Assembly: GCF_002803605.1 (NCBI RefSeq)
Contig: NZ_PHRG01000001.1
Location: forward strand, 62,001-126,000
From: Acinetobacter pseudolwoffii
Lineage (GTDB): Bacteria; Pseudomonadota; Gammaproteobacteria; Pseudomonadales; Moraxellaceae
DNA length: 64,000 bases
Reading direction: 5' to 3'
Shown: positions 1 to 64,000 of the stretch, one piece after another
Position numbering within the stretch: the first letter of the stretch is position 1
How the letters are laid out: each line of letters starts with the position of its first letter
Notes under the pieces: model-generated
What the model was told of the DNA's origin: nothing
What the model saw: the letters and a program-made list of their open reading frames with translations, nothing else
The model's database searches: none
Translations under genes and position numbers: made by a program

Positions 1-203
1 TTTTATATACCGGCGCTACCATCACACGAAATGGCAATCGATTTTTACAGTATCTGCAAGACCTGATGCAGCAGCATCAAAATATTCACTGGTCTTATGA
101 GGAAATTGATCCGGATATTTTTGGTGAAGAATTAGAGCAACCTGCTTATCAGCATGTGGAAAGAATTGCTCTGGCTCTGATTAAGATTGAAGTATGCGAT
201 TGA
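1..203 (+). CDS. 3' end of an unidentified protein gene (partial)
   Basis: An open frame enters from the left edge (codons in phase with position 3) and stops with TGA at 201-203, giving the last 66 residues of a protein. The fragment begins LYTGATITRNGNRF and ends ALIKIEVCD. It is fairly acidic and has no cysteine cluster or membrane segment. I do not recognise the family from this C-terminus alone. A rho-independent hairpin about 100 bases downstream supports a transcription unit ending here. Confidence 0.6.
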   Translation, partial: LYTGATITRNGNRFLQYLQDLMQQHQNIHWSYEEIDPDIFGEELEQPAYQHVERIALALIKIEVCD

Positions 204-295
204 AGAATATCTGTTTATAAATTATCGACTTTTTAAATATCGAACCTCTTTAAGATCCGTTTATTTTAAATCATTCTGTAAAATTCATCAGCAAT

Positions 296-329
296 AAAAA
301 AACCCCAATCTTTCGATTGGGGTTTTTAA
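296..329. terminator. Bidirectional rho-independent terminator
   Basis: The 8-bp stem CCCCAATC/GATTGGGG (303-310 and 315-322) has loop TTTC. It is preceded by a run of A and followed by TTTTT, so it can end transcription from both sides: the partial gene on the left and tRNA-Ser on the right. Confidence 0.85.
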
Positions 330-333
330 AATT

Positions 334-423
334 TGGCGGAAGCGGTGAGATTCGAACTCACGGAGGACTCACACCCTCGTCGGTTTTCAAGACCGGTGCA
401 TTAAACCGCTCTGCCACGCTTCC
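334..423 (-). tRNA. serT: tRNA-Ser (anticodon UGA)
   Basis: Read on the minus strand, this is a 90-nt tRNA. Acceptor arm GGAAGCG pairs with CGCTTCC, followed by G and an encoded CCA. The T loop contains GTTCGAATC. The long variable arm (GACGAGGGTGTGAGTCCTC region) is typical of class II serine tRNAs. The anticodon loop CTTGAAA carries TGA, which reads UCA codons. A near-consensus sigma-70 promoter lies directly upstream and a terminator directly downstream, so it is probably a single-gene unit. Confidence 0.97.
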
Positions 424-432
424 ATGGGCGCA

Positions 433-461
433 ATAATACGGCGCTTTTATGTAACTGACAA
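433..461 (-). promoter_or_regulatory. Sigma-70 promoter of tRNA-Ser
   Basis: On the minus strand, -35 TTGTCA (456-461) and -10 TATTAT (433-438) are separated by 17 bases. Each matches consensus at 5 of 6 positions. The expected transcript start is a few bases before the mature tRNA 5' end at 423. Confidence 0.7.
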
Positions 462-510
462 GTGAAAGTTACAGTGAATCTGATTAACTGCATATAGTTT
501 CATCAAATCC

Positions 511-2547
511 CTACAATTTGGCGGCCAATTCGGCTCCTTCACGAATGGCACGCTTGGCATCCAGCTCGGCAGCCAGTTTAGCCCCACCAATAATATGATA
601 TTGTGCCAAGGTATTTTCCCCGGCAAGTGGCATCAAATCTTTTACCGACTCCTGTCCTGCACACACCACAATACTATCCACACGCAATAATTGAGCGTGG
701 CCATCCACCTCAATCCATAAGCCTTCATCGGTAACAGATTTATATTGCACACCGCGCAACATGCGCACCGCGTGTTTTTTTAATTGGGCACGATGTACCC
801 AGCCTGAAGTCTTGCCTAGGCCTGCGCCAAGCGGTGTCTTTTTACGTTGTAATAAATAAATTTCACGAATAGGTGCTTCAATTTCTGCACCTTGCATGCC
901 GCCTTCACTGACATAATTTGGATTCGGGTCTACACCCCATTCACGTTTCCATTCATTCACAGGTTGCGGCTGTACCTGATGAGGCGGCTTTAACAAAAAC
1001 TCGGACACATCAAAACCAATACCGCCTGCACCAATGACCGCAACACGATCTCCGACTGGCGCACCGCGTAGTACTTCTGCATAAGACAAGACTTGCGGTG
1101 CCTGACTGCCTTCGATCTTAAGCGCTCGCGGCACGACACCAGTCGCGACAATGACTTCATCAAAACCTTCACGTTCCAGCTGTTCACGGTTCACTTGGGT
1201 ATTTAATCGCACATCAACGCCGGTTTTTTCCAATTGGACTTTAAAATAACGAATCGTTTCGTGAAACTCTTCTTTCCCCGGAATGACTTTAGCCAGATTA
1301 AACTGTCCACCCACTTCATGACTGGCCTCAAACAGCGTCACATCATGCCCGCGACTGGCTGCGACTGTGGCCGCAGACAGCCCTGCAACACCACCACCGA
1401 CCACTGCAATACTTTTGGCTTTTTTGGTTTTGACATAGACCAGTTCGGTTTCATAGCCGGCACGTGGATTGACCAGACAGGTTGCGCGCTGGTTTTTAAA
1501 GGTATGATCCAGACAGGCCTGATTACAGGCAATACAGGTATTGATTTCATCAACACGATTGGTCGCGGTTTTATTGACCCAGAAGGCATCTGCCAAGAAT
1601 GGACGTGCCATCTGCACCATGTCTGCCTGGCCGGAAGCCAGAATTTCTTCAGCAGTATCTGGCATATTGATCCGGTTCGATGCAATGACCGGCACCGCCA
1701 CGTGCTTTTTCACTTCAGCGGTATAATCGACAAAAGCTGCACGCGGTACAGAAGTCACAATGGTGGGAATACGTGCTTCATGCCAGCCAATACCGGTATT
1801 GAGTAAAGTAATCCCCGCCTTTTCCAAAGCTTTAGCCACGGTAATCACATCTTGCATGGTATTGCCATCATGTACCAGATCCAGAAGCGACAAACGGAAA
1901 CAGATAATAAATTTTTCGCCAATTTCCTCACGAATCGCTTTGACAATTTCTACGGCAAAACGCATCCGGTTTTCGATCGGGCCACCCCAACGGTCAGCAC
2001 GCTGATTGACATGCCGGCTTAAAAACTGATTCAGCAAATAGCCTTCAGAACCCATGATTTCTACGCCATCATAGCCGGCTTTTTTGGCAATACTGGCCGT
2101 TCTGACATAATCCTGAATGGTATTCAGAATCTGTTTATCTGACATTTCACGTGGTTTAAAGGGAGAAATCGGCGACTTGATCGGGCTGGCCGAGACCACA
2201 AAAGGCTGATAGCCATAACGTCCGGCATGCAGAATCTGCAACAGAATTTTGGCACCATGCTTATGCACTGCATGCGTCACCAAACGATGCGGCGCAATGT
2301 CCCCCAAAGTATTCATGGTACCGCCCGCCGGTAACAACCAGCCTTGACGGTTGGGCGATATTCCACCCGTAATCAGCAGACCTGCGCCACCCTTTGCACG
2401 CTCACCAAAATACGCAGCCAGTTTGGGATAATTATAAAAACGATCTTCTAGGCCAGTATGCATCGACCCCATCACCACCCGGTTCTTAATGGTGGTAAAA
2501 CCCAAATGCAGTGGCTTTAAAATGTTGGCATAGCGCGTCGTAGTCAT
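511..2547 (-). CDS. fadH: NADPH-dependent 2,4-dienoyl-CoA reductase FadH
   Basis: The 678-residue cytoplasmic iron-sulfur flavoenzyme reduces 2,4-dienoyl-CoA intermediates so that unsaturated fatty acids can enter beta-oxidation. The N-terminal half is an Old Yellow Enzyme type TIM barrel with the catalytic Tyr in SEGYLLNQFLS and the His in GIGWHEAR. A Cys cluster for [4Fe-4S] follows (C-x2-C-x3-C-x11-C, in CIACNQAC...TC). The C-terminal half has an FAD-binding GGGVAGLSAA and an NADPH-site GAGGIGFD. Length and all key residues match E. coli FadH. I start at the ATG at 2547 because an AGGGA ribosome site lies just upstream; an upstream in-frame start at 2583 would add 12 residues but lacks this. 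It appears to be monocistronic. Confidence 0.93.
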   Translation of the reverse strand: MTTTRYANILKPLHLGFTTIKNRVVMGSMHTGLEDRFYNYPKLAAYFGERAKGGAGLLITGGISPNRQGWLLPAGGTMNTLGDIAPHRLVTHAVHKHGAKILLQILHAGRYGYQPFVVSASPIKSPISPFKPREMSDKQILNTIQDYVRTASIAKKAGYDGVEIMGSEGYLLNQFLSRHVNQRADRWGGPIENRMRFAVEIVKAIREEIGEKFIICFRLSLLDLVHDGNTMQDVITVAKALEKAGITLLNTGIGWHEARIPTIVTSVPRAAFVDYTAEVKKHVAVPVIASNRINMPDTAEEILASGQADMVQMARPFLADAFWVNKTATNRVDEINTCIACNQACLDHTFKNQRATCLVNPRAGYETELVYVKTKKAKSIAVVGGGVAGLSAATVAASRGHDVTLFEASHEVGGQFNLAKVIPGKEEFHETIRYFKVQLEKTGVDVRLNTQVNREQLEREGFDEVIVATGVVPRALKIEGSQAPQVLSYAEVLRGAPVGDRVAVIGAGGIGFDVSEFLLKPPHQVQPQPVNEWKREWGVDPNPNYVSEGGMQGAEIEAPIREIYLLQRKKTPLGAGLGKTSGWVHRAQLKKHAVRMLRGVQYKSVTDEGLWIEVDGHAQLLRVDSIVVCAGQESVKDLMPLAGENTLAQYHIIGGAKLAAELDAKRAIREGAELAAKL

Positions 2548-2687
2548 AACAAATCCCTGATTATATTTGGCTGAGCAAGTCATTCCCTTACTTTAACTGA
2601 TTTTCAGTGGCTTTTTATGACCCGGAGTTCAGCATTTTCAGGCACAAATATCAATCTTTAGAAGAGGATCACTTTCTATTTGGCGGA

Positions 2688-3041
2688 TTAATCCTGCCAT
2701 TGTCGCGCGCTAGATTTCCATAATGCAATCACGCCCAATACTGTACCAATCGGAAAACTCAGGAGCATCAGGATGGCCATAATTCTGGATAAAGTCCGTC
2801 CTGAACCATTGCCCTGTTTGACTTTGATGCTGGCCTGTATATTAAAAAATACCAGGCCGCCTAAAAGCAGCAGCACCATACCTAAACTCAGCGTAGAAAT
2901 ACTGGCTTGCTGATATTCCAGATATAAAAATACCAGTGTACTAAAACCAATCAGACCGGCATAAATCCCATGCAACAGTGCCAGCGTTTCATTCTTGGTT
3001 TTAGGATTTAAATTAGGTAAGGGTGGGATATGAGTCGCCAT
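2688..3041 (-). CDS. Small inner-membrane protein of unknown function
   Basis: A 117-residue protein with a short hydrophilic N-terminus and about three hydrophobic segments (roughly residues 24-43, 52-69 and 88-107), ending in a short basic tail. I recognise no named domain. An AGGA ribosome site precedes the ATG at 3041. It lies between fadH and the divergent argG with no clear operon partner, so context gives no function. The hydrophobic segments and good start signal make a real gene likely. Confidence 0.75.
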   Translation of the reverse strand: MATHIPPLPNLNPKTKNETLALLHGIYAGLIGFSTLVFLYLEYQQASISTLSLGMVLLLLGGLVFFNIQASIKVKQGNGSGRTLSRIMAILMLLSFPIGTVLGVIALWKSSARQWQD

Positions 3042-3286
3042 GCATTTATTCCTGTTTTATCTGAGTTTTTAACTTTATTCGGCTGAATATAGCGAATTTT
3101 TAATTTTTTAGCAGGATTCTGCTCAAAATCGTGCAATTTATGATTATTTAAGCCTATTGAATATAGATTTTAAAACGAGTTTTTCTTTTCTAAAGCAAAC
3201 CTAAATAAATTAATGATACAATTGAGACAATATGTATTTTTTCAGGCCACCAATTCTGGCGTGCCTATTTCATATCATTAGGATGA

Positions 3287-4630
<1,344 letters not shown>

Positions 4631-4644
4631 GTTTTGTTTTTGTT

Positions 4645-4676
4645 AAAAAACCGCTCTTGATGAGCGGTTTTTTTAT
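4645..4676. terminator. Bidirectional terminator between argG and the diguanylate cyclase gene
   Basis: The stem CCGCTC/GAGCGG with a short loop is flanked by A and T runs on both sides, between two convergent genes. Confidence 0.85.
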
Positions 4677-4695
4677 GGATAGTTGTTCTTGATGT

Positions 4696-5976
4696 TTAAA
4701 GCATCGAGCCATTGGCGGTATATGAATTGACGGAACGAAGTGATTGATAATAAATCTGATTGCGCCCAAGCTGCTTGGCACGATACAACGCCTGATCTGC
4801 AATTCCCAATAATATATCTTTATCAGTATCTGTTTCACCACGATAGACGGTAATGCCTAAACTGATGGTAATATGTCTCGCAACCAAAGATTTTTCATGG
4901 GGAATTTCCAGACGGTCAATCGCCTTGAAAATATTTGAAGCTACGGCATAAGCACCATGTGCATCTGTTTCTGGCAATAACACAACAAACTCTTCCCCGC
5001 CATAACGCGCCACAAAGTCCATATGACGGATCGCATTCTTGATGGTTCTGGCAATGGTTGAAATGACATCATCGCCTTTCTGATGCCCATAAAAATCATT
5101 ATAGTTTTTAAAAAAGTCCACATCGATAAACAGAATCGCCAAGGCAGTGTCTTCACGACGGGCCCGTTCAAAATACACTTCAAGCGTTTCATCGAAGGTT
5201 CTCCGATTGGAAATCTTGGTCAGTTCATCATACTGGCTTAAATGTAATAATTCGGTGGTATGAATACGCTGGATCTGCTCACTGATTCTGGCCCGGATAC
5301 TGTATAAAAAAATCACACGCTCACGCGCGAAAATCATATGACTAATTACATAACCCAGTAAGCAACTCCCAATCAGAATTCGCCCAAAAACCAGCGGATT
5401 AAAGTCTATGGCCATGATTGATAATACAATAATGGTCGTTGCTGCAGCGACCAGTCCGGTGACCAGCATCTGTACAGGCTTAATACCGGTCAGGATATAA
5501 CCCAGAATATAAATAATGGTGACGATTGCCATCGACTGGTGTTGTAACGCTGGGGTTTTAACCAACATCGTGATACAGGAAATCGACACCAGCATCCAGA
5601 ATACCAGCAGCATTGAAGCTTGCGGAAAAAAGCGCTTGATCTTGGGTAAACAGGAAAACATATAAAAGAGAATTAATGACATACTGCCATTCAGTAGCCC
5701 GAACATAGACAGCACAAAATCATGCACGAAATATTCTTTACTGATAATCCAGTAATCTGTGGGGATCATCACCACCAGAAAAATAAAATAAGCCAATACC
5801 CCACCCCAAACATATTTTTCGACATGTTTGCGGGCACGTTCCAGATTTTTTGTCCAGAATTCCTGTTCCAGATGTTGAGGGAAGACCGGGCCTACACGCT
5901 GACTTTGGCGTGTAATTAATTCTTCTATGTTTTCCTTGTCATCTTGTAATTTCGCTAAACTGTACTTGTATTCCAT
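4696..5976 (-). CDS. Membrane diguanylate cyclase (GGDEF domain)
   Basis: A 426-residue protein predicted to make cyclic di-GMP from two GTP, promoting surface attachment and restraining motility. About six membrane segments lie between residues 57 and 214. They form an integral sensory module with no recognisable named sensor domain. A short helical linker leads to a GGDEF domain (about 248-410). The active-site motif is GGEEF at 326-330. An inhibitory I-site RxxD is at 317-320 with the usual spacing, so product feedback is expected. No EAL or HD-GYP domain is present. It stands alone, convergent with argG and divergent from pyrC. The ribosome site is weak. Confidence 0.92.
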   Translation of the reverse strand: MEYKYSLAKLQDDKENIEELITRQSQRVGPVFPQHLEQEFWTKNLERARKHVEKYVWGGVLAYFIFLVVMIPTDYWIISKEYFVHDFVLSMFGLLNGSMSLILFYMFSCLPKIKRFFPQASMLLVFWMLVSISCITMLVKTPALQHQSMAIVTIIYILGYILTGIKPVQMLVTGLVAAATTIIVLSIMAIDFNPLVFGRILIGSCLLGYVISHMIFARERVIFLYSIRARISEQIQRIHTTELLHLSQYDELTKISNRRTFDETLEVYFERARREDTALAILFIDVDFFKNYNDFYGHQKGDDVISTIARTIKNAIRHMDFVARYGGEEFVVLLPETDAHGAYAVASNIFKAIDRLEIPHEKSLVARHITISLGITVYRGETDTDKDILLGIADQALYRAKQLGRNQIYYQSLRSVNSYTANGSML

Positions 5977-6127
5977 TGCAAGTATTTATGTAATTTTTTT
6001 AGTAATTTTAAAATAACATACTTTTTCAAATTAATTTATAGATATCCCTTATTTTGTAGCCCTTTCTCATTACCATTTTTGCTATAGATGGATTATCATT
6101 TGTTTTATTTGTTCGACTGAATTTGCC

Positions 6128-7162
6128 TTGAATACGATTACGATTCTCCAGCCAGATGATTGGCACGTTCACCTGCGTGATGGTTTAGCACTTCAACGTA
6201 CTGTTCCCGATTTAGCCAGACAGTTTTCTCGCGCAATCTGTATGCCGAATCTGGTACCACCCGTTAAAACCGTTGAAGAGGCCAATGCCTATCGTGAACG
6301 CATCATGGCGCACGTACCTGAAGGGATAAATTTCGACCCGCGTATGGTGCTGTATTTCACAGACAACACCCCGGCAAGTGAAGTTAAAAAGATCAAAGAA
6401 TCTGCGCATGTCAATGCCATCAAGCTCTATCCTGCGGGTGCAACCACCAATTCTGATAGTGGTGTCAGCGACATGAGTAAAGTGTATGGCGTAATTGAGC
6501 AGCTTGAAGAACATCAGGTGCCTTTATTGCTGCACGGTGAAGTGACGCATAACCATATCGATATTTTTGACCGTGAAAAGCGCTTTCTGGATGAAGTCCT
6601 CGCACCCTTGCTCAGACAGTTCCCTAAGCTGAAACTGGTGTTAGAGCACATTACTACCAGCGAAGCAGCAAACTTTGTGCTTGAGCAAGACCGTAATGTC
6701 GCTGCAACCATTACGCCGCAACATTTATTGTTCAACCGTAATGACATGCTGGTGGGTGGCATCAAGCCGCATTTCTACTGCTTGCCAATTTTAAAACGTC
6801 AAACCCATCAGCAAACCTTGCTGGAAGTGGCGACTAGTGGCAATCCTAAATTTTTCCTAGGCACAGACAGCGCACCACATTCAAAAAATGCAAAAGAAAA
6901 TGCGTGTGGCTGTGCAGGATGTTATAGTGCGCCGACTGCCATTGAGCTGTATGCTCAGGCATTTGATCAAGTGGGTAAAATTGAACGTCTGGAAGGTTTT
7001 GCCAGCCACTTTGGTGCAGACTTCTATGGCCTGCCACGTAATACCAGTACCATTACACTGGTTAAAGAAGATCAAGTAATCCCTGAAAGTTTAGACTATT
7101 TGGATGGTGAACAGATTATTCCGCTCTATGCGGGTAAAACCATTCAATGGAGAAAAGTGTGA
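6128..7162 (+). CDS. pyrC: Dihydroorotase
   Basis: A 344-residue zinc amidohydrolase that cyclises carbamoyl-aspartate to dihydroorotate in pyrimidine synthesis. Metal-site motifs are visible: HVH at residues 13-15, the carboxylated-Lys motif in [22 protein letters not shown] and GTDSAPH. Similarity to the E. coli PyrC type is continuous to the C-terminus. The best start is TTG at 6128, which gives the family N-terminus directly before PDDWHVH; no ATG fits and no strong ribosome site is seen. The last codons overlap the start of rnt in a GTGA junction, so the two genes are translationally coupled. Confidence 0.96.
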
Positions 7163-7806
7163 CAAATGAAACCCTCCCAATCATTGGTCAACGTTTTCGT
7201 GGATTCTTACCTGTAGTTGTCGATGTCGAGACGGCAGGTTTTAATGCACAGACTGATGCATTGCTGGAAATTGCGGCCATTCCGATTGTTTATAATGAGG
7301 ATGGCCAATTTGTGCCGGGCCAAGCTTACCATGCACATATCAATCCTTTTGAAGGGGCCAACCTCGATCGCAGGTCACTGGAATTCATCGGCATTGATCC
7401 GTCAAATCCGATGCGGATTGCCATGGCTGAAGATGAAAAAACCGCATTAAAGCGTATTTTCAAATCGGTCAATGACGTGCGCCGTCAGCAAAACTGTACC
7501 CATGCGGTTTTGGTGGGTCACAATGCACATTTCGATTTAGGTTTTGTTCAGGCAGCAATTGCCCGTACCGGCACCAAAAACCAGAACCCGTTCCATAGTT
7601 TTTCTGTGTTTGACACGGTGACCTTGAGTGCGGTGATGTTTGGTCAAACCGTACTGGCGAAATCCTGTATTCAGGCCGGGATCGATTTTGATGGCAAAGA
7701 AGCTCACTCTGCGTTATATGACACACAGAAGACGGCTGAACTGTTTTGCTATATTTTAAACAAACTCGCGCCTCACCTGCTTGACACTCTGGTGGCGGAT
7801 CAATAA
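7159..7806 (+). CDS. rnt: Ribonuclease T
   Basis: A 3'-5' exoribonuclease of the DEDD family, here 215 residues, that trims the 3' ends of tRNA and other stable RNA precursors. The three exonuclease motifs are present: DVETAG (first Asp and Glu), [10 protein letters not shown] (second Asp) and [11 protein letters not shown] (His and last Asp). I place the start at GTG 7159 because GGAG at 7149-7152 sits 6 bases ahead and GTG overlaps the pyrC stop as GTGA. An in-frame ATG at 7147 would add 4 residues but lacks a ribosome site. A tRNA-Glu gene begins 20 bases after the stop with no terminator between, so tRNA and mRNA probably share a transcript. Confidence 0.95.
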
Positions 7807-7826
7807 GATACCGCCATCTTCTAAAC

Positions 7827-7902
7827 GTCCCTATCGTCTAGAGGCCTAGGACATCGCCCTTTCACGGCGGTAACCGGGGTTCGAATCCCCGTAGGGACGC
7901 CA
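7827..7902 (+). tRNA. gltT: tRNA-Glu (UUC), copy 1
   Basis: A 76-nt tRNA with acceptor stem GTCCCTA/TAGGGAC, TTCGAAT T-loop, encoded CCA and anticodon TTC in the loop CTTTCAC. It is identical to the copies at 11034, 13753, 13853 and 13975. Unlike copies 2 and 3 it has no obvious promoter of its own; it follows rnt by 20 bases. Confidence 0.98.
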
Positions 7903-7982
7903 TATATTTTCCTCCCTTTTCATATTTTTATTTTTCAGCGACTTAAGCTGCTTAAATCTTACACATTTAAAGCCCAATTAAT

Positions 7983-8044
7983 GCAAATAATTCTCATTAC
8001 TATTGATTATAGCAATCAAGTTAATGATAATCGCTTTCATTATC
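7983..8044 (+). promoter_or_regulatory. Probable Fur-box region upstream of the TonB-dependent receptor
   Basis: At 8026-8044 the 19-mer GATAATCGCTTTCATTATC fits the Fur consensus layout (GATAAT, GATAAT, C, ATTATC) with both outer hexamers perfect, 14 of 19 bases in all. A weaker match (12 of 19) lies at 7983-8001. Both are within 85 bases of the receptor start, which implies repression when iron is plentiful. Confidence 0.7.
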
Positions 8045-8065
8045 TTTCAAAGATTTAACCTTCCC

Positions 8066-10594
8066 ATGCGTTTTGCCTACTCTTCACTTTCACTCGCTAT
8101 ATTGGCAGCTTTATCAACCTCTAGTTTCGCAGAAGAATCCAGTTATCAAGAATCTGTCCCCAATAAGGCAACGCTTAAGTTCAACACGATTATTGTCGAA
8201 GCTCAGCAAGGAAATGAAGTTGGGAAAACGGTTTATAGCAAAGAAGATTTAGCAAAAACGCCGAATAGCTCAAAGAATATAACTGATTTTTTAAAGGTGA
8301 ATCCGAATGTGCAGTTTAGCCAATCACAGTTAGCAGCAGGCTCACAAGGTGAACTTAAACCCTCTGAAATTTCTATCAATGGTGCTCAAACCTTCCAAAA
8401 TAATTTTATTGTGAATGGCGTATCCAATAACCTATTAATTAACCCTGCTGATGGTCCAAGTAACTACAATACATTTAGCACTGGCTCTCAAGCGATGGCT
8501 GTCAATACAGACTTACTGTGTGATTTGGAAGTACTCGACAGCAATATTTCTGCTGAATATGGTCAGTTTACCGGTGGCGTGGTCAATGCAAAGACCTGTG
8601 CACCACAAACTGAAATCGGAAAGATTCATGGTACTGTCACATATGATTACACAGAAAGTGACTGGGCTCGCTTTAATGCTGTTAGCCCATTAGAAGAAGA
8701 GCTCTTTGAAGAGCCGACTGAAGCCTATCAAAAGGAATATACCAAACAAGGTTTAAGTGCCAATATTTATGGCAAGCTTTCAGAGCAATGGGGGTTTAAT
8801 AGTTATGCATCAAAACGTAAATCTATTATTCCTGTAATGAGTGGTTTTGATGACCCGAAAAAAATTGATCAAGAACGCAGTAATACCAACATTGGTTCAA
8901 CCTTCTTCTATAACCCAAGCGAGACAGTGAAAGCTAAATTTGGATTTGATTATGCTTTACTTGACAGCTTGAATTATGCTGAAAGCCGTCGCAACTCAGC
9001 CAGTACGCTTGACACAGAAACGACAACAATGTTTTCAGAGTTAGAACACCACATAGGATCTGTAACATTAACGCATAAACTCAACTTCCAAAGTGCTGAT
9101 AATGTCCGAAACTCAGAAAACAACTATGGTTTTATTTGGCATTATGCTGAAGGCAGTAAAGATTGGACCGACTCAAAAACCGTATCTGAAGGTACGCTTT
9201 TTGGTCAGCTAGAACAAAATCAAACTGCGCTCAACTACGACTTAAAAGCAGCCTTTGATCCATTCAAAATTGGTACGACTCAGCATAAGATTACAGCGGG
9301 TACAGGATACACTCATGCAGAAGTGGATTGGAAACGTGCCTCTGATGTATATATGTCAAATGTTTCAGCTGTCAATATGAAAAATTTAGCTAACAATACC
9401 TGTTTAGCTGATGATGCTTTATGCGATGCGACACCCACGATTCAAGGTTGGACAGGACAATATGTCGCTGCAGGTTCATTGTATAAAGCTGGACAATTCT
9501 CTGCTCAACAAGACCGCTTCAATGCTTTCCTTGAAGACAACATTCAATGGAACGATCAATTATCGACCCGAGTAGGTGTCCGTGCCGACTACGACTCTTT
9601 AAGCGGTAATTTCAATATTTCTCCACGTAGTTCCGTGTCTTATAAGCCCTTTGCGAATGACAAACTGCAATTTTTAGCAGGCTGGAATCGTTACTATGGT
9701 CAGCAAACATTAGGCACCGAACTCAACGATGGTATTGGTGAGTTGATGTATAAATTCTCACGTGAGAATCCGCAGGCGGACTGGGTCACATCTGCAACGA
9801 ACTCAGCAAATGCCACACGTCGCTCTGACCTAGACACACCATTTAGTGATGAAACTGTTTTGGGTATCAACACCCAATTACATTCTTGGGATTTAGGTCT
9901 TAAGTGGGTGAATCGCAAATACCAAGATGAAATTTCACGTACCCACACCGATATCCCAAAAGATGGTTTCAACTTCTCTTATGAATATAGCAATGATGGT
10001 CATGGTGAAGCCGACATCTACACACTCACATTAAAAAATCGTGAAGCTTTGAAATTCGCTAGTACACAGCATTTCATTGCTTTTGGTTTTGACTATAGCG
10101 ATGTATTCCGCAGTTATACCGATTATACCGACAAATTCATAACCGCAGATCAAGATGAACTCGTGTCCTATAACGGTAAAATTATGCATTGGTCAGAGCG
10201 TCCTGCACAAAACTTCAACCAACCATGGACTGCCCGTGTAAATTGGGATATTGCTTTCGATCACGCACCAGTAAAACTTTCAAACTTCTTTAGCTATAAA
10301 GACAGTTACGACGATATGATCACAGTGACCAGTAAAGATGACAAAGTAGAATATGAAGGTAATCTTCTTGATACTTATATTGCTTCTGAAATTAAACCTA
10401 AATTTATCTGGGATATGCGTACAACTTATGATTGGAAACTTTCAAAAGATTTACATGCAATCTTTGGTTTAACTATTAACAATGTAACTAACCGCACCAA
10501 CACGTATACCACCAAATCAACAATCGCAAGCAAACCAAGAGTTATGACTGAAATCGGCCGCCAGTTTATCGCCGATGTCACTTTCAAATTCTAA
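8066..10594 (+). CDS. TonB-dependent outer-membrane receptor, probably iron-regulated
   Basis: An 842-residue protein expected to import a chelate such as a ferric siderophore across the outer membrane using TonB energy. The signal peptide MRFAYSSLSLAILAALSTSS ends near SFA-EE. A plug domain covers roughly residues 40-200, with a typical ISINGAQTFQNNFIVNGVS segment and the NISAEYGQFTGG stretch. The rest is beta-barrel sequence ending in Phe (ADVTFKF). The ATG at 8066 is preferred because it opens a clean signal peptide; an upstream TTG at 8003 does not. The Fur boxes just upstream suggest iron control. The ligand cannot be read from sequence. It lies between two identical tRNA-Glu genes, and its base usage looks more AT-rich than the housekeeping neighbours. 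Confidence 0.88.
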   Translation: MRFAYSSLSLAILAALSTSSFAEESSYQESVPNKATLKFNTIIVEAQQGNEVGKTVYSKEDLAKTPNSSKNITDFLKVNPNVQFSQSQLAAGSQGELKPSEISINGAQTFQNNFIVNGVSNNLLINPADGPSNYNTFSTGSQAMAVNTDLLCDLEVLDSNISAEYGQFTGGVVNAKTCAPQTEIGKIHGTVTYDYTESDWARFNAVSPLEEELFEEPTEAYQKEYTKQGLSANIYGKLSEQWGFNSYASKRKSIIPVMSGFDDPKKIDQERSNTNIGSTFFYNPSETVKAKFGFDYALLDSLNYAESRRNSASTLDTETTTMFSELEHHIGSVTLTHKLNFQSADNVRNSENNYGFIWHYAEGSKDWTDSKTVSEGTLFGQLEQNQTALNYDLKAAFDPFKIGTTQHKITAGTGYTHAEVDWKRASDVYMSNVSAVNMKNLANNTCLADDALCDATPTIQGWTGQYVAAGSLYKAGQFSAQQDRFNAFLEDNIQWNDQLSTRVGVRADYDSLSGNFNISPRSSVSYKPFANDKLQFLAGWNRYYGQQTLGTELNDGIGELMYKFSRENPQADWVTSATNSANATRRSDLDTPFSDETVLGINTQLHSWDLGLKWVNRKYQDEISRTHTDIPKDGFNFSYEYSNDGHGEADIYTLTLKNREALKFASTQHFIAFGFDYSDVFRSYTDYTDKFITADQDELVSYNGKIMHWSERPAQNFNQPWTARVNWDIAFDHAPVKLSNFFSYKDSYDDMITVTSKDDKVEYEGNLLDTYIASEIKPKFIWDMRTTYDWKLSKDLHAIFGLTINNVTNRTNTYTTKSTIASKPRVMTEIGRQFIADVTFKF

Positions 10595-10603
10595 GTTTTA
10601 TAG

Positions 10604-10626
10604 AGAGCACTCCGGTGCTCTTTTTA
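10604..10626 (+). terminator. Terminator of the TonB-dependent receptor gene
   Basis: The stem AGAGCAC/GTGCTCT with loop TCCG is followed by a T run, starting 10 bases after the stop codon. Confidence 0.85.
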
Positions 10627-10674
10627 ATTTGCTTAGGCTATAATTAATGCAATTTCGTACTTTGTCTATGTGCC

Positions 10675-10824
10675 ATGTTAAAAAAGATCTTACTGGTTTT
10701 ACTGATTTTAGCTCCTTCACTGCTTTATCTTTATATCGTGAACCGTGAAGAGAAAGTAGAAACACCTGTCGAGCAGACTGCTCCTGCGCATAACTCGACA
10801 GAATACCAAACACCCGATCATTAA
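10675..10824 (+). CDS. Small single-span membrane protein, 49 residues
   Basis: A short reading frame (ATG 10675 to TAA 10822-10824) encodes a protein that starts MLKKILLVLLILAPSLLYLY. This is a basic start plus one hydrophobic helix, followed by an acidic, Pro/Thr-rich tail of about 27 residues. There is no lipobox cysteine. A perfect TATAAT lies at 10639-10644, about 30 bases upstream, and a hairpin (10839-10863) follows, so it looks like its own transcription unit. No ribosome site is evident. I do not recognise a family and assign no function. Confidence 0.5.
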   Translation: MLKKILLVLLILAPSLLYLYIVNREEKVETPVEQTAPAHNSTEYQTPDH

Positions 10825-10838
10825 AATCTGGCTGTTTT

Positions 10839-10866
10839 AAACTCCTGCCAGCCGCGGGAGTTTCAT
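10839..10866 (+). terminator. Weak terminator after the 49-residue gene
   Basis: The stem AAACTCC/GGAGTTT has an 11-base loop and is followed by CATTTT. It is less convincing than the other terminators in the window. Confidence 0.4.
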
Positions 10867-10987
10867 TTTCCGCCTAAATGACGAGCAAATAAGCCCAATC
10901 ATTCGACTTATTTAAGCCCTCAATAAAATTAATGCATTACTCCTGTTTAATGTTTGAACTTTTAGCGCTTTTTTATATAAAAGCCTT

Positions 10988-11016
10988 TTGACAAAAACCA
11001 ATTGAGTCCTTAATAT
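10988..11016 (+). promoter_or_regulatory. Sigma-70 promoter of tRNA-Glu copy 2
   Basis: A perfect -35 TTGACA (10988-10993), a 17-base spacer and -10 TAATAT (11011-11016) lie 17 bases before the tRNA. Confidence 0.7.
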
Positions 11017-11033
11017 ACGCATCACCTCGCAAC

Positions 11034-11109
11034 GTCCCTATCGTCTAGAGGCCTAGGACATCGCCCTTTCACGGCGGTAACCGGGGTTCGAATCCCCGTA
11101 GGGACGCCA
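11034..11109 (+). tRNA. gltT: tRNA-Glu (UUC), copy 2
   Basis: A 76-nt copy identical to the tRNA-Glu at 7827, with encoded CCA and anticodon TTC. It has its own promoter. The permease gene starts 112 bases downstream and could be on the same transcript, since no terminator is visible between them. Confidence 0.98.
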
Positions 11110-11221
11110 TCTATCGATCGCATACGATCAAGCCTTATTCAAAATTATTATTAATACATTGCAGATTTGTAGTTTTTCACTACAATAACTCGCTTCATTC
11201 TTCTGATTTTTTTCAACTCCT

Positions 11222-12634
11222 ATGCACTCATCTCCGAATGATGCTACGCATCAGGGCAATTCTGCGCCTTTAAAACGCGCTATGAGTACTCGACATCTGG
11301 TCATGATTTCGCTTGGTGGCGCAATCGGAACAGGCCTATTTTTAGGGTCGGGTGAAGTCATTGCACAAACGGGGCCTGTAGGTGCCATTATTGCTTATCT
11401 CCTGGGCGGCATTATCGCTTACATGGTTATGCTCTGTCTGGGCGAACTTGCTGTTCATATGCCAGAATCTGGTTCATTTGGTGCTTATGCCAAACGTTAT
11501 ATTGGACCGGGTACAGGCTATACCATCACCTGGTTATACTGGCTGACCTGGTCTGTCACTCTGGGAACCGAATTTACTGCAGCCGCCTTGCTGATGCAGG
11601 AATGGTTCCCGGATATTTCCATGTGGTTATGGACCATTATTTTTGGTGTCTTTGTATTTAGCTTAAATATGATTTCGACCAAATGGTTTGCCGAATCCGA
11701 ATTCTGGTTGGCACTGGTGAAAGTAGTCACTGTTGTTGCCTTTATTGTTTTGGGCTTACTGGCCATCTTTGGTGTTTTGGGCTATCAGGGCTACGAAGCT
11801 GCACCTCTATTCACCAATCTGACTGCCCAGGGCTGGTTCCCTGAAGGTCTATTCCCGATTTTTGCGACCATGCTGATCGTGAACTTTGCCTTTTCGGGTA
11901 CAGAGCTGATTGGTGTTGCGGCGGGTGAAACTGAAGATCCTGCGAAAAATGTCCCTAAAGCCATTAATACTGCGATTTTCCGCTTATTAATTTTCTTTGT
12001 GGGAACGATTATCGTGGTGACGGCCTTACTCCCGCATCAGGAAGCTGGCTTGGCCGCTGAAGGTGTCAGTAGCAGTCCATTCGTAACGGTATTCCAGCAC
12101 ATCGGTATTCCTTATGCTGAAGACATCATCCGCTTTGTGATTATCACTGCGTTACTTTCTGCTGCCAACTCGGGCTTATTTGCCGCTTCTCGTATGATGT
12201 GGTCATTGTCCTACAGCAAACAGTTACCTGCCGTATTCTCAAGACTCAATGCTCGCGGTGTACCGTATATTGCAGTCATAGTGACCATGCTCGGTGCATT
12301 GCCAGGCCTGCTGTCTGAACAGTTTGCGCCAGAAACCATCTTTACCAACCTACTGGGCATTGCGGCGTTTACCATGGTGGTGGTCTGGATGAGTATTTGT
12401 TTAAGTCAGTTCAACTTCCGCCGGCAGTGGTATAAACAGGGTCGCACGGTCAAAGAACTGGGCTTTGCAGCACCATTGTTTCCGATTGTGCCGATTTTAG
12501 GCTTCGTGTTCTGTTTTATTACCTGTGTCAGTATGGTCTTTGATCCATCAATGCGCATCAGCTTCTTTGGCTGTCTGCTGTTTATTGCAGCCTGCTATGC
12601 CAGTTATTATGCGTTCTACCATAACAAGTCTTAA
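11222..12634 (+). CDS. Amino-acid permease of the APC superfamily (MmuP-like)
   Basis: A 470-residue inner-membrane carrier with about 12 membrane helices. The family signature LGGAIGTGLFLGSG is near residues 31-44, and NFAFSGTELIGVAAGETEDP lies in the middle. The sequence resembles the S-methylmethionine permease MmuP of E. coli over its whole length (shared WLYWLTW, AAGETE and VILGFV-type segments), more than LysP or AroP. The substrate is still an inference. No homocysteine methyltransferase (mmuM) gene is adjacent, which weakens a specific S-methylmethionine call. The start ATG at 11222 has no good ribosome site. A strong terminator follows. Confidence 0.88.
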   Translation: MHSSPNDATHQGNSAPLKRAMSTRHLVMISLGGAIGTGLFLGSGEVIAQTGPVGAIIAYLLGGIIAYMVMLCLGELAVHMPESGSFGAYAKRYIGPGTGYTITWLYWLTWSVTLGTEFTAAALLMQEWFPDISMWLWTIIFGVFVFSLNMISTKWFAESEFWLALVKVVTVVAFIVLGLLAIFGVLGYQGYEAAPLFTNLTAQGWFPEGLFPIFATMLIVNFAFSGTELIGVAAGETEDPAKNVPKAINTAIFRLLIFFVGTIIVVTALLPHQEAGLAAEGVSSSPFVTVFQHIGIPYAEDIIRFVIITALLSAANSGLFAASRMMWSLSYSKQLPAVFSRLNARGVPYIAVIVTMLGALPGLLSEQFAPETIFTNLLGIAAFTMVVVWMSICLSQFNFRRQWYKQGRTVKELGFAAPLFPIVPILGFVFCFITCVSMVFDPSMRISFFGCLLFIAACYASYYAFYHNKS

Positions 12635-12647
12635 GCATCAGCTTTAA

Positions 12648-12673
12648 AAGAGCGACTTCGGTCGCTCTTTTTT
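12648..12673 (+). terminator. Terminator of the permease gene
   Basis: The stem AAGAGCGAC/GTCGCTCTT has the stable loop TTCG and is followed by a T run. Confidence 0.92.
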
Positions 12674-12715
12674 GTCTATACTGATTGTATATTGGGCAGC
12701 TTCAATGGTGCGTCG

Positions 12716-13621
12716 ATGAAAATTGTGTTTATTCACGGCATGAACAAGCAACAGTATACGGCGCCTTCATTACGCCAACATTGGCTGCATCTTCTCAAAA
12801 GAGGCCTCAGAAATAACCCGCAACAGCAAGCCCGTTTTAGCTATTTAAAACGGCATATCCGTATCCCTTTTTATGGTGATTTACTCTCTCGACATCATTT
12901 GCATAATCTACTCAATGCCAGCACCTTAATGCCGCAGCAATGGCCGCATTTCCCTTTTCTACATCCGGCACAGCGGCAAGCCGTACCACCAACCAATCAG
13001 TGCAAATATCAAGTTTGTGATGTGCCCCAGTTAAATCCAGATAAGACATTCAACTTTGATCAAAAGCTGAATTTTATTACAGCATTAAGCAAAGATATTG
13101 CCTTGCGGGATTTTGCGGTACTCATTAATTATTTCCCCAGTTTACACGCCAGTTTTTTGCATAAGTTCCTGCTGGAAACCTATCTTTATTTGGCCAATCC
13201 GACTTTTATGCAGGAAGTTCATCGGCGCATTCATCATCAACTGCATAGCAGCAAACCACAGATTCTGGTGGCACATTCGCTGGGTAGCGTGATCGCCTAT
13301 AACTATTTGCTTCAACATCCAGAACTGAATATCCAGCGTTTTATTACCCTCGGATCACCGCTGGAATTTCGTGTCATTCAGGCGCATCTTCCGCAACCGA
13401 TGATAAGACCTGCTGCAATTTCAGGCGATTGGATAAATTTCTATTCACATGATGATTTTCTCACCGCATTTCCACTCTCAGCAGCTTCATTTAATTTTCA
13501 GCCTGCCATTATCAATCAGGAAATTCGTACCTTTGTACAACGTCCACATGATATTGCGGGCTATTTACAGCATCCCCAAGTGTTAGCTGCCATGCTGGAA
13601 TTGCTTAAAAATTCAGCTTAA
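12716..13621 (+). CDS. Alpha/beta hydrolase (lipase/acyltransferase-like)
   Basis: A 301-residue soluble protein. The N-terminus KIVFIHGMN has the oxyanion HG motif of the fold. The nucleophile elbow is AHSLGS in the second half (VAHSLGSVIAYNYL), and a candidate catalytic Asp/His lies in the YSHDDFLTAFPL to RPHDIAGY region. There is no signal peptide, so it is probably cytoplasmic. It starts at ATG 12716, which begins right at the first beta strand; an upstream TTG at 12692 is less likely. It lies between a terminator and tRNA-Glu copy 3. The substrate is unknown. Confidence 0.8.
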   Translation: MKIVFIHGMNKQQYTAPSLRQHWLHLLKRGLRNNPQQQARFSYLKRHIRIPFYGDLLSRHHLHNLLNASTLMPQQWPHFPFLHPAQRQAVPPTNQCKYQVCDVPQLNPDKTFNFDQKLNFITALSKDIALRDFAVLINYFPSLHASFLHKFLLETYLYLANPTFMQEVHRRIHHQLHSSKPQILVAHSLGSVIAYNYLLQHPELNIQRFITLGSPLEFRVIQAHLPQPMIRPAAISGDWINFYSHDDFLTAFPLSAASFNFQPAIINQEIRTFVQRPHDIAGYLQHPQVLAAMLELLKNSA

Positions 13622-13706
13622 TTTAAGTCATTTTCCATTATTTCAACAATATTGTTTTAAATTTATGCACTCAATTCAGAAAATAAAAATTTTTATAGAA
13701 ATGCGT

Positions 13707-13735
13707 TTGACACCCCCCTATTTTCACCCTATTAT
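13707..13735 (+). promoter_or_regulatory. Strong sigma-70 promoter of the tRNA-Glu triplet
   Basis: -35 TTGACA (13707-13712), a 17-base spacer and -10 TATTAT (13730-13735) lie 17 bases before tRNA-Glu copy 3. The layout is nearly the same as for copy 2. Confidence 0.8.
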
Positions 13736-13752
13736 ACGCCCACCTCTGAAAC

Positions 13753-13828
13753 GTCCCTATCGTCTAGAGGCCTAGGACATCGCCCTTTCACGGCGGTAAC
13801 CGGGGTTCGAATCCCCGTAGGGACGCCA
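13753..13828 (+). tRNA. gltT: tRNA-Glu (UUC), copy 3
   Basis: A 76-nt copy identical to the other tRNA-Glu genes and the first of three in tandem behind one promoter. The spacer to copy 4 is 24 bases. Confidence 0.98.
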
Positions 13829-13852
13829 ATTTTCAGAAGTACATTTTATTAA

Positions 13853-13928
13853 GTCCCTATCGTCTAGAGGCCTAGGACATCGCCCTTTCACGGCGGTAAC
13901 CGGGGTTCGAATCCCCGTAGGGACGCCA
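13853..13928 (+). tRNA. gltT: tRNA-Glu (UUC), copy 4
   Basis: A 76-nt copy identical to the others and second of the tandem triplet. It has no promoter of its own, so it is probably cut from the same precursor as copies 3 and 5. Confidence 0.98.
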
Positions 13929-13974
13929 TTACTTCAAGCTAAAAGTAAAGGTTTTAAAATTTATCTTCTGTACT

Positions 13975-14050
13975 GTCCCTATCGTCTAGAGGCCTAGGAC
14001 ATCGCCCTTTCACGGCGGTAACCGGGGTTCGAATCCCCGTAGGGACGCCA
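13975..14050 (+). tRNA. gltT: tRNA-Glu (UUC), copy 5
   Basis: A 76-nt copy identical to the others and the last of the triplet. The spacer from copy 4 is 46 bases. A terminator follows 26 bases later. Confidence 0.98.
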
Positions 14051-14076
14051 TATTCGAGATGGCAACATCTCAACAA

Positions 14077-14107
14077 AAAAGCCCGGGCATTGCGATTCGG
14101 GCTTTTC
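14077..14107 (+). terminator. Terminator of the tRNA-Glu triplet
   Basis: The stem AAAAGCCCG/CGGGCTTTT has a 12-base loop and comes after the last tRNA. Confidence 0.8.
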
Positions 14108-14342
14108 TGTATTCTGAATTTTAAATATAATTTTTTATCACTCATTAAAATATGCTCTTCGTTACATAGGCTGCCATGTAATTCATATTTTACAATTTGC
14201 ATTCTTTTAACATTTCTATTCATATAAATATCCGTTCATTTTCATTTAAAGCAATACACCAATAAATTAGAACAAAAATTCAACATCTAGACGTCAAGTC
14301 GCACGTTAAGGTAACTGAAGAGATATCTGCAAGGATCAGATT

Positions 14343-15764
14343 ATGTTCGTCAGCACAGAGTTAAGTTTGCCTTTATCGCCAAATAATAATCATAATTATC
14401 AATTTAAAAGCTTTAAGGATTGGGTCGACTTTTTTCAAGATACTGAAATCTCGACGAATACCAAAACCGAACAAGCTGAATCCTATTTGAGCGATCTGAT
14501 TAAAAACCTCAATATAGAGCCATTCGGATGGCTGGATCAACCGTTACAGGTTGAACAGCATCTTTTAGAACAACATCATCAAATTTGTGCCAAGTTTCAG
14601 GCTTATCTGGGACGGCGTAAACAACATCAGGCCCGGGAGTATTTCCCAACGGTTTCACATGCTTTCGAATTTCTGTCCAAGGTTGCACCGGTTAAACTGG
14701 TCGATGGTTCTTGGTTATATTCCACCGTACATAACTGCAATCAACCCGAGCTGAAAGATTTGATCTATATCTATCTGGAAGAACTGGGTCTGGGACATCC
14801 ACGTGCCAATCATGTCACCATGTATCAGCACCTGTTAAGTCACTATGAGCTGAACAGTTATGCCGAACAACTGGATGCCAGTTATTATGAGCAGGCCGCG
14901 GTACAGTTAGCACTGGCTTATGCGCCGGCCAAATACTTGCCTCTGGTGATTGGTTTTAATCTCGGCTATGAACAGTTGCCGCTGCATCTGCTCATTACCA
15001 ATTACGAATTGGCTGAACTCGGGATTGATCCCCATTATTTCAATGTGCATATTACGATTGATAATGCCCACAATGGCCATGCACAAAAATCCCTGCAAGC
15101 CTTTATCCAGCATTATGAGAATACGGAAGATCCAGAGACCTATCTTGATTTGATCAAGCAAGGCTATCTGCTCAATGACGTCGGTAAAAGTTCTTCCCAG
15201 ATTGTGAAAGAGCTAGATATTGAGCGCATGGCCTTAAAAGTATTCCAGAACAAGGCACTGATTGGCCAATATATTCATAACCAGAAATGTCAGTTTAGTG
15301 GCAAGACTATCAATGACTGGTTATCAGATCCGGCACAAATTTTCAAGTTCCTGAATGTACTGATTGAGAAAGGCTGGATTATTAAAGATGCTCCTGTTGA
15401 ACAGAGCCGTTTCTGGAAAATGATTGATCATCCTGAAGGTAAAATGTTTGGTGTGTTTAATGCGACTGAAAAACAGATCATTAAAGACTGGATTCAGGGG
15501 GCAACTTTAGCGACTCGGCTGTCTTCACGCAGCGCAGCGCCGTCTCAGGCGAAAGTTGAACCTGCTTTAAGCCGTATGGATCAACAACGTTTAAATCAGT
15601 TAAAAAATCGCTTTATGCGCTGTGAAGGTGCGGAACAGAAAATTGACTTGCTGATTCCCTATACTTCACCGCATATGCATCATACTGAAGTGGGTTTATG
15701 GGCCACTCGTCAACTGGGACAGTTATTATTTCCTTTCCAGACCCAGGCGATGCATTATTCTTAA
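14343..15764 (+). CDS. Iron-containing redox enzyme of the heme-oxygenase-like diiron (HDO) family
   Basis: A 473-residue cytoplasmic protein. The central alpha-helical part (about 90-260) fits the heme-oxygenase-like fold used by diiron oxidases and oxygenases such as UndA and SznF. Candidate metal ligands are Glu146/Glu147 and His157 in YLEELGLGHPRANH, Glu210 in NLGYEQLPLHL, and Asp240/His243/His246 in ITIDNAHNGHA. The C-terminal 200 residues are less conserved in my memory and may cap the site. The reaction and substrate are not known for this subgroup. AAGGATC precedes the ATG at 14343. It is a single-gene unit with a terminator after it; the neighbours give no pathway. Confidence 0.75.
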   Translation: MFVSTELSLPLSPNNNHNYQFKSFKDWVDFFQDTEISTNTKTEQAESYLSDLIKNLNIEPFGWLDQPLQVEQHLLEQHHQICAKFQAYLGRRKQHQAREYFPTVSHAFEFLSKVAPVKLVDGSWLYSTVHNCNQPELKDLIYIYLEELGLGHPRANHVTMYQHLLSHYELNSYAEQLDASYYEQAAVQLALAYAPAKYLPLVIGFNLGYEQLPLHLLITNYELAELGIDPHYFNVHITIDNAHNGHAQKSLQAFIQHYENTEDPETYLDLIKQGYLLNDVGKSSSQIVKELDIERMALKVFQNKALIGQYIHNQKCQFSGKTINDWLSDPAQIFKFLNVLIEKGWIIKDAPVEQSRFWKMIDHPEGKMFGVFNATEKQIIKDWIQGATLATRLSSRSAAPSQAKVEPALSRMDQQRLNQLKNRFMRCEGAEQKIDLLIPYTSPHMHHTEVGLWATRQLGQLLFPFQTQAMHYS

Positions 15765-15777
15765 CTATGTGATGAAT

Positions 15778-15811
15778 AAAAAACCGGGCATTCTAATTGC
15801 CCGGTTTTTTA
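15778..15811. terminator. Bidirectional terminator between convergent genes
   Basis: The stem ACCGGGCA/TGCCCGGT has a 7-base loop with A and T runs on its two sides. It serves the HDO enzyme gene and the flavin oxidoreductase gene. Confidence 0.9.
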
Positions 15812-15827
15812 TGCTTAGATGATAAAT

Positions 15828-17072
15828 TTAAGCCGATTTACGCGAATTCAACTGCCCTTTAATTACGGCTTTAACATTGCCTTTGAGGTAGTTCAAAAAG
15901 ACTTTTAACGGTGACAGTTTTGGATTCGGCTGTTTGCCTTTGGCAATTTCCTTAAACTGCGCGGCATACCAGATAATTTCCATAATCGCCATTTTGTCAA
16001 CCAGCGGAATACCGGTTTTAATTTTCTCAACCGCATAACGTACATCTTGCCCTGCAATCAAACGATCACCCAGATCCGGCTCTACCGCAAAAGGTCGGGC
16101 GATGCCAACAAAATCACACGCACCACTGTCGAGTGCAGCATTCATGCCGTCGACGGTTCTAAAGCCACCGGTCACCATGATATGGCAATTGACTTCCTGA
16201 CGGATCTTTTCGGCAAAATCGAGGAAATAGGCTTCACGGGCAATGGTTGAAGCTTTGCGTTTGTCTTCTTTTACACCAGCCATGGCAGGCGCTTCATAAC
16301 TACCGCCGGATACTTCAATGATATCAATCCCGGCTGCATCCATCGCCTTAAAGACATAGATCACATCTTCTTCACTCATACCACCGCGCTGAAAGTCAGC
16401 GGAATTCAGTTTGACTGAAATAATGAAATTTTCTGAGCTTGCAGCACGGACAGCCTGATAGGTTTCCAGCAGAAAACGGGTACGGTTTTCAATACTGCCA
16501 CCCCATTGATCCTGACGCTTATTGGTCAGCGGTGACAGAAACTGGCTAATCAGATAACCATGTGCCCCATGCAACTGGACGCCTTCAAAACCGGCCTTTT
16601 CACAAATTTGCGCTGAAGTGGCAAAGCGCTGGATAATCTCCAGAATTTCAGTTTCAGTCAGCGCACGCGGTGTGCCGAAGCTGACGGCCAATGCCGGACT
16701 AAAAGGCACGGCCGACGGCGCAACTGTTTCTTTATTTAAGCCTTTGGGACACTGACGACCCGGATGTGACAACTGCACCAGTTGTACCATACCCTGCTGC
16801 TTGCCCACTTCCGCCCAGACTTTAAGCTGCTCCAGATCACGCTCGGTTTCTACCACCACCACGCCCGGCTCATTCTTGGCACGAAAGTCCACCATGACAT
16901 TGCCGGTAATGGCACAGCCCAGTCCACCTTTGGCCCAGGCTTCATACAACTTGAAATGTGCCTGATTGGGCTGGCCGGCATCATTGGCCAGCGCCTCACT
17001 CATAGCGCCTTTAATAATACGGTTTTTGAAATTGGTATGACGAATTTGAATGGAATCGGCCAATTGGGTCAT
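15828..17072 (-). CDS. NADH:flavin oxidoreductase, Old Yellow Enzyme family
   Basis: A 414-residue FMN enzyme with a single TIM barrel. The catalytic-site motif HGAHGYLISQFLSP carries the active His/His and Tyr positions, and WGGSIENRTRF follows, as in OYE-type ene-reductases. It lacks the iron-sulfur cluster and the FAD domain found in the fadH product of this window, so it is a short form. It probably reduces activated C=C bonds with NAD(P)H; the real substrate is unknown. The start at 17072 (MTQLADSIQIRH) is chosen because AGGACAG lies just upstream; an earlier start at 17135 would add 21 residues unlike the family. It is a single-gene unit. Confidence 0.88.
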   Translation of the reverse strand: MTQLADSIQIRHTNFKNRIIKGAMSEALANDAGQPNQAHFKLYEAWAKGGLGCAITGNVMVDFRAKNEPGVVVVETERDLEQLKVWAEVGKQQGMVQLVQLSHPGRQCPKGLNKETVAPSAVPFSPALAVSFGTPRALTETEILEIIQRFATSAQICEKAGFEGVQLHGAHGYLISQFLSPLTNKRQDQWGGSIENRTRFLLETYQAVRAASSENFIISVKLNSADFQRGGMSEEDVIYVFKAMDAAGIDIIEVSGGSYEAPAMAGVKEDKRKASTIAREAYFLDFAEKIRQEVNCHIMVTGGFRTVDGMNAALDSGACDFVGIARPFAVEPDLGDRLIAGQDVRYAVEKIKTGIPLVDKMAIMEIIWYAAQFKEIAKGKQPNPKLSPLKVFLNYLKGNVKAVIKGQLNSRKSA

Positions 17073-17201
17073 GATCTGTCCTGATATTACTTTTATTTTG
17101 TACTCGTTTATAACGCAAGTCAGGATAATTGACAATTCAACTTGTCAAATTTACACAATTTTCATCTGCTTATTTTTACGATGATTAAAAAGTTCCGTGA
17201 T

Positions 17202-18212
17202 TTATTGTCTTGGATCAAAAGCATCACGTACTGCTTCGCCAATATACATCAGCAAACTCAGCACAATGGCCAGACTAAAAAAACCTGATAAAGCCAGCCA
17301 CGGCGCATTTAAATTATTTTTGGCTTGCAGCAACAGCTCTCCTAAAGAGGCTGTTTCCGGTGGTAGCCCATAGCCTAAAAAATCCAGAGCCGTCAGTGCG
17401 GTAATATTGGCAGTCAGCATAAAGGGAAGTTGTGACAGACTTGAACCGATGACATTCGGCAATATATGCCTGAACATGATTCGCCCATCTCCTGCACCCA
17501 TACTTCGTGCCGCCCAGACGTATTCCAGATTGCGTGCACGCAGAAATTCAGCCCGTACCATGCCCACCAGAGTGGTCCAGCCAAACAACAGCATGATCAG
17601 AAATAGCCAGTAAATATTGGGACTAAACAGACTGACCAGCACCATGACCATAAATAGCATCGGCAAACTGCTCCAGACTTCAAGCAGGCGTTGCCCGATC
17701 AGGTCGATCCAGCCGCCATAATAGCCCTGCACAGCCCCCAGCAAAACTCCAATCGCCGCCGACAATAAAGTCAGTGCAAAACCAAATAAGAGTGAAACCC
17801 TCAAGCCATACAGAATCCGCGCCAGCACATCACGACCCTGATCATCTGTTCCGAGCCAGTTTTGTGTACTTGGTGGCGAAGGCACCGGAACAGCCAGTTC
17901 CAGATTCGGGCTTTGATATGAAAATGGAATGATTGGCCAGATCGCCCAGCCTTTTTCTGCAATTAACTGTTGAACGGCAGGATCTTTATACTCGGCTTCG
18001 GTTTCAAATACACCGCCAAATGCCGTTTCCGGATAAGATTTTAAGATAGGCAAATACACTGCATGATCATATTTCACCAGCAAGGGCTTATCATTGGCAA
18101 TCAGTTCTGCGCCCAAGGACATGATAAAAATAAGGCCAAACATAATAAAACAGCCAAATCCCAGCTTGTGCTGCTTAAAGCGTTGCCAGCCTAATTGCAT
18201 CAAGGACGACAT
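17202..18212 (-). CDS. yejE: Peptide ABC transporter permease YejE
   Basis: A 336-residue inner-membrane permease of the oligopeptide/microcin C importer. The N-terminal helix is followed by a long periplasmic loop (residues about 45-120). The BPD-type permease domain then contains NWLGTDDQGRDVLARILYG and the EAA loop ARSMGAGDGRIMFRHILPN that contacts the ATPase. The C-terminus GEAVRDAFDPRQ is typical. The start ATG overlaps the yejB stop by one base (TAATG), which implies coupling. It is the last gene of mltD-yejA-yejB-yejE. The expected next gene, the ATPase yejF, is absent; an unrelated flavin oxidoreductase gene follows. Confidence 0.92.
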   Translation of the reverse strand: MSSLMQLGWQRFKQHKLGFGCFIMFGLIFIMSLGAELIANDKPLLVKYDHAVYLPILKSYPETAFGGVFETEAEYKDPAVQQLIAEKGWAIWPIIPFSYQSPNLELAVPVPSPPSTQNWLGTDDQGRDVLARILYGLRVSLLFGFALTLLSAAIGVLLGAVQGYYGGWIDLIGQRLLEVWSSLPMLFMVMVLVSLFSPNIYWLFLIMLLFGWTTLVGMVRAEFLRARNLEYVWAARSMGAGDGRIMFRHILPNVIGSSLSQLPFMLTANITALTALDFLGYGLPPETASLGELLLQAKNNLNAPWLALSGFFSLAIVLSLLMYIGEAVRDAFDPRQ

Positions 18213-19258
18213 TAGGAGGATCCCCGACGTGAACTGAAATGAATCCGTGGGTCGATCAGTTGATACAGCAAATCGCTTAATAATCGCAATATCAGACCAA
18301 GCAAAGTAAAGATAAACAGAGTACCGAAAATCACCGGATAGTCGCGCTGGATGATCGCCTCAAAACCCAAAACACCTAAACCATCGAGATTAAATATAAT
18401 CTCAATAAACAGGTTGCCGACGAAAAACACCCCAATTAATACTTCTGGCAGACCTGCGATCAACACTAACATCGCATTTCGGAACACATGCCGATACAGC
18501 ACTGCGTTTTCATTTAAACCTTTGGCCCGCGCAGCCAGAACATATTGCTTACTCAACTCTTCCACAAAGGAAAATTTCACCAGATAAGTCAAACTGGCAA
18601 ATCCGCCCAGCACCATGGCCAACAATGGCAATGCCATATGCCAAAAATAATCCTGAATTTTCCCAAAAAATGAGAGTTCGGCAAAATTTTCAGAGCTGAG
18701 TCCCTGTAAGGGAAACCATTGCAGAAAAGATCCACCGGCAAAAAATACAATCAGTAAAATCGCAAAAATAAAGGCTGGAATGGCATAGCCCACAGCCAGC
18801 ATTAAAGAGGTGATCTGATCAAAAACACTGCCATGTTTTCTGGCTTTGCCGATGCCTAAAGGGATAGACACCAGATAGATGATTAAGGTACTCCACAGGC
18901 CTAAAGACAGCGATACCGGTAGTTTTTCCCAGATCAGCTCAGTCACAGCCTTGTCTTTAAAAAAACTAGTGCCCAGATCAAACTGGGCATAGCGCCTTAG
19001 CATGTCCCAAAAGCGGATATGGGCAGGCTGATCAAAACCATATTGAATATTGATCTGCTCGATCATCTCAGGGGTGAGGCCTTGCTGCCCCTGATACTGT
19101 AATCCGGTATGTGTCAAGCCATTGACCTGTTGTGCCTGATAAATCGCTTGTTCCACCGGCCCACCCGGTGCCAGCTGGATCACCATAAAGTTAATCAGCA
19201 AAATGATCAGCAAGGTTGGAATCATCAGCAACAGACGCTTGAGTATATAAGTGCTCAT
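18212..19258 (-). CDS. yejB: Peptide ABC transporter permease YejB
   Basis: A 348-residue inner-membrane permease and partner of YejE. The first helix is at about residues 10-30. The periplasmic loop contains the OppB-family stretch LTPEMIEQINIQYGFDQP. Five further helices and the EAA loop ARAKGLNENAVLYRHVFRN follow, and the C-terminal LLYQLIDPRIHF is typical of the family. AGGGAG stands ahead of the ATG at 19258. It follows yejA by 24 bases. With YejA and YejE it should take up short peptides or peptide-like antibiotics such as microcin C, provided an ATPase is supplied from elsewhere. Confidence 0.93.
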   Translation of the reverse strand: MSTYILKRLLLMIPTLLIILLINFMVIQLAPGGPVEQAIYQAQQVNGLTHTGLQYQGQQGLTPEMIEQINIQYGFDQPAHIRFWDMLRRYAQFDLGTSFFKDKAVTELIWEKLPVSLSLGLWSTLIIYLVSIPLGIGKARKHGSVFDQITSLMLAVGYAIPAFIFAILLIVFFAGGSFLQWFPLQGLSSENFAELSFFGKIQDYFWHMALPLLAMVLGGFASLTYLVKFSFVEELSKQYVLAARAKGLNENAVLYRHVFRNAMLVLIAGLPEVLIGVFFVGNLFIEIIFNLDGLGVLGFEAIIQRDYPVIFGTLFIFTLLGLILRLLSDLLYQLIDPRIHFSSRRGSS

Positions 19259-19282
19259 GGCACTCCCTGATAGGCTTGGAGC

Positions 19283-21115
19283 TTAATGCTGTTTGAAATA
19301 ATTGGCCACATGTTGAGCCTTTGCCGCATCGACCCACCAGTAATCAATGCCCGCGGAGAGCTTAGGTTTAAGCTTGGGCTGCTGATACATGTTCCAGTAA
19401 GCATACCAGTATTCACCCGTACCATAAGTCGGAATATGATAATAACCTGCCCGCAGCAAACGGTCTAAAGCTCGGGTACTGTCAATCACCTGCTCCCGGT
19501 TCTGCGCCTGAATTACTTGCTTAATCACCGTATCAATAGCAGGATTCTGAATACCGGCATAATTATAGTTGCCGACCTGCTTGGCAGCCTGACTGCTCCA
19601 GAACTGTTTTTGTTCCTGCCCCGGTGTCAAGGACTGTGGCATGCTGTCGACAATCATATCAAACTGGTAATTTCGTAGCCGTTCATAATACTGCGCGGTT
19701 TCGACCATACGAATATTCGCCTGAACCCCCAAACGTTTTAAATGACGTAAATAAGGCATCAGATGACGCTGCTGTTCCACCTGATGCAGCAAAAATTCAA
19801 TCTTGACCGCTTGACCGGAAGCATTGACCAACTGCCCCTGTTGATAACGATAACCGGCTTTTAACAGCAATTGACGGGCTTTTAATAAATTCTGCCGGTT
19901 AAACCCTGAGGCATCGGATTGAGGATATTGCCAGTCCTGAAGTACAGCCTGACGCTGAACCGGATGAAGCTTCTGCAAATGAGGCTTTAAAATTTGCAGC
20001 TCTTGGGTACTCGGCCGTCCACGAGAAGCCAGCTCGCTATTGGAAAAAAAGCTGTTCAGGCGTTGATATTCACCATAGAACATGGCTTTATTCAGCCATT
20101 CAAAATCGTAAGCAAAACTTAAGGCCTGACGGAAGCGAATATCGGCAAAGGGCTGACGCCGGGTATTAAAGACCAGACTCTGGGTCGGGACCGGATTTTG
20201 ATGCCGAAAACGATAACGTTTGACTTGTCCTTGCCGAACCGCAGGAAATTGATAATCCCTGATCCAGCGATTGACCTGTTTTTCCTCATGCAAAGTAAAT
20301 TGGCCCGATTTAAAGGCTTCGAACTTGATTTCCGGACTACGATAATAACGATACTGGATCCGGTCAAAATTATAACGACCGCGATTCACCAATAGATTTT
20401 TGCCCCAGTATTGAGGATTGCGCTGATACGAAATACTGCGGCCGGGATCTATGCGTTCAATCACATAGGGCCCTGAACCCAGAATCGGTTTCAGCGTCAG
20501 GTCTTTAAAATCACGCCCTTGCCATTGCCGTTTAGAATAAATGGGCATCTGCGCGACAATCATGGCCATTTCCGGATTATGCCCGGATTTAAAATGCATT
20601 TTGACTTGTAAAGCTGATAATACTTCCAGCTTGTTTAAATCTGCCAGATACATTTGCAGACCGAAATTAGACTGGGTCTGATAAAGCTCAAAGCTATATT
20701 TGACATCTTCCGCAGTTACGGGCTGACCATTGCTAAAGCGCGCTTTCGGATTTAAATGGAAAATGATAAAGGTGGTTTTCTTGGGGTCAAAACTGACTTT
20801 TTCCGCCAGCAAGGGATAATACACCCCGGGCTCATCCAGTGATTTCGACAGCAAACTGTCAAAAATATAGTTGATCCCTTCAGTGACATTGCCTTTGCCA
20901 TTCATGCTATTTAAATTATCAAAGCTGCCATCGGCCGCCAAAATCAGTGCACCACCTTTGGGGGCTTGCGAATTGGCATAAGGTAAGGATTGCAGATGGC
21001 TATATTTCGGTGGGCTATGTAGCGCAATATAAGGTGTGGTGATCAGGGCTGCCCAACTGGTATTCATTACCAGCGGGACAACCATGCTTAAAACAAATAA
21101 ACTAAAAAATCTCAC
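19283..21115 (-). CDS. yejA: Periplasmic peptide-binding protein YejA (SBP family 5)
   Basis: A 610-residue solute-binding protein for the YejBE permease. A signal peptide covers about 1-22 (cleavage near SWA-A), with no lipobox, so it should be free in the periplasm. It has the SBP_bac_5 features RFSNGQPVTAEDVKYSFEL, ILGSGPYVIERIDPGRSI and PFADIRFRQALSFAYDFEW. The start is GTG at 21115. The gene begins only 10 bases after mltD stops on the same strand. This linkage to a murein lytic enzyme fits uptake of peptides, including possibly cell-wall peptides, but that is inference. Confidence 0.92.
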   Translation of the reverse strand: MRFFSLFVLSMVVPLVMNTSWAALITTPYIALHSPPKYSHLQSLPYANSQAPKGGALILAADGSFDNLNSMNGKGNVTEGINYIFDSLLSKSLDEPGVYYPLLAEKVSFDPKKTTFIIFHLNPKARFSNGQPVTAEDVKYSFELYQTQSNFGLQMYLADLNKLEVLSALQVKMHFKSGHNPEMAMIVAQMPIYSKRQWQGRDFKDLTLKPILGSGPYVIERIDPGRSISYQRNPQYWGKNLLVNRGRYNFDRIQYRYYRSPEIKFEAFKSGQFTLHEEKQVNRWIRDYQFPAVRQGQVKRYRFRHQNPVPTQSLVFNTRRQPFADIRFRQALSFAYDFEWLNKAMFYGEYQRLNSFFSNSELASRGRPSTQELQILKPHLQKLHPVQRQAVLQDWQYPQSDASGFNRQNLLKARQLLLKAGYRYQQGQLVNASGQAVKIEFLLHQVEQQRHLMPYLRHLKRLGVQANIRMVETAQYYERLRNYQFDMIVDSMPQSLTPGQEQKQFWSSQAAKQVGNYNYAGIQNPAIDTVIKQVIQAQNREQVIDSTRALDRLLRAGYYHIPTYGTGEYWYAYWNMYQQPKLKPKLSAGIDYWWVDAAKAQHVANYFKQH

Positions 21116-21125
21116 GATGAATGAA

Positions 21126-24100
21126 TTAGTTTGGCACTTTAATCACATCCCCAATACGTAATTGTGTATTCGGTTTGAGATCATTCATTTCCGCCAGTTG
21201 ATTGCTGTTCATGCCGTAACGTGAGGCCAGACCGATCAAGGTATCGCCGCGTTTGACTTTATAATCAGTCACCAGTTTTGGAATCTGGATGGTTTGACTG
21301 ACACGCAATCCGGCACGTGGACTGAGATTATTTAACTCGGCCAGTTCGGTGACCGTAATTCCTAAACGGCTGGCAATCGCATTCAGGGATTCGCCTGACT
21401 TGACGGTATAAGATTCAGTTGCTCTAGAAGACACAGGCTTAGCTGCCACTTTCACGTCTTCTGCTTTTTTATCCGTCGGAACATCACCCACAATTTTTAA
21501 ACGCTGACCAATACGGACGTTGCCATTGGCATTCAGGCCATTTAAATCGGCCAGATACTTGACCTGAAGATGATACTGACGCGCAATAGAGCTTAAGGTT
21601 TCACCCGATTTCACCACATGCGAATCAGATTTCACATGTTTCGACACCGTTTCAGCCACAGACTCACGCACGGGTTCAGCTGCCTCACCCGTCAGCTTTA
21701 AACGCTGACCGACGCGCAGGCCGGCATGACGAGAAATACCATTCAGACTCGCCACCTGATCCATCGACAGATTGTATTTTGCGGCAATGCCGGTCAAGGT
21801 ATCACCCGATTGAACTGTATAAGTTTCAGGCACCTGACTGCCGGCTGGAATCTTGATGGTCTGGCCTATACGTAAACCGCTATTGGCAGCAAAACCATTT
21901 AAAGCTGCCAGCTCAGACACACTGAGCTTGCTTTGACTGGCAATGCTATACAGGGTTTCACCGCGTTTGACCTGATAATTTTCAGTGGCTGTCTGATCGA
22001 CTTTAACATTTTCAAATGTCTGTTCAGTCTTTTGGGTCGATGCGGTCAGTGCTTCAACTTCCTGAAGTGGCACATTGATTTTCTGTCCCACCATCAAACT
22101 GCTACCCGCAGTTAAACCTGAGGTGAATGACGCCAGTTCAGCATTTGACAGTCCATAACGATCGGCAATCAGTTTCAGATATTCACCGCGCTTGACGGTA
22201 TAGGATTTGGTTTGAACTTTGGCAGCTTCAGCTTTTTTAGCATCTTCTACTTTGGCTTTAGCTGCAGCCGTTTCTTTCAGCGACAGCTTCTGACCGACAA
22301 ATAAACCACTGTTGGTACTTAAACCATTAAAATCAGCCAGCTGTTTGAGACTTAAACCAAACTGGCTTGCCACACTGGTTAGAGAATCATTGGCCTGAAC
22401 CACATAAGATTCCGGCTTTTCTTTGGCTTTGGTTTGTTCCTGCACCGGCTTGGCATCATACAAATAAATCGTGGTGCCTACATATAGCGTAGAGTTTGGA
22501 TCGATCTGGTTCCATTTCGCTACATCACGCCAGTTCACCCCATTTTTTGCTGCAATCAGTGCCAGATTATCCCCCGGTAAAACCTTATAGGTACTACGCT
22601 TGCCCTTAGGCGCGACCACCACCACTTCAGAATCAGTCTTGACGTAATTTTTACCCTGGTTCAACTGGGCTTCGACCGAAGTCGCTGTGGTATTGTCAGC
22701 AACTTCTTTCGGATAAGAGAAGCCTTTGGTAAGTTCCTTGCCTTGCTGCTCAGCCACAGACAGGCTGGTTTGAATAGCCGTCAGCTTGATTTTACCATCA
22801 TAAGGATCGACAATTTCTGTGCCTGCCGGCGCCAATGCTTTCAGCTCTTCAACTACCTGAGCCTGTTCTGCCGGTGTTGCAACAGGCTGCAGAACTTCAT
22901 CCACAGTTTTGTTAGTTTCCTGCGCGGTGATGACCTGCTGAACTTGCTGACGCTCGGCTGCAGAAATCGGTGGTTCGACCTGAATCTGTTTCGCTGGCGC
23001 TGCCGGTGTCACTGCGACCGGAATACGTGGCGCACTTGGAATCGGCAAATCACTTTGGGCAGCAAAACTGGCCAAGGCAGATGAGCCTCTAGGCGTTGAA
23101 ATCTTTTTCGTGGTCTGTGCCACTGTATTTGCCGTTGTCACCACAGGTGCAGTCGTTGCAGGTCGAGTACTGGCAAGAACGGGTGGAGTCTGTTTTGCCG
23201 GCGTAGTCGCTTTCGCATTTAATACGGGAGGCGCAGCTTTGGTCGGCACCACTGTGGTGGTACTTTTCGGCAGGTTGCTGGCACTACTCGCAGATAATCC
23301 GCCGGAACCAGATAGTTTTTTCAGCTTTTCATCGACTGAAGGACTGAGGTCAGCAGGAATCAAAATACGACGCGGACTGGTAGGGTCAATATGATCACCA
23401 CGATGCCCCGGGTTCAATTGATACAGCTCCGCACGGCTCAAACCGGTGATGGCTGCAATTTCATTTAAATTGGCCACGCCTACAGGCACTTCACGGAAAT
23501 GCGGACGGTTGGCAATTGGTGGCAGGCTCACCCCATACTGACCTGGAGTTTTAATAATTTGTGCAACTGCCAGGAAACGTGGCACATAGCTCATGGTTTC
23601 TTGTGGCAATTTGAGTGACCAATAGTCGGTCGGCAGACCTGCTGCTTTATTGCGGTTAATCGCCTGCTGAATACGTCCCGGGCCGGCATTATAAGACGCC
23701 AGCGCCAGCTCCCAAGAACCAAACTGGTTATATAAACTGCCTAAAAACTCATAGGCTGCACGAGTCGATTCCACCACATCACGACGACCGTCGTATAAAG
23801 GGGTCTGTTTTAAACCATAAATACGGCCTGTGCTTGGAATAAACTGCCATAAACCTGCCGCTGCTGCACTACTGGTCGCTGCCGGGTCATAGGAACTTTC
23901 AATAATCGGTAATAGCGCCAGCTCGGTCGGCATACCACGGCGTTCTGCTTCTTTTACCGTGTAATATAAATAACGTGAGGCACGCGCACTTAAACGGTCC
24001 AGATAAGGCTGACGTGAAATAAACCAGCCGCGCTGCGCATCAATCCGCGGATTCCACACACTTAAATCCATCTTGAAGCCCACAGTCATGCGCTTCCAGA

Positions 24101-24359
24101 CATCACCATGTTTCAGAACCAGTAAACGGTCGCCTTCGACTGCACGCATATCGGTTGCAGAAAGCAGATCTTCCAGTCCATCCAGACCGCTTGCATCCAG
24201 ATATTGCGATCCAACTTGCTTGCTTGCTGCTGTTTGGGATGTACTTTGCGTAGATGAACAGCCCGTCAATCCCAGAGAAGCAAGTGCAGTTCCCAGTACA
24301 GAAAATTTTAAAAATGTTGGTAATGTCGGCTGCCACAAGATTGCGGTTGGTTTATACAT
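21126..24359 (-). CDS. mltD: Membrane-bound lytic murein transglycosylase D with eight LysM repeats
   Basis: A 1077-residue lipoprotein that cleaves the glycan strands of peptidoglycan. The signal peptide ends in lipobox LTGC (Cys34). An SLT catalytic domain at about 130-245 has the catalytic Glu154 in PIIESSYDP and the later motifs AAGLWQFIPSTGR and SYNAGPGRI. A degenerate LysM-like segment (about 300-345) is followed by a Pro/Thr/Ala-rich linker. Eight LysM repeats of about 44 residues then run from about 585 to the end, each opening like YxVxxGDTL and closing with a GLRVGQ-like segment. E. coli MltD is about 450 residues with two LysM. I start at ATG 24359 rather than the TTG 12 bases upstream. 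It heads the operon with yejA-yejB-yejE. Confidence 0.93.
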   Translation of the reverse strand: MYKPTAILWQPTLPTFLKFSVLGTALASLGLTGCSSTQSTSQTAASKQVGSQYLDASGLDGLEDLLSATDMRAVEGDRLLVLKHGDVWKRMTVGFKMDLSVWNPRIDAQRGWFISRQPYLDRLSARASRYLYYTVKEAERRGMPTELALLPIIESSYDPAATSSAAAAGLWQFIPSTGRIYGLKQTPLYDGRRDVVESTRAAYEFLGSLYNQFGSWELALASYNAGPGRIQQAINRNKAAGLPTDYWSLKLPQETMSYVPRFLAVAQIIKTPGQYGVSLPPIANRPHFREVPVGVANLNEIAAITGLSRAELYQLNPGHRGDHIDPTSPRRILIPADLSPSVDEKLKKLSGSGGLSASSASNLPKSTTTVVPTKAAPPVLNAKATTPAKQTPPVLASTRPATTAPVVTTANTVAQTTKKISTPRGSSALASFAAQSDLPIPSAPRIPVAVTPAAPAKQIQVEPPISAAERQQVQQVITAQETNKTVDEVLQPVATPAEQAQVVEELKALAPAGTEIVDPYDGKIKLTAIQTSLSVAEQQGKELTKGFSYPKEVADNTTATSVEAQLNQGKNYVKTDSEVVVVAPKGKRSTYKVLPGDNLALIAAKNGVNWRDVAKWNQIDPNSTLYVGTTIYLYDAKPVQEQTKAKEKPESYVVQANDSLTSVASQFGLSLKQLADFNGLSTNSGLFVGQKLSLKETAAAKAKVEDAKKAEAAKVQTKSYTVKRGEYLKLIADRYGLSNAELASFTSGLTAGSSLMVGQKINVPLQEVEALTASTQKTEQTFENVKVDQTATENYQVKRGETLYSIASQSKLSVSELAALNGFAANSGLRIGQTIKIPAGSQVPETYTVQSGDTLTGIAAKYNLSMDQVASLNGISRHAGLRVGQRLKLTGEAAEPVRESVAETVSKHVKSDSHVVKSGETLSSIARQYHLQVKYLADLNGLNANGNVRIGQRLKIVGDVPTDKKAEDVKVAAKPVSSRATESYTVKSGESLNAIASRLGITVTELAELNNLSPRAGLRVSQTIQIPKLVTDYKVKRGDTLIGLASRYGMNSNQLAEMNDLKPNTQLRIGDVIKVPN

Positions 24360-24567
24360 AAAGAAATCCAAACAACTCGTATATAAATTTATTTTTTAGA
24401 TCTGCCATTGTAGTGAAGCATGTTGCAGACACAAGGCAATAATTTACCGTGATTTCACGTTAAATGTTACAAGAAATTAAAAAATCCGGGACATAGAGAT
24501 TGATCGACTGCATTTGCGCTATACAATAAGCCTTCCAGCGTGTTCTCTTTTGATCGGATTTTAATTT

Positions 24568-25944
24568 ATGTCACACACTATCACACTTTATGTTGATGGC
24601 GCTTGTCGCGGCAACCCGGGTTTAGGCGGTTGGGGTGCGTACATTATTAACGGCCAGCAAGAACACAAAATCTGTGGCGGTGAAGACCATACCACCAATA
24701 ACCGCATGGAACTGACGGCTGCCATCGAAGGCATTCTGTTCTGTGACAAACAGGATAAGCTGGTGATCTATACCGATTCCAATTATGTCAAACAAGGCAT
24801 TACCGAATGGATTCACGGCTGGAAAAAGAAAAACTGGAAAGACGTCAAAAACCCTGACCTGTGGCAAAAACTGGATGCAGTCTGTCAGGGACGAGAGATT
24901 GAGTGGCACTGGATCAAGGGTCACGCCGGGCATGCCGGCAATGAAATGGCCGATCAGCTGGCCAATCAGGGCGCCGATGAAACCCTGAAAAAATCCAAGC
25001 AAAGCCCTTCAATATCTGAAGATAAAAAAAAATCTGAACCCGACTGGCTGCTAGATGATCCTTTTGGTCTGGATCTGGCCGAGAGCGAAGAAGAGCTGGA
25101 CGATATGCAGGAAGAAGAAATCATTGAATTGAATGAAGTTGCCGACACCGAGCAAAGTGATCCAGCGCTTCAAGAGGTGGATGCAACCGTTGCCAATAGT
25201 TCGCAACTACATCCCCAGATTGTGATTACCCCCGCAACCTTACAATTGCATGGCCCGCGACAATTGATTCTGGATACCGAAACCACCGGTTTTTATTATC
25301 AGGATGGTGACCGGATTATTGAAGTTGGCGCGCTGGAAATGATCAACCGCAAACTGACCGGCAGCTCGATTCATATCTATATCAATCCGAAAACACCGGT
25401 CGGCGACTCGGTCAATGTCCACGGCATTACCGATGAGTTCCTGCAAGACAAACCGTTATTTGAGGAAATCTCTCAAGTATTGTTTGACTATTTGCACGGT
25501 GCCGAAATTATCGCGCATAACGCCAGCTTCGATATGAACTTCCTGGATATGGAATTCAAACGGGCAGGTTTTAAAGCCCTGTCCGAAGTTTGTGAAGTAA
25601 CCGATACCCTGGCAATGGCCAAGTCCAAGCATCCGGGGCAGAAAAACTCGCTGGATGCCTTAGTGCGCCGCTACGAGATTCCAAAGCGTGACCGTACGTT
25701 CCACGGTGCCTTGCTCGATGCGGAAATCCTGTCTGATGTTTATCTGGCGATGACCGGTGGACAGGTATCTTTTGATATCGATGCTTTGTCTCATTCTGAC
25801 GATCAGAACAACCGTTCAGGCATGGCCAGAGTTGAAATTGAACTGCCGGTGATTCTCCCCTCAGAACAAGAATTGCAGGAACATGAGAAATGGATCAAAC
25901 AATTCGAAGAAAAACATGGAACTGCTTGCCTTTTCTCGAAATAA
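24568..25944 (+). CDS. rnhA-dnaQ: Fused ribonuclease HI / DNA polymerase III epsilon (proofreading) subunit
   Basis: One 458-residue frame carries two proteins that are separate in E. coli. Residues 1-135 are RNase HI with the catalytic Asp10, Glu48, Asp70 and Asp129; it removes RNA from RNA-DNA hybrids. A strongly acidic, low-complexity linker covers about 140-225. Residues 230-400 are the DnaQ 3'-5' exonuclease with Asp236/Glu238 (DTETTG), Asp322 (HNASFD), His379 and Asp384. QVSFDI after the exonuclease domain occupies the position of the E. coli clamp-binding motif. No internal stop or frameshift is seen, so the fusion is real. The family tail lies after residue 400. Confidence 0.96.
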   Translation: MSHTITLYVDGACRGNPGLGGWGAYIINGQQEHKICGGEDHTTNNRMELTAAIEGILFCDKQDKLVIYTDSNYVKQGITEWIHGWKKKNWKDVKNPDLWQKLDAVCQGREIEWHWIKGHAGHAGNEMADQLANQGADETLKKSKQSPSISEDKKKSEPDWLLDDPFGLDLAESEEELDDMQEEEIIELNEVADTEQSDPALQEVDATVANSSQLHPQIVITPATLQLHGPRQLILDTETTGFYYQDGDRIIEVGALEMINRKLTGSSIHIYINPKTPVGDSVNVHGITDEFLQDKPLFEEISQVLFDYLHGAEIIAHNASFDMNFLDMEFKRAGFKALSEVCEVTDTLAMAKSKHPGQKNSLDALVRRYEIPKRDRTFHGALLDAEILSDVYLAMTGGQVSFDIDALSHSDDQNNRSGMARVEIELPVILPSEQELQEHEKWIKQFEEKHGTACLFSK

Positions 25945-26070
25945 AATCTACATTTCCGAGCATGCTTTAGGTTAAAAACTACAGTTCTTCAGTTATAGTA
26001 AATACAAAGAGGTTCCGCAGCTTTAAGCGGGGCTCATATATAGATAATACTTCAGGAAAGGTGCAGATCC

Positions 26071-27714
26071 ATGTCTTACCAAACCTCTATACATTTTGAT
26101 CCAACAGCCTTACTGATAATAAAAAATGAGGTTGATAACTCGATCAAGTTAGTCGAATCAGCAGTAAGCACCTTGGTAGAAGATCAGACTTTACCTTTTG
26201 GCATTGATGATGCATTAAATCAGTTCGAACAATGTGCCCAAGTTCTGGCACTCATCGACATGTCCAGCCTGGCAAAAGTCGCTCATTATTCAGCAGAACT
26301 GATGCGCAAGATTATGGGGAACCCGGCACAGGTCAATACGCAGGACGTCATTGCCTTGAGTGAAGGCACCACCATGCTGAAACGCTATATCGAATTTATC
26401 TGCCTGCGTGAAGTAAAAATTCCACAGTTCCTGCTCGACACCCTGAACCGTCTGGAAATTGCGCTGGGTAAACCGCTCACCAGTGAAGGTCAGCATATTG
26501 AATCCCTGCTCGATCTGATCACGCCTGACTTTCAGTTACCACAAGCACCCGGTCTGGAAAAATCCAAATATGTTCAGCGCCTGTACAAGCTGTCCCTGAA
26601 CAAGCTGCTTAAGCAGGAAGAAAGTGAACTGGATCTGCAGGCGATTAAACTGGTGGGGGCTTATCTGGCTGGGCTCGCTCAATCGCACACCAGCAAACAG
26701 TACTGGAATCTGGTTTTCGTTGCATTCAGCAATATTGATCACTTGCTGATTAATGAGCCACGTCTGCGCACTCTGGTGAGTATCGAGCGCAACATGGCAC
26801 AATATTTTGGCGCGCCGGACAGCTTCAAGGCTTCACTTGCAGACCTGGCCAATGTCCTGAGTCTGTGTATCAGCCAGGAAGATGATACTGCACAACATAT
26901 CCGCAGTCAGCTCAATATTGGTGAAGACCTGCTGACCGATATGCAGTTACAGGTCTTTAGTCGCCACCTGTATGGTCCAGACTTTGAAACCATGCATACC
27001 ATTAGCGAACTGGTGACCACAGAAATGGCGCAGATTCGTAATGACATCGAGTTTAACTATCAGAACATGAGTCCTGAAAAAACTCAGGAATTGCAGGCAC
27101 AGCTCAATAATCTGGCCAACATCTTCAAAGTATTGAACCTGAATGAAGCCTATCATGACCTGAACCGTCAAGCTACTTCACTGAGCCAGACTGAAATCCT
27201 GAAAGATCCGGGTTTTGCCCAGCAGTTGATGAATGTGATTCTGTCTGCCATGAACTCGATTGGGGTACTGGAACGTCATCACACCTCGAGCCGTTTGCAG
27301 CTGCGTGTCAACAACATGAATATTTCTCTGGACCGCCTGGATGAAGCACATGCTGCTTTACTCACTGAAACCAAGGCCCTGATCGAGCTTTCCAGCCAGA
27401 TTCTGAGCAACTATCTGCAAGATCAGGACTTGGCTGCACTCGAACCTGTGCCAGTACAATTCTGTGAAATTGGCGGGGCGATGCTGTTCCTGAATGCAGA
27501 ACATGTTCGTACTGCATTCACCACCACTGCAGCATTCATCAAGAACCGTATTGATCTATCAATGGCATTAACGCCGGAAGAGATTCATCGTGCTCTGGAT
27601 ACGCTGGCGAGTGCTGACATGATGATTGATAACTTAAAGAACAAACAGCCTGTTTTACAGGCTATGTTTAAGGTAGCATTGGACAGTAGTGAAAAACTCA
27701 AAATAGTTGCCTAA
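26071..27714 (+). CDS. fimL: FimL-like protein (twitching motility/cAMP regulator, ChpA N-terminal homologue)
   Basis: A 547-residue cytoplasmic, mostly helical protein with no signal peptide. The sequence (helical blocks LIIKNEVDNSIKLVESAVS, YSAELMRKIM and others) resembles the N-terminal part of the type IV pilus signalling kinase ChpA. It lacks an obvious phospho-accepting Hpt histidine and has no CheA kinase core, as in P. aeruginosa FimL, which links surface sensing to cAMP. Databases often mislabel such proteins. It is coupled to nudC by a TAATG overlap, the same neighbour I recall in Pseudomonas (PA1822-PA1823). AGGAAAGG lies before the ATG at 26071. The assignment rests on recall of the family rather than on a search. 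Confidence 0.65.
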   Translation: MSYQTSIHFDPTALLIIKNEVDNSIKLVESAVSTLVEDQTLPFGIDDALNQFEQCAQVLALIDMSSLAKVAHYSAELMRKIMGNPAQVNTQDVIALSEGTTMLKRYIEFICLREVKIPQFLLDTLNRLEIALGKPLTSEGQHIESLLDLITPDFQLPQAPGLEKSKYVQRLYKLSLNKLLKQEESELDLQAIKLVGAYLAGLAQSHTSKQYWNLVFVAFSNIDHLLINEPRLRTLVSIERNMAQYFGAPDSFKASLADLANVLSLCISQEDDTAQHIRSQLNIGEDLLTDMQLQVFSRHLYGPDFETMHTISELVTTEMAQIRNDIEFNYQNMSPEKTQELQAQLNNLANIFKVLNLNEAYHDLNRQATSLSQTEILKDPGFAQQLMNVILSAMNSIGVLERHHTSSRLQLRVNNMNISLDRLDEAHAALLTETKALIELSSQILSNYLQDQDLAALEPVPVQFCEIGGAMLFLNAEHVRTAFTTTAAFIKNRIDLSMALTPEEIHRALDTLASADMMIDNLKNKQPVLQAMFKVALDSSEKLKIVA

Positions 27715-28490
27715 TGTCCAAATTATCACTTGCTTATATTTTTCAGCAGCAGCAACTGCTGGTCGATCAACATTTTCAGCTTCCACAGGTTGAAGCCCTC
27801 GCAAGTGATTTGTTACTCCACACGGGTGATCAAGTGATTGCCCGTGACCTGCTTCCCGATGAGCCGATTCCTACAGGCTTGCAACTGGTACCCATCCGCC
27901 AGTTATTACAGTTCTGGAATACCCAGCAATTCGAACAGGCCAGCCGTGCGGTACAGCTTTTAGAATGGCGCCGGAATCACAAATTTTGTAGTCATTGCGG
28001 TACGGCCACCGAAGCACATCCGCTTGAACATGCGATGCTCTGTCCATCCTGCAATTATCGTCAGTATCCACGGGTTCAGCCTTGTGTCATTACTGTCATT
28101 ACCCGGGGTGAAGACGAAATTTTACTGGCCAAAAACGCGCGTAATACCAAAAGCCAGATGTATGGCCTGATTGCCGGTTTTGTTGAAGTTGGCGAAACGT
28201 TGGAAGAGGCAGTACGTCGTGAAACGCTGGAAGAAGTCGGTTTAGAGCTCAAGAATATTCAGTATCTGGCTAGCCAGCCCTGGCCGTTTCCAAGCAATCT
28301 GATGATTGCCTTCAAGGCTGAATATGCCGCGGGTGAAATCGAATTACAGCAAGAAGAAATTAGCGATGCGCGATTCTTTAAATTCGATCAGCTGCCTGAA
28401 ATTCCGTTCAAGGGCAGTATTGCCCATGCCATGATTATGCATGTGACTCAAGGTACGGCTGTCGCAGACGATACCAAGACCTGGCTCTAG
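27714..28490 (+). CDS. nudC: NADH pyrophosphatase / RNA decapping hydrolase NudC
   Basis: A 258-residue Nudix hydrolase that splits NAD(H) to NMN(H) and AMP and removes NAD caps from RNA 5' ends. The zinc ribbon has Cys92/Cys95 and Cys110/Cys113. The Nudix box spans about 155-177 (GFVEVGET then RRETLEEVGL). The NADH-specific motif SQPWPFP follows. The start ATG at 27714 overlaps the fimL stop (TAATG). A strong terminator lies after the gene, so fimL-nudC form a two-gene unit. Confidence 0.95.
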   Translation: MSKLSLAYIFQQQQLLVDQHFQLPQVEALASDLLLHTGDQVIARDLLPDEPIPTGLQLVPIRQLLQFWNTQQFEQASRAVQLLEWRRNHKFCSHCGTATEAHPLEHAMLCPSCNYRQYPRVQPCVITVITRGEDEILLAKNARNTKSQMYGLIAGFVEVGETLEEAVRRETLEEVGLELKNIQYLASQPWPFPSNLMIAFKAEYAAGEIELQQEEISDARFFKFDQLPEIPFKGSIAHAMIMHVTQGTAVADDTKTWL

Positions 28491-28522
28491 CTCTTATTGA
28501 GCTCAAGTTTGGCTGAACCAAT

Positions 28523-28566
28523 AAAAAAAGAATCCAAGGGAGATAATCTCCTGGATTCTTTTTTAT
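28523..28566. terminator. Bidirectional terminator after nudC
   Basis: A long hairpin, AGAATCCA/TGGATTCT extended inward by GGAGATAATCTCC, is flanked by A and T runs. It lies between the convergent nudC and esterase genes. Confidence 0.92.
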
Positions 28567-28593
28567 GCCTTACTACTGGGTTAAATCCCGCTA

Positions 28594-29481
28594 TCAGTCT
28601 CGAGATCTAAATGCATCCTCGAGTGCCCAAAGCACCTGCGCTTTGGTCTGGAAATAGCGACTGAACAAACTAGATAATGAACCTACGATTGTAATATGGC
28701 CAAGTTTCGGAATATGAATCAAATGGCTATGATTGCCCTTTTCTCGCAATACCCGATCTAGATCCTGACTATTAAAATGGTCAACGATGTTGTCCTTTTC
28801 GGCAATAAACAGATAATGTCGGGTTGGGCTATTTTTAACAAAATAATAAGGCATGACCTGCTGATATGGCACCGTCTGATCAAAAGCATCAGCACAAATC
28901 GGATCATTTTTATAATCAAAATGATAAGGCCCCGCCAGACCAATAATCGCACGGATTAGACTGTGGTCAATGCTGGCAGATTGCGGATGATACAGTGCAG
29001 ACATGACATTGAATGCCCCAGCCGAATGTCCCATCAAAACCAGGTTTTCAGCACAGATATCTAACCGGCCGGCAGACTGCTGCAAGTGGTTCAATAATAA
29101 ATGCAGATCATGAATATAGGCTGGGAAAATATGTTGTGGTGCCAGATGATAATTCATCACCACCACATCATAGCCTTCTTTGGCAAAGGCCTCACCAATG
29201 AACTGATAATCCTTTTTATCGCCATGCAACCACGCGCCGCCATGTACAAAAACAATCAGGGGGCGATGGGGCAAAGGCTGCTGGCTACGGAACAGATCAA
29301 AGCGTTGCCGTGATTTTAGACCATAAGCCAACTGAGTTTCGATCGTGTAACCCTGTTTAGGCGTTAAACGATTCAACGCATAACTGCCAAAATCATAGAG
29401 TCTAAATGCTTTATAGCGTTGCTGGACTTCCAGAATCTGATTCGACAATTGGTTTTTAAAATGACCGACCTTATGGAGCAT
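28594..29481 (-). CDS. Alpha/beta hydrolase, carboxylesterase type
   Basis: A 295-residue soluble hydrolase. The oxyanion-hole motif HGGAW (residues 80-84) and nucleophile elbow GHSAG (Ser153) mark the hormone-sensitive-lipase/kynurenine-formamidase-like esterases. The probable Asp is in IAEKDNIVDH and the His in LGHITIVG near the C-terminus. There is no signal peptide. I start at ATG 29481, which overlaps the last codons of the dolP gene by 11 bases on the same strand, so the two are probably co-transcribed. A TTG at 29493 is the alternative. The substrate is unknown. Confidence 0.82.
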   Translation of the reverse strand: MLHKVGHFKNQLSNQILEVQQRYKAFRLYDFGSYALNRLTPKQGYTIETQLAYGLKSRQRFDLFRSQQPLPHRPLIVFVHGGAWLHGDKKDYQFIGEAFAKEGYDVVVMNYHLAPQHIFPAYIHDLHLLLNHLQQSAGRLDICAENLVLMGHSAGAFNVMSALYHPQSASIDHSLIRAIIGLAGPYHFDYKNDPICADAFDQTVPYQQVMPYYFVKNSPTRHYLFIAEKDNIVDHFNSQDLDRVLREKGNHSHLIHIPKLGHITIVGSLSSLFSRYFQTKAQVLWALEDAFRSRD

Positions 29482-30157
29482 CGGTTGGTTCAACCGTATC
29501 AGGATCTATCGCAACCGGCGTCTGTTCAATACCGGGCTGTGCATAAGCAGGTGCTGCAAAGTTCTGACTGCTCAGATTTGAAGACTGTTCAACATTGTCA
29601 ATCAGGGTCACAATTTTGGTGACATTGCCCACTTGCTGCAATACCTGATTCAGGTCAGCAATTTCTGCGCTGTTCAAACGTCCCATCACATACAGGACGC
29701 CATCTTCAGTATGTACATGTACTTTACTGTCCGCAACCACAGTGGCTTTCATGATCAGGCCGCGAGTATTCGCTGTGACCGCAGTATCCTGCATGATGGT
29801 GCTATAGCTGATCTGGTTGCCTACAGTAATAAAATTATGTACCGCTTTGACATCGCTCATAGATTTGACATTGTCTTCTGCCAGCTGCTTGAGATGTGCA
29901 TCGGGCACCTGACCGGTCAGCAAGACATTGCCATGAAAACTTTCAATATTGACCCGAGCCTGTTTGAAGCGCGAATCTAGTTTATAAAGATTAATTTTTG
30001 CAGTACGGACAATCGAGGAATCAATAAACACCTGCCCCAAGGTACGCGCCCCACTCTCAGTTCCTACAGGAGCCGTACCTGTGCCGCTAGAAATAAAACT
30101 GGCACAACCTGATAAACTTGCGACACACAGCATTGTTATTGCAATACGCTTAACCAC
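29471..30157 (-). CDS. dolP: Outer-membrane lipoprotein DolP (YraP), dual BON domain
   Basis: A 228-residue lipoprotein with lipobox LSGC (Cys18). Two BON domains (roughly residues 50-120 and 130-195) bind anionic phospholipid and support outer-membrane integrity and the BAM machinery in E. coli. The motifs NVLLTGQVPDAHLKQLAEDN and VLYVMGRLNSAEI are typical of the two BON repeats. A Pro/Ala/Gln tail of about 30 residues is extra compared with the 191-residue E. coli protein. It lies in the lpoA-yraN-dolP order, as in E. coli, but with diaA missing and 133 non-coding bases instead. Confidence 0.9.
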   Translation of the reverse strand: MVKRIAITMLCVASLSGCASFISSGTGTAPVGTESGARTLGQVFIDSSIVRTAKINLYKLDSRFKQARVNIESFHGNVLLTGQVPDAHLKQLAEDNVKSMSDVKAVHNFITVGNQISYSTIMQDTAVTANTRGLIMKATVVADSKVHVHTEDGVLYVMGRLNSAEIADLNQVLQQVGNVTKIVTLIDNVEQSSNLSSQNFAAPAYAQPGIEQTPVAIDPDTVEPTDAP

Positions 30158-30290
30158 TCAGCAAGACTCCTTCATTTTATTACGTCTTTTTCAATCTAAT
30201 AATCTGTCTTTAAGCTCAGATCATGGCAACTCTGCTTGAACTTTACAATGATCTTGAGGCAAATATAAGCATCTTTAGACCTTATTTTAT

Positions 30291-30704
30291 TCACAGATTA
30301 ATAAACTCTTGATCAAAAGTAAAAGCATTTTCAATCCATTCCAGATCATAAGGGTATTGCGAAAAGTCATGCTGTAGGGTTTTTGCAAATTGCTGTTTAA
30401 AATCAAAACAAATCACGTCAAAACGATAGTAATAGTGTGCAAATTGTGGATTTTTCTGAATAAAGCACATTGCCGTCTTGAGCATCTTGCCCTGTTTTGC
30501 TTTCGACACCGACTCGATCGCTTGCGCATATCCGGTGTGTGCACGAGCTTTGACTTCAACAAAGATCAGCTCCTGTTCACGTACCAGAATCAGATCCAGT
30601 TCACCATAACGGCTGTGATAGTTGGCTGTAAGCAATTGAAATCCCTGCTGTTGCATCAGTTGGGCGGCTTGCTGTTCTGCCCATGTACCTAATTGCTGTC
30701 GCAT
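30291..30704 (-). CDS. yraN: YraN family protein (UPF0102, nuclease-like fold)
   Basis: A 137-residue protein with the conserved UPF0102 core: G-x2-E-x2-A at the start (GTWAEQQAAQLMQQQGF), then YGELDLI and FVEVKAR. The Glu/Asp/Lys pattern matches an Endonuclease VII/Holliday-junction-resolvase-like nuclease site, but activity is not established for the family. GGGAAAGAG precedes the ATG at 30704, only 15 bases after the lpoA stop, so the genes are co-transcribed. The E. coli order lpoA-yraN is kept. Confidence 0.92.
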   Translation of the reverse strand: MRQQLGTWAEQQAAQLMQQQGFQLLTANYHSRYGELDLILVREQELIFVEVKARAHTGYAQAIESVSKAKQGKMLKTAMCFIQKNPQFAHYYYRFDVICFDFKQQFAKTLQHDFSQYPYDLEWIENAFTFDQEFINL

Positions 30705-30719
30705 TATTCTCTTTCCCTG

Positions 30720-31679
30720 TTAGAGCAGCTTTACACCTGTGCCACTGTACTGAAAACATTGCGGAGTACGCTGAACACCGTGTTCAGTGATCTGAATCCG
30801 GCCGGTTCTGCCCTGAAATTCAATCGCTTGCAGCCGCGGTTGAGATAAATACTGCTGGGTGATATGCCAGGCATCGCCGCCAAAAGCAATCAGGCGCTGA
30901 TAAGACAGATTAACCGGTTCCTTGGCGTAAGCTTGCAGCACATCCGGCCAATCCGCTAAGTAAAGCACTGGAACATCACAAAACTTGATCCCTTGTGGCA
31001 GCTTGTGCTGTTCGCTCATGGCATTGGCTACGGTATACATCCGTGAACGATTTAATTCAGGCATGACAGCCATCCATTCTGCATTGCCCAGAAACAATAA
31101 TCCCTGCTTGGGCATTAAAAATCGTGGTGGTTTATCTACGATCTTGAATTTCAGATCACTCTGGCTCAGCAAGGACATCAACAACAGTTCATGCTCTGCT
31201 TCACTGCCCGGCTGGCGTAAAATCAGCAGTTGCCGAATCCCGTCTTTGAATAAAAGTGCTTTTAAGGCAGCGGCATCATCTTTCTTGGATAAGCTGAACT
31301 GCCAGACATTGGGAGACGCATCAGCCACTTCATTCAGGCTGAGGGTACGTACTTTGGGTTTGCTGTTCAGCAGTTGTTCCACGTCGCTACGTGCTAACGG
31401 CCCCACCACCATTCTGGTCTTTTTATTGACATGCTGTTTGAGTAACTGGGAGATGTTTTTCTGATTGGCATTGACCCATTTCAGCGGAATCTTGTGTCCT
31501 GAAGCGGTATAGGCACTGAGAAAACCCTGTTTGATACTCGATGCAGCTCGCGCCAAAGGCCCGGATTCGGGTAGAATGATCAACACTTCTGCTTGAACGC
31601 TGCTGATGCAGCTGACTAAACACAAGCCTAATATTTTATTGTTAATCTTCCATTTTTTATTATTCAATTTATTCCACAT
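30720..31679 (-). CDS. lpoA: Short LpoA-type penicillin-binding protein activator
   Basis: A 319-residue exported protein homologous to the C-terminal periplasmic-binding-like half of LpoA, the outer-membrane activator of PBP1A. The start of the fold, EVLIILPESGPLARAASSIK, and the later RMVVGPLARSDV and FGGDAWHI are the recognisable parts. The N-terminal TPR half of E. coli LpoA (678 residues) is absent. The signal region contains LVSC, which could be a lipobox, and also VQA-E, a normal cleavage site, so lipid anchoring is uncertain. The start ATG at 31679 lies 10 bases from the divergent rsmI start. Its place beside yraN and rsmI supports the identification. Confidence 0.82.
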   Translation of the reverse strand: MWNKLNNKKWKINNKILGLCLVSCISSVQAEVLIILPESGPLARAASSIKQGFLSAYTASGHKIPLKWVNANQKNISQLLKQHVNKKTRMVVGPLARSDVEQLLNSKPKVRTLSLNEVADASPNVWQFSLSKKDDAAALKALLFKDGIRQLLILRQPGSEAEHELLLMSLLSQSDLKFKIVDKPPRFLMPKQGLLFLGNAEWMAVMPELNRSRMYTVANAMSEQHKLPQGIKFCDVPVLYLADWPDVLQAYAKEPVNLSYQRLIAFGGDAWHITQQYLSQPRLQAIEFQGRTGRIQITEHGVQRTPQCFQYSGTGVKLL

Positions 31680-31689
31680 GGAGAAACCT

Positions 31690-32532
31690 ATGAGTGCTCA
31701 GTTATTTGTTGTTGCGACTCCAATCGGGCACTTAGATGATATTAGTTATCGTGCAATTCAGGTGTTGAAGTCGGTGAGTCTGATTGCTGCTGAGGATACA
31801 CGAACTTCGGCACAGTTGCTTAAACACTTTAATATTCAAACACCTTTGACTGCATGTCATGAACATAATGAAAGCAACAAAATTGAGCAGCTGATCCAGC
31901 GTCTACTGAACGGCGAAGATATGGCCCTGATCAGTGATGCTGGCACGCCCCTGATTAGCGATCCTGGTTTTAAATTTGTTCGGGCTGCTCAAGCGCATAA
32001 TATCCGTGTTATTCCTGTGCCCGGTGCTTGTGCTGCGATTGCGGCCTTAAGTGCGGTCGGCTTGCCAAGTGACCGTTTCAGTTTTGAAGGCTTTCTGCCA
32101 TCCAGACAAAGTCAGCGCCTGCTGAATCTGGAAAAACTCAAAGATGAAACCCAAACCCTGATTTTCTATGAAGCACCGCACCGGATTCTGGAATGCGTTA
32201 AAGATATGGCGAGCATATTTGGAGCAGACCGTCCTGTTGGCTTCGCGCGTGAAATTACCAAGACTTTTGAAACCATCAAGAAAATGACTTTAGGTGAACT
32301 GGTCGAATTCATTGCTAATGATCATAATCAGCAAAAAGGTGAAATTGTTCTGGTGATTGGCGGAGCAACCGAAGAAAAAGATCTGGATCAGGAAAAGCTG
32401 GATAAATTATTGAATCGCTTATTACAGGATCTGTCAGTCAAAGCAGCTTCACAACTGGCAGCAGATTTAACCGGTATCAAAAAGAAAGTGGCTTATCAAC
32501 GTGCTTTAGAACTGACATCAGCCAACGATTAA
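31690..32532 (+). CDS. rsmI: 16S rRNA 2'-O-methyltransferase RsmI (C1402)
   Basis: A 280-residue SAM-dependent enzyme that methylates the ribose of C1402 in 16S rRNA. The tetrapyrrole-methylase-like motifs are clear: LFVVATPIGHLDDI at the start, AAEDTRTS, ALISDAGTPLISDPG and VIPVPGACAA. The ATG at 31690 is preferred because GGAG at 31680-31683 sits 6 bases ahead; an in-frame ATG at 31678 would add 4 residues. It is divergent from lpoA, as in E. coli, with start codons almost touching. A terminator follows the gene. Confidence 0.96.
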   Translation: MSAQLFVVATPIGHLDDISYRAIQVLKSVSLIAAEDTRTSAQLLKHFNIQTPLTACHEHNESNKIEQLIQRLLNGEDMALISDAGTPLISDPGFKFVRAAQAHNIRVIPVPGACAAIAALSAVGLPSDRFSFEGFLPSRQSQRLLNLEKLKDETQTLIFYEAPHRILECVKDMASIFGADRPVGFAREITKTFETIKKMTLGELVEFIANDHNQQKGEIVLVIGGATEEKDLDQEKLDKLLNRLLQDLSVKAASQLAADLTGIKKKVAYQRALELTSAND

Positions 32533-32562
32533 TATTCTAGCTATCTATCACTTTTATTTTTG

Positions 32563-32597
32563 CAAAAAAACACCACAACTGATGTGGTGTTTTTTTA
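32563..32597. terminator. Bidirectional terminator after rsmI
   Basis: The stem ACACCAC/GTGGTGT has a 7-base loop, with A and T runs on both sides. It lies between rsmI and the convergent SutA-like gene. Confidence 0.9.
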
Positions 32598-32619
32598 TAA
32601 ATCCAAGTCAAGGAATGAC

Positions 32620-32874
32620 TTATTCTTTAGCTACTGACTCATCTGCCGGTACTTCAACGATACGGCCGCCACTTGCGAGAAAAGCCGCAATTTCGTCTTC
32701 AAGTGCCTGACGCTTCTTTAACTTTGCAGTCACGGTCAAAGTTTCAGCTTCTGCAAGATCGTTATCATTGACGACCTCTGTACTCTCTGTTGCGCCTTTT
32801 TCAGCTGCTTTTGCTTCATCATCGTCAACGATTGAATCTTCAACGTCGTCATCATAATCATTCATGTCTGTCAT
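32620..32874 (-). CDS. SutA-like small acidic RNA-polymerase-binding regulator
   Basis: An 84-residue protein in two parts. The N-terminus is very acidic and probably disordered (MTDMNDYDDDVEDSIVDDDE). A basic/helical segment follows (KLKKRQALEDEIAAFLASGG), then a short tail. This layout and the helical stretch resemble P. aeruginosa SutA, which binds RNA polymerase and supports transcription in slow growth. Identification is from the pattern, not a search. The start at 32874 is chosen because GGGGGAG lies 6 bases upstream; ATG 32880 is too close to it. Confidence 0.55.
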   Translation of the reverse strand: MTDMNDYDDDVEDSIVDDDEAKAAEKGATESTEVVNDNDLAEAETLTVTAKLKKRQALEDEIAAFLASGGRIVEVPADESVAKE

Positions 32875-33049
32875 TTGCATCTCCCCCAAAATGAGCGCTC
32901 GCTTTGTATTTAAAGCCAGGTGTCGAATTAAGTGAAATTTAGCAATCTATGTGGCATTCGCCTAGTACCAAATATTAAAAAATCGTATTTTTTTTAAACA
33001 AAATCGTTACTCTTTATGGATGTTTGTTTAAAAAATTTACATTTCAACG

Positions 33050-34297
33050 TTAAGCTGCATAGCGTGTGTCTTTAAGTAAACTCAGACCATTGGCCTGTGC
33101 CATAAATGCATCTTTTAACATGGGCTGATTTTCCACCTGTTTCAGACCGAAATTACGTGCCCAAACCATCGGGAAAAATGAAGTCGTTTCCATCCAGCCA
33201 ATCGCAGACATGCTGTGCATCATGGCATCGTTTTGTCCTTTACGGCGGTGCTCATAACGCTTCAGGCTTTGCTCGTGTGCCCAAATACCACGTGACTGAT
33301 CATGCAGCAATACATCACAAAGCACGGCAGCATCCAGACAGCCAATATTCACCCCTTGACCTGCCAGCGGATGAATCACATGGGCAGCATCACCAATCAA
33401 AGCCAGACCATCTTGAACATAGTATTGGGCTGCGCGGGCTTTTAATGGAAAAGTGGCACGTGGTGTCGCTTGTACGACCTTACCGAGCATATGATGACTT
33501 TCACGGGTCAATAGCTGTGTAAAGTCAGCATCTGACAACCCTGCATATTCTTCAGCATAATCATCCGGCAAAGTCCAGACGATGGATTGCCAATGTCCCT
33601 GCTCTTCTTTTTTTAAGCTGGCCATCGGTAAAAAAGCCAGAGGGCCGGTTTCCAGAAAAATCTGGCGCGCCATATGCTGATGGGGCTGTGCAGTTTGAAT
33701 CGCACAGCTGATCCCGGCCTGTTGGTAATCCAGCACATCAATATCAATGAAAGCTTGCTCACGGACAAAGGAGTTGGCACCATCTGCACCAATCACCAGT
33801 TTGGTTTTAAGCTGTGTGCCATCGGCCAGATGAATGATCCAGACACCGACTCCACGTTCTACCCGGCTGACTTTAACCTGAGTACGGTAATCCTGTACAT
33901 CGTCAAGCATCTTTTGCTGAATAGCCAGATTCAGGATACTCGGCTCTACCATCGAGCCTAAGGCCTGTTCTACTGAGGGTGTTTTTTCTGAAGGCTGGCC
34001 GAAATTAATGTCACCATAGCCATTTTTATTCCAGACCTGCATACCGGTATAAGGCTGCTGACGTGCCAGTTTATTCCATACGCCGACTATTTTTAATAGA
34101 TGAATGGTTGCCTGACTCAGTGCCAAAACACGTGGATTTGCCACATCTAATGTCTTATCTGCGTCTAAAATTGGGGCAGCGTCTAAAACTGTAGGCTGCA
34201 CACCACCTTGCGCCAGCAGAAGTGCAGTCAGTCCACCAACCAGTCCACCGCCAATAATGACCACATCCAAGATTTCGTTATTTTGATTTAAGCTCAT
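33050..34297 (-). CDS. ubiI: UbiH/UbiF/UbiI family ubiquinone hydroxylase (probable UbiI)
   Basis: A 415-residue FAD monooxygenase of ubiquinone synthesis. The N-terminal nucleotide-binding VVIIGGGLVGGLTALLLA, the middle motif LVIGADGANS and the C-terminal ALIGDAAHVIHPLAGQGVN are the three family signatures. The position after ubiH in the order pepP-ubiH-ubiI points to the C5-hydroxylase UbiI, although UbiF-type activity cannot be excluded by eye. The start ATG overlaps the ubiH stop by 4 bases (ATGA), so the genes are translationally coupled. Confidence 0.85.
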   Translation of the reverse strand: MSLNQNNEILDVVIIGGGLVGGLTALLLAQGGVQPTVLDAAPILDADKTLDVANPRVLALSQATIHLLKIVGVWNKLARQQPYTGMQVWNKNGYGDINFGQPSEKTPSVEQALGSMVEPSILNLAIQQKMLDDVQDYRTQVKVSRVERGVGVWIIHLADGTQLKTKLVIGADGANSFVREQAFIDIDVLDYQQAGISCAIQTAQPHQHMARQIFLETGPLAFLPMASLKKEEQGHWQSIVWTLPDDYAEEYAGLSDADFTQLLTRESHHMLGKVVQATPRATFPLKARAAQYYVQDGLALIGDAAHVIHPLAGQGVNIGCLDAAVLCDVLLHDQSRGIWAHEQSLKRYEHRRKGQNDAMMHSMSAIGWMETTSFFPMVWARNFGLKQVENQPMLKDAFMAQANGLSLLKDTRYAA

Positions 34298-35502
34298 GCT
34301 TTTAATCCCATGGCATAATTCGCAACCAAAGGTTTAATGCCTGGAATATTTTCAAAGCAGATTAAGCCTGTGTTACGCATCAGTTTGAGGAATGGATTCT
34401 GGTTACTAAAACCGCGTACCACTGAATCACAGAATTTAATGACCCGCTGCTGATCTTTCAGGCGTGATTTTTCGTAGTCCTGTAGCATGGCTGCATTGCC
34501 TAAATCAGCACCCTGCTCAAGCTGCTCTGCCAAATAGCGATTAAGCACATAAGCATCGCGCATACACAGGTTAAAGCCCTGTCCGGCGACAGGATGGATG
34601 GTATGGGCAGCATTGCCCATCAATACCACACGGCCAACGGCCTGTTTTTCTGCCAGGACTTGAGAGAGTGGGAAGCTAAAACGGCGACCGGTTTTCTGGA
34701 ATTTTCCGGCACGATCACCATAAGTGTCCTGCAAGGCATCAAGAAAATGCTGATCATTTTCATCGCCCAACCATTCACCTTCTGTGCCTTTTTTTACCGG
34801 CCAGACAACGGAACGGCGATATTCACCCGGCAATGGCAATAACGCCAAAGGGCCTAAATGACTGAAACGCTCAAAACCGACATGACCATGGGGCTTCGAG
34901 GTTTGTACTGTAGTCACGATCGCGACCTGATTATAATCGTGTTCTGAAGTACCAATGCCCAATGCTTTACGGCAGAAAGAATCACGACCGTCTGCGGCAA
35001 TGACCAGTTTAGATTGTAAAGTCAGCTCAGATTCACCACGCTGCGCCTGAATATAAGCACAATCGGCATCTTGGGTCAGCAATGTGACTTGTACACCATC
35101 AATCAGTTCAATCAGCGGCTGTTGTTTCACTTGGGTCAGCAGCACACGGCCGAGCCAGGCATTTTCAATCACCTGACCGAAACTTTCGACTTTTTCCTGT
35201 TCTGCTTTTAGGCATGCCTTACCAAAGCTGCCTTGTTCGGTAATATTGACTTCCAGAATTGGTGTGGCATGTTGCTGTAGTGCATCCCAAAGGCCAAGTT
35301 CCTGATAGATCTGTACACTACGGCGCGACAAGGCACTGTTACGTGCATCAAAACTGGAATGATACGGGGCAAGATGTTCATCATCATAATCTGGATATTT
35401 GATGGCTTCTAAAAGTTTGACTGCAATATTGGTTTTCGCCAACATCAGTGCGAGGCTTAAGCCCACCATACCACCACCGACAATGATGACTTCTTGTTGC
35501 AT
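34294..35502 (-). CDS. ubiH: 2-octaprenyl-6-methoxyphenol hydroxylase UbiH
   Basis: A 402-residue FAD-dependent hydroxylase of ubiquinone synthesis. It has EVIIVGGGMVGLSLALMLA at the N-terminus, LVIAADGRDS in the middle and VVLMGNAAHTIHPVAGQGFN in the last third. Similarity to E. coli UbiH continues through the GPLAxLPLP region. It is the first gene of the ubiH-ubiI pair. In E. coli pepP is directly upstream; here yddG and a DUF378 gene intervene, so ubiH probably has its own promoter in the AT-rich 35503-35619 gap. Confidence 0.9.
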   Translation of the reverse strand: MQQEVIIVGGGMVGLSLALMLAKTNIAVKLLEAIKYPDYDDEHLAPYHSSFDARNSALSRRSVQIYQELGLWDALQQHATPILEVNITEQGSFGKACLKAEQEKVESFGQVIENAWLGRVLLTQVKQQPLIELIDGVQVTLLTQDADCAYIQAQRGESELTLQSKLVIAADGRDSFCRKALGIGTSEHDYNQVAIVTTVQTSKPHGHVGFERFSHLGPLALLPLPGEYRRSVVWPVKKGTEGEWLGDENDQHFLDALQDTYGDRAGKFQKTGRRFSFPLSQVLAEKQAVGRVVLMGNAAHTIHPVAGQGFNLCMRDAYVLNRYLAEQLEQGADLGNAAMLQDYEKSRLKDQQRVIKFCDSVVRGFSNQNPFLKLMRNTGLICFENIPGIKPLVANYAMGLKA

Positions 35503-35619
35503 GCTGTAATCCTTTCAATGTCGTATCTAAGTCAATAGATACTTATAATCATGATGGATTTTATATTAGCTCAAAAAAATTCTTTTTTATAATGAAATAG
35601 CGTGTCTCGCCTCTGATGT

Positions 35620-36525
35620 TTATTGTTTCCGGGTGGCCAACCAGCACAGAATTGCTCCAGCCGTAACCATTGCCACACCCTGCCAAAAACCAAAAGACAA
35701 AGACGTACTCAGCAATAATGCTGCAAATAAAGCAGATAACACCGGAGTAAAATAGGAAGCACCCGCCATTAATGTCATGTTTCCAGAAATAATTCCAATA
35801 TTCCAGGCACCATATCCCAAACCTAAAGCTCCGGCTGCCATAATCAAAGTGACGGTATTATCATAAGTAAAATTAAGCGCTGCTCCATTCATCAGGAAAT
35901 ATTTGATCCAGAGCACAACCGCAGCAAGGGCAAAGAATATCGTGACCAAGTTTTTACCTTGAGAAGTTTTTACGGTCACGGAACAATATGCAGCCCACAA
36001 AACCGCTGCAGCAAAAGCTAAACCATAACTAAGAGGATTAGCTTTCAAATTGCTCCATATTTGTAAGAGATCAAAGCCGGTATCTCCGCCTAAAACCCAA
36101 CAAATCCCAACCAAGGCCAATAGGCAACCAGGAATAATTAAGAGATTGGCTTTAACGTTGTTAAAAATGATTGCAAATAATAAGGTAAAAGTCGGCCATA
36201 GATAATTAATCATGCCGACTTCAATGGCTTGCCGACTATTTTGAGCATAACCAATAGAAAGGGCAAAACATAATTCATAAGCAACAAATAAAAGACTTCC
36301 CCACCATAAATAAGGCTTTGGAATAGTAGAAAGCTTGGGTAGACCGATGGTAAAAAATAAAATAATGGATGCCACACTGTAAATCAGGGCAGCACCTGCG
36401 ACCGCTCCAAAACTCTCACTGACACTACGAATTAAGCCAACATTCGTACTCCAGAAGATGACCGCAGAAAGACCAATTAAAGTCGCGACATTTCGATTAA
36501 ATACCGGTAGAGCGTTTAAGAGCAT
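35620..36525 (-). CDS. yddG: YddG-type aromatic amino-acid exporter (EamA/DMT family)
   Basis: A 301-residue inner-membrane protein with about ten hydrophobic segments and two EamA repeats. Similarity to E. coli YddG is strong and co-linear: ATLIGLSAVIFWST near the start, QAIEVGMINYLWP, GICWVLGGDTG, and ASYFTPVLSALFAALLLS near the end. The E. coli protein exports aromatic amino acids and the herbicide paraquat. The start ATG at 36525 has a weak ribosome site. The gene sits inside what is otherwise the pepP-ubiH-ubiI order. It looks AT-richer than its neighbours, consistent with later insertion. Confidence 0.9.
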   Translation of the reverse strand: MLLNALPVFNRNVATLIGLSAVIFWSTNVGLIRSVSESFGAVAGAALIYSVASIILFFTIGLPKLSTIPKPYLWWGSLLFVAYELCFALSIGYAQNSRQAIEVGMINYLWPTFTLLFAIIFNNVKANLLIIPGCLLALVGICWVLGGDTGFDLLQIWSNLKANPLSYGLAFAAAVLWAAYCSVTVKTSQGKNLVTIFFALAAVVLWIKYFLMNGAALNFTYDNTVTLIMAAGALGLGYGAWNIGIISGNMTLMAGASYFTPVLSALFAALLLSTSLSFGFWQGVAMVTAGAILCWLATRKQ

Positions 36526-37004
36526 GGGCTATTTACTCAGAATCAAAGATATTCAGATATATGCTTTTTTAGTTTTAAAGATTAATTTTTCGACTCATTC
36601 AGATCATGCAATGAATCAGAATGATAGTAAATAATGCAGACTTAAATTTTAGATAAGAACTGTAACTTTCAGCTAAATTTATAGTTTTGTATGACTAAAA
36701 TTGGCACAACATTTATTTTTTTAAATCGTCGCTTAGCTTTTAAGGAGAACTAAGATCTACAGCTTGGAGGTAAAAAAACTTCATTTGTTTATGGACGTTT
36801 TTTCCTCATAACTCCGCTATTTTATGGCTATCCAAACACCCAAAATGCCGTCTTTGTCAGCCAGTCATCTAGCTCAAATCATCATAATAAAACGGAGCCT
36901 CAGCTCCGTTTTATTGATAACTATTCCATCCACTCAAGCCGAATTTTAATTATTTAAAATCAACCTTGTAGGGATGTAAGTCATATAGATTAATCGTTGG
37001 CGTA
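36526..37004. other. Intergenic region with one strong hairpin
   Basis: 479 AT-rich bases without a convincing gene. The only clear structure is the hairpin at 36886-36916 (stem AATAAAACGGAGC/GCTCCGTTTTATT, loop CTCA). It fits a terminator for the leftward DUF378 gene and also has T-rich sequence on the other strand. The yddG promoter must lie in the part near 36530-36700, but I could not single out a reliable -35/-10 pair. Confidence 0.6.
36886..36916. terminator. Hairpin terminator downstream of the DUF378 gene
   Basis: A 12-13 bp stem rich in G+C at its tip with a CTCA loop, flanked by TTTTATT on one side and AATAAAA on the other. Confidence 0.75.
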
Positions 37005-37244
37005 TTAACGCACCACTCGGCTATTCGGCTCAGTGTGATGCACTGTTTTTCCTAATTTCGTACCAGTATAGATCAGGTACAATGCCGACAAACCAACCAG
37101 TACATAAACAATTCGAGAAAGCGCAGTCATATCACCAAAGATTGCAGCAACCAAATTAAAGTCGAATGCACCAATTAAACCCCAATTGATGCCACCAATA
37201 ATTGTTAAAGCATAAGCAATCCAGTCAATCGTATTTAGTCTCAT
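37005..37244 (-). CDS. DUF378 small membrane protein
   Basis: A 79-residue protein with two membrane helices (about residues 7-35 and 43-62). The hallmark IDWIAYALTIIGGINWGLIG opens it, followed by FNLVAAIFG, as in the DUF378 family. The function is unknown. AGGAG precedes the ATG at 37244, so translation should be good. It lies between pepP and yddG on the same strand, separated from both by long gaps with terminators. It is therefore likely to be a single-gene unit. Confidence 0.92.
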   Translation of the reverse strand: MRLNTIDWIAYALTIIGGINWGLIGAFDFNLVAAIFGDMTALSRIVYVLVGLSALYLIYTGTKLGKTVHHTEPNSRVVR

Positions 37245-37495
37245 AAGTCTTCTCCTGCTGTTCTTTAAGTTTATTTAAGGATCAGAGAAAGTATGAGAAG
37301 CAAAGCGCATTTAATATGTAGCTTTGATGCTAAAAACCGATTTTCTGTGTTGAATTCCTGTCAATTTTTAAGCTGCAAATTTTAACTGGGTGAGTTTTAT
37401 TTGACTTGTTCGTGATAAATGTAATTGCAATCTTTTTTACTATCGTTGCGCAATCTCTCAAAAGATCTGGCTTCAAATCTATTAAAGCAGTCATA
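37245..37495. other. Short AT-rich intergenic region before the DUF378 gene
   Basis: About 250 bases between the pepP terminator and the DUF378 gene with no gene or structure I can support. It should contain the DUF378 promoter. Confidence 0.4.
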
Positions 37496-37524
37496 AAAAA
37501 AGCCGATCTAAGGATCGGCTTTTC
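37496..37524 (-). terminator. Terminator of pepP
   Basis: The stem AAAAGCCGATC/GATCGGCTTTT has loop TAAG, just after the pepP stop on the minus strand. Confidence 0.9.
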
Positions 37525-37536
37525 ATGCTTCTAAAA

Positions 37537-38871
37537 TTAAGCAGCCTGTGCTTTCGCCATTAATGCTTCAATGTCTTCTACCGTTTTCACGACTTTCGCG
37601 GTTAATACCAGCGGGCCATTTGCAGTGGCCACGACATCATCTTCAATCCGGATGCCAATGCCACGCCATTTTGCATCCACAGTTTCATCATCAGGTGCAA
37701 TATATAAACCCGGCTCAACGGTGACCACCATACCTTCTTCATACGGACGCCATTCACCATCGACCTTATACGCGCCAACATCATGCACATCCATACCAAG
37801 CCAGTGACCCGTGCCATGCATGTAGAACTGGCGGAAAGCTTCTTTTTCTATAATGTCGTCGATATCACCTTGCATCAAGCCAAGATCAAGCAGACCTTGC
37901 ACCAGGATGCGCACAGCAACATTGTGCGGTTCTTTATAGGAGTTGCCAATTTGCACAGCATTGATCGCAGCGATTTGAGCATCCAGTACCACATTATACA
38001 AGGCTTTCTGTTCCGGACTGAATTTACCATTCACTGGAAAGGTACGGGTAATATCTGAAGCATAAAGCTGATATTCAGCCGCGGCATCAATCAGTACCAA
38101 ATCACCATCTTTCAGTGCCTTATCATTTTCTACGTAGTGCAGGATGCAGGCATTTTCACCGCCACCGACAATACTGTTATAGGCCGGAACACCGCCATTC
38201 TTGCCGAAAATATAATTCAGCTCGGCTTCGAGTGCATATTCCATCATGCCCGGACGTACTGCTCGCATCGCTTGAGTATGTGCATCTGCCGAAATATCTG
38301 AAGCAATTTGCATCAGTTCAATTTCATTGTCATCTTTATGCAGACGCATTTCGTCAATAATACGATCCAGTTGAATCACTTGAGCAGGTGCAGACGTACC
38401 ACGCCGGCTTTCACCACTTGCAGTCGCAATCCATTTCGCTACACGTGCATCAAAATCCGCGTTGTGGCCAATGCGATAAAATAACTGGTCTTTATTTTGT
38501 AATTTTTCCAGAATTCCTTCATCTAGCAGATCAATCGCATAAGCTTCATCTGCATCATAATCCTGCATCGCCCCATCAATCCCTGCACGATAGCCATTCC
38601 AGATTTCCATTTCCCGGTTACGTTCCCGGCAGAATAAACTATAGCTATAGCCTTCTTCTTCAGTGTCAAAGGTTTCAATCACAGCCACAGCTTCAGGTTC
38701 TGAAAATCCAGTTAAATAGAAGAAACTACTGTCCGCACGGTATTTATAATCTGCATCACGGTTACGCATCGCCACCGGACTGGTCGCGATAATCGCAATA
38801 CTGCGTAAACCAATTTCCCCTGCGAGAATACTGCGACGTTCCTGAAAATCAGCTTGTGTTAATTTCTTCAT
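37537..38871 (-). CDS. pepP: Xaa-Pro aminopeptidase P
   Basis: A 444-residue cytoplasmic metallopeptidase that removes N-terminal residues preceding proline. The N-terminal domain is RNase-H-like. The pita-bread catalytic domain begins near residue 175, with metal ligands in VLIDAAAEYQLYASDITRTFP (two Asp), MHGTGHWLGMDVHD (His), VVTVEPGLYI (Glu) and GIRIEDDV (Glu). Length matches E. coli PepP (441). It follows ygfB by 128 bases. In E. coli the next genes are ubiH-ubiI; here a terminator and two other genes intervene. Confidence 0.95.
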   Translation of the reverse strand: MKKLTQADFQERRSILAGEIGLRSIAIIATSPVAMRNRDADYKYRADSSFFYLTGFSEPEAVAVIETFDTEEEGYSYSLFCRERNREMEIWNGYRAGIDGAMQDYDADEAYAIDLLDEGILEKLQNKDQLFYRIGHNADFDARVAKWIATASGESRRGTSAPAQVIQLDRIIDEMRLHKDDNEIELMQIASDISADAHTQAMRAVRPGMMEYALEAELNYIFGKNGGVPAYNSIVGGGENACILHYVENDKALKDGDLVLIDAAAEYQLYASDITRTFPVNGKFSPEQKALYNVVLDAQIAAINAVQIGNSYKEPHNVAVRILVQGLLDLGLMQGDIDDIIEKEAFRQFYMHGTGHWLGMDVHDVGAYKVDGEWRPYEEGMVVTVEPGLYIAPDDETVDAKWRGIGIRIEDDVVATANGPLVLTAKVVKTVEDIEALMAKAQAA

Positions 38872-38999
38872 TACACCTTACTTCTTGTCAATTCATGCTT
38901 TTATTGAAATATTCTCTTGAAAACAGAACATATATTCTAATGAAACAGCAAAATATATGCCTGATTTCAAGCAGTGTGATGACATAGCTAACTATTTAG

Positions 39000-39632
39000 T
39001 TAGCTTGGACGTTTAGGCGAGAAAATTTCGACCACGCTTTGCGCCTCTGTAGCAGAAACCTGAGGCTGCACTTTTTGTGTCAATTGCTGCAAGAGTGGCG
39101 TTTCCTCAACCTCTACTTTTTTACGTCCCAAAGACAGGCTCACTGGAATCAGGCGCACAAATTCATACAATTCCTGATAGCTTTCTTCACCTTCGGCATC
39201 ATCGTCTGAGTCTTCAAATTCAACCGCTGCAACATCTTGTAAATGTTCAATCAGTTCTACTTCGTCCTGACGAATATGACCAGAAGCCAGACCAAAACCT
39301 AACACCACGCCTGCGCACCAGTCCGCCAATGCCTGCACACGTTCTGAGAGCACATGCTCATCATCTGGAAGCAAAGGTAAATAATCCAGTTCATCTTCAG
39401 ACAATGCATGGAAAACATCTTCAGCTTCGCCAGTCAACAGTTCTAATGCTTCGGCATCCAGTTCAGGCACATCCAGTGTTTCTAAAATCTGTAACCATTC
39501 TTCACTGCTCGGTGCCTGGGTGACACAAACAATCCCGGTCAGCAAACCATGCAGTTCACTCGGGCTAGAAATTTCCTCAATTGAAGAAAAATTGCGGTGC
39601 CATTCGGTCCAACCTGAAATATCGTCTTGCAT
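39000..39632 (-). CDS. ygfB: UPF0149 family protein (YgfB/YecA type)
   Basis: A 210-residue acidic protein. The signature is PSELHGLLTGIVC near the N-terminus and RVQALADWCAGVVLGFGLASG in the middle, followed by an acidic helix pair. In P. aeruginosa YgfB affects ampD expression and beta-lactam tolerance, but no function is settled for most members. I take ATG 39632 as the start (a TTG 12 bases upstream is the alternative). It lies just upstream of pepP, as in E. coli and Pseudomonas, and is divergent from the coiled-coil gene with only 64 bases between. Confidence 0.88.
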   Translation of the reverse strand: MQDDISGWTEWHRNFSSIEEISSPSELHGLLTGIVCVTQAPSSEEWLQILETLDVPELDAEALELLTGEAEDVFHALSEDELDYLPLLPDDEHVLSERVQALADWCAGVVLGFGLASGHIRQDEVELIEHLQDVAAVEFEDSDDDAEGEESYQELYEFVRLIPVSLSLGRKKVEVEETPLLQQLTQKVQPQVSATEAQSVVEIFSPKRPS

Positions 39633-39696
39633 TCGTTTATCCAATCTCTATACTGCTTATATATTACCTCTGTTTGCAACACTGTGCGACCTCGAT

Positions 39697-40254
39697 ATGT
39701 TAGAAGAATTACAGCGTCTACAAGTGCAGATTGGCGTGTTAAAAACGCGACTCGCACGGCTTGAAAGTGAGAATTCCAGTTTGCGCGAAGAGCAAGACTC
39801 TTCCATGGTGCAACATCAACAGCAAATTGAACAAAAGAACAGCGTGATTGCGCAAAAACAACAAGAAAATGAACACCTGACCGAACAGCTGACAGATTCT
39901 CGTGCCCAGTTTCAACTGCTCAATAATGATGCAACTGCACTGGCAGACCGTTATGGCCGTCTGGAAAAAAGCTGTACCGATCTGAAAAACCGTTTTCAGG
40001 AAATTCTGGCTGAACGAAATGAACTGCGGGTTTTGAAGGAAAAGATGCTGATCGAGCAGCGTCATGCCCAACAGGAAATTCAGCGCCTCAATCAGGAATC
40101 TGAGCGTTTAACCCAGAAAAATGAAAATGCCAAAGCCAAAGTTGAGGCGATTATTCAACGTCTGGCAATTCTCGGTACTGCGCAGGATCATCATGCACAA
40201 GAAATCCAACAACTGGCCCATCCGACTGAAGTGACTGAGGAAGCCTCATCATGA
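39697..40254 (+). CDS. Long coiled-coil protein upstream of ZapA
   Basis: A 185-residue protein that is almost entirely predicted coiled coil: MLEELQRLQVQIGVLKTRLA, then Gln/Glu-rich heptads to about residue 165. There is no signal peptide. In Pseudomonas a short coiled-coil protein (about 65 residues, TIGR02449) takes this place before zapA; this one is nearly three times longer. A role in division at the Z ring, like ZapB, is an inference from the 4-base overlap with zapA. The start at 39697 is chosen because codons before it run antisense through ygfB and look non-coding. No ribosome site is evident. Confidence 0.75.
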   Translation: MLEELQRLQVQIGVLKTRLARLESENSSLREEQDSSMVQHQQQIEQKNSVIAQKQQENEHLTEQLTDSRAQFQLLNNDATALADRYGRLEKSCTDLKNRFQEILAERNELRVLKEKMLIEQRHAQQEIQRLNQESERLTQKNENAKAKVEAIIQRLAILGTAQDHHAQEIQQLAHPTEVTEEASS

Positions 40255-40538
40255 GTGAACAAATTGCAATTGATCTCAGAGTATTGGGGCATAGTTTCCG
40301 TCTGGCCTCTACTCCTGACAAGCAGGAAGAATTAGAGCGCGCGGCACAGTTATTGAATGATAAATACGATGAATTTCGTCGTAAAGCACCACGCATGGAA
40401 CCCAGCAAGCTGATTATCATGGTGGCACTTGAGCTGATGCAGGAAGTCTTGAACATGAACAGATCACTGCAACAATATGCGCATTGCGAGCGTTTGTTAC
40501 AAACCATTTTAGAAGAAGTTGAGGAACTAACAGAATAA
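40251..40538 (+). CDS. zapA: Cell division protein ZapA
   Basis: A 95-residue cytoplasmic protein that cross-links FtsZ filaments. The globular N-terminal head has AIDLRVLGHSFRLASTPDKQ, and a C-terminal helix forms the dimer coiled coil. The start ATG overlaps the upstream coiled-coil gene by 4 bases (ATGA). 6S RNA begins 100 bases downstream on the same strand, as in many gammaproteobacteria. Confidence 0.95.
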   Translation: MSEQIAIDLRVLGHSFRLASTPDKQEELERAAQLLNDKYDEFRRKAPRMEPSKLIIMVALELMQEVLNMNRSLQQYAHCERLLQTILEEVEELTE

Positions 40539-40603
40539 TCTCATATTCTGTTTAAACTTCGGCCATTTGGCTGAACTGTTTACAGTTCATGAACAGCATA
40601 GAG

Positions 40604-40631
40604 TTGCCACACCGACATTATCGTTTATAAT
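40604..40631 (+). promoter_or_regulatory. Promoter of 6S RNA
   Basis: -35 TTGCCA (40604-40609), a 16-base spacer and a perfect -10 TATAAT (40626-40631), 6 bases before the predicted 5' end. Confidence 0.75.
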
Positions 40632-40637
40632 TAACTT

Positions 40638-40820
40638 ATCTCTGAGGTGTTCGCCAGCGGGTCTATATCCCTGCCGATACTTATATCTCCGGATGCGTTC
40701 TGCATATTTAGAGTGTATGCCTGCCTTCGTGCAGGAAACCCAGCAAGTATGCGTCGCGTCCACCTTGAACTCATCGGGTTCAGGGTAACGACATGCAGCG
40801 GCATCTTCGGAGTACTTAAT
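40638..40820 (+). ncRNA. ssrS: 6S RNA
   Basis: A 183-base region between zapA and the (displaced) fau gene. The ends pair as in E. coli 6S RNA: ATCTCTGAGGTGTTCGCCAG at the 5' end and CAGCGGCATCTTCGGAG at the 3' end. The segment CACCTTGAACTCATCGGGTT, followed by CAGGGTAACGACATG, is the conserved 3' half. The RNA mimics an open promoter and sequesters RNA polymerase-sigma70 in stationary phase. The size equals that of E. coli. The promoter directly upstream fits. Ends are estimated to within a few bases. Confidence 0.9.
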
Positions 40821-41004
40821 TTTTTGCTTAAAATATACTTGTAATTCTCTTAAAATCCTTTCTAAACTTTCTCTCAGTTTTATATTTCAGTATTTATCTC
40901 GGTCATTTTTCAAAGTTCATTTTATTCATGCCATTATCTGGTAGGCCTATAAAATGCTTAACAAGAAAATCGCTTTAACTTTCTTTTAAATACACATTGA
41001 ATTT

Positions 41005-41166
41005 TCAAGTTATTTGATCTCGATCTAAAATAAACATGGCCCAGATTGCGGCAGGAATCCAGCCTAAAATTGAAATCTGCAGCATGAGACATATTGTTGC
41101 TTCAACCGGTTTGTGAATGGTCATAAATAATGACCAGGGGAAAATAAAGGCAATCATCAACTTCAT
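41005..41166 (-). CDS. Pmp3/YqaE (UPF0057) family small membrane protein
   Basis: A 53-residue gene: MKLMIAFIFPWSLFM forms the first helix and LQISILGWIPAAIWAMFI the second. The LGWIPAAIWA segment is the family hallmark. Related proteins in yeast and plants affect membrane potential and salt tolerance, and E. coli YqaE is stress-induced. AGAGGG lies 9 bases before the ATG at 41166. It stands alone in the 6S RNA-fau gap, with 300 non-coding bases upstream. Confidence 0.82.
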   Translation of the reverse strand: MKLMIAFIFPWSLFMTIHKPVEATICLMLQISILGWIPAAIWAMFILDRDQIT

Positions 41167-41475
41167 TTTAAATACCCTCTTGTGTTCGTGTTTGCAATTT
41201 TAATATCCAGTTTTTACTGGACTCTGTGTTCGCTCTTTTTAGTGTTATCAAAAAAAATATGCATGCTGTATCATTCTAAAAAACATCTCAAAAGCCTAAT
41301 TAAGTTAGCTTAAATGCAGCTTAAAAATTATTTTAAATCAGCTTAGCGAACTTATATTTTCAATTATCGTCTTGACGTTTTTATGAAAAAGACCTTGCTT
41401 TCACTCGCGCTGCCCAGCAGCTTTTCACTCGACTGAAACCCCTCATCTTTGGGCTGTTTAGGTGAAAACTGATTG
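41167..41475. other. AT-rich intergenic region
   Basis: About 309 bases between the Pmp3-type gene and the sugar dehydrogenase gene. It is AT-rich and probably carries the promoter of the Pmp3-type gene. I see no gene, RNA structure or clear terminator. Confidence 0.4.
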
Positions 41476-42813
41476 CTACTTGGCAGCCGTATTCAAGGGT
41501 GATACCCGCCAAATCACGTCACCGACATCATCAGCCACTAAAATAGCGCCTGCAGAATCTACGGTTACACCAACAGGGCGCCCAAATGCTTTGCCCTGCT
41601 CGCTTAAAAATCCGGTTAAGACATCTTGAGGCTGACCGAAAGGCTGGCCATTTTGAAAGGGAACAAAAATCACTTTATAGCCACTATGCGGTTTGCGGTT
41701 CCATGAGCCATGCTGGCCAATCAGTGCACCATTTCGATAATGAGGCATTAGATCTGCTGTATAAAAACTTAAGCTCAATGATGCTGTATGATTACCCAAA
41801 GCATAGTCTGGTGGAATTGCCCGTGCCACCCGTGCAGGGTTTTGCGGCTTGACCCGTGTATCTACATGTTGGCCATAATAACTATAGGGCCAGCCATAAA
41901 AAGCACCGTCTTTAACCGAGGTGAGATAATCTGGAACCAGATCATTGCCGAGCTCATCACGCTCATTGACTACCGTCCAGAGTTTGCCACTCTGTGGTTG
42001 CCAGTCTATACCATTCGGATTACGAAGTCCGGTTGCAAAAGGTCGTGCTTGAGTATTGGCCAGGTCAAATTCCATGATCAGTGCCCGACCTTCTTCTTGA
42101 TCCAAGCCATTTTCAGCTACGTTACTGTTGGAACCTACCGTAATATAGAGTTTGCTGCCCGTAGGATTGGCAATGACATTTTTGGTCCAGTGATGGTTTA
42201 AACGACCCGCCGGTAAATCCAGTACTTTGGTGCCGGTTGCAGTAATTTGAGTAGCACCTGCTTGATAAGGAAAGCGCATCAGGGCATCAGTATTGGCCAC
42301 ATACAACATATTGCCGACCAGTACCATGCCAAATGGAGAGTTGAGATTCTGTAAAAATACAGTTTTTTGTTCAGCGACTCCATCACCATTATTGTCACGA
42401 AGCAGACTAATGCGGTTAGCACTCGGATGCGATGAGCCGGCTCGCTGCATTACCCATTTCATGATTTTGCCTTTAATTCCTTTGCTATCATCAGGCTTAG
42501 GTGGTGCATCGGTTTCGGCCACCAGCACATCACCATTTGGCAATACATAGATCCAGCGCGGATGCTGCAACCCTTTGGCAAATGCCTGAACTTTTAAACC
42601 TGTAGCGGGAGTGGGCATTTTGCCCTCAGGCCAACCTTTGGCAGGTGCAATATTGACTGTAGGCAGCAAGCTGGATTTTGGTTTGGGTAACTGTGGCTGG
42701 GAACCATAACTGTCAGCAATTGGCGACTTGGATGGCATAGTACAAGCCGTCATCGCCAGCAGAAGTGCCAAGCCTGCACCAGGCAAAAAAAAGTGAACCG
42801 GCTGAATAGGCAT
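41476..42813 (-). CDS. PQQ-type sugar/sorbosone dehydrogenase family lipoprotein
   Basis: A 445-residue exported protein with lipobox MTAC (Cys24), so probably membrane-anchored in the periplasm. The rest is a six-bladed beta-propeller of the GDH/sorbosone dehydrogenase family. Characteristic segments are HPRWIYVLPNGDVLVAETDA, LYITVGSNSN, GLRNPNGIDWQP, GHGSWNRKP-like (here QHGSWNRKP) and VDSAGAILVADDVGDVIWRV. Whether PQQ is bound is unproven. AAGAG precedes the start at 42813. It lies within the segment that separates 6S RNA from fau. Confidence 0.85.
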   Translation of the reverse strand: MPIQPVHFFLPGAGLALLLAMTACTMPSKSPIADSYGSQPQLPKPKSSLLPTVNIAPAKGWPEGKMPTPATGLKVQAFAKGLQHPRWIYVLPNGDVLVAETDAPPKPDDSKGIKGKIMKWVMQRAGSSHPSANRISLLRDNNGDGVAEQKTVFLQNLNSPFGMVLVGNMLYVANTDALMRFPYQAGATQITATGTKVLDLPAGRLNHHWTKNVIANPTGSKLYITVGSNSNVAENGLDQEEGRALIMEFDLANTQARPFATGLRNPNGIDWQPQSGKLWTVVNERDELGNDLVPDYLTSVKDGAFYGWPYSYYGQHVDTRVKPQNPARVARAIPPDYALGNHTASLSLSFYTADLMPHYRNGALIGQHGSWNRKPHSGYKVIFVPFQNGQPFGQPQDVLTGFLSEQGKAFGRPVGVTVDSAGAILVADDVGDVIWRVSPLNTAAK

Positions 42814-43252
42814 TTTTATCTCTTGTTATTTTTTATCGTCATCGACTTACTTTAAAAAACAATTAGAGATGCCACTAGTGGCTTGATGTTTTTTCTGGTT
42901 ATGAATTGGTTATCAGTTTTGAAGTAGATTTGTTTTTTTGTCGTAGCAGCATGATGCACAAGAGCTAAAAGAATTCTGATCAGTCATTCGATTCAGGGAT
43001 TGTTGTAGTTCATCCAAGCACAGCTCCGTTTTAAGGTTTCATATACTGTTCAAAATAAAAGCCCATCTTTTGATGAGCTTCTACGTGCAAATCAGACCTG
43101 AATGATCCTAAACCTAGAGAATCTATGAATAAGAGAGTCGGATATTCGTCTGAAATACTTCAAAAAACAATTAAGGGAAGTCCTCCAAACAGCTGGGTAA
43201 GATTGTGCTACACAGCCAGATCCACTGGAATGAAAGATAAGATCCGTGGCTC
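42814..43252. other. Intergenic region, no supported gene
   Basis: 439 bases between the sugar dehydrogenase and VOC genes, both leftward. A modest hairpin, AAGCCCATC/GATGAGCTT with a TTTT loop near 43066-43081, may be a terminator or a remnant. The rightward frame at 43125-43361 largely runs antisense to the VOC gene and I do not accept it. Confidence 0.4.
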
Positions 43253-43738
43253 TCAACCACGAAATGCCGCTTCAATCGCGGAGATGTCAATTTTCTTCAT
43301 GGTCATCATTGCATCAAAGGCGCGTTTGGCGGCGGCACGGTCAGAACTGGTCACTGCCTGAATAAGCACAATTGGCGTAATCTGCCAGGAAATGCCCCAC
43401 TTGTCTTTACACCAGCCACACTCGCTTTCCTGACCGCCATTGCCAACAATTGCATTCCAGTATCGGTCGGTTTCTTCCTGATCTTCAGTTGCCACCTGAA
43501 ATGAGAATGCTTCGTTATGCTGGAATGCCGGGCCACCATTTAGTCCAATGCAGCTAATACCCAGCACCCTAAAGTCAACGGTGATGACATCGCCTTCTTT
43601 TCCAGAAGGATAGTCTCCGGGTGCAAGGTTGATCGCGCCAATTGAGGAGTCAGGAAATGTCTCGGCATAAAATCGTGCAGCAGCTTCAGCGTCATTATCA
43701 TACCAGAGGCAGATGGTGTTCTTCGCAATATTCATCAT
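43253..43738 (-). CDS. VOC family protein (PhnB/3-dmu-9_3-mt type)
   Basis: A 161-residue protein of the vicinal-oxygen-chelate fold. It opens IAKNTICLWYDNDAEAAARFY, then has GGPAFQHNEAFSFQV and GWCKDKWGISWQITP, as in the PhnB-like family often labelled 3-demethylubiquinone methyltransferase-like. That label is historical and no methylation should be assumed. The chelating His/Glu pattern is incomplete by eye. GGAG lies 7 bases before the ATG at 43738. It is a single gene in the 6S-fau gap. Confidence 0.85.
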   Translation of the reverse strand: MMNIAKNTICLWYDNDAEAAARFYAETFPDSSIGAINLAPGDYPSGKEGDVITVDFRVLGISCIGLNGGPAFQHNEAFSFQVATEDQEETDRYWNAIVGNGGQESECGWCKDKWGISWQITPIVLIQAVTSSDRAAAKRAFDAMMTMKKIDISAIEAAFRG

Positions 43739-44154
43739 GTTCAATCTCCATTGATTTAGGTCTTACGCGCTCTGCCTAGGCACAATGTGTTAGATCTATT
43801 GGGTTAATCAGAGATCTGATCCCTTATCTATAATTCACTCAAAAACACAAAAAATCGATTTTAGATTTGTACCTTTATTAATCAAAATCTGTTTCATGAT
43901 CATCAAAATGATGACTTAAAAACGCATGCTTCACAGAAAATAAAAAAATTATGACATTTTAAGCAGCCAATAATTCAATGCCTTTAATTGACCAATTTTA
44001 ATCAAGTTTTTAGAGATGAGATTCATTATGAAATTTGCTGAACTTAACCAAGTTGCTACCTCGTCATATGAGAATCAAGATCACAATTGTTTTTTACTTT
44101 TCCCGAATTCCCACTTAGACTAGAGCACACTTTTGTCAGATCTGCTTTTGCCCT
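43739..44154. other. Intergenic region before fau, with a doubtful 31-codon frame
   Basis: 416 bases, strongly AT-rich. At 44028-44123 there is a 31-codon frame (begins MKFAELNQVATSSYE) with GAGATGAG about 7 bases upstream. It matches nothing I know and may be chance. The rest holds the fau and VOC promoters, which I could not pin down. Confidence 0.3.
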
Positions 44155-44736
44155 ATGACCATTCAAGAATTAAGAAGATACCTGCGTAAAACACGTCGTC
44201 ATCTTTCTAAATTTGAGCAAAGGCAAGCTGCACAAAAAGTTTTAAATCGCCTTATACGTAGCCCGCAATTTATTCATGCCAAGCACATCGGCATTTATCT
44301 GCATGCTTTTGGTGAGATTCATACCCACACCATTATTGAACGCTGCTTTAAACTGGGCAAACAGGTCTATCTGCCTGCGATTTGCGACATGAATCAACAG
44401 CTGGTCTGGATCCGAATCAGCCAGCATCAATATCGCAACAAGCGCTTTGCCTATCATCGGCTGGGAATGCGGGAGCCCATGACGACACGTGGTACTCATG
44501 TTTCTAAGCTGGATTTATTGATCATGCCGCTGCTGGCCTGTGATCATTCAGGGACACGCATTGGGATGGGTGGCGGTTTTTATGATCGAACCCTGGCTTC
44601 TGCGCCCGGGCTTCCATTCCGTCTGGGACTGGCGCATGACTTTCAACTGCTTAGCCAGTCCTTAAAACGGGAAAAATGGGACCAACCCTTGGATGCTCTT
44701 ATTACCCCGACAATTTTTTTAGCTTTCAAACGCTAA
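44155..44736 (+). CDS. fau: 5-formyltetrahydrofolate cyclo-ligase
   Basis: A 193-residue cytoplasmic enzyme that converts 5-formyl-THF to 5,10-methenyl-THF with ATP; in E. coli it is linked to 6S RNA processing by co-transcription. The motifs are the basic start LRKTRRHL, IGIYLHAFGEIHTH, LIMPLLACDHSGTRIGMGGG (loop with GMGGGFYDR) and WDQPLDALITP. It is the gene normally found right after ssrS; here 3.3 kb separates them. The ATG at 44155 has no strong ribosome site. Confidence 0.93.
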   Translation: MTIQELRRYLRKTRRHLSKFEQRQAAQKVLNRLIRSPQFIHAKHIGIYLHAFGEIHTHTIIERCFKLGKQVYLPAICDMNQQLVWIRISQHQYRNKRFAYHRLGMREPMTTRGTHVSKLDLLIMPLLACDHSGTRIGMGGGFYDRTLASAPGLPFRLGLAHDFQLLSQSLKREKWDQPLDALITPTIFLAFKR

Positions 44737-44813
44737 TTTCTCAATTTCCCTGTTGTGAACTACTTTAAAATCACATAATTAGTCATTTTTCATACAATTT
44801 AATCTTAACGCCC

Positions 44814-44838
44814 CTTGTATTTTTTAAATTACCCATCA
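44814..44838 (+). promoter_or_regulatory. Candidate heat-shock (sigma-32) promoter of lon
   Basis: CTTGTAT (44814-44820) and ACCCATCA (44831-44838) resemble the sigma-32 elements CTTGAAA and CCCCATNT, but the 10-base spacing is at or below the short limit. lon is a heat-shock gene in many proteobacteria, so the placement 45 bases before the start is plausible. Confidence 0.35.
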
Positions 44839-44882
44839 CTATTAAAACATGGCAACACCGTTGTCACTCATTAGGAGTGCTC

Positions 44883-47309
44883 ATGTCTGAAATTATTATG
44901 AATCAAGAAACCTTAGAGCCTCAGGTTCCAAGTGTACTACCCCTTTTGGCGCTGCGTGATGTGGTGGTTTATCCGCATATGCAAATTGCGCTGTTTGTCG
45001 GTCGTGAAAAATCGATCAATGCAGTTGATGTGGCTCGCAACAGTGACAATCTAGTATTTGTAGTTGCGCAAAAAGATTCGCTTACAGAAGAAATTGATCA
45101 CGACAATTTATATCAATACGGTACTGTCGCGAAGATTGTGCAAGTTGTGAATCACGAAAATGATGAAAACTGTATCAAAGTCCTGATTGAAGGTCTGCAC
45201 CGTGCCAAACTGAAAACCATCATTGACGAAAATGAGTATCTGACAGCAGAACATGAACTCAGCCCAATGACCGTTACGGTGGATGAAGACACTCAAGCCG
45301 TGCGCTTGCAAGAATTACGTGCGCTTTTTGCTCAATATGCAGAAGCGAAACTTCGTAATGCGCGTGAACTGATTACCGCAGCCAACAAAATTGAAGACCT
45401 GTTACAGTTATTATTCTTCGTGGCGACCCGTGTTCCATTGAATATTGATGTCAAACAAAAATTCCTGGAACATGATGAATTCGAAGCGCATTTAACTGAG
45501 CTGATGACTTATCTATTGCAACAATCTGAAGAACAGCAGATTGAGCAAACCCTGCATGACTCTGTTAAACGTCAGATGGAAAAGAACCAGCGCGAATACT
45601 TCCTGAATGAAAAAATGAAAGTCATTCAGCGCGAGCTTTCCGACATGAACGGCGGCGCGGAAGATGATGTCGCTGAAATTGAAAAACGTCTTGCTGAAGC
45701 AGATCTGCCTGAGCATGTACGCAAGAAAGCTGAAAACGAATTCCGTAAACTCAAAGCGATGCAGCCTGCCTCAAGTGAAGCAGCAGTTGTTCGCAACTAT
45801 CTGGAAGTGATTCTGGATACACCGTGGAATAAAGCCAGCAAAGTCAGCATTAACCTGAACAAAGCACAGGAAATTCTGGATGCAGACCACTATGGTCTGG
45901 ACGATGTCAAAGATCGCATTGTGGAATATCTTGCGGTTCAGTCGCGTGTGAAAAAATTGCGTGGCCCGATTCTGTGTTTAGTCGGCCCTCCGGGTGTTGG
46001 TAAAACCTCACTGGGTGAGTCGATTGCCAAAGCAACTGGTCGTGAATTTGTACGTATGGCGCTGGGTGGTGTACGTGACGAAGCCGAGATTCGTGGTCAT
46101 CGTCGTACCTATATCGGTGCGATGCCAGGTAAAATCGTGCAGTCATTGACTAAAGTTGGGGTGAAAAACCCGTTGTTCTTGCTCGATGAAATCGACAAGA
46201 TGGCGCAAGATTACCGTGGTGATCCGGCGTCTGCGATGCTCGAAGTCCTCGATCCATCACAGAACAACAAGTTCAGTGATCACTACCTGGATCTGGATCT
46301 GGATCTGTCTGAAGTAATGTTTATCTGTACCGCAAACAGCATGAACATTCCTGAAGCCTTGCTGGATCGTATGGAAGTGATTCGTCTTCCGGGTTATACC
46401 GAAGAAGAAAAAGTCAATATTGCAGATCGTTATCTGGTACCAAAAGCCATTAAAAATAATGGCCTGCGTGCTAAAGAGTTAACTGTGCATGAAGAAGCGA
46501 TTCGTGACATCGTGCGCCGTTATACCCGTGAAGCCGGTGTACGTAGCCTTGAGCGTGAAGTATCCAAAATTGCACGTAAAGTGGTCAAAGAAGCGGTGAG
46601 CAAAAAAGCCAAAAACCTTCAGATTGAAGTGACAGCAGGCAATCTTCCAGATTACTTGGGCGCACATAAATTTGACTATGGTATGGCGGAAGAAGAAGCA
46701 CAAATCGGCCGTGTCAATGGTCTGGCTTGGACTTCGGTGGGTGGCGAATTGCTGACCATTGAGGTTGCAGCCGTTCCAGGTAAAGGCAAGTTCATTACCA
46801 CCGGTTCTCTTGGCGATGTCATGAAAGAATCAATTACCGCTGCCATGACTGTGGTGCGTACCCGTGCAGATGAGCTTGGCATCGAAGCGTCCCGCTTTGA
46901 AGAAACCGATGTGCACGTGCATTTACCGGAAGGTGCGACACCGAAAGATGGTCCATCCGCAGGTTTGGCATTGACCACTGCATTGGTATCTGCATTTACC
47001 GGGATTCCGATTCGTCCGGATATCGCGATGACAGGTGAAACCAGTCTGGGTGGTCGTGCATTACGTATTGGCGGTTTGAAAGAGAAACTTCTTGCAGCCC
47101 ATCGTGGTGGCATCAAGCTGGTCTTCATTCCACAGGAAAACGTACGTGATTTGGCGGAAATTCCTGAAAATGTAAAAGATGGTTTAGAGATTAAAGCCGT
47201 GAAATCGATTGATGAGATTTTACCGCTGGCCCTCATCTCTTTGCCAAAAGCCTTGGTGAAAGCACCGATTGTAAAAACCAAAGAAGAAGCGAAAGCAGCC
47301 CGTCATTAA
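44883..47309 (+). CDS. lon: ATP-dependent protease Lon
   Basis: An 808-residue cytoplasmic AAA+ serine protease that degrades misfolded and regulatory proteins. The N-terminal substrate domain runs to about 310. The AAA+ module has Walker A GPPGVGKTS near 366-374 and Walker B FLLDEIDKM. The protease domain has the catalytic Ser692 in DGPSAG and a Lys in GGLKEKLLAAHRGG (about residue 735). I start at ATG 44883 because AGGAG (44873-44877) lies 5 bases ahead; a GTG at 44877 falls inside that site. A strong terminator follows. It stands alone here, not next to clpX. Confidence 0.97.
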   Translation: MSEIIMNQETLEPQVPSVLPLLALRDVVVYPHMQIALFVGREKSINAVDVARNSDNLVFVVAQKDSLTEEIDHDNLYQYGTVAKIVQVVNHENDENCIKVLIEGLHRAKLKTIIDENEYLTAEHELSPMTVTVDEDTQAVRLQELRALFAQYAEAKLRNARELITAANKIEDLLQLLFFVATRVPLNIDVKQKFLEHDEFEAHLTELMTYLLQQSEEQQIEQTLHDSVKRQMEKNQREYFLNEKMKVIQRELSDMNGGAEDDVAEIEKRLAEADLPEHVRKKAENEFRKLKAMQPASSEAAVVRNYLEVILDTPWNKASKVSINLNKAQEILDADHYGLDDVKDRIVEYLAVQSRVKKLRGPILCLVGPPGVGKTSLGESIAKATGREFVRMALGGVRDEAEIRGHRRTYIGAMPGKIVQSLTKVGVKNPLFLLDEIDKMAQDYRGDPASAMLEVLDPSQNNKFSDHYLDLDLDLSEVMFICTANSMNIPEALLDRMEVIRLPGYTEEEKVNIADRYLVPKAIKNNGLRAKELTVHEEAIRDIVRRYTREAGVRSLEREVSKIARKVVKEAVSKKAKNLQIEVTAGNLPDYLGAHKFDYGMAEEEAQIGRVNGLAWTSVGGELLTIEVAAVPGKGKFITTGSLGDVMKESITAAMTVVRTRADELGIEASRFEETDVHVHLPEGATPKDGPSAGLALTTALVSAFTGIPIRPDIAMTGETSLGGRALRIGGLKEKLLAAHRGGIKLVFIPQENVRDLAEIPENVKDGLEIKAVKSIDEILPLALISLPKALVKAPIVKTKEEAKAARH

Positions 47310-47325
47310 GATAAGCTGATTTGCC

Positions 47326-47352
47326 AAAACCCTGCTCCGGCAGGGTTTTTTA
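47326..47352 (+). terminator. Terminator of lon
   Basis: The stem AAAACCCTG/CAGGGTTTT has a CTCCGG loop and is followed by TT runs, 17 bases after the stop. Confidence 0.92.
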
Positions 47353-47369
47353 TTGTGTAAAGAAATTGA

Positions 47370-48317
47370 TTAAGGTTGCAAGGCCATCGCTACCAGCCCA
47401 TCAATCACATAGGTCATCTTCCTCAGATCCAGTTTATCCAAGGTGTCCAGCTCAGTATTATAATAAGGGTTACGATAATGCGCCGTATCGGTAATTAACA
47501 TGGTCGAATAATTGAATTTAGCATAATTCAGATAACCAGAAAAATTCATGTCCTGAGCAAAAGTTGGGCTGATAAAACGTTGACATTCCAGACGGTTAAG
47601 ACTTTGCATGGCAGTACAATAATCTCCGGTCATGCCAGTCGAGGCCAAATGACCAATGGCAGCAATAAAGTTCCCATGATCTGGATAAATCCATTTCAAC
47701 CCCACCGGATAAGTCTGCACCAGATTTTCATCAAAATAGCCAATTGAATCCAGAATCACCACACCTTTCAGCTTCTGCTTTTTTTTCTTGAGCGACTTGG
47801 CATGAATATAGCTGCCCATATGTTCTGTCTTGAAAAAAGGCGGCTCTTCCAAGGTATAAAAAGCAAATTCGATCTCATGTTTGAGCTTGGATTTTTGCAA
47901 GGCCAATAATCTTGCGGTTTCCAGTAAACCTGCCACTCCCGAGGCATTATTGTCAGCACCATATCGATCACTAAAGACATCATAATGCGTGCCCATGACC
48001 ATTTTGGTTTTGGCCTGAGCATTTAAATGGCAAATGACATTTCGATAGCTTAGGCTATTAACTACATAGACCTGAAACTGACAGGGAATGCCAAAACGCT
48101 GCATCTGTCCTTTAATCCATGCAGACACTCGGTTCAGTTCTTTAACATTCTTGTAATTTCGAAATTCATCGACACTCATGATCTGGCTGAAAAACAATTC
48201 CAGATGAGAAATTTGAGCGCGTGTGTTGGTATTGGCGGTACTGAGACTTGAGCCGATTAGACCGGTGACCAACAGCAGCAAAGTACAACATCCTTTTATG
48301 ATGACCTTAGTCCGCAT
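47370..48317 (-). CDS. Secreted M28 family zinc peptidase
   Basis: A 315-residue protein with a signal peptide of about 29 residues (cleavage near STA-N) and no other membrane segment, so periplasmic or secreted. The di-zinc site of M28 aminopeptidases is visible: His/Asp in MGTHYDVF, Asp in YGADNNASG, Glu/Glu in TLEEPPFF and Asp in LDSIGYF; the last ligand region is DTAHYRNPYYNTELDT. The substrate is unknown. It is convergent with lon and divergent from rlmH, a single-gene unit. Confidence 0.88.
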   Translation of the reverse strand: MRTKVIIKGCCTLLLLVTGLIGSSLSTANTNTRAQISHLELFFSQIMSVDEFRNYKNVKELNRVSAWIKGQMQRFGIPCQFQVYVVNSLSYRNVICHLNAQAKTKMVMGTHYDVFSDRYGADNNASGVAGLLETARLLALQKSKLKHEIEFAFYTLEEPPFFKTEHMGSYIHAKSLKKKKQKLKGVVILDSIGYFDENLVQTYPVGLKWIYPDHGNFIAAIGHLASTGMTGDYCTAMQSLNRLECQRFISPTFAQDMNFSGYLNYAKFNYSTMLITDTAHYRNPYYNTELDTLDKLDLRKMTYVIDGLVAMALQP

Positions 48318-48468
48318 TTATTATTATCCATTCCTTTATCAAGCGGAGACTTGAACTCAGGACATTAAAGCAGCACTAAATCCTTCATTTCAATTTCAAT
48401 TTGTTTCCTGACTCAACTTCGTGTTGTTTGATCGTTATAATGAAGTATCCAATTATTGATCTGTCTGT

Positions 48469-48951
48469 ATGAAAATCCGTATCCTGACCATTGGTCAAAA
48501 AATGCCAGCATGGGTGCTGACTGGTTTTGAAGATTATTTCAAACGTATTCAGCCCTTTGTACAGACCCAGATTATTGAACTGCCCATGGCCAAGCGCGGC
48601 AAAAACGATTCTGAAGCGGATATCCTGAAATATCGAAATATTGAGGGTGACAGCATTTTAAATGCACTCAAGCAGAACGAAATCCTGATTGCGCTAGAAG
48701 TGGGTGGACGTGAGTTCAGTACCGAAAAACTGGCTGAAACCATGAAAGGCTGGATGCTGGAAGGCAATGATGTGGTACTGGCGATTGGCGGGCCAGATGG
48801 TCATTCGGAAGCAGTACGTAAAGCTGCTGCATGGCATTGGTCCCTGTCTAAGCTCACACTTCCCCATCCCATGGTTCGGGTGATGCTGATTGAACAACTG
48901 TACCGTGCAATGACCATTAACCATAACCATCCCTACCATCGTGCAGGTTAA
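48469..48951 (+). CDS. rlmH: 23S rRNA pseudouridine1915 N3-methyltransferase RlmH
   Basis: A 160-residue SPOUT methyltransferase that modifies position 1915 of 23S rRNA in helix 69. It begins MKIRILTIGQKMPAWV, has the SAM-knot VVLAIGGPDGHS and ends LYRAMTINHNHPYHRAG, the diagnostic RlmH tail. It is close to the usual family length (155). It lacks rsfS upstream and mrdA downstream, which are its partners in many bacteria; mrdA is 8.4 kb away in this window. Confidence 0.96.
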   Translation: MKIRILTIGQKMPAWVLTGFEDYFKRIQPFVQTQIIELPMAKRGKNDSEADILKYRNIEGDSILNALKQNEILIALEVGGREFSTEKLAETMKGWMLEGNDVVLAIGGPDGHSEAVRKAAAWHWSLSKLTLPHPMVRVMLIEQLYRAMTINHNHPYHRAG

Positions 48952-48953
48952 TG

Positions 48954-48988
48954 ACGTTGCTGAAGCGTTCTGTTTATGCAACGTTTTG
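48954..48988 (+). terminator. Possible terminator after rlmH
   Basis: ACGTTGC/GCAACGT (7-bp stem) encloses a 17-base loop and is followed by TTTTG. The loop is large, so strength is doubtful. Confidence 0.4.
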
Positions 48989-49061
48989 TTGAATAATTCC
49001 TCCTGCTTTTTTCGCTATTTTTAATGCATTATTGAGACATCTTCTAGATGTGGTTTGACTT

Positions 49062-49838
49062 ATGAACTTACAAACGTTGCCCGGCTTATTTATTTCTCAT
49101 GGCTCTCCTATGCTGGCGCTGAATCCTGAGCAAGTGGGTCCTGCCTTGCATCGTTTAAGCGAAAACCTGCCACGCCCGGAAGCGATTATTATCATGTCAG
49201 CGCACTGGGAAAGTGAGGCACTGGAAGTCAGTAGCGGTATTCGACCAGAGACCTGGCATGATTTCCGTGGTTTTCCGCCAGAGCTGTATCAATTACGCTA
49301 TCCTGCACCAGGAAATCCTGAACTGGCCGAGCAGATCTTGGGTTTGCTGGCCAATGCCGGTTTTGCTGCACATGCCAATAGTACTCGTCCACGTGATCAT
49401 GGCGTATGGATGCCGCTGCTGCATATGTATCCGGATGCGGATATTCCAGTGGTTGAAATTTCCTTGCCCATGTCGATGAGTGCCGATGAAATCTATAAAA
49501 TTGGTCAAAGTCTGGCACCGCTACGTGAGCAGCAAATCCTGCTGATTGGTTCAGGCAGTATCACGCATAACCTACGTGAACTGTCTTGGGATGGAACGGC
49601 GGCTGATGTACCGGTATGGGCATCAGATTTCCGCAATTTTGTCGTCCATAAACTGGCCCATAGCGATTATGATGCGATACTGGACTGGTCCAATATTCCA
49701 CACATGGCGCGTAATCATCCAACACTGGAGCATTTTGCCCCGATCTTCTTTGCGATGGGGACCGGAAGCCGCTTTAGTCTGGTGCATAGCAGTTTTAGCA
49801 TGGGTTCTCTCGGCATGGATGTCTACCGCTTCGATTAA
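49062..49838 (+). CDS. ygiD: DODA-type extradiol dioxygenase (YgiD-like)
   Basis: A 258-residue enzyme of the class III extradiol family, whose E. coli member opens the ring of DOPA. Metal-site His residues are His13 in FISHGSPMLAL, His48 in MSAHWE, and others in RDHGVWMPLLHMYPDAD and SGSITHNLREL. The sequence aligns with YgiD throughout (PRPEAIIIMSAHWE, SLPMSMSADE). It is a single gene between rlmH and a lipoprotein gene. The physiological substrate is unclear in most bacteria. Confidence 0.9.
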   Translation: MNLQTLPGLFISHGSPMLALNPEQVGPALHRLSENLPRPEAIIIMSAHWESEALEVSSGIRPETWHDFRGFPPELYQLRYPAPGNPELAEQILGLLANAGFAAHANSTRPRDHGVWMPLLHMYPDADIPVVEISLPMSMSADEIYKIGQSLAPLREQQILLIGSGSITHNLRELSWDGTAADVPVWASDFRNFVVHKLAHSDYDAILDWSNIPHMARNHPTLEHFAPIFFAMGTGSRFSLVHSSFSMGSLGMDVYRFD

Positions 49839-49970
49839 TCTTGATTGAAAACTCAAAATTTTAACTTTTAAATTTGGATACATTTTGCAACCAAAATCTG
49901 CGATATGTATCCATATCTTTTAGAAATGCATCCGTTATCATTTCAATTCTTTGTTCTTTATTATAAATCC

Positions 49971-50744
49971 ATGAAATTAAAATTTATTGTACTGGCATTA
50001 TTACCTTTAACTTTTGCAGCCTGTCAGTCGGGTGATATCCAGCAGGCTGGAGATCGTACAGTGGCTACCCTACAACAAAAAAGTGCAAATCAGCTTCTTT
50101 CTGCCTACCACTGGCAACTAGATCGCGGGCTGGAACGGCCAATCGTGCTCAGTTTCGATGCTCAAGGCCGCCTGAGTGCCGTGACGGGCTGTAATGGACT
50201 CAGTACAAACTGGTCAGTGAAAGATAATATTATCAGCACCAGCGAAGTCATAGGAACCGAAATGGCCTGCGATACCGCACTGATGCAACAGGAACGCTTT
50301 GTCAGCCAGCTTTTACAAAAACGTGCAATTCCTTTTGCGCTCAATACCACGAACCTTGACCAGCCGACCCTAACGCTTTCCGCTGCCGATGGTCAAAAAT
50401 ATGAATTTACCGGGAAAATGACTCCGGAAACCAGATATCAGGGGCAAGCTGAAACAATTTTTCTGGAAATTTCCCCAGATACAAAATCATGTACCGGTGT
50501 GGCTCAGCAAAGCTGCTTGCAAGTTAAACAGGTTAAATATGATCAAAACGGTCTGAAGACCCAGGTCGATAAGGACTGGACATTATTCTATGACCAGATT
50601 GAAGGTTTTCATCATTCACCGAATGAACGCCAGATTATTCGGCTAAAACGTTTTGAAATTAAGAACCCTGCGGCAGATCAATCTAAATATGCTTATATTT
50701 ATGACATGGCAGTCGAGCGCGAAGCCGTGAAAGGTTCATTATAA
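49971..50744 (+). CDS. META and DUF4377 domain lipoprotein (HslJ-like)
   Basis: A 257-residue lipoprotein with lipobox FAAC (Cys18). Residues about 45-145 form a META/HslJ domain (YHWQLDRG, then VTGCNGLSTNW and MACDTALMQQE). The C-terminal third is DUF4377 (FLEISPDTKSCTGVAQQSCL, then LFYDQIEGFHH). HslJ homologues are linked to novobiocin resistance and heat shock, without a known mechanism. I start at ATG 49971, where the signal peptide begins; the longer frame from 49905 adds nothing coherent. A terminator follows. Confidence 0.88.
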   Translation: MKLKFIVLALLPLTFAACQSGDIQQAGDRTVATLQQKSANQLLSAYHWQLDRGLERPIVLSFDAQGRLSAVTGCNGLSTNWSVKDNIISTSEVIGTEMACDTALMQQERFVSQLLQKRAIPFALNTTNLDQPTLTLSAADGQKYEFTGKMTPETRYQGQAETIFLEISPDTKSCTGVAQQSCLQVKQVKYDQNGLKTQVDKDWTLFYDQIEGFHHSPNERQIIRLKRFEIKNPAADQSKYAYIYDMAVEREAVKGSL

Positions 50745-50757
50745 AATATCTATCCAT

Positions 50758-50790
50758 AAAAAAACCGAGGCTATGGCCTCGGTTTTTTTA
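50758..50790. terminator. Bidirectional terminator between the META lipoprotein gene and gdhA
   Basis: The stem AAACCGAGGC/GCCTCGGTTT has a TATG loop, with A and T runs on both sides, between convergent genes. Confidence 0.93.
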
Positions 50791-50809
50791 AAGCGACACT
50801 CAATCAGAC

Positions 50810-52153
50810 TTAGAATACGCCTTGAGCAAGCATTGCATCAGCCACTTTTACGAAGCCTGCAATGTTGGCACCGTCTACATAGTTCACAGTACCGTCTTCT
50901 TTGGTACCGAATTTTACGCAGTTACGGTGAATTTCTTTCATGATCGCATGTAAACGCTCATCAACTTCCTCAAAGGTCCAGCCTAAACGCAATGCATTTT
51001 GCGACATTTCCAGACCAGAAGTGGCAACACCACCTGCATTTGATGCTTTACCTGGCGCATAAAGCGTTTTCGCTTCAATGAATTTCTCTACAGCAGCCAA
51101 GGTTGAAGGCATGTTTGCACCTTCAGCGACACAGATCACGCCATTTGCGAGAAGCTTTTCAGCATCCTCCGCATCCAGTTCGTTTTGAGTCGCGCATGGC
51201 AGTGCGATATCACATGGAATACCCCAAGGACGTTGTCCTTCCAGATATTCAAAACCATGTTTAGAGGCAAATTCTGAAATACGACCCCGTTTTACGTTTT
51301 TAAGTTCCATCACTTCAGCAAGCAATGCTTCAGTGAAACCGTCTTTGACGTGAACCGTACCCGCAGAGTCAGAAAGTGAAACCACTTTCGCGCCCAGATA
51401 CAACGCTTTGTCAGCAGCATATTGCGCAACGTTACCAGAACCTGAAATTGCGACAACTTTGTCTTTGAAGCTTTCGCCACGAGACTTGAGCATTTCCTCA
51501 GCGAAATACACAGTACCGTAACCCGTTGCTTCCGGACGCGCCAATGAACCACCGAAGGTTAAACCTTTACCGGTGAATACACATGCAGTGTCGTTACTTA
51601 ATTTTTTCATCATGCCGGCCATATAGCCCACTTCACGACCGCCCACACCAATATCACCTGCAGGGATATCTGTGTTCGCACCCAGGTGACGATATAGCTC
51701 GATCATTAAAGCTTGGCAGAAACGCATGATTTCGCCTTCTGATTTGCCTTTAGGGTCAAAATCAGAACCGCCTTTACCACCACCCATAGGAAGTGTGGTT
51801 AAAGCATTTTTAAATGTTTGCTCAAAGCCTAAGAATTTTAGGATTGAAAGATTCACTGAAGGGTGGAAACGCATACCACCTTTAAATGGACCGATCGCTG
51901 AGTTGTATTGTACGCGGAACGCACGGTTTACCTGAGTTTGACCTTGGTCATCTACCCAAGAAACTCGGAACTGGATCGCACGTTCTGGCTCAACTAGACG
52001 TTCTAGCAAACCATGTGCTGCGTATTGTGGATTCTTTTGAATGAATGGCCACAAACTGGTCATCACTTCTTCGACAGCTTGAAGAAATTCTGGTTGGTGT
52101 GCATCACGTGATTTTACGTAATCTAGGAACTCATTAAGTGTGTTGTATTTCAA
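50810..52153 (-). CDS. gdhA: NADP-specific glutamate dehydrogenase
   Basis: A 447-residue hexameric enzyme that makes glutamate from 2-oxoglutarate and ammonia. The substrate-binding motif is GPFKGGMRFHPSVN, and the catalytic Lys/Asp region contains LPMGGGKGGSDFDP and GDIGVGGREVGYM. The coenzyme-binding GSGNVAQYAADKA follows. Length equals the E. coli NADP enzyme. The 347-base upstream gap suggests regulated expression. It is a single-gene unit. Confidence 0.97.
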   Translation of the reverse strand: MKYNTLNEFLDYVKSRDAHQPEFLQAVEEVMTSLWPFIQKNPQYAAHGLLERLVEPERAIQFRVSWVDDQGQTQVNRAFRVQYNSAIGPFKGGMRFHPSVNLSILKFLGFEQTFKNALTTLPMGGGKGGSDFDPKGKSEGEIMRFCQALMIELYRHLGANTDIPAGDIGVGGREVGYMAGMMKKLSNDTACVFTGKGLTFGGSLARPEATGYGTVYFAEEMLKSRGESFKDKVVAISGSGNVAQYAADKALYLGAKVVSLSDSAGTVHVKDGFTEALLAEVMELKNVKRGRISEFASKHGFEYLEGQRPWGIPCDIALPCATQNELDAEDAEKLLANGVICVAEGANMPSTLAAVEKFIEAKTLYAPGKASNAGGVATSGLEMSQNALRLGWTFEEVDERLHAIMKEIHRNCVKFGTKEDGTVNYVDGANIAGFVKVADAMLAQGVF

Positions 52154-52500
52154 CGCTTAATCCTCAGCAGAAAATGGATCAAAATTGGTCAAATTTACAA
52201 TCAATGTTAAATTTTGGCGCAAAATATTAAATATCTTTTGTAACTAATCTACAATACTTTTTTTGAAAATACTTTAAAATTAATTTGATAACAAATATTT
52301 ATATTGATTATGAATATTTTTTCTATGTTAGGAAATGCCAATTGAATCAAGGCTTAGATTCAGATTTATGCTTAATAATAAAGCATAACTTGACCTTTAA
52401 TTGCGCACGACTTAGGAGTTTAAAAATATGTTAAAATGCATAACTCGACATATTTTGTTTCACTTACTGCAAAGCTCAGCATGAGCAGCTCTGGTTATTC
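52154..52500. other. AT-rich divergent promoter region between gdhA and rnfB
   Basis: 347 bases, very AT-rich, holding the promoters of gdhA (left) and rnfB-nth (right). I see no gene, no stable hairpin and no operator I can name. A TATTAAA-rich tract lies near 52240-52320. Confidence 0.4.
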
Positions 52501-53292
52501 ATGAATTCGCCAACTTCTCTGGTCCAATCGATTGATGCTTTACTCCCTCAAACCCAATGTGGACTCTGTGGTCATCGTGACGGATGTTTACCTTATGCCC
52601 AGTCGATTGCTGAGGGTGAAAATGCCAATAAATGTGTACCAGGCGGACAGCCTGTTGCCGATGCTTTGGCTGCATTATTAAATCGTCCTGAACTTGTGGC
52701 AGAAGAAAGTGTCTGGCCCATTCAAGCCGACGGTCGCCCGCAGCGCATCAAAGCCGTAATTCGTGAAGATGAATGTATTGGCTGTACCAAATGTATTAGC
52801 GCCTGCCCGGTCGATGCGATTATTGGCGCCGGCAAACTGATGCATACCATTCTGACCGATTTGTGTACTGGTTGCGAACTGTGCATTCCACCGTGTCCGG
52901 TTGACTGTATCGATCTGGTCGAAGACCCACAGCCTTTGCCGACTGAAGCACAGCGTATTGCTGAACAGGACGATTTACGTCAGCGCTATTATGCGCATAT
53001 CCAGCGTGAAGAAAAACGCCGTACTGACCGTAAGGGCCCAGTCGTCCGTGCAGAAATCAATACTGCCCTGTTTGCCCAGTTCTCTGCTTTAAATGAGCAG
53101 CTTCCTGTGATTGAAGTTGTGAATAAGCCGGCGAATACTCCGATTACGCTAGATTCTAAAACCACGATTGAACTGGCAAAACTACGCACCCAAATTAAAA
53201 AGCTGGAAAAACAGCTTTCGGTTCGTGAAGATGCCAGCAAACGCCTGCAACTGACAGAATTAGCTGAAAAATTACAGACCTTACAGGGATAA
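52501..53292 (+). CDS. rsxB: RnfB/RsxB-type iron-sulfur protein without the rest of the Rnf complex
   Basis: A 263-residue protein with three iron-sulfur sites. The Rnf-type 4Fe-4S domain has Cys20, Cys23, Cys29 and Cys45, and two ferredoxin clusters have Cys92/95/98/102 and Cys122/125/128/132. The N-terminal membrane helix that anchors true RnfB is missing: the protein starts right at the Cys domain. The C-terminal 90 residues are a charged coiled-coil-like tail ([16 protein letters not shown]). No rnfA, C, D, G or E is near. nth follows after 4 bases, as at the end of the E. coli rsx operon. The electron partners are unknown. Confidence 0.88.
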
Positions 53293-53296
53293 GTAC

Positions 53297-54010
53297 ATGA
53301 CCACTGCGAGCACAAAACCTGTAAAAAACATGACCAAAAAACAGATTCAGACCTTTTTTGAACGCCTGCGTGAACAGCGCCCCAATCCGAAAACCGAACT
53401 GAATTATGCCAATCCCTTTGAATTACTGGTGGCAGTAACGCTCTCTGCCCAAGCCACCGATGTCAGCGTGAATAAGGCCACGGACAAACTGTTTCCAGTC
53501 GCCAATACACCGGAAGCGATTTATGCGCTCGGTGTGGATGGTTTAAAGGAATATATCAAGACCATTGGTTTATATAACTCAAAAGCAGTCAACGTAATTA
53601 AAGCCTGTGAGATGCTGATTCAGAAGCACAACAGCGTGGTACCGGATAATCGTGCGGATCTGGAAGCCTTGCCGGGTGTGGGACGGAAAACGGCCAATGT
53701 GGTGCTGAATACTGCCTTTGGTCAACCGACCATGGCGGTGGATACACATATTTTCCGGGTTGGTAACCGTACCGGGCTGGCTACAGGTAAAAATGTGCTT
53801 GAAGTTGAGCATCGACTGGTCAAAGTGATTCCGAAAGAATTTATCATTGATTCTCATCACTGGCTGATTTTACATGGCCGTTATTGCTGTATGGCCCGTA
53901 AACCGAAATGTCATGAATGTGTGGTCGCCGATGTGTGTAACTGGCCTGATCGTTTTGAATTTGGTGCAGCACGCGCAATTGCAGTGAAGAATATCGCTAT
54001 TTCTGAATAG
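53297..54010 (+). CDS. nth: Endonuclease III
   Basis: A 237-residue DNA glycosylase/AP-lyase that removes oxidised pyrimidines. The helix-hairpin-helix LPGVGRKTANVVLN contains the catalytic Lys131, and Asp149 lies in AVDTHIFRV. The [4Fe-4S] loop Cys198-x6-Cys205-x2-Cys208-x5-Cys214 is complete. The N-terminus is about 20 residues longer than E. coli Nth. AGGGATAAG precedes the ATG at 53297, 4 bases after the rsxB stop, so the two are one operon. Confidence 0.96.
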   Translation: MTTASTKPVKNMTKKQIQTFFERLREQRPNPKTELNYANPFELLVAVTLSAQATDVSVNKATDKLFPVANTPEAIYALGVDGLKEYIKTIGLYNSKAVNVIKACEMLIQKHNSVVPDNRADLEALPGVGRKTANVVLNTAFGQPTMAVDTHIFRVGNRTGLATGKNVLEVEHRLVKVIPKEFIIDSHHWLILHGRYCCMARKPKCHECVVADVCNWPDRFEFGAARAIAVKNIAISE

Positions 54011-54127
54011 AATTGCAGAACTAAACTAAGACCGAAAAAAAGGTGATCAATACCTCACCTTTTCTACAATTTTCAGCATACCGCTTTTATTTAAAACTGG
54101 ACTCAGCTTCCACTGAAGCATGCCGAA

Positions 54128-54343
54128 TTATTTATTCTGATCGTGTTCAGCCTGTTCCTGTTCTTTTTTGCGCTGTTCAAGCTCCGCCTGCAATTTCGGG
54201 TGCAACTGGCGTTGTGGATGCTTGGCTGCATTTTCTGCACGTTCTTCCTGACGTACTTTATTCAGTATTTTAAAACTCATATAGAACAGACCCACCAACA
54301 CTGCCAGAAATATAATCATTAACACCAACACGCCAAATTTCAT
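54128..54343 (-). CDS. Small single-span membrane protein with a charged helical tail
   Basis: A 71-residue protein with one membrane helix (KFGVLVLMIIFLAVLVGLFY) and a highly charged C-terminal helix rich in Glu, Gln and Lys. I recognise no family. The start is ATG 54343 or GTG 54349 (two residues longer); an AGGTG site fits either. It lies between nth (convergent) and adk on the minus strand, but an adk terminator intervenes, so it has its own promoter. It resembles small envelope proteins of unknown function. Confidence 0.7.
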   Translation of the reverse strand: MKFGVLVLMIIFLAVLVGLFYMSFKILNKVRQEERAENAAKHPQRQLHPKLQAELEQRKKEQEQAEHDQNK

Positions 54344-54371
54344 AGCCACAGCACCTGTTCAAATACGCAAT

Positions 54372-54403
54372 AAAAAAGAGCCCTAATATGACTTAGGGCT
54401 CTT
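54372..54403 (-). terminator. Terminator of adk
   Basis: On the minus strand AAGAGCCCTAA/TTAGGGCTCTT has a 6-base loop and is followed by a T run. Confidence 0.9.
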
Positions 54404-54429
54404 CGATTGTCAAAATCATCGTTAGCCGA

Positions 54430-55101
<672 letters not shown>

Positions 55102-55164
55102 TCATTTAAACAATATGTATGACGCCACGACCACAATCGCCCGATTGTGTCCCCCGGCATCTCA

Positions 55165-56481
55165 TTATAAGAAAGCCACAAACAAATGGATTAAACCCGC
55201 GACAAAACCGGTTACCCCACCCAATAAAATCAGAATCCATTCATCTTCCTGAAATGCAGGACGTAAAAGATTCTGAAACTCCTTCGGAGTCAACTCGCGT
55301 ATGCGGTCTCTAAACATTTGATAGATTTTCTGTGCACGGCTCGCATTAAATGCTGGGTCGCATACAGGCACCATCGTAATTTCAATCGAGCGATCGATCA
55401 AGTCCGTCTTGAGTTTTGCATACTCTTTTGGCCCTAAAGACAGCTGTAAAGAGGTCCGAACCAGGGGTGTTTCCATAATTTCATTAATATGACGTTTGAC
55501 AATGCGGCGGGTTTTGTCTTTTTTCCCGCCATACATCATCTCGGTCATGATCGATTTTAACGTAATCAGATCTTCTGTGACTACACTTGCGAAAACATCA
55601 GAGACTTCATCCTGACGTTTCATAAATGCGCCTTGTATGTTATAGGTGCCAATACGCGGAATGACAGGTTTAATCCATGGAAACTTGCGACTTGTGGTAC
55701 GGCTAAAGAATTGCGGGTACTTTACCGGGTGCGGATAGAGCGGGTTGAATACCATCCAGATTGCAATCCAGTTGGTCAAAAAGCCCCAGATGGCAGCCCA
55801 GAACGGGACAGTCCAGTGCCAAGGCACCACGAACCAGACAATCATCTGGAAAATACCAAAGAACATGCCGATGAGTGCACTGATATGCCAAATAAAATTG
55901 ATTTCTTTTTGGCCCACTTTCAGAAACATGCGCACCATTAACCGACGGTCACCTTCCATCTGGCTGACCACCATTTCACGCATATCGACAAGTGACTCGA
56001 CGTTCATGGTCAGCTCGGTCACCAATTCACGCAAAATTGCCGGCATTTGTTTTTGTGCCTGTGCATAAATTCTGCGTTTGATGGCAAAAGGCAGGTTTTC
56101 CCAAAGGACTGCATTACGATCCATCATCACTTCATCAATCAGATGTTCCAGTTCGAAACCGACCTGTTCACCAATGATCCGTGCCATATCATCTGGATCC
56201 ATGGCCTCTAAAAATTCGCGGATGGAACCTAGTTTAGACAAAGTGTTATCGGTAATAATGCCTGAAATACGGCCAGCTTTGCGTGGCACGATCCCCTGCC
56301 AGCCGACAGGTACAGGACCGAGATGGACACCCCAAAAATTGATCGGATAAAACACCATTTTCAGTGCCATCCAGACGTGAGCCCACGTTACAAATGCGGT
56401 CACCGGAATAATGCTGAGCACGGCCCAAAAATCCGGGCGATTCACAAAGGTTTGCCACAATTCGTTGACGTACTCAAGCAT
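55165..56481 (-). CDS. DUF445 family membrane protein
   Basis: A 438-residue protein with hydrophobic segments near the start (about 18-45), two in the middle (about 203-222 and 228-248) and one at the extreme C-terminus. The sequence between them is helical and charged, with the family's repeated KxxYIxDRxxE-like segments (here IDEVMMDRNAVLWENLPFAI). The DUF445 group (YheB type) has no settled role. A Gly/Trp-rich PVGWQGIVPRKAGRISG loop follows the first helix pair. It is probably transcribed with adk. Confidence 0.85.
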   Translation of the reverse strand: MLEYVNELWQTFVNRPDFWAVLSIIPVTAFVTWAHVWMALKMVFYPINFWGVHLGPVPVGWQGIVPRKAGRISGIITDNTLSKLGSIREFLEAMDPDDMARIIGEQVGFELEHLIDEVMMDRNAVLWENLPFAIKRRIYAQAQKQMPAILRELVTELTMNVESLVDMREMVVSQMEGDRRLMVRMFLKVGQKEINFIWHISALIGMFFGIFQMIVWFVVPWHWTVPFWAAIWGFLTNWIAIWMVFNPLYPHPVKYPQFFSRTTSRKFPWIKPVIPRIGTYNIQGAFMKRQDEVSDVFASVVTEDLITLKSIMTEMMYGGKKDKTRRIVKRHINEIMETPLVRTSLQLSLGPKEYAKLKTDLIDRSIEITMVPVCDPAFNASRAQKIYQMFRDRIRELTPKEFQNLLRPAFQEDEWILILLGGVTGFVAGLIHLFVAFL

Positions 56482-56546
56482 GCATAAGTTCCATATTTAA
56501 TTTTTTGTTCACAGAATACACATATTTATAAGGTCAAATATTTTGT

Positions 56547-57065
56547 CTATAAACCGATACTTAAAGTATAGGAAAATTGTAGTCGCGGTTCAGTTTCGGC
56601 CACCACACGACCATTTCGATCTTCAAATTTCTCTCCGGCACCAATGCCGACACTAAAACTGCTGATTCGCTCTGAACTCAACAAAACATAGGCCAAATCA
56701 ATTCCAGCACCTAAGCGGGCCTTGTATTCATTGTCGACGCGTTTGCTTTCAATATGACCCGCATAGCCTCCGATATAATACCCATTTTTATCCTTGCCGG
56801 TCAGATGTGCAGGATAACGAAAGCCTACTTGTCCCCCTATCGTTCGATCATCATCCAGAAAAACCCCACCTTTCACATAAGCAATCCCATAAGGATTAAC
56901 CCATTCAGTATTTAAATGTACCAGCTTCCGGGTAAAACCAGCCCCAACATTAAAGGCTTTTGCCTGAGTAGCTTCTACTTTATCTGCAGTATTATTGATT
57001 TGATCATGTGCATAGGCCCCGTTCGCCCACAATGCAAACGCCAACAAAGGGTAAACCTTGTTCAT
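56547..57065 (-). CDS. Small outer-membrane beta-barrel protein
   Basis: A 172-residue protein with a signal peptide of 19 residues (cleavage near AYA-H). The mature part has alternating hydrophobic/polar strands such as YYIGGYAGHIE, ARLGAGIDLAYVLL, SFSVGIGAG and LQFSYTLSIGL, ending in an aromatic-hydrophobic strand. This pattern fits an outer-membrane barrel of about eight strands. I cannot name the family. GAAGGA lies at the ATG. It is alone between DUF445 and the divergent mrdA. Confidence 0.72.
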   Translation of the reverse strand: MNKVYPLLAFALWANGAYAHDQINNTADKVEATQAKAFNVGAGFTRKLVHLNTEWVNPYGIAYVKGGVFLDDDRTIGGQVGFRYPAHLTGKDKNGYYIGGYAGHIESKRVDNEYKARLGAGIDLAYVLLSSERISSFSVGIGAGEKFEDRNGRVVAETEPRLQFSYTLSIGL

Positions 57066-57303
57066 TCCTTCACCATCTTCCTTAATTATAGTTTTTGGTA
57101 TAGTCCTATTTTTATTCGATTTTACTGTATCAGAATTATCACAACTCTTATATACAGCACTTTACAATTTTCATGTCTGCAAAGTCAAAGCTTAAAGGAA
57201 CTGATCGTAATGGCAGTTTTTCATTATCAAATCAAGTCCAGTTGCGTTAGAATATTCCACTTTGATTCTTTCCTCCTTTCCTCAGGTCTCAAGTCGATCG
57301 CGT

Positions 57304-59355
57304 ATGAAGCAGCACTTTCCTTTAAAAAATGCACAACAAGAAAAGCGCATCTATCGTAGTCGAGTATGGATTTCTGTTGGAATAGTCATCTTTTTTATGC
57401 TGCTGCTGGTTAGCCGCTATGCCTATTTACAACTCTTTAATTTCGAGACCTTCAGTACCGCTTCTGACCAAAACCGGATTCGTCTGCAACCTCTGCCTCC
57501 AGCGCGCGGTTATATTTATGACCGTAACGGCGTATTGCTGGCCGATAACTACCCGGTTTTTACCGCAACTTTAAGCCGCGCCGATGTGCAGGATATTGAC
57601 CAGACTTTGGAACGTCTGAAGCCTATTCTGGAGCTGACTGAAGAAGATATTGAACGCTTCCAAAGCCGGATCAAAACAGCACGTAGAACCGAACGGGTTT
57701 CGATCAAGCTCAACCTGAATGAAAATGATATTGCCCGTTTTAGCGAGGTCAAATATCAGTTTCCGGGCGTGAATATTGAAACCCAGATGACCCGCTATTA
57801 TCCGCATGGCGATCTGTTTGCCCATGTGATTGGTTATGTGGGCCGGATTAATGACAAAGAACTCAAAGCCATTGACAAGGATCTGTATGCCGGGACCAAC
57901 CTGATCGGGAAAATTGGGGTAGAAAAATCCTATGAAGAACTTCTGCATGGGGTGCCAGGAAATGAATCGGTAGAAGCGGATGCTTTTGGTAATGTGCTAC
58001 GGCATTTGGGCCGTAAGGATCCGGTGCGCGGTAATGATCTGTTCTTGTCACTGGATTATGGTTTGCAGGTGGTGGCTTCAGAGCAACTGGCTGGACGCCG
58101 TGGTGCGATTGTGGCGATGAATCCGAAAACTGGGGAAATTCTGGCGCTGGTTTCCAGCCCAAGTTTCAATCCAAATCTGTTTGTGACCGGTATCAGTCAT
58201 AAAGATTATAGTGATCTGCGTGATAATCTGGATCAACCTTTATACAACCGCGCCGTGCAAGGGGTTTATCCTCCTGGTTCAACCATTAAACCGATGTTTG
58301 CATTGGGCGGCCTGCATTATGGTCTGGTGGACTGGGATACCACTATTTCTGATCCGGGCTATTTCAGTCTGCCGGGCGATAGTCACCGCTTCCGTGACCA
58401 TAAAAAATCCGGGCATGGCGCAGTCAACATGCACAAAGCTCAGGTCGTTTCTTGTGATACTTATTTCTATGTCATGTCCTACCGCATGGGCATTGAGAAA
58501 ATGAACACCTGGATGCGTCAGTTTGGTTTTGGTGAAAAAACCGGCGTGGATTTACCAAGTGAAAGCTCAGGACTGTACCCGAACCCGGAATGGAAGATGC
58601 GTACCCGTAACGCCAAATGGTTACGAGGTGAAACTATTTCGGTGAGTATCGGTCAGGGGGCTTTCACTTCAACGCCGTTACAACTGGCCATGGCAACGGC
58701 CATTACCGCCAACCATGGCAATAAAGTCATTCCGCATGTGTTACGTGAAAGTCGCGGTGCCAAAACGTTCAAGGTACATAATGGTACCCACGGCAAAATC
58801 GATTTTAATGGTCAGGAAGAAGACTGGATCAAGATGCGTGATGCCATGGTCGACGTGATTCAATCTGGTACAGGCCGAGGCATCAAAAGTGGCTTACAAT
58901 ATTCCATTGCAGGTAAAACTGGTACAGCTCAGGTGAAGAGTATTGCTCAAGGCAAGCGTTATAATGAATCCTTATTGACCGACCGTCAGCTGGATCATGG
59001 CCTGTTTGTCGGTTTTGCACCTGCTGAAAATCCTGAAATTGCGATTGCGGTCATTCTGGAAAATGGTCGTGGCGGTAGTGCAGCCACTGTGCTGGCTCGT
59101 CCGATTTTTGATTACTGGTTGCTGCATAAAGATAAGAAGCCGGTACGCCCGCAAGGTCATCAGCTCAGTGGTGGTCTGATGACAGCCGGAATCAAGCCTG
59201 CTGAATTGCCAAGTGGTGCAGGCATGTTGAGTCAAGATGCAGCAACTGTAGCTCCAGCCAATATTCAGCCACCAGATCCTGCCACCAATCCATCTGCAAA
59301 TGCAGCTGCTCCAGCTGTAGCACCTCCTGCTCCCACACCGGTAGAACGAGACTAA
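57304..59355 (+). CDS. mrdA: Penicillin-binding protein 2 (rod-shape transpeptidase)
   Basis: A 683-residue class B PBP of the elongasome that cross-links peptidoglycan for rod growth. It has a cytoplasmic start, one membrane helix (about 22-42), a pedestal domain, and a transpeptidase with the acyl-Ser326 in GSTIKP, the SCD variant of SxN (SCDTYFYVMS) and the KTG box AGKTGTAQ. The C-terminal 80 residues become Pro/Ala-rich and low-complexity. It begins at ATG 57304, since the upstream codons are unlike the family. rodA is not adjacent; rsmD follows after 1 base. Confidence 0.95.
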   Translation: MKQHFPLKNAQQEKRIYRSRVWISVGIVIFFMLLLVSRYAYLQLFNFETFSTASDQNRIRLQPLPPARGYIYDRNGVLLADNYPVFTATLSRADVQDIDQTLERLKPILELTEEDIERFQSRIKTARRTERVSIKLNLNENDIARFSEVKYQFPGVNIETQMTRYYPHGDLFAHVIGYVGRINDKELKAIDKDLYAGTNLIGKIGVEKSYEELLHGVPGNESVEADAFGNVLRHLGRKDPVRGNDLFLSLDYGLQVVASEQLAGRRGAIVAMNPKTGEILALVSSPSFNPNLFVTGISHKDYSDLRDNLDQPLYNRAVQGVYPPGSTIKPMFALGGLHYGLVDWDTTISDPGYFSLPGDSHRFRDHKKSGHGAVNMHKAQVVSCDTYFYVMSYRMGIEKMNTWMRQFGFGEKTGVDLPSESSGLYPNPEWKMRTRNAKWLRGETISVSIGQGAFTSTPLQLAMATAITANHGNKVIPHVLRESRGAKTFKVHNGTHGKIDFNGQEEDWIKMRDAMVDVIQSGTGRGIKSGLQYSIAGKTGTAQVKSIAQGKRYNESLLTDRQLDHGLFVGFAPAENPEIAIAVILENGRGGSAATVLARPIFDYWLLHKDKKPVRPQGHQLSGGLMTAGIKPAELPSGAGMLSQDAATVAPANIQPPDPATNPSANAAAPAVAPPAPTPVERD

Positions 59356-59356
59356 A

Positions 59357-59914
59357 ATGAAAAACCAACTTCGAATTATTGGGGGTGACTGGAAACGTCG
59401 TCAACTACCTTTTGCCAGTATTGAGGGTTTACGCCCGACGCCTGATCGAGTACGCGAAACCCTGTTTAACTGGCTTATGTGGGACGTACAAAATGCACAG
59501 GTTTTGGACATTTGTGCAGGATCTGGTGCCTTGGCTTTTGAAGCCTTATCGCGTGGTGCGGCCTCAGTCGTCATGATTGAACCAGATCGTACTCAGGCAC
59601 AATTCCTGACCCAGAATCTTGAACTATTACAAGTCACCAAAGCACGCGCCCAATTGAAAATAGCAACGGCGCAGCAAGCGTTAACCAGCCTGCAAACACA
59701 ATTTGATCTGGTTTTTCTCGATCCACCGTATAGCCTGAACTTATGGGAAGAGCTGGCATTACAGGCGGATCATCTGGTGAAAAATAATGCTTATATTTAT
59801 GTGGAAGCAGACCGTGATCTACAGTTGCTTAAATTACCAGCGTCATGGCGACTCATTAAAAATACCAAAGCCGGCACAGTGCGTGCAGGGCTTTATCAAA
59901 AAAGTGTTTCTTAA
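59357..59914 (+). CDS. rsmD: 16S rRNA guanine966 N2-methyltransferase RsmD
   Basis: A 185-residue SAM enzyme that methylates G966 of 16S rRNA. It opens LRIIGGDWKRRQL, has the RPTPDRVRETLFNWL segment, the SAM motif VLDICAGSGALAFEALSRGA and the catalytic DPPY in VFLDPPYSLN. The start lies one base after the mrdA stop, so the two genes are one unit. It is not near ftsY, its usual E. coli partner. A strong terminator follows. Confidence 0.96.
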   Translation: MKNQLRIIGGDWKRRQLPFASIEGLRPTPDRVRETLFNWLMWDVQNAQVLDICAGSGALAFEALSRGAASVVMIEPDRTQAQFLTQNLELLQVTKARAQLKIATAQQALTSLQTQFDLVFLDPPYSLNLWEELALQADHLVKNNAYIYVEADRDLQLLKLPASWRLIKNTKAGTVRAGLYQKSVS

Positions 59915-59937
59915 ATAAAGTTACAATTAAGACCCAT

Positions 59938-59970
59938 TAAAAAAGGATTCCGCGGTGGAATCCTTTTTTG
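59938..59970. terminator. Bidirectional terminator after rsmD
   Basis: The stem AAAAGGATTCC/GGAATCCTTTT has a GCGGT loop, with A and T runs on both sides. Confidence 0.93.
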
Positions 59971-60006
59971 TCAATAATAGTCAAACTGAAAGATGCGAGA
60001 ATCATT

Positions 60007-60225
60007 TTAGTCACGATCACGGCGCCAATCACGGTTGTCACCTCTGTCACGCTTCCAATCCCGATGATCTCTATGCTCCCGATTTTTCCAGTCACGATCC
60101 TTGTGGTCTCGATCATAATGTCCGTTGCGATCCCGGTGATCACGAGAACCATCATCCCATGGATCAACCACACAACCAGTTAATGACACTGCCAATACAG
60201 AAAGTAAAATCGCTTTTTTAATCAT
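60007..60225 (-). CDS. Small lipoprotein with an Asp/Arg/His-rich repeat tail
   Basis: A 72-residue protein with lipobox LTGC (Cys18), a short VVDPWDDG start and then about 45 residues made almost only of Asp, Arg, His, Lys, Trp and Asn. Three RDW units recur (DRDWKN, HRDWKR, NRDWRR). The tail is highly charged but nearly neutral overall and probably disordered; it could bind metals through its His/Asp pairs. I know no family for it. AGGGAC precedes the ATG at 60225. It is convergent with rsmD and a single gene. Confidence 0.75.
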   Translation of the reverse strand: MIKKAILLSVLAVSLTGCVVDPWDDGSRDHRDRNGHYDRDHKDRDWKNREHRDHRDWKRDRGDNRDWRRDRD

Positions 60226-60470
60226 GTCCCTAATCTCTTTACTGCACCCTATCAGTATCAGGCGAGTTCATGGAGACTAAACGAACTCATTGTTGCTCTG
60301 TTGTAGTGATTTATGCATTTTTTATGCAGGAATAAAAAACTCATTCCTTATTTTCGTTTTAATATTTTACGCACATTTGAACTTTAGTTTGCATAAATAC
60401 AGCTAACTAAAAGCTTGGCTTTTGCCCTGATCTTTAGAATACTGCTGCCTTTCCTTCTGACCTGACCTTT

Positions 60471-61205
60471 ATGACCTGGCTGTTATTTATTCTTGGTGCA
60501 ATGGTCGCTGGTTTCGTACAGGGGCTGACCGGTTTTGCCTTTGCCCTGATTGCCATGTCATTCTGGGTCTGGGTATTGGCTCCGCAACTGGCAGCGCCCT
60601 TGCTGGTATTTGCTTCCATCTGGAGTCATTTAATTTCACTGACGCAGGAACAGAAGCCCCCAATATTATCTAAACAGTGGCTACTGCCTTATTTAGTGGC
60701 TGGTCTGATTGGCGTACCGCTCGGCACTTACCTGCTGCACATCATCCAAGCTGATACATTTAAATTGGTTTTGGGCATTTTTCTGGTGCTCTGGTCTCCG
60801 CTGATGCTGCTCAATCCACAAATCAAAACCATTCAGCGCTCGGGAAAAATAGCCGACAGTAGTATCGGATTGATGGGTGGAATATTAGGTGGACTCGGTG
60901 GTTTCTGCGGAGCTGTCCCTTCAGCATGGGTGATGTTGAAACAACTCCCGAAAGCCCAGCAACGCTATATCTTGAGGCATTTTAATTTTGCAGTTCAGGT
61001 CTTCGCACTCGGTACCTATCTATGGCAAGGTATGATCGATCAAAGTCATTTACCCTATATGGCAGTGTTAATAGTTTTTGTCAGTATTCCGGCCATTTTA
61101 GGGGCAAAACTCTTCTATAAAATTTCTGAACTGCTGTTTAAACGTATTATTTTGAGTTTGCTGTTCAGCGCCGGCTGTTTTCTTATAGCGTCCCAATTCA
61201 TTTAA
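60471..61205 (+). CDS. TauE/SafE (TSUP) family membrane permease
   Basis: A 244-residue inner-membrane protein with about eight hydrophobic segments. The family opening AGFVQGLTGFAFALIAMSFW and the second-repeat counterpart GGILGGLGGFCGAVPSAWV are clear. TSUP proteins export or import sulfur-containing and other small anions, and the substrate here is unknown. The start ATG at 60471 lacks a strong ribosome site. It stands alone before the SDR gene, 99 bases upstream. Confidence 0.85.
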   Translation: MTWLLFILGAMVAGFVQGLTGFAFALIAMSFWVWVLAPQLAAPLLVFASIWSHLISLTQEQKPPILSKQWLLPYLVAGLIGVPLGTYLLHIIQADTFKLVLGIFLVLWSPLMLLNPQIKTIQRSGKIADSSIGLMGGILGGLGGFCGAVPSAWVMLKQLPKAQQRYILRHFNFAVQVFALGTYLWQGMIDQSHLPYMAVLIVFVSIPAILGAKLFYKISELLFKRIILSLLFSAGCFLIASQFI

Positions 61206-61304
61206 GCCCAATCTCATGCAGAGTTGATTTACTTTGCCCCAAGCTTGAATCCGCTGACATAACTGCTATGTTAGAGCCAATATTTCGTAATATAGATCAT
61301 CATT

Positions 61305-62066
61305 ATGCAGATTCGTGATCAGATTGTTCTCGTTACCGGCGGAGCACGTGGCTTGGGTTTGGCGATTACTCAAGCCCTATTGGCAGAAGGTGCTCGCGTC
61401 GTCGTCAATTATCATAGCAGTCAGCAAACCGCCGAACAGCTTGCGCAGCAGTATCCCGAGCAGGTCTTTATTTATCAGGCCGATGTCACTCAGGCTGATC
61501 AGGTACGGACTTTATTTGCTGCTGCAAAAAAGCATTTCGGGGAAGCGATTCATGCGGTCGTCAATAATGCGCTGATTCAGTTTGAATTTAATGGGGATGA
61601 TCGTCCTAAGGTTGAAGATTTAACTTGGGAGACCATGTCGCGTCAATTCAGTGGTGCAGTACAGGCCGCCCTCAATACCACGCAAGCCGCACTGGACGAT
61701 ATGAAGCATGCGGGTTTTGGCCGGATCGTCAATATCGGCACAAACTTGGTGCAAAATCCGGTGGTTCCCTATCATGACTATACCGCAGCAAAAGCGGCTT
61801 TACTGGCCTTTACCCGCACTACGGCGCAGGATTTGGGACAATATGGTATTAATGTCAATATGCTCTCTGGCGGCCTGTTACAAACCACAGATGCCAGTAA
61901 AGCCACACCAGACTTTGTTTTTGATCTGATTGCTCAATCAACTCCTTTACGCCGCGTGATAACACCGGAGGAGTTTTCTGCTGCAATCCTGATGTTTTTA
62001 TCGCCTTATTCACGTGCAGTAACCGGACAAAACCTGATTGTGGATGGTGGCCTGGTTAAAGGTTAA
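61305..62066 (+). CDS. Short-chain dehydrogenase/reductase (FabG-like) with Thr at the catalytic Ser site
   Basis: A 253-residue SDR. The cofactor loop TGGARGLG is at residues 11-18, and NNA in VVNNALIQF. The catalytic Tyr159 and Lys163 sit in YTAAK. The place of the catalytic Ser, 13 residues before the Tyr, is Thr146 (NIGTN). The C-terminal TGQNLIVDGGLVKG is typical of FabG-type reductases. It probably reduces a 3-oxoacyl or similar carbonyl group with NAD(P)H. The substrate and context are unclear. Confidence 0.88.
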   Translation: MQIRDQIVLVTGGARGLGLAITQALLAEGARVVVNYHSSQQTAEQLAQQYPEQVFIYQADVTQADQVRTLFAAAKKHFGEAIHAVVNNALIQFEFNGDDRPKVEDLTWETMSRQFSGAVQAALNTTQAALDDMKHAGFGRIVNIGTNLVQNPVVPYHDYTAAKAALLAFTRTTAQDLGQYGINVNMLSGGLLQTTDASKATPDFVFDLIAQSTPLRRVITPEEFSAAILMFLSPYSRAVTGQNLIVDGGLVKG

Positions 62067-62200
62067 CTGACCAGAGAATAGACCGGGATTTTTAGATTCT
62101 ATTGTTCTATTTTTTGACCATCTGGTAGATTAAAAAGGTTTTGTGACCGGATTTTACTTCTACAATACGGTGTTCCCATAAAACCTTTTGTCTATTTTCT

Positions 62201-62521
62201 ATGAAATTTATCACGACATTGCTCAGTACCTTATTGCTGGCAGGTTGTATGTCTAGCGATCTGAAAAAATCGGAACAGCTGCTGCAAAATTTCCAGTGCT
62301 CCCAGATCGAGATGTCACAGATGTCGCATACCAGCATGACCGATTATTATCAGCATTCGCTCTATAGCACAAAATCCAAGGCCGAAGCGTATATCGAGCA
62401 TTATCACCAAGGTGAAAAGTTATTTGATATTCCCTTATCGGAAGTTGTGCAACAGCAATATGAGCTGTATAAAAGTGCCTGTCAAAGCCTCGGTGGAATT
62501 TTACCCGCTTCTGAAAACTAA
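62201..62521 (+). CDS. Small lipoprotein of unknown function
   Basis: A 106-residue protein with a 15-residue signal peptide and lipobox LAGC (Cys16). The mature part is helical and polar, with two Cys (Cys33 in FQCSQIE and Cys94 in SACQSLG) that might form a disulfide. I recognise no family. The start ATG at 62201 is where the signal sequence begins. It lies just before a terminator and a convergent acyltransferase gene. Confidence 0.75.
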   Translation: MKFITTLLSTLLLAGCMSSDLKKSEQLLQNFQCSQIEMSQMSHTSMTDYYQHSLYSTKSKAEAYIEHYHQGEKLFDIPLSEVVQQQYELYKSACQSLGGILPASEN

Positions 62522-62557
62522 GTAGTATTTGTCTGATATTCTTAATTCTTAGGCAAT

Positions 62558-62590
62558 AAAAAAAGCAGGTAAAATACCCTGCTTTTTTTA
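62558..62590. terminator. Bidirectional terminator after the small lipoprotein gene
   Basis: The stem AAAAGCAGG/CCTGCTTTT has an AT-rich loop, with A and T runs on both sides. Confidence 0.85.
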
Positions 62591-62600
62591 CAATGCAATT

Positions 62601-63197
62601 TTAATTCTGATAATAACGCTGATCGACACTGAAACATTCAGGGAATTTTGGCTGAATATCTGCATAAAATGCCATGATTTCCGCCATATCTTTTTCATAA
62701 TCCCCTGTCGGATAAACAATTTTACCTACACCAGTTTTTTTCTTGGCATAGTCCATATAAGCCAAAGCAATCGGCACACCCGCATTGATGGCAACATGAT
62801 AAAAACCGGTCTTCCACTGTTCCTGTTTGGCACGCGTTGCTTCTGGTGTGACCAGCATGACCAGTTTGGGATGGGTCTTAAATAAATCCGTCATCACCTG
62901 TACCATGCTCGGACGCGGCTCACCCGGCTGTTTAGGACGGCGATCAATCCCGATACCGCCCATAGCACGCACAAAAGGCCCAAATGGCAATTTCATGTAA
63001 CTGTCTTTAATGGTTAAGCGAACATTTACGCCCAATGCTTTTAAGGCCAGTCGCGCATACAGTGCATCCCAATTACTGGTATGAGGAGCAGCAATCATGA
63101 CACATTGGTCTAAATCTAGGGGCCAATGGTTATCAATTTCCCAACCCATCAGGTTCAGGCTTTGTTCTGCTAACTTCTCAAACACGTCACGCACCAA
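62601..63197 (-). CDS. PlsC-like acyltransferase (LPLAT superfamily)
   Basis: A 198-residue protein with the acyltransferase H-x4-D motif at His39-Asp44 (APHTSNWD). The downstream VTPEATRAK and WKTGFYHVA stretches correspond to the substrate-binding blocks of glycerolphosphate acyltransferases. It is short and has no clear membrane helix, like the small bacterial LPLAT proteins often annotated as 1-acylglycerol-3-phosphate acyltransferase. The start (TTG 63197 or the next GTG at 63194) is uncertain because there is no ribosome site. It is a single gene. Confidence 0.82.
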   Translation of the reverse strand: MVRDVFEKLAEQSLNLMGWEIDNHWPLDLDQCVMIAAPHTSNWDALYARLALKALGVNVRLTIKDSYMKLPFGPFVRAMGGIGIDRRPKQPGEPRPSMVQVMTDLFKTHPKLVMLVTPEATRAKQEQWKTGFYHVAINAGVPIALAYMDYAKKKTGVGKIVYPTGDYEKDMAEIMAFYADIQPKFPECFSVDQRYYQN

Positions 63198-63511
63198 TTC
63201 TATTCAAAATTGCGCGAATTTTAGCAACCTCGGCAAATATAGATAGTGCTCTATGATCAATAAATAAACAATTAATCTATATTTGTATAATTAGAATTTT
63301 TAAATGAATAGTTGATTATTTTTGCCACCTTCAACTTATCTCATACATCAATTTACGGATAGTTCAGATTGCTTCCCCATATAAATAGGAATTTCTTTCC
63401 AATTTAAAGGATTCATACATTAAAAAGATCTTAACCTCCTAATTTTGGGATATGGCAAATATGAGGGTCTTTTTATACTGAATCCACATTATAAATTTCA
63501 GGAAGATTCTA
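63198..63511. other. AT-rich divergent region before the right-edge lipoprotein gene
   Basis: 314 bases with no supported gene. A TATAAT (in TGTATAATTAG, near 63286) may be a -10 element. It must carry the promoters of the leftward acyltransferase gene and the rightward lipoprotein gene. Confidence 0.4.
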
Positions 63512-64000
63512 ATGAAAAAAACTTTACTTTGTATTGCTTTAGCGGGGTTACTTAGTGCCTGCGGCGGTTCGGATAATGATTCGTCTAACATTCCCCCATC
63601 CACAACAACTCAAATAGGTGTCCTAACCGATGGCCCTGTTGAAGGTGCAACTTATACCATTAATGGTATATCTAAAACGACAAACGCACAGGGAGAATTT
63701 GAATATCAAGAAGGTGATGAAATTACCTTCTCTATCGGTAATATCGACCTTGGAACTGTCACTGGATCTGAACGTATTACTCCAGTCGAGTTAGCTGAGG
63801 ACGAAACGACACGTACTAATATGCTCATTTTCTTACAATCTTTAGATTCTAATGGTGTGCATGACGATGGAATCCAAATTCCAGATTCAATGCCTCAACT
63901 CACTGCCAATTCTATTGATTTTTCCAAACCGACAACAGAGTTTATTGAAAGCTTTCAACCTGTCCTTGCAAGCATAGTCGGTTTTGAAACTAAACAGGTC
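63512..64000 (+). CDS. 5' end of a lipoprotein gene (partial, runs off the window)
   Basis: An open frame from ATG 63512 (AGGAAG 8 bases ahead) to the window edge, 163 codons without a stop. It has a signal peptide with lipobox LSAC (Cys17), then a Ser/Asp/Pro/Thr-rich spacer. A beta-rich segment GVLTDGPVEGATYTINGISK, then ITFSIGNIDLG, resembles the repeated N-terminal module seen in some large bacterial surface lipoproteins and esterase-like proteins. The full length and family cannot be judged from this part. Confidence 0.8.
   Translation, partial: MKKTLLCIALAGLLSACGGSDNDSSNIPPSTTTQIGVLTDGPVEGATYTINGISKTTNAQGEFEYQEGDEITFSIGNIDLGTVTGSERITPVELAEDETTRTNMLIFLQSLDSNGVHDDGIQIPDSMPQLTANSIDFSKPTTEFIESFQPVLASIVGFETKQV

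Follow-up and report, generated by a model that had tools for sequence, protein, structure and literature searches.

Heme-oxygenase-like dimetal oxygenases (HDOs) carry an E-H-E-H-(D/E)-H metal-ligand motif, and the spacing of its last three ligands varies across the superfamily (PMC11363339). According to a review, functional validation exists for no more than about a dozen HDOs (PMC13108848). The HDO N-oxygenase SznF of streptozotocin biosynthesis acts on methylarginine together with the arginine methyltransferase SznE, and chalkophomycin biosynthesis combines an SznF homologue with a heme guanidine N-oxygenase (PMC11705231).

In Acinetobacter baumannii, DtpC (ABUW_2437) was reported in June 2026 as a desiccation and oxidative-stress factor (PMC13232832). 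The dtpC gene shares a transcript with katE. A mutant in both genes shows O2-dependent death on drying with accumulation of H2O2, and its survival is restored by either gene alone. Protection by DtpC was abolished by each of the substitutions E143A, H153A and H232A, and DtpC gave no protection against added H2O2. As possible mechanisms its authors consider iron binding, ROS scavenging or a small molecule (PMC13232832).

A conserved HDO gene in Acinetobacter pseudolwoffii

We analysed a 64,000-nucleotide stretch of the A. pseudolwoffii genome (contig NZ_PHRG01000001.1, positions 62,001 to 126,000), referred to here as the window. The gene under study and its immediate surroundings comprise the following features.

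14343..15764, + strand: DtpC-like HDO gene, 473 aa plus stop, ATG start (open reading frame, PF14518, orthologues, dN/dS)
14667..15134, + strand: PF14518 Haem_oxygenas_2 domain, residues 109-264; 86.4 bits vs. a cut-off of 28.9
15135..15761, + strand: C-terminal region, residues 265-473, conserved within the family
13753..14050, + strand: three tRNA-Glu (ttc) genes in a row, upstream of the HDO gene; context
14077..14106, + strand: terminator-like hairpin between the tRNA-Glu genes and the HDO gene; context

The product had been assigned to the HDO superfamily by a sequence-only reading of the same DNA, and this assignment was borne out by the PF14518 score over residues 109-264. PF14518 was the only Pfam match in the 473-aa protein up to E = 1, with none for the C-terminal region, where residues such as K304, H312, W326, W358, H446 and G451 are conserved in the family. 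No NCBIfam model and no PHROGs entry matched the HDO, and among viral contigs 37 stretches fitted the search pattern, none of which codes for a relative. Seven orthologous loci (A. lwoffii, A. pecorum and related records) share 89-90% identity with the protein across residues 1-473, and dN/dS values of 0.052, 0.060 and 0.061 were obtained in three comparisons, indicating that the protein is functional and constrained. At the level of sequence comparison, the seven orthologous loci together with the low dN/dS exclude a chance open reading frame at 14343-15764.

Directly downstream of the HDO gene, on the opposite strand, lies an OYE-family gene. The OYE and peptide-ABC neighbours are shared by the window and eight further loci of its clade (L073-L080); since all nine come from one genus, we treated this recurrence as inherited gene order, and a pathway uniting the HDO with these genes was set aside. 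Terminator-like hairpin sites were no different in number from those in shuffled sequence.

Candidate metal ligands

The codons of the residues considered as ligands are as follows.

14781..14783, + strand: E147, aligning with SznF E215 and DtpC E143
14811..14813, + strand: H157, aligning with SznF H225 and DtpC H153
14970..14972, + strand: E210, invariant in 28 rows; candidate bridging Glu
15048..15050, + strand: H236, aligning with SznF H311 and DtpC H232
15060..15062, + strand: D240, aligning with SznF D315
15069..15071, + strand: H243, His in 10 of 28 homologues; probably no family ligand
15078..15080, + strand: H246, invariant in 28 rows; likely sixth ligand

In all 28 homologues aligned, which extend down to 36% identity, D121, E146, E147, H157, E210, H236, D240, N241, G245 and H246 are invariant. 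As candidates, E147, H157, E210, H236, D240 and H246 fit the E-H-E-H-(D/E)-H motif of the superfamily. The ligand set proposed earlier thus held for Glu146/147, His157, Glu210, Asp240 and His246, but it had missed the invariant His236 and had included His243, which is not conserved. Residue 243 is His in 10 rows (nine of the window's clade and L005) and one of D, E, G, S and A in the remaining 18, which makes His243 an improbable ligand for the family as a whole; it was rejected in that role. Given this variability and the invariance of H246, the latter is the likelier sixth ligand, in the pattern H-x3-D-x5-H. SznF H318 falls opposite residue 243 in the profile alignment, in which the SznF match itself is non-significant. 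The invariance of D121 and E146 bears, at the sequence level only, on a 3H/4C set with a seventh carboxylate.

AlphaFold2 modelling with eight nearly identical sequences gave a mean pLDDT of 34.4 and a pTM of 0.22; the seven-helix heme-oxygenase fold is therefore assigned from Pfam and from the published model of DtpC, which is reported to match SznF (PMC13232832).

Relationship to DtpC

DtpC and the window HDO belong to the same length class and are 46% identical over 438 residues. The three residues whose substitution abolished protection, E143, H153 and H232, align with E147, H157 and H236 of the window HDO (A. baumannii copy, 469-aa start). Trees were built from 41 and 40 rows, of which the second leaves out two long-branch rows, L084b and L052, both present in the first. 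The Acinetobacter rows formed one clade (100/100), which holds the window's clade (100/99) and a second clade with A. baumannii (100/100 and 100/99); as two further rows are of uncertain placement, we do not call the two clades sisters. G150 and G151 group with A. baumannii DtpC. Taken together, the gene at 14343-15764 is, on sequence grounds, almost certainly the lwoffii-type counterpart of dtpC and encodes a DtpC-type HDO. It had been stated earlier that the Acinetobacter subgroup has no assigned reaction; this still stands, but a physiological role has since been published with DtpC (PMC13232832).

A catalase-like frame follows the A. baumannii DtpC copy examined, and katE adjoins the HDO in nine Acinetobacter loci, all of the second (A. 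baumannii) clade's kind. The window HDO, in contrast to DtpC with its katE operon, has no adjacent katE; the best katE match in its genome is located elsewhere (G000:C1:264456-266558). Since a katE operon is not a catalytic feature, its absence lowers the case for shared regulation and not that for kinship.

DtpC-like genes were also seen on eleven Acinetobacter plasmid records (plasmid hits H26-H36). Two of these plasmids were viewed (L149, L162); catalase, DUF421 and trehalose-6-phosphate synthase genes lie nearby, with the phosphatase gene otsB in one, which looks as if desiccation genes travel on plasmids. Broken HDO copies, matching in separate pieces, occur at G210:C7:2676708-2678521 and G239:C3:629887-631247.

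A HemK-like methyltransferase accompanies the HDO

Comparison of neighbouring genes revealed that a methyltransferase of approximately 315 aa adjoins the HDO in distant relatives. Its gene in the window's genome reaches into the window at the left edge.

1..203, + strand: end of a HemK-like NPPY methyltransferase gene (323 aa), stop codon included; the whole gene spans G000:C1:61232-62203 and starts outside the window

The methyltransferase matches PF05175 and, far below their cut-offs, the HemK/PrmC NCBIfam models; within its NPP(Y/F) motif, N207-P208-P209 are invariant in 15 aligned members. The match in the window's genome (C1:61232-62191, E 1.2e-133) is situated about 14 kb upstream of the HDO. 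The view that the HDO has no pathway neighbours here is correct for the adjacent genes only; the methyltransferase, found with the family elsewhere, is cut by the window's left edge.

The distribution of the two genes was compared in two samples. Of 149 Acinetobacter genomes, 69 carried the HDO (broken copies in G210 and G239 included), 34 gave a strong methyltransferase match (E 3.6e-76 or stronger; the rest were dropped) and 33 had the two together (p 1e-12, relatedness ignored). Among 299 Proteobacterial genomes, a full-length HDO was found in 12, the methyltransferase in 13 and both in 10 (p 1e-14, relatedness ignored); the 12 are what remains of 15 phylum hits after removal of G383, G410 and G528, whose matches (E 8.8e-10 to 4.1e-7) lie in ~740-aa frames of another type. 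G470 and G481 have the HDO without the methyltransferase. In eight of the ten genomes with both (G020, G061, G094, G465, G511, G560, G572 and G556) the methyltransferase is the next gene on the same strand, and the stop-to-stop frames of the two genes overlap or are 4 bases apart. The same adjacency was seen in G029 and G090 of the order sample. A PF14518 gene of any kind occurs in 111 of the 299 genomes and in 12 of the 13 that carry the methyltransferase (p 4e-5, relatedness ignored), the sole exception being G429.

We also assembled 38 distinct methyltransferase loci of at least 7 kb, dropping loci under 7,000 bases as well as L142, a duplicate of L068. An HDO lies within 2.6 kb in 24 of them, a number that gives no unbiased rate, since the set mixes loci fetched for the HDO with loci chosen for lacking it. 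Position and co-occurrence together suggest that the methyltransferase is probably a functional partner of the DtpC-type HDO. At G152:C1:1881208-1882963 the methyltransferase gene is broken and matches in separate pieces.

At the same time, no strong methyltransferase match was obtained in 36 of the 69 HDO-bearing Acinetobacter genomes, G150 and G151 included; the HDO therefore cannot generally depend on the methyltransferase. That about half of these genomes lack it would agree with the main rival explanation, a direct sink, in which the dimetal site would itself use up H2O2, superoxide or O2, or tie up iron, and would have no dedicated organic substrate. The nine Acinetobacter loci with katE next to DtpC-type genes point in the same direction, as do the reports that DtpC lowers H2O2 in dried cells, that a chelator helps dtpC mutants, and that iron binding and ROS scavenging are among the possibilities named by the DtpC authors (PMC13232832). 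Yet added H2O2 is not countered by DtpC (PMC13232832), characterised HDOs are described as using organic substrates or their own tyrosine (PMC13108848), and a sink would leave the adjacent methyltransferase unexplained. We consider the direct sink somewhat unlikely.

The methyltransferase beside a second HDO type and on plasmids

A search of 289 genomes of the class of G429 found the methyltransferase in five. In four of these (G827, G798, G705 and G815), and also in G567, a different, shorter PF14518 protein overlaps the methyltransferase or lies within 2 kb of it. This second type, HDO2 (L125, L138-L141, L145, L146, L150), resembles the family of the window HDO in having PF14518, the E-x9-H and H-x3-D patterns and, as a neighbour, the same methyltransferase family. 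Unlike the window HDO, it has the pattern HxxxDxxH, with His at the position of residue 243 and none at that of 246, and a length of approximately 300-350 aa (copies scanned with Pfam) vs. 473 aa. Three of these genomes (G827, G798 and G815) have a PurD-like ATP-grasp gene close to the pair, and in two of the three (G827 and G798) a SET-domain gene is nearby as well.

Of 22 plasmid records that carry the methyltransferase, 10 were viewed. An HDO adjoins it on five, from Legionella sainthelensi, Komagataeibacter nataicola, Sphingobium yanoikuyae, Variovorax and Sphingomonas daechungensis, the HDO of the last being in two pieces. On the other five no HDO was found in the 6-7 kb viewed on each side of the methyltransferase; in four of these an amino-acid symporter gene overlaps the methyltransferase. 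Sphingobium plasmids L152, L153, L154 and L156 show this arrangement, the symporter being of the amino-acid/proton type.

These pairings bear on the explanation that the genes for the HDO, the methyltransferase and catalase simply sit in common accessory stress islands, without any joint action. It would account for the katE, CinA-like and SDR genes around katE-type loci, the Mn-catalase and SDR-like genes near the methyltransferase in G429, LigD and Ku near the Legionella module, and the methyltransferase that adjoins katE in G233, a genome without the HDO. The direct same-strand adjacency in ten DtpC-type loci, however, and the pairing of the same methyltransferase with a second HDO type elsewhere argue against mere co-residence, which we regard as very unlikely; a functional partnership is the reading followed below.

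PF14518 was also seen in larger proteins. The ~740-aa frames of G410 (L061), G383 (L053/L070) and G528 (L055/L071) look like another biosynthetic family; a carbamoyltransferase gene lies next to the PF14518 gene in G410. In L158 (G521), L159 (G093) and L160 (G484), PF14518 domains lie in open frames of 677-742 aa, whose beginnings resemble, by eye, AMP-forming ligases.

Arginine-related neighbours

Cyanophycin genes were observed beside the HDO or the HDO-methyltransferase pair in 3 of 47 loci scanned, some of which overlap. In G568, a DtpC-type HDO gene immediately precedes a cyanophycin synthetase gene of the same strand; a second cyanophycin synthetase, a cyanophycinase and a peptidase are encoded nearby, and the methyltransferase lies far from the HDO. 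In G567, cphA and cphB adjoin the HDO2-methyltransferase pair, and the Sphingobium yanoikuyae plasmid has the order cphA, isoaspartyl peptidase, cyanophycinase, methyltransferase, HDO, symporter. At these three loci the synthetases and cyanophycinases scored above the equivalog cut-offs, and the peptidases did not. The window contains no cyanophycin genes, and among the DtpC-type loci scanned they were found in G568 only.

Two further kinds of neighbour were seen. The methyltransferase of Legionella sainthelensi carries a fused dimethylargininase/arginine-deiminase-like domain, and its gene adjoins that of the HDO; the domain scored above two Pfam cut-offs and far below all NCBIfam equivalog cut-offs. 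In G429 (L123:8020-10893), three genes follow one another on the same strand: a GntA-like gene, the HemK-like methyltransferase gene and an EgtD-like gene. The first scored 236 bits (cut-off 145) with the GntA model, whose name describes a heme-dependent N-hydroxylase, and the third scored 307 bits (cut-off 291) with the EgtD model. Most DtpC-type loci scanned have no arginine-related gene. From these neighbourhoods we tentatively suggest that the HDO may act on a guanidine.

The HDO and methyltransferase could also form one pathway with another substrate, such as a peptide or a compound derived from glutamine or histidine, in which case the arginine neighbours would be incidental. HemK/PrmC relatives methylate glutamine amides, according to the names of the NCBIfam models; EgtD, whose match follows the methyltransferase in G429, is a histidine methyltransferase; and the pair has PurD-like ATP-grasp genes close by in three genomes (G827, G798 and G815). 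Against this, three kinds of arginine-related neighbour recur across unrelated bacteria, and we judge a substrate of another class to be quite unlikely.

Proposed function

Our preferred reading is that of a partnership on a guanidine-type compound. The HDO would be a dimetal, probably diiron, O2-activating enzyme serving survival in stationary phase and on desiccation. It would N-oxygenate a small nitrogen compound, and the HemK-like methyltransferase, where present, would modify the same compound. The likeliest substrate would be an arginine-derived guanidine (arginine, methylarginine or beta-Asp-Arg), handled in the manner of SznE/SznF, and the product, e.g., an N-hydroxyguanidine, might act as a protectant or peroxide sink. 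As a whole, the proposal of a DtpC counterpart with guanidine-type N-oxygenation and the methyltransferase in the same route is plausible yet tentative. A broader version we hold to be unlikely as it stands: that the DtpC-type HDO, HDO2 and one HemK-like methyltransferase family constitute a widespread, so far unrecognised stress module methylating and N-oxygenating arginine-derived guanidines, fed by cyanophycin in some bacteria, whose small antioxidant or nitric-oxide-releasing product supports the peroxide survival of dried or resting cells.

What was already known is a close relative, DtpC, with a physiological role; the methyltransferase partner and the substrate lead are new. Neither the HDO-methyltransferase partnership nor the guanidine lead was found in the literature searched; the word 'methyltransferase' is absent from the DtpC paper (PMC13232832), and passages of PMC10206079 mention neither an HDO nor this methyltransferase. 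The publication on DtpC presents it as a desiccation factor of a hospital pathogen and gives no mechanism; a recurrent partner and a candidate substrate class open the way to a two-enzyme assay. If true, the proposal would bring primary stress physiology into a superfamily known, from its characterised members, mostly for specialised metabolism.

Comparison with known systems

The best PDB match of the family profile was 9pfw, an entry related to PbrRohS (E 0.0093), over 46 residues around E147 and H157, followed over ~45 residues around the same two positions by 9pfx (PbrRohS; E 0.22). The 9pfw and PbrRohS chains in the PDB are 306 aa long, and their matches to the HDO family are short and weak.

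With respect to DtpC, the window HDO sits in another branch of the Acinetobacter clade, and its genome has the methyltransferase, whereas the A. baumannii-like genomes G150 and G151 do not.

With respect to SznF, the similarity to the HDO family profile is non-significant (E 3.7-4.8), although the E-x9-H and H-x3-D patterns align. No SznF-type C-terminal cupin domain is recognised in the window HDO, since its C-terminal region has no Pfam match up to E = 1, and the position of SznF H318 (residue 243) is not conserved in its family. SznF with SznE and the DtpC-type HDO with its neighbour are both cases of an HDO paired with a methyltransferase; SznE is an arginine methyltransferase, whereas the methyltransferase described here is HemK-like by its NCBIfam matches.
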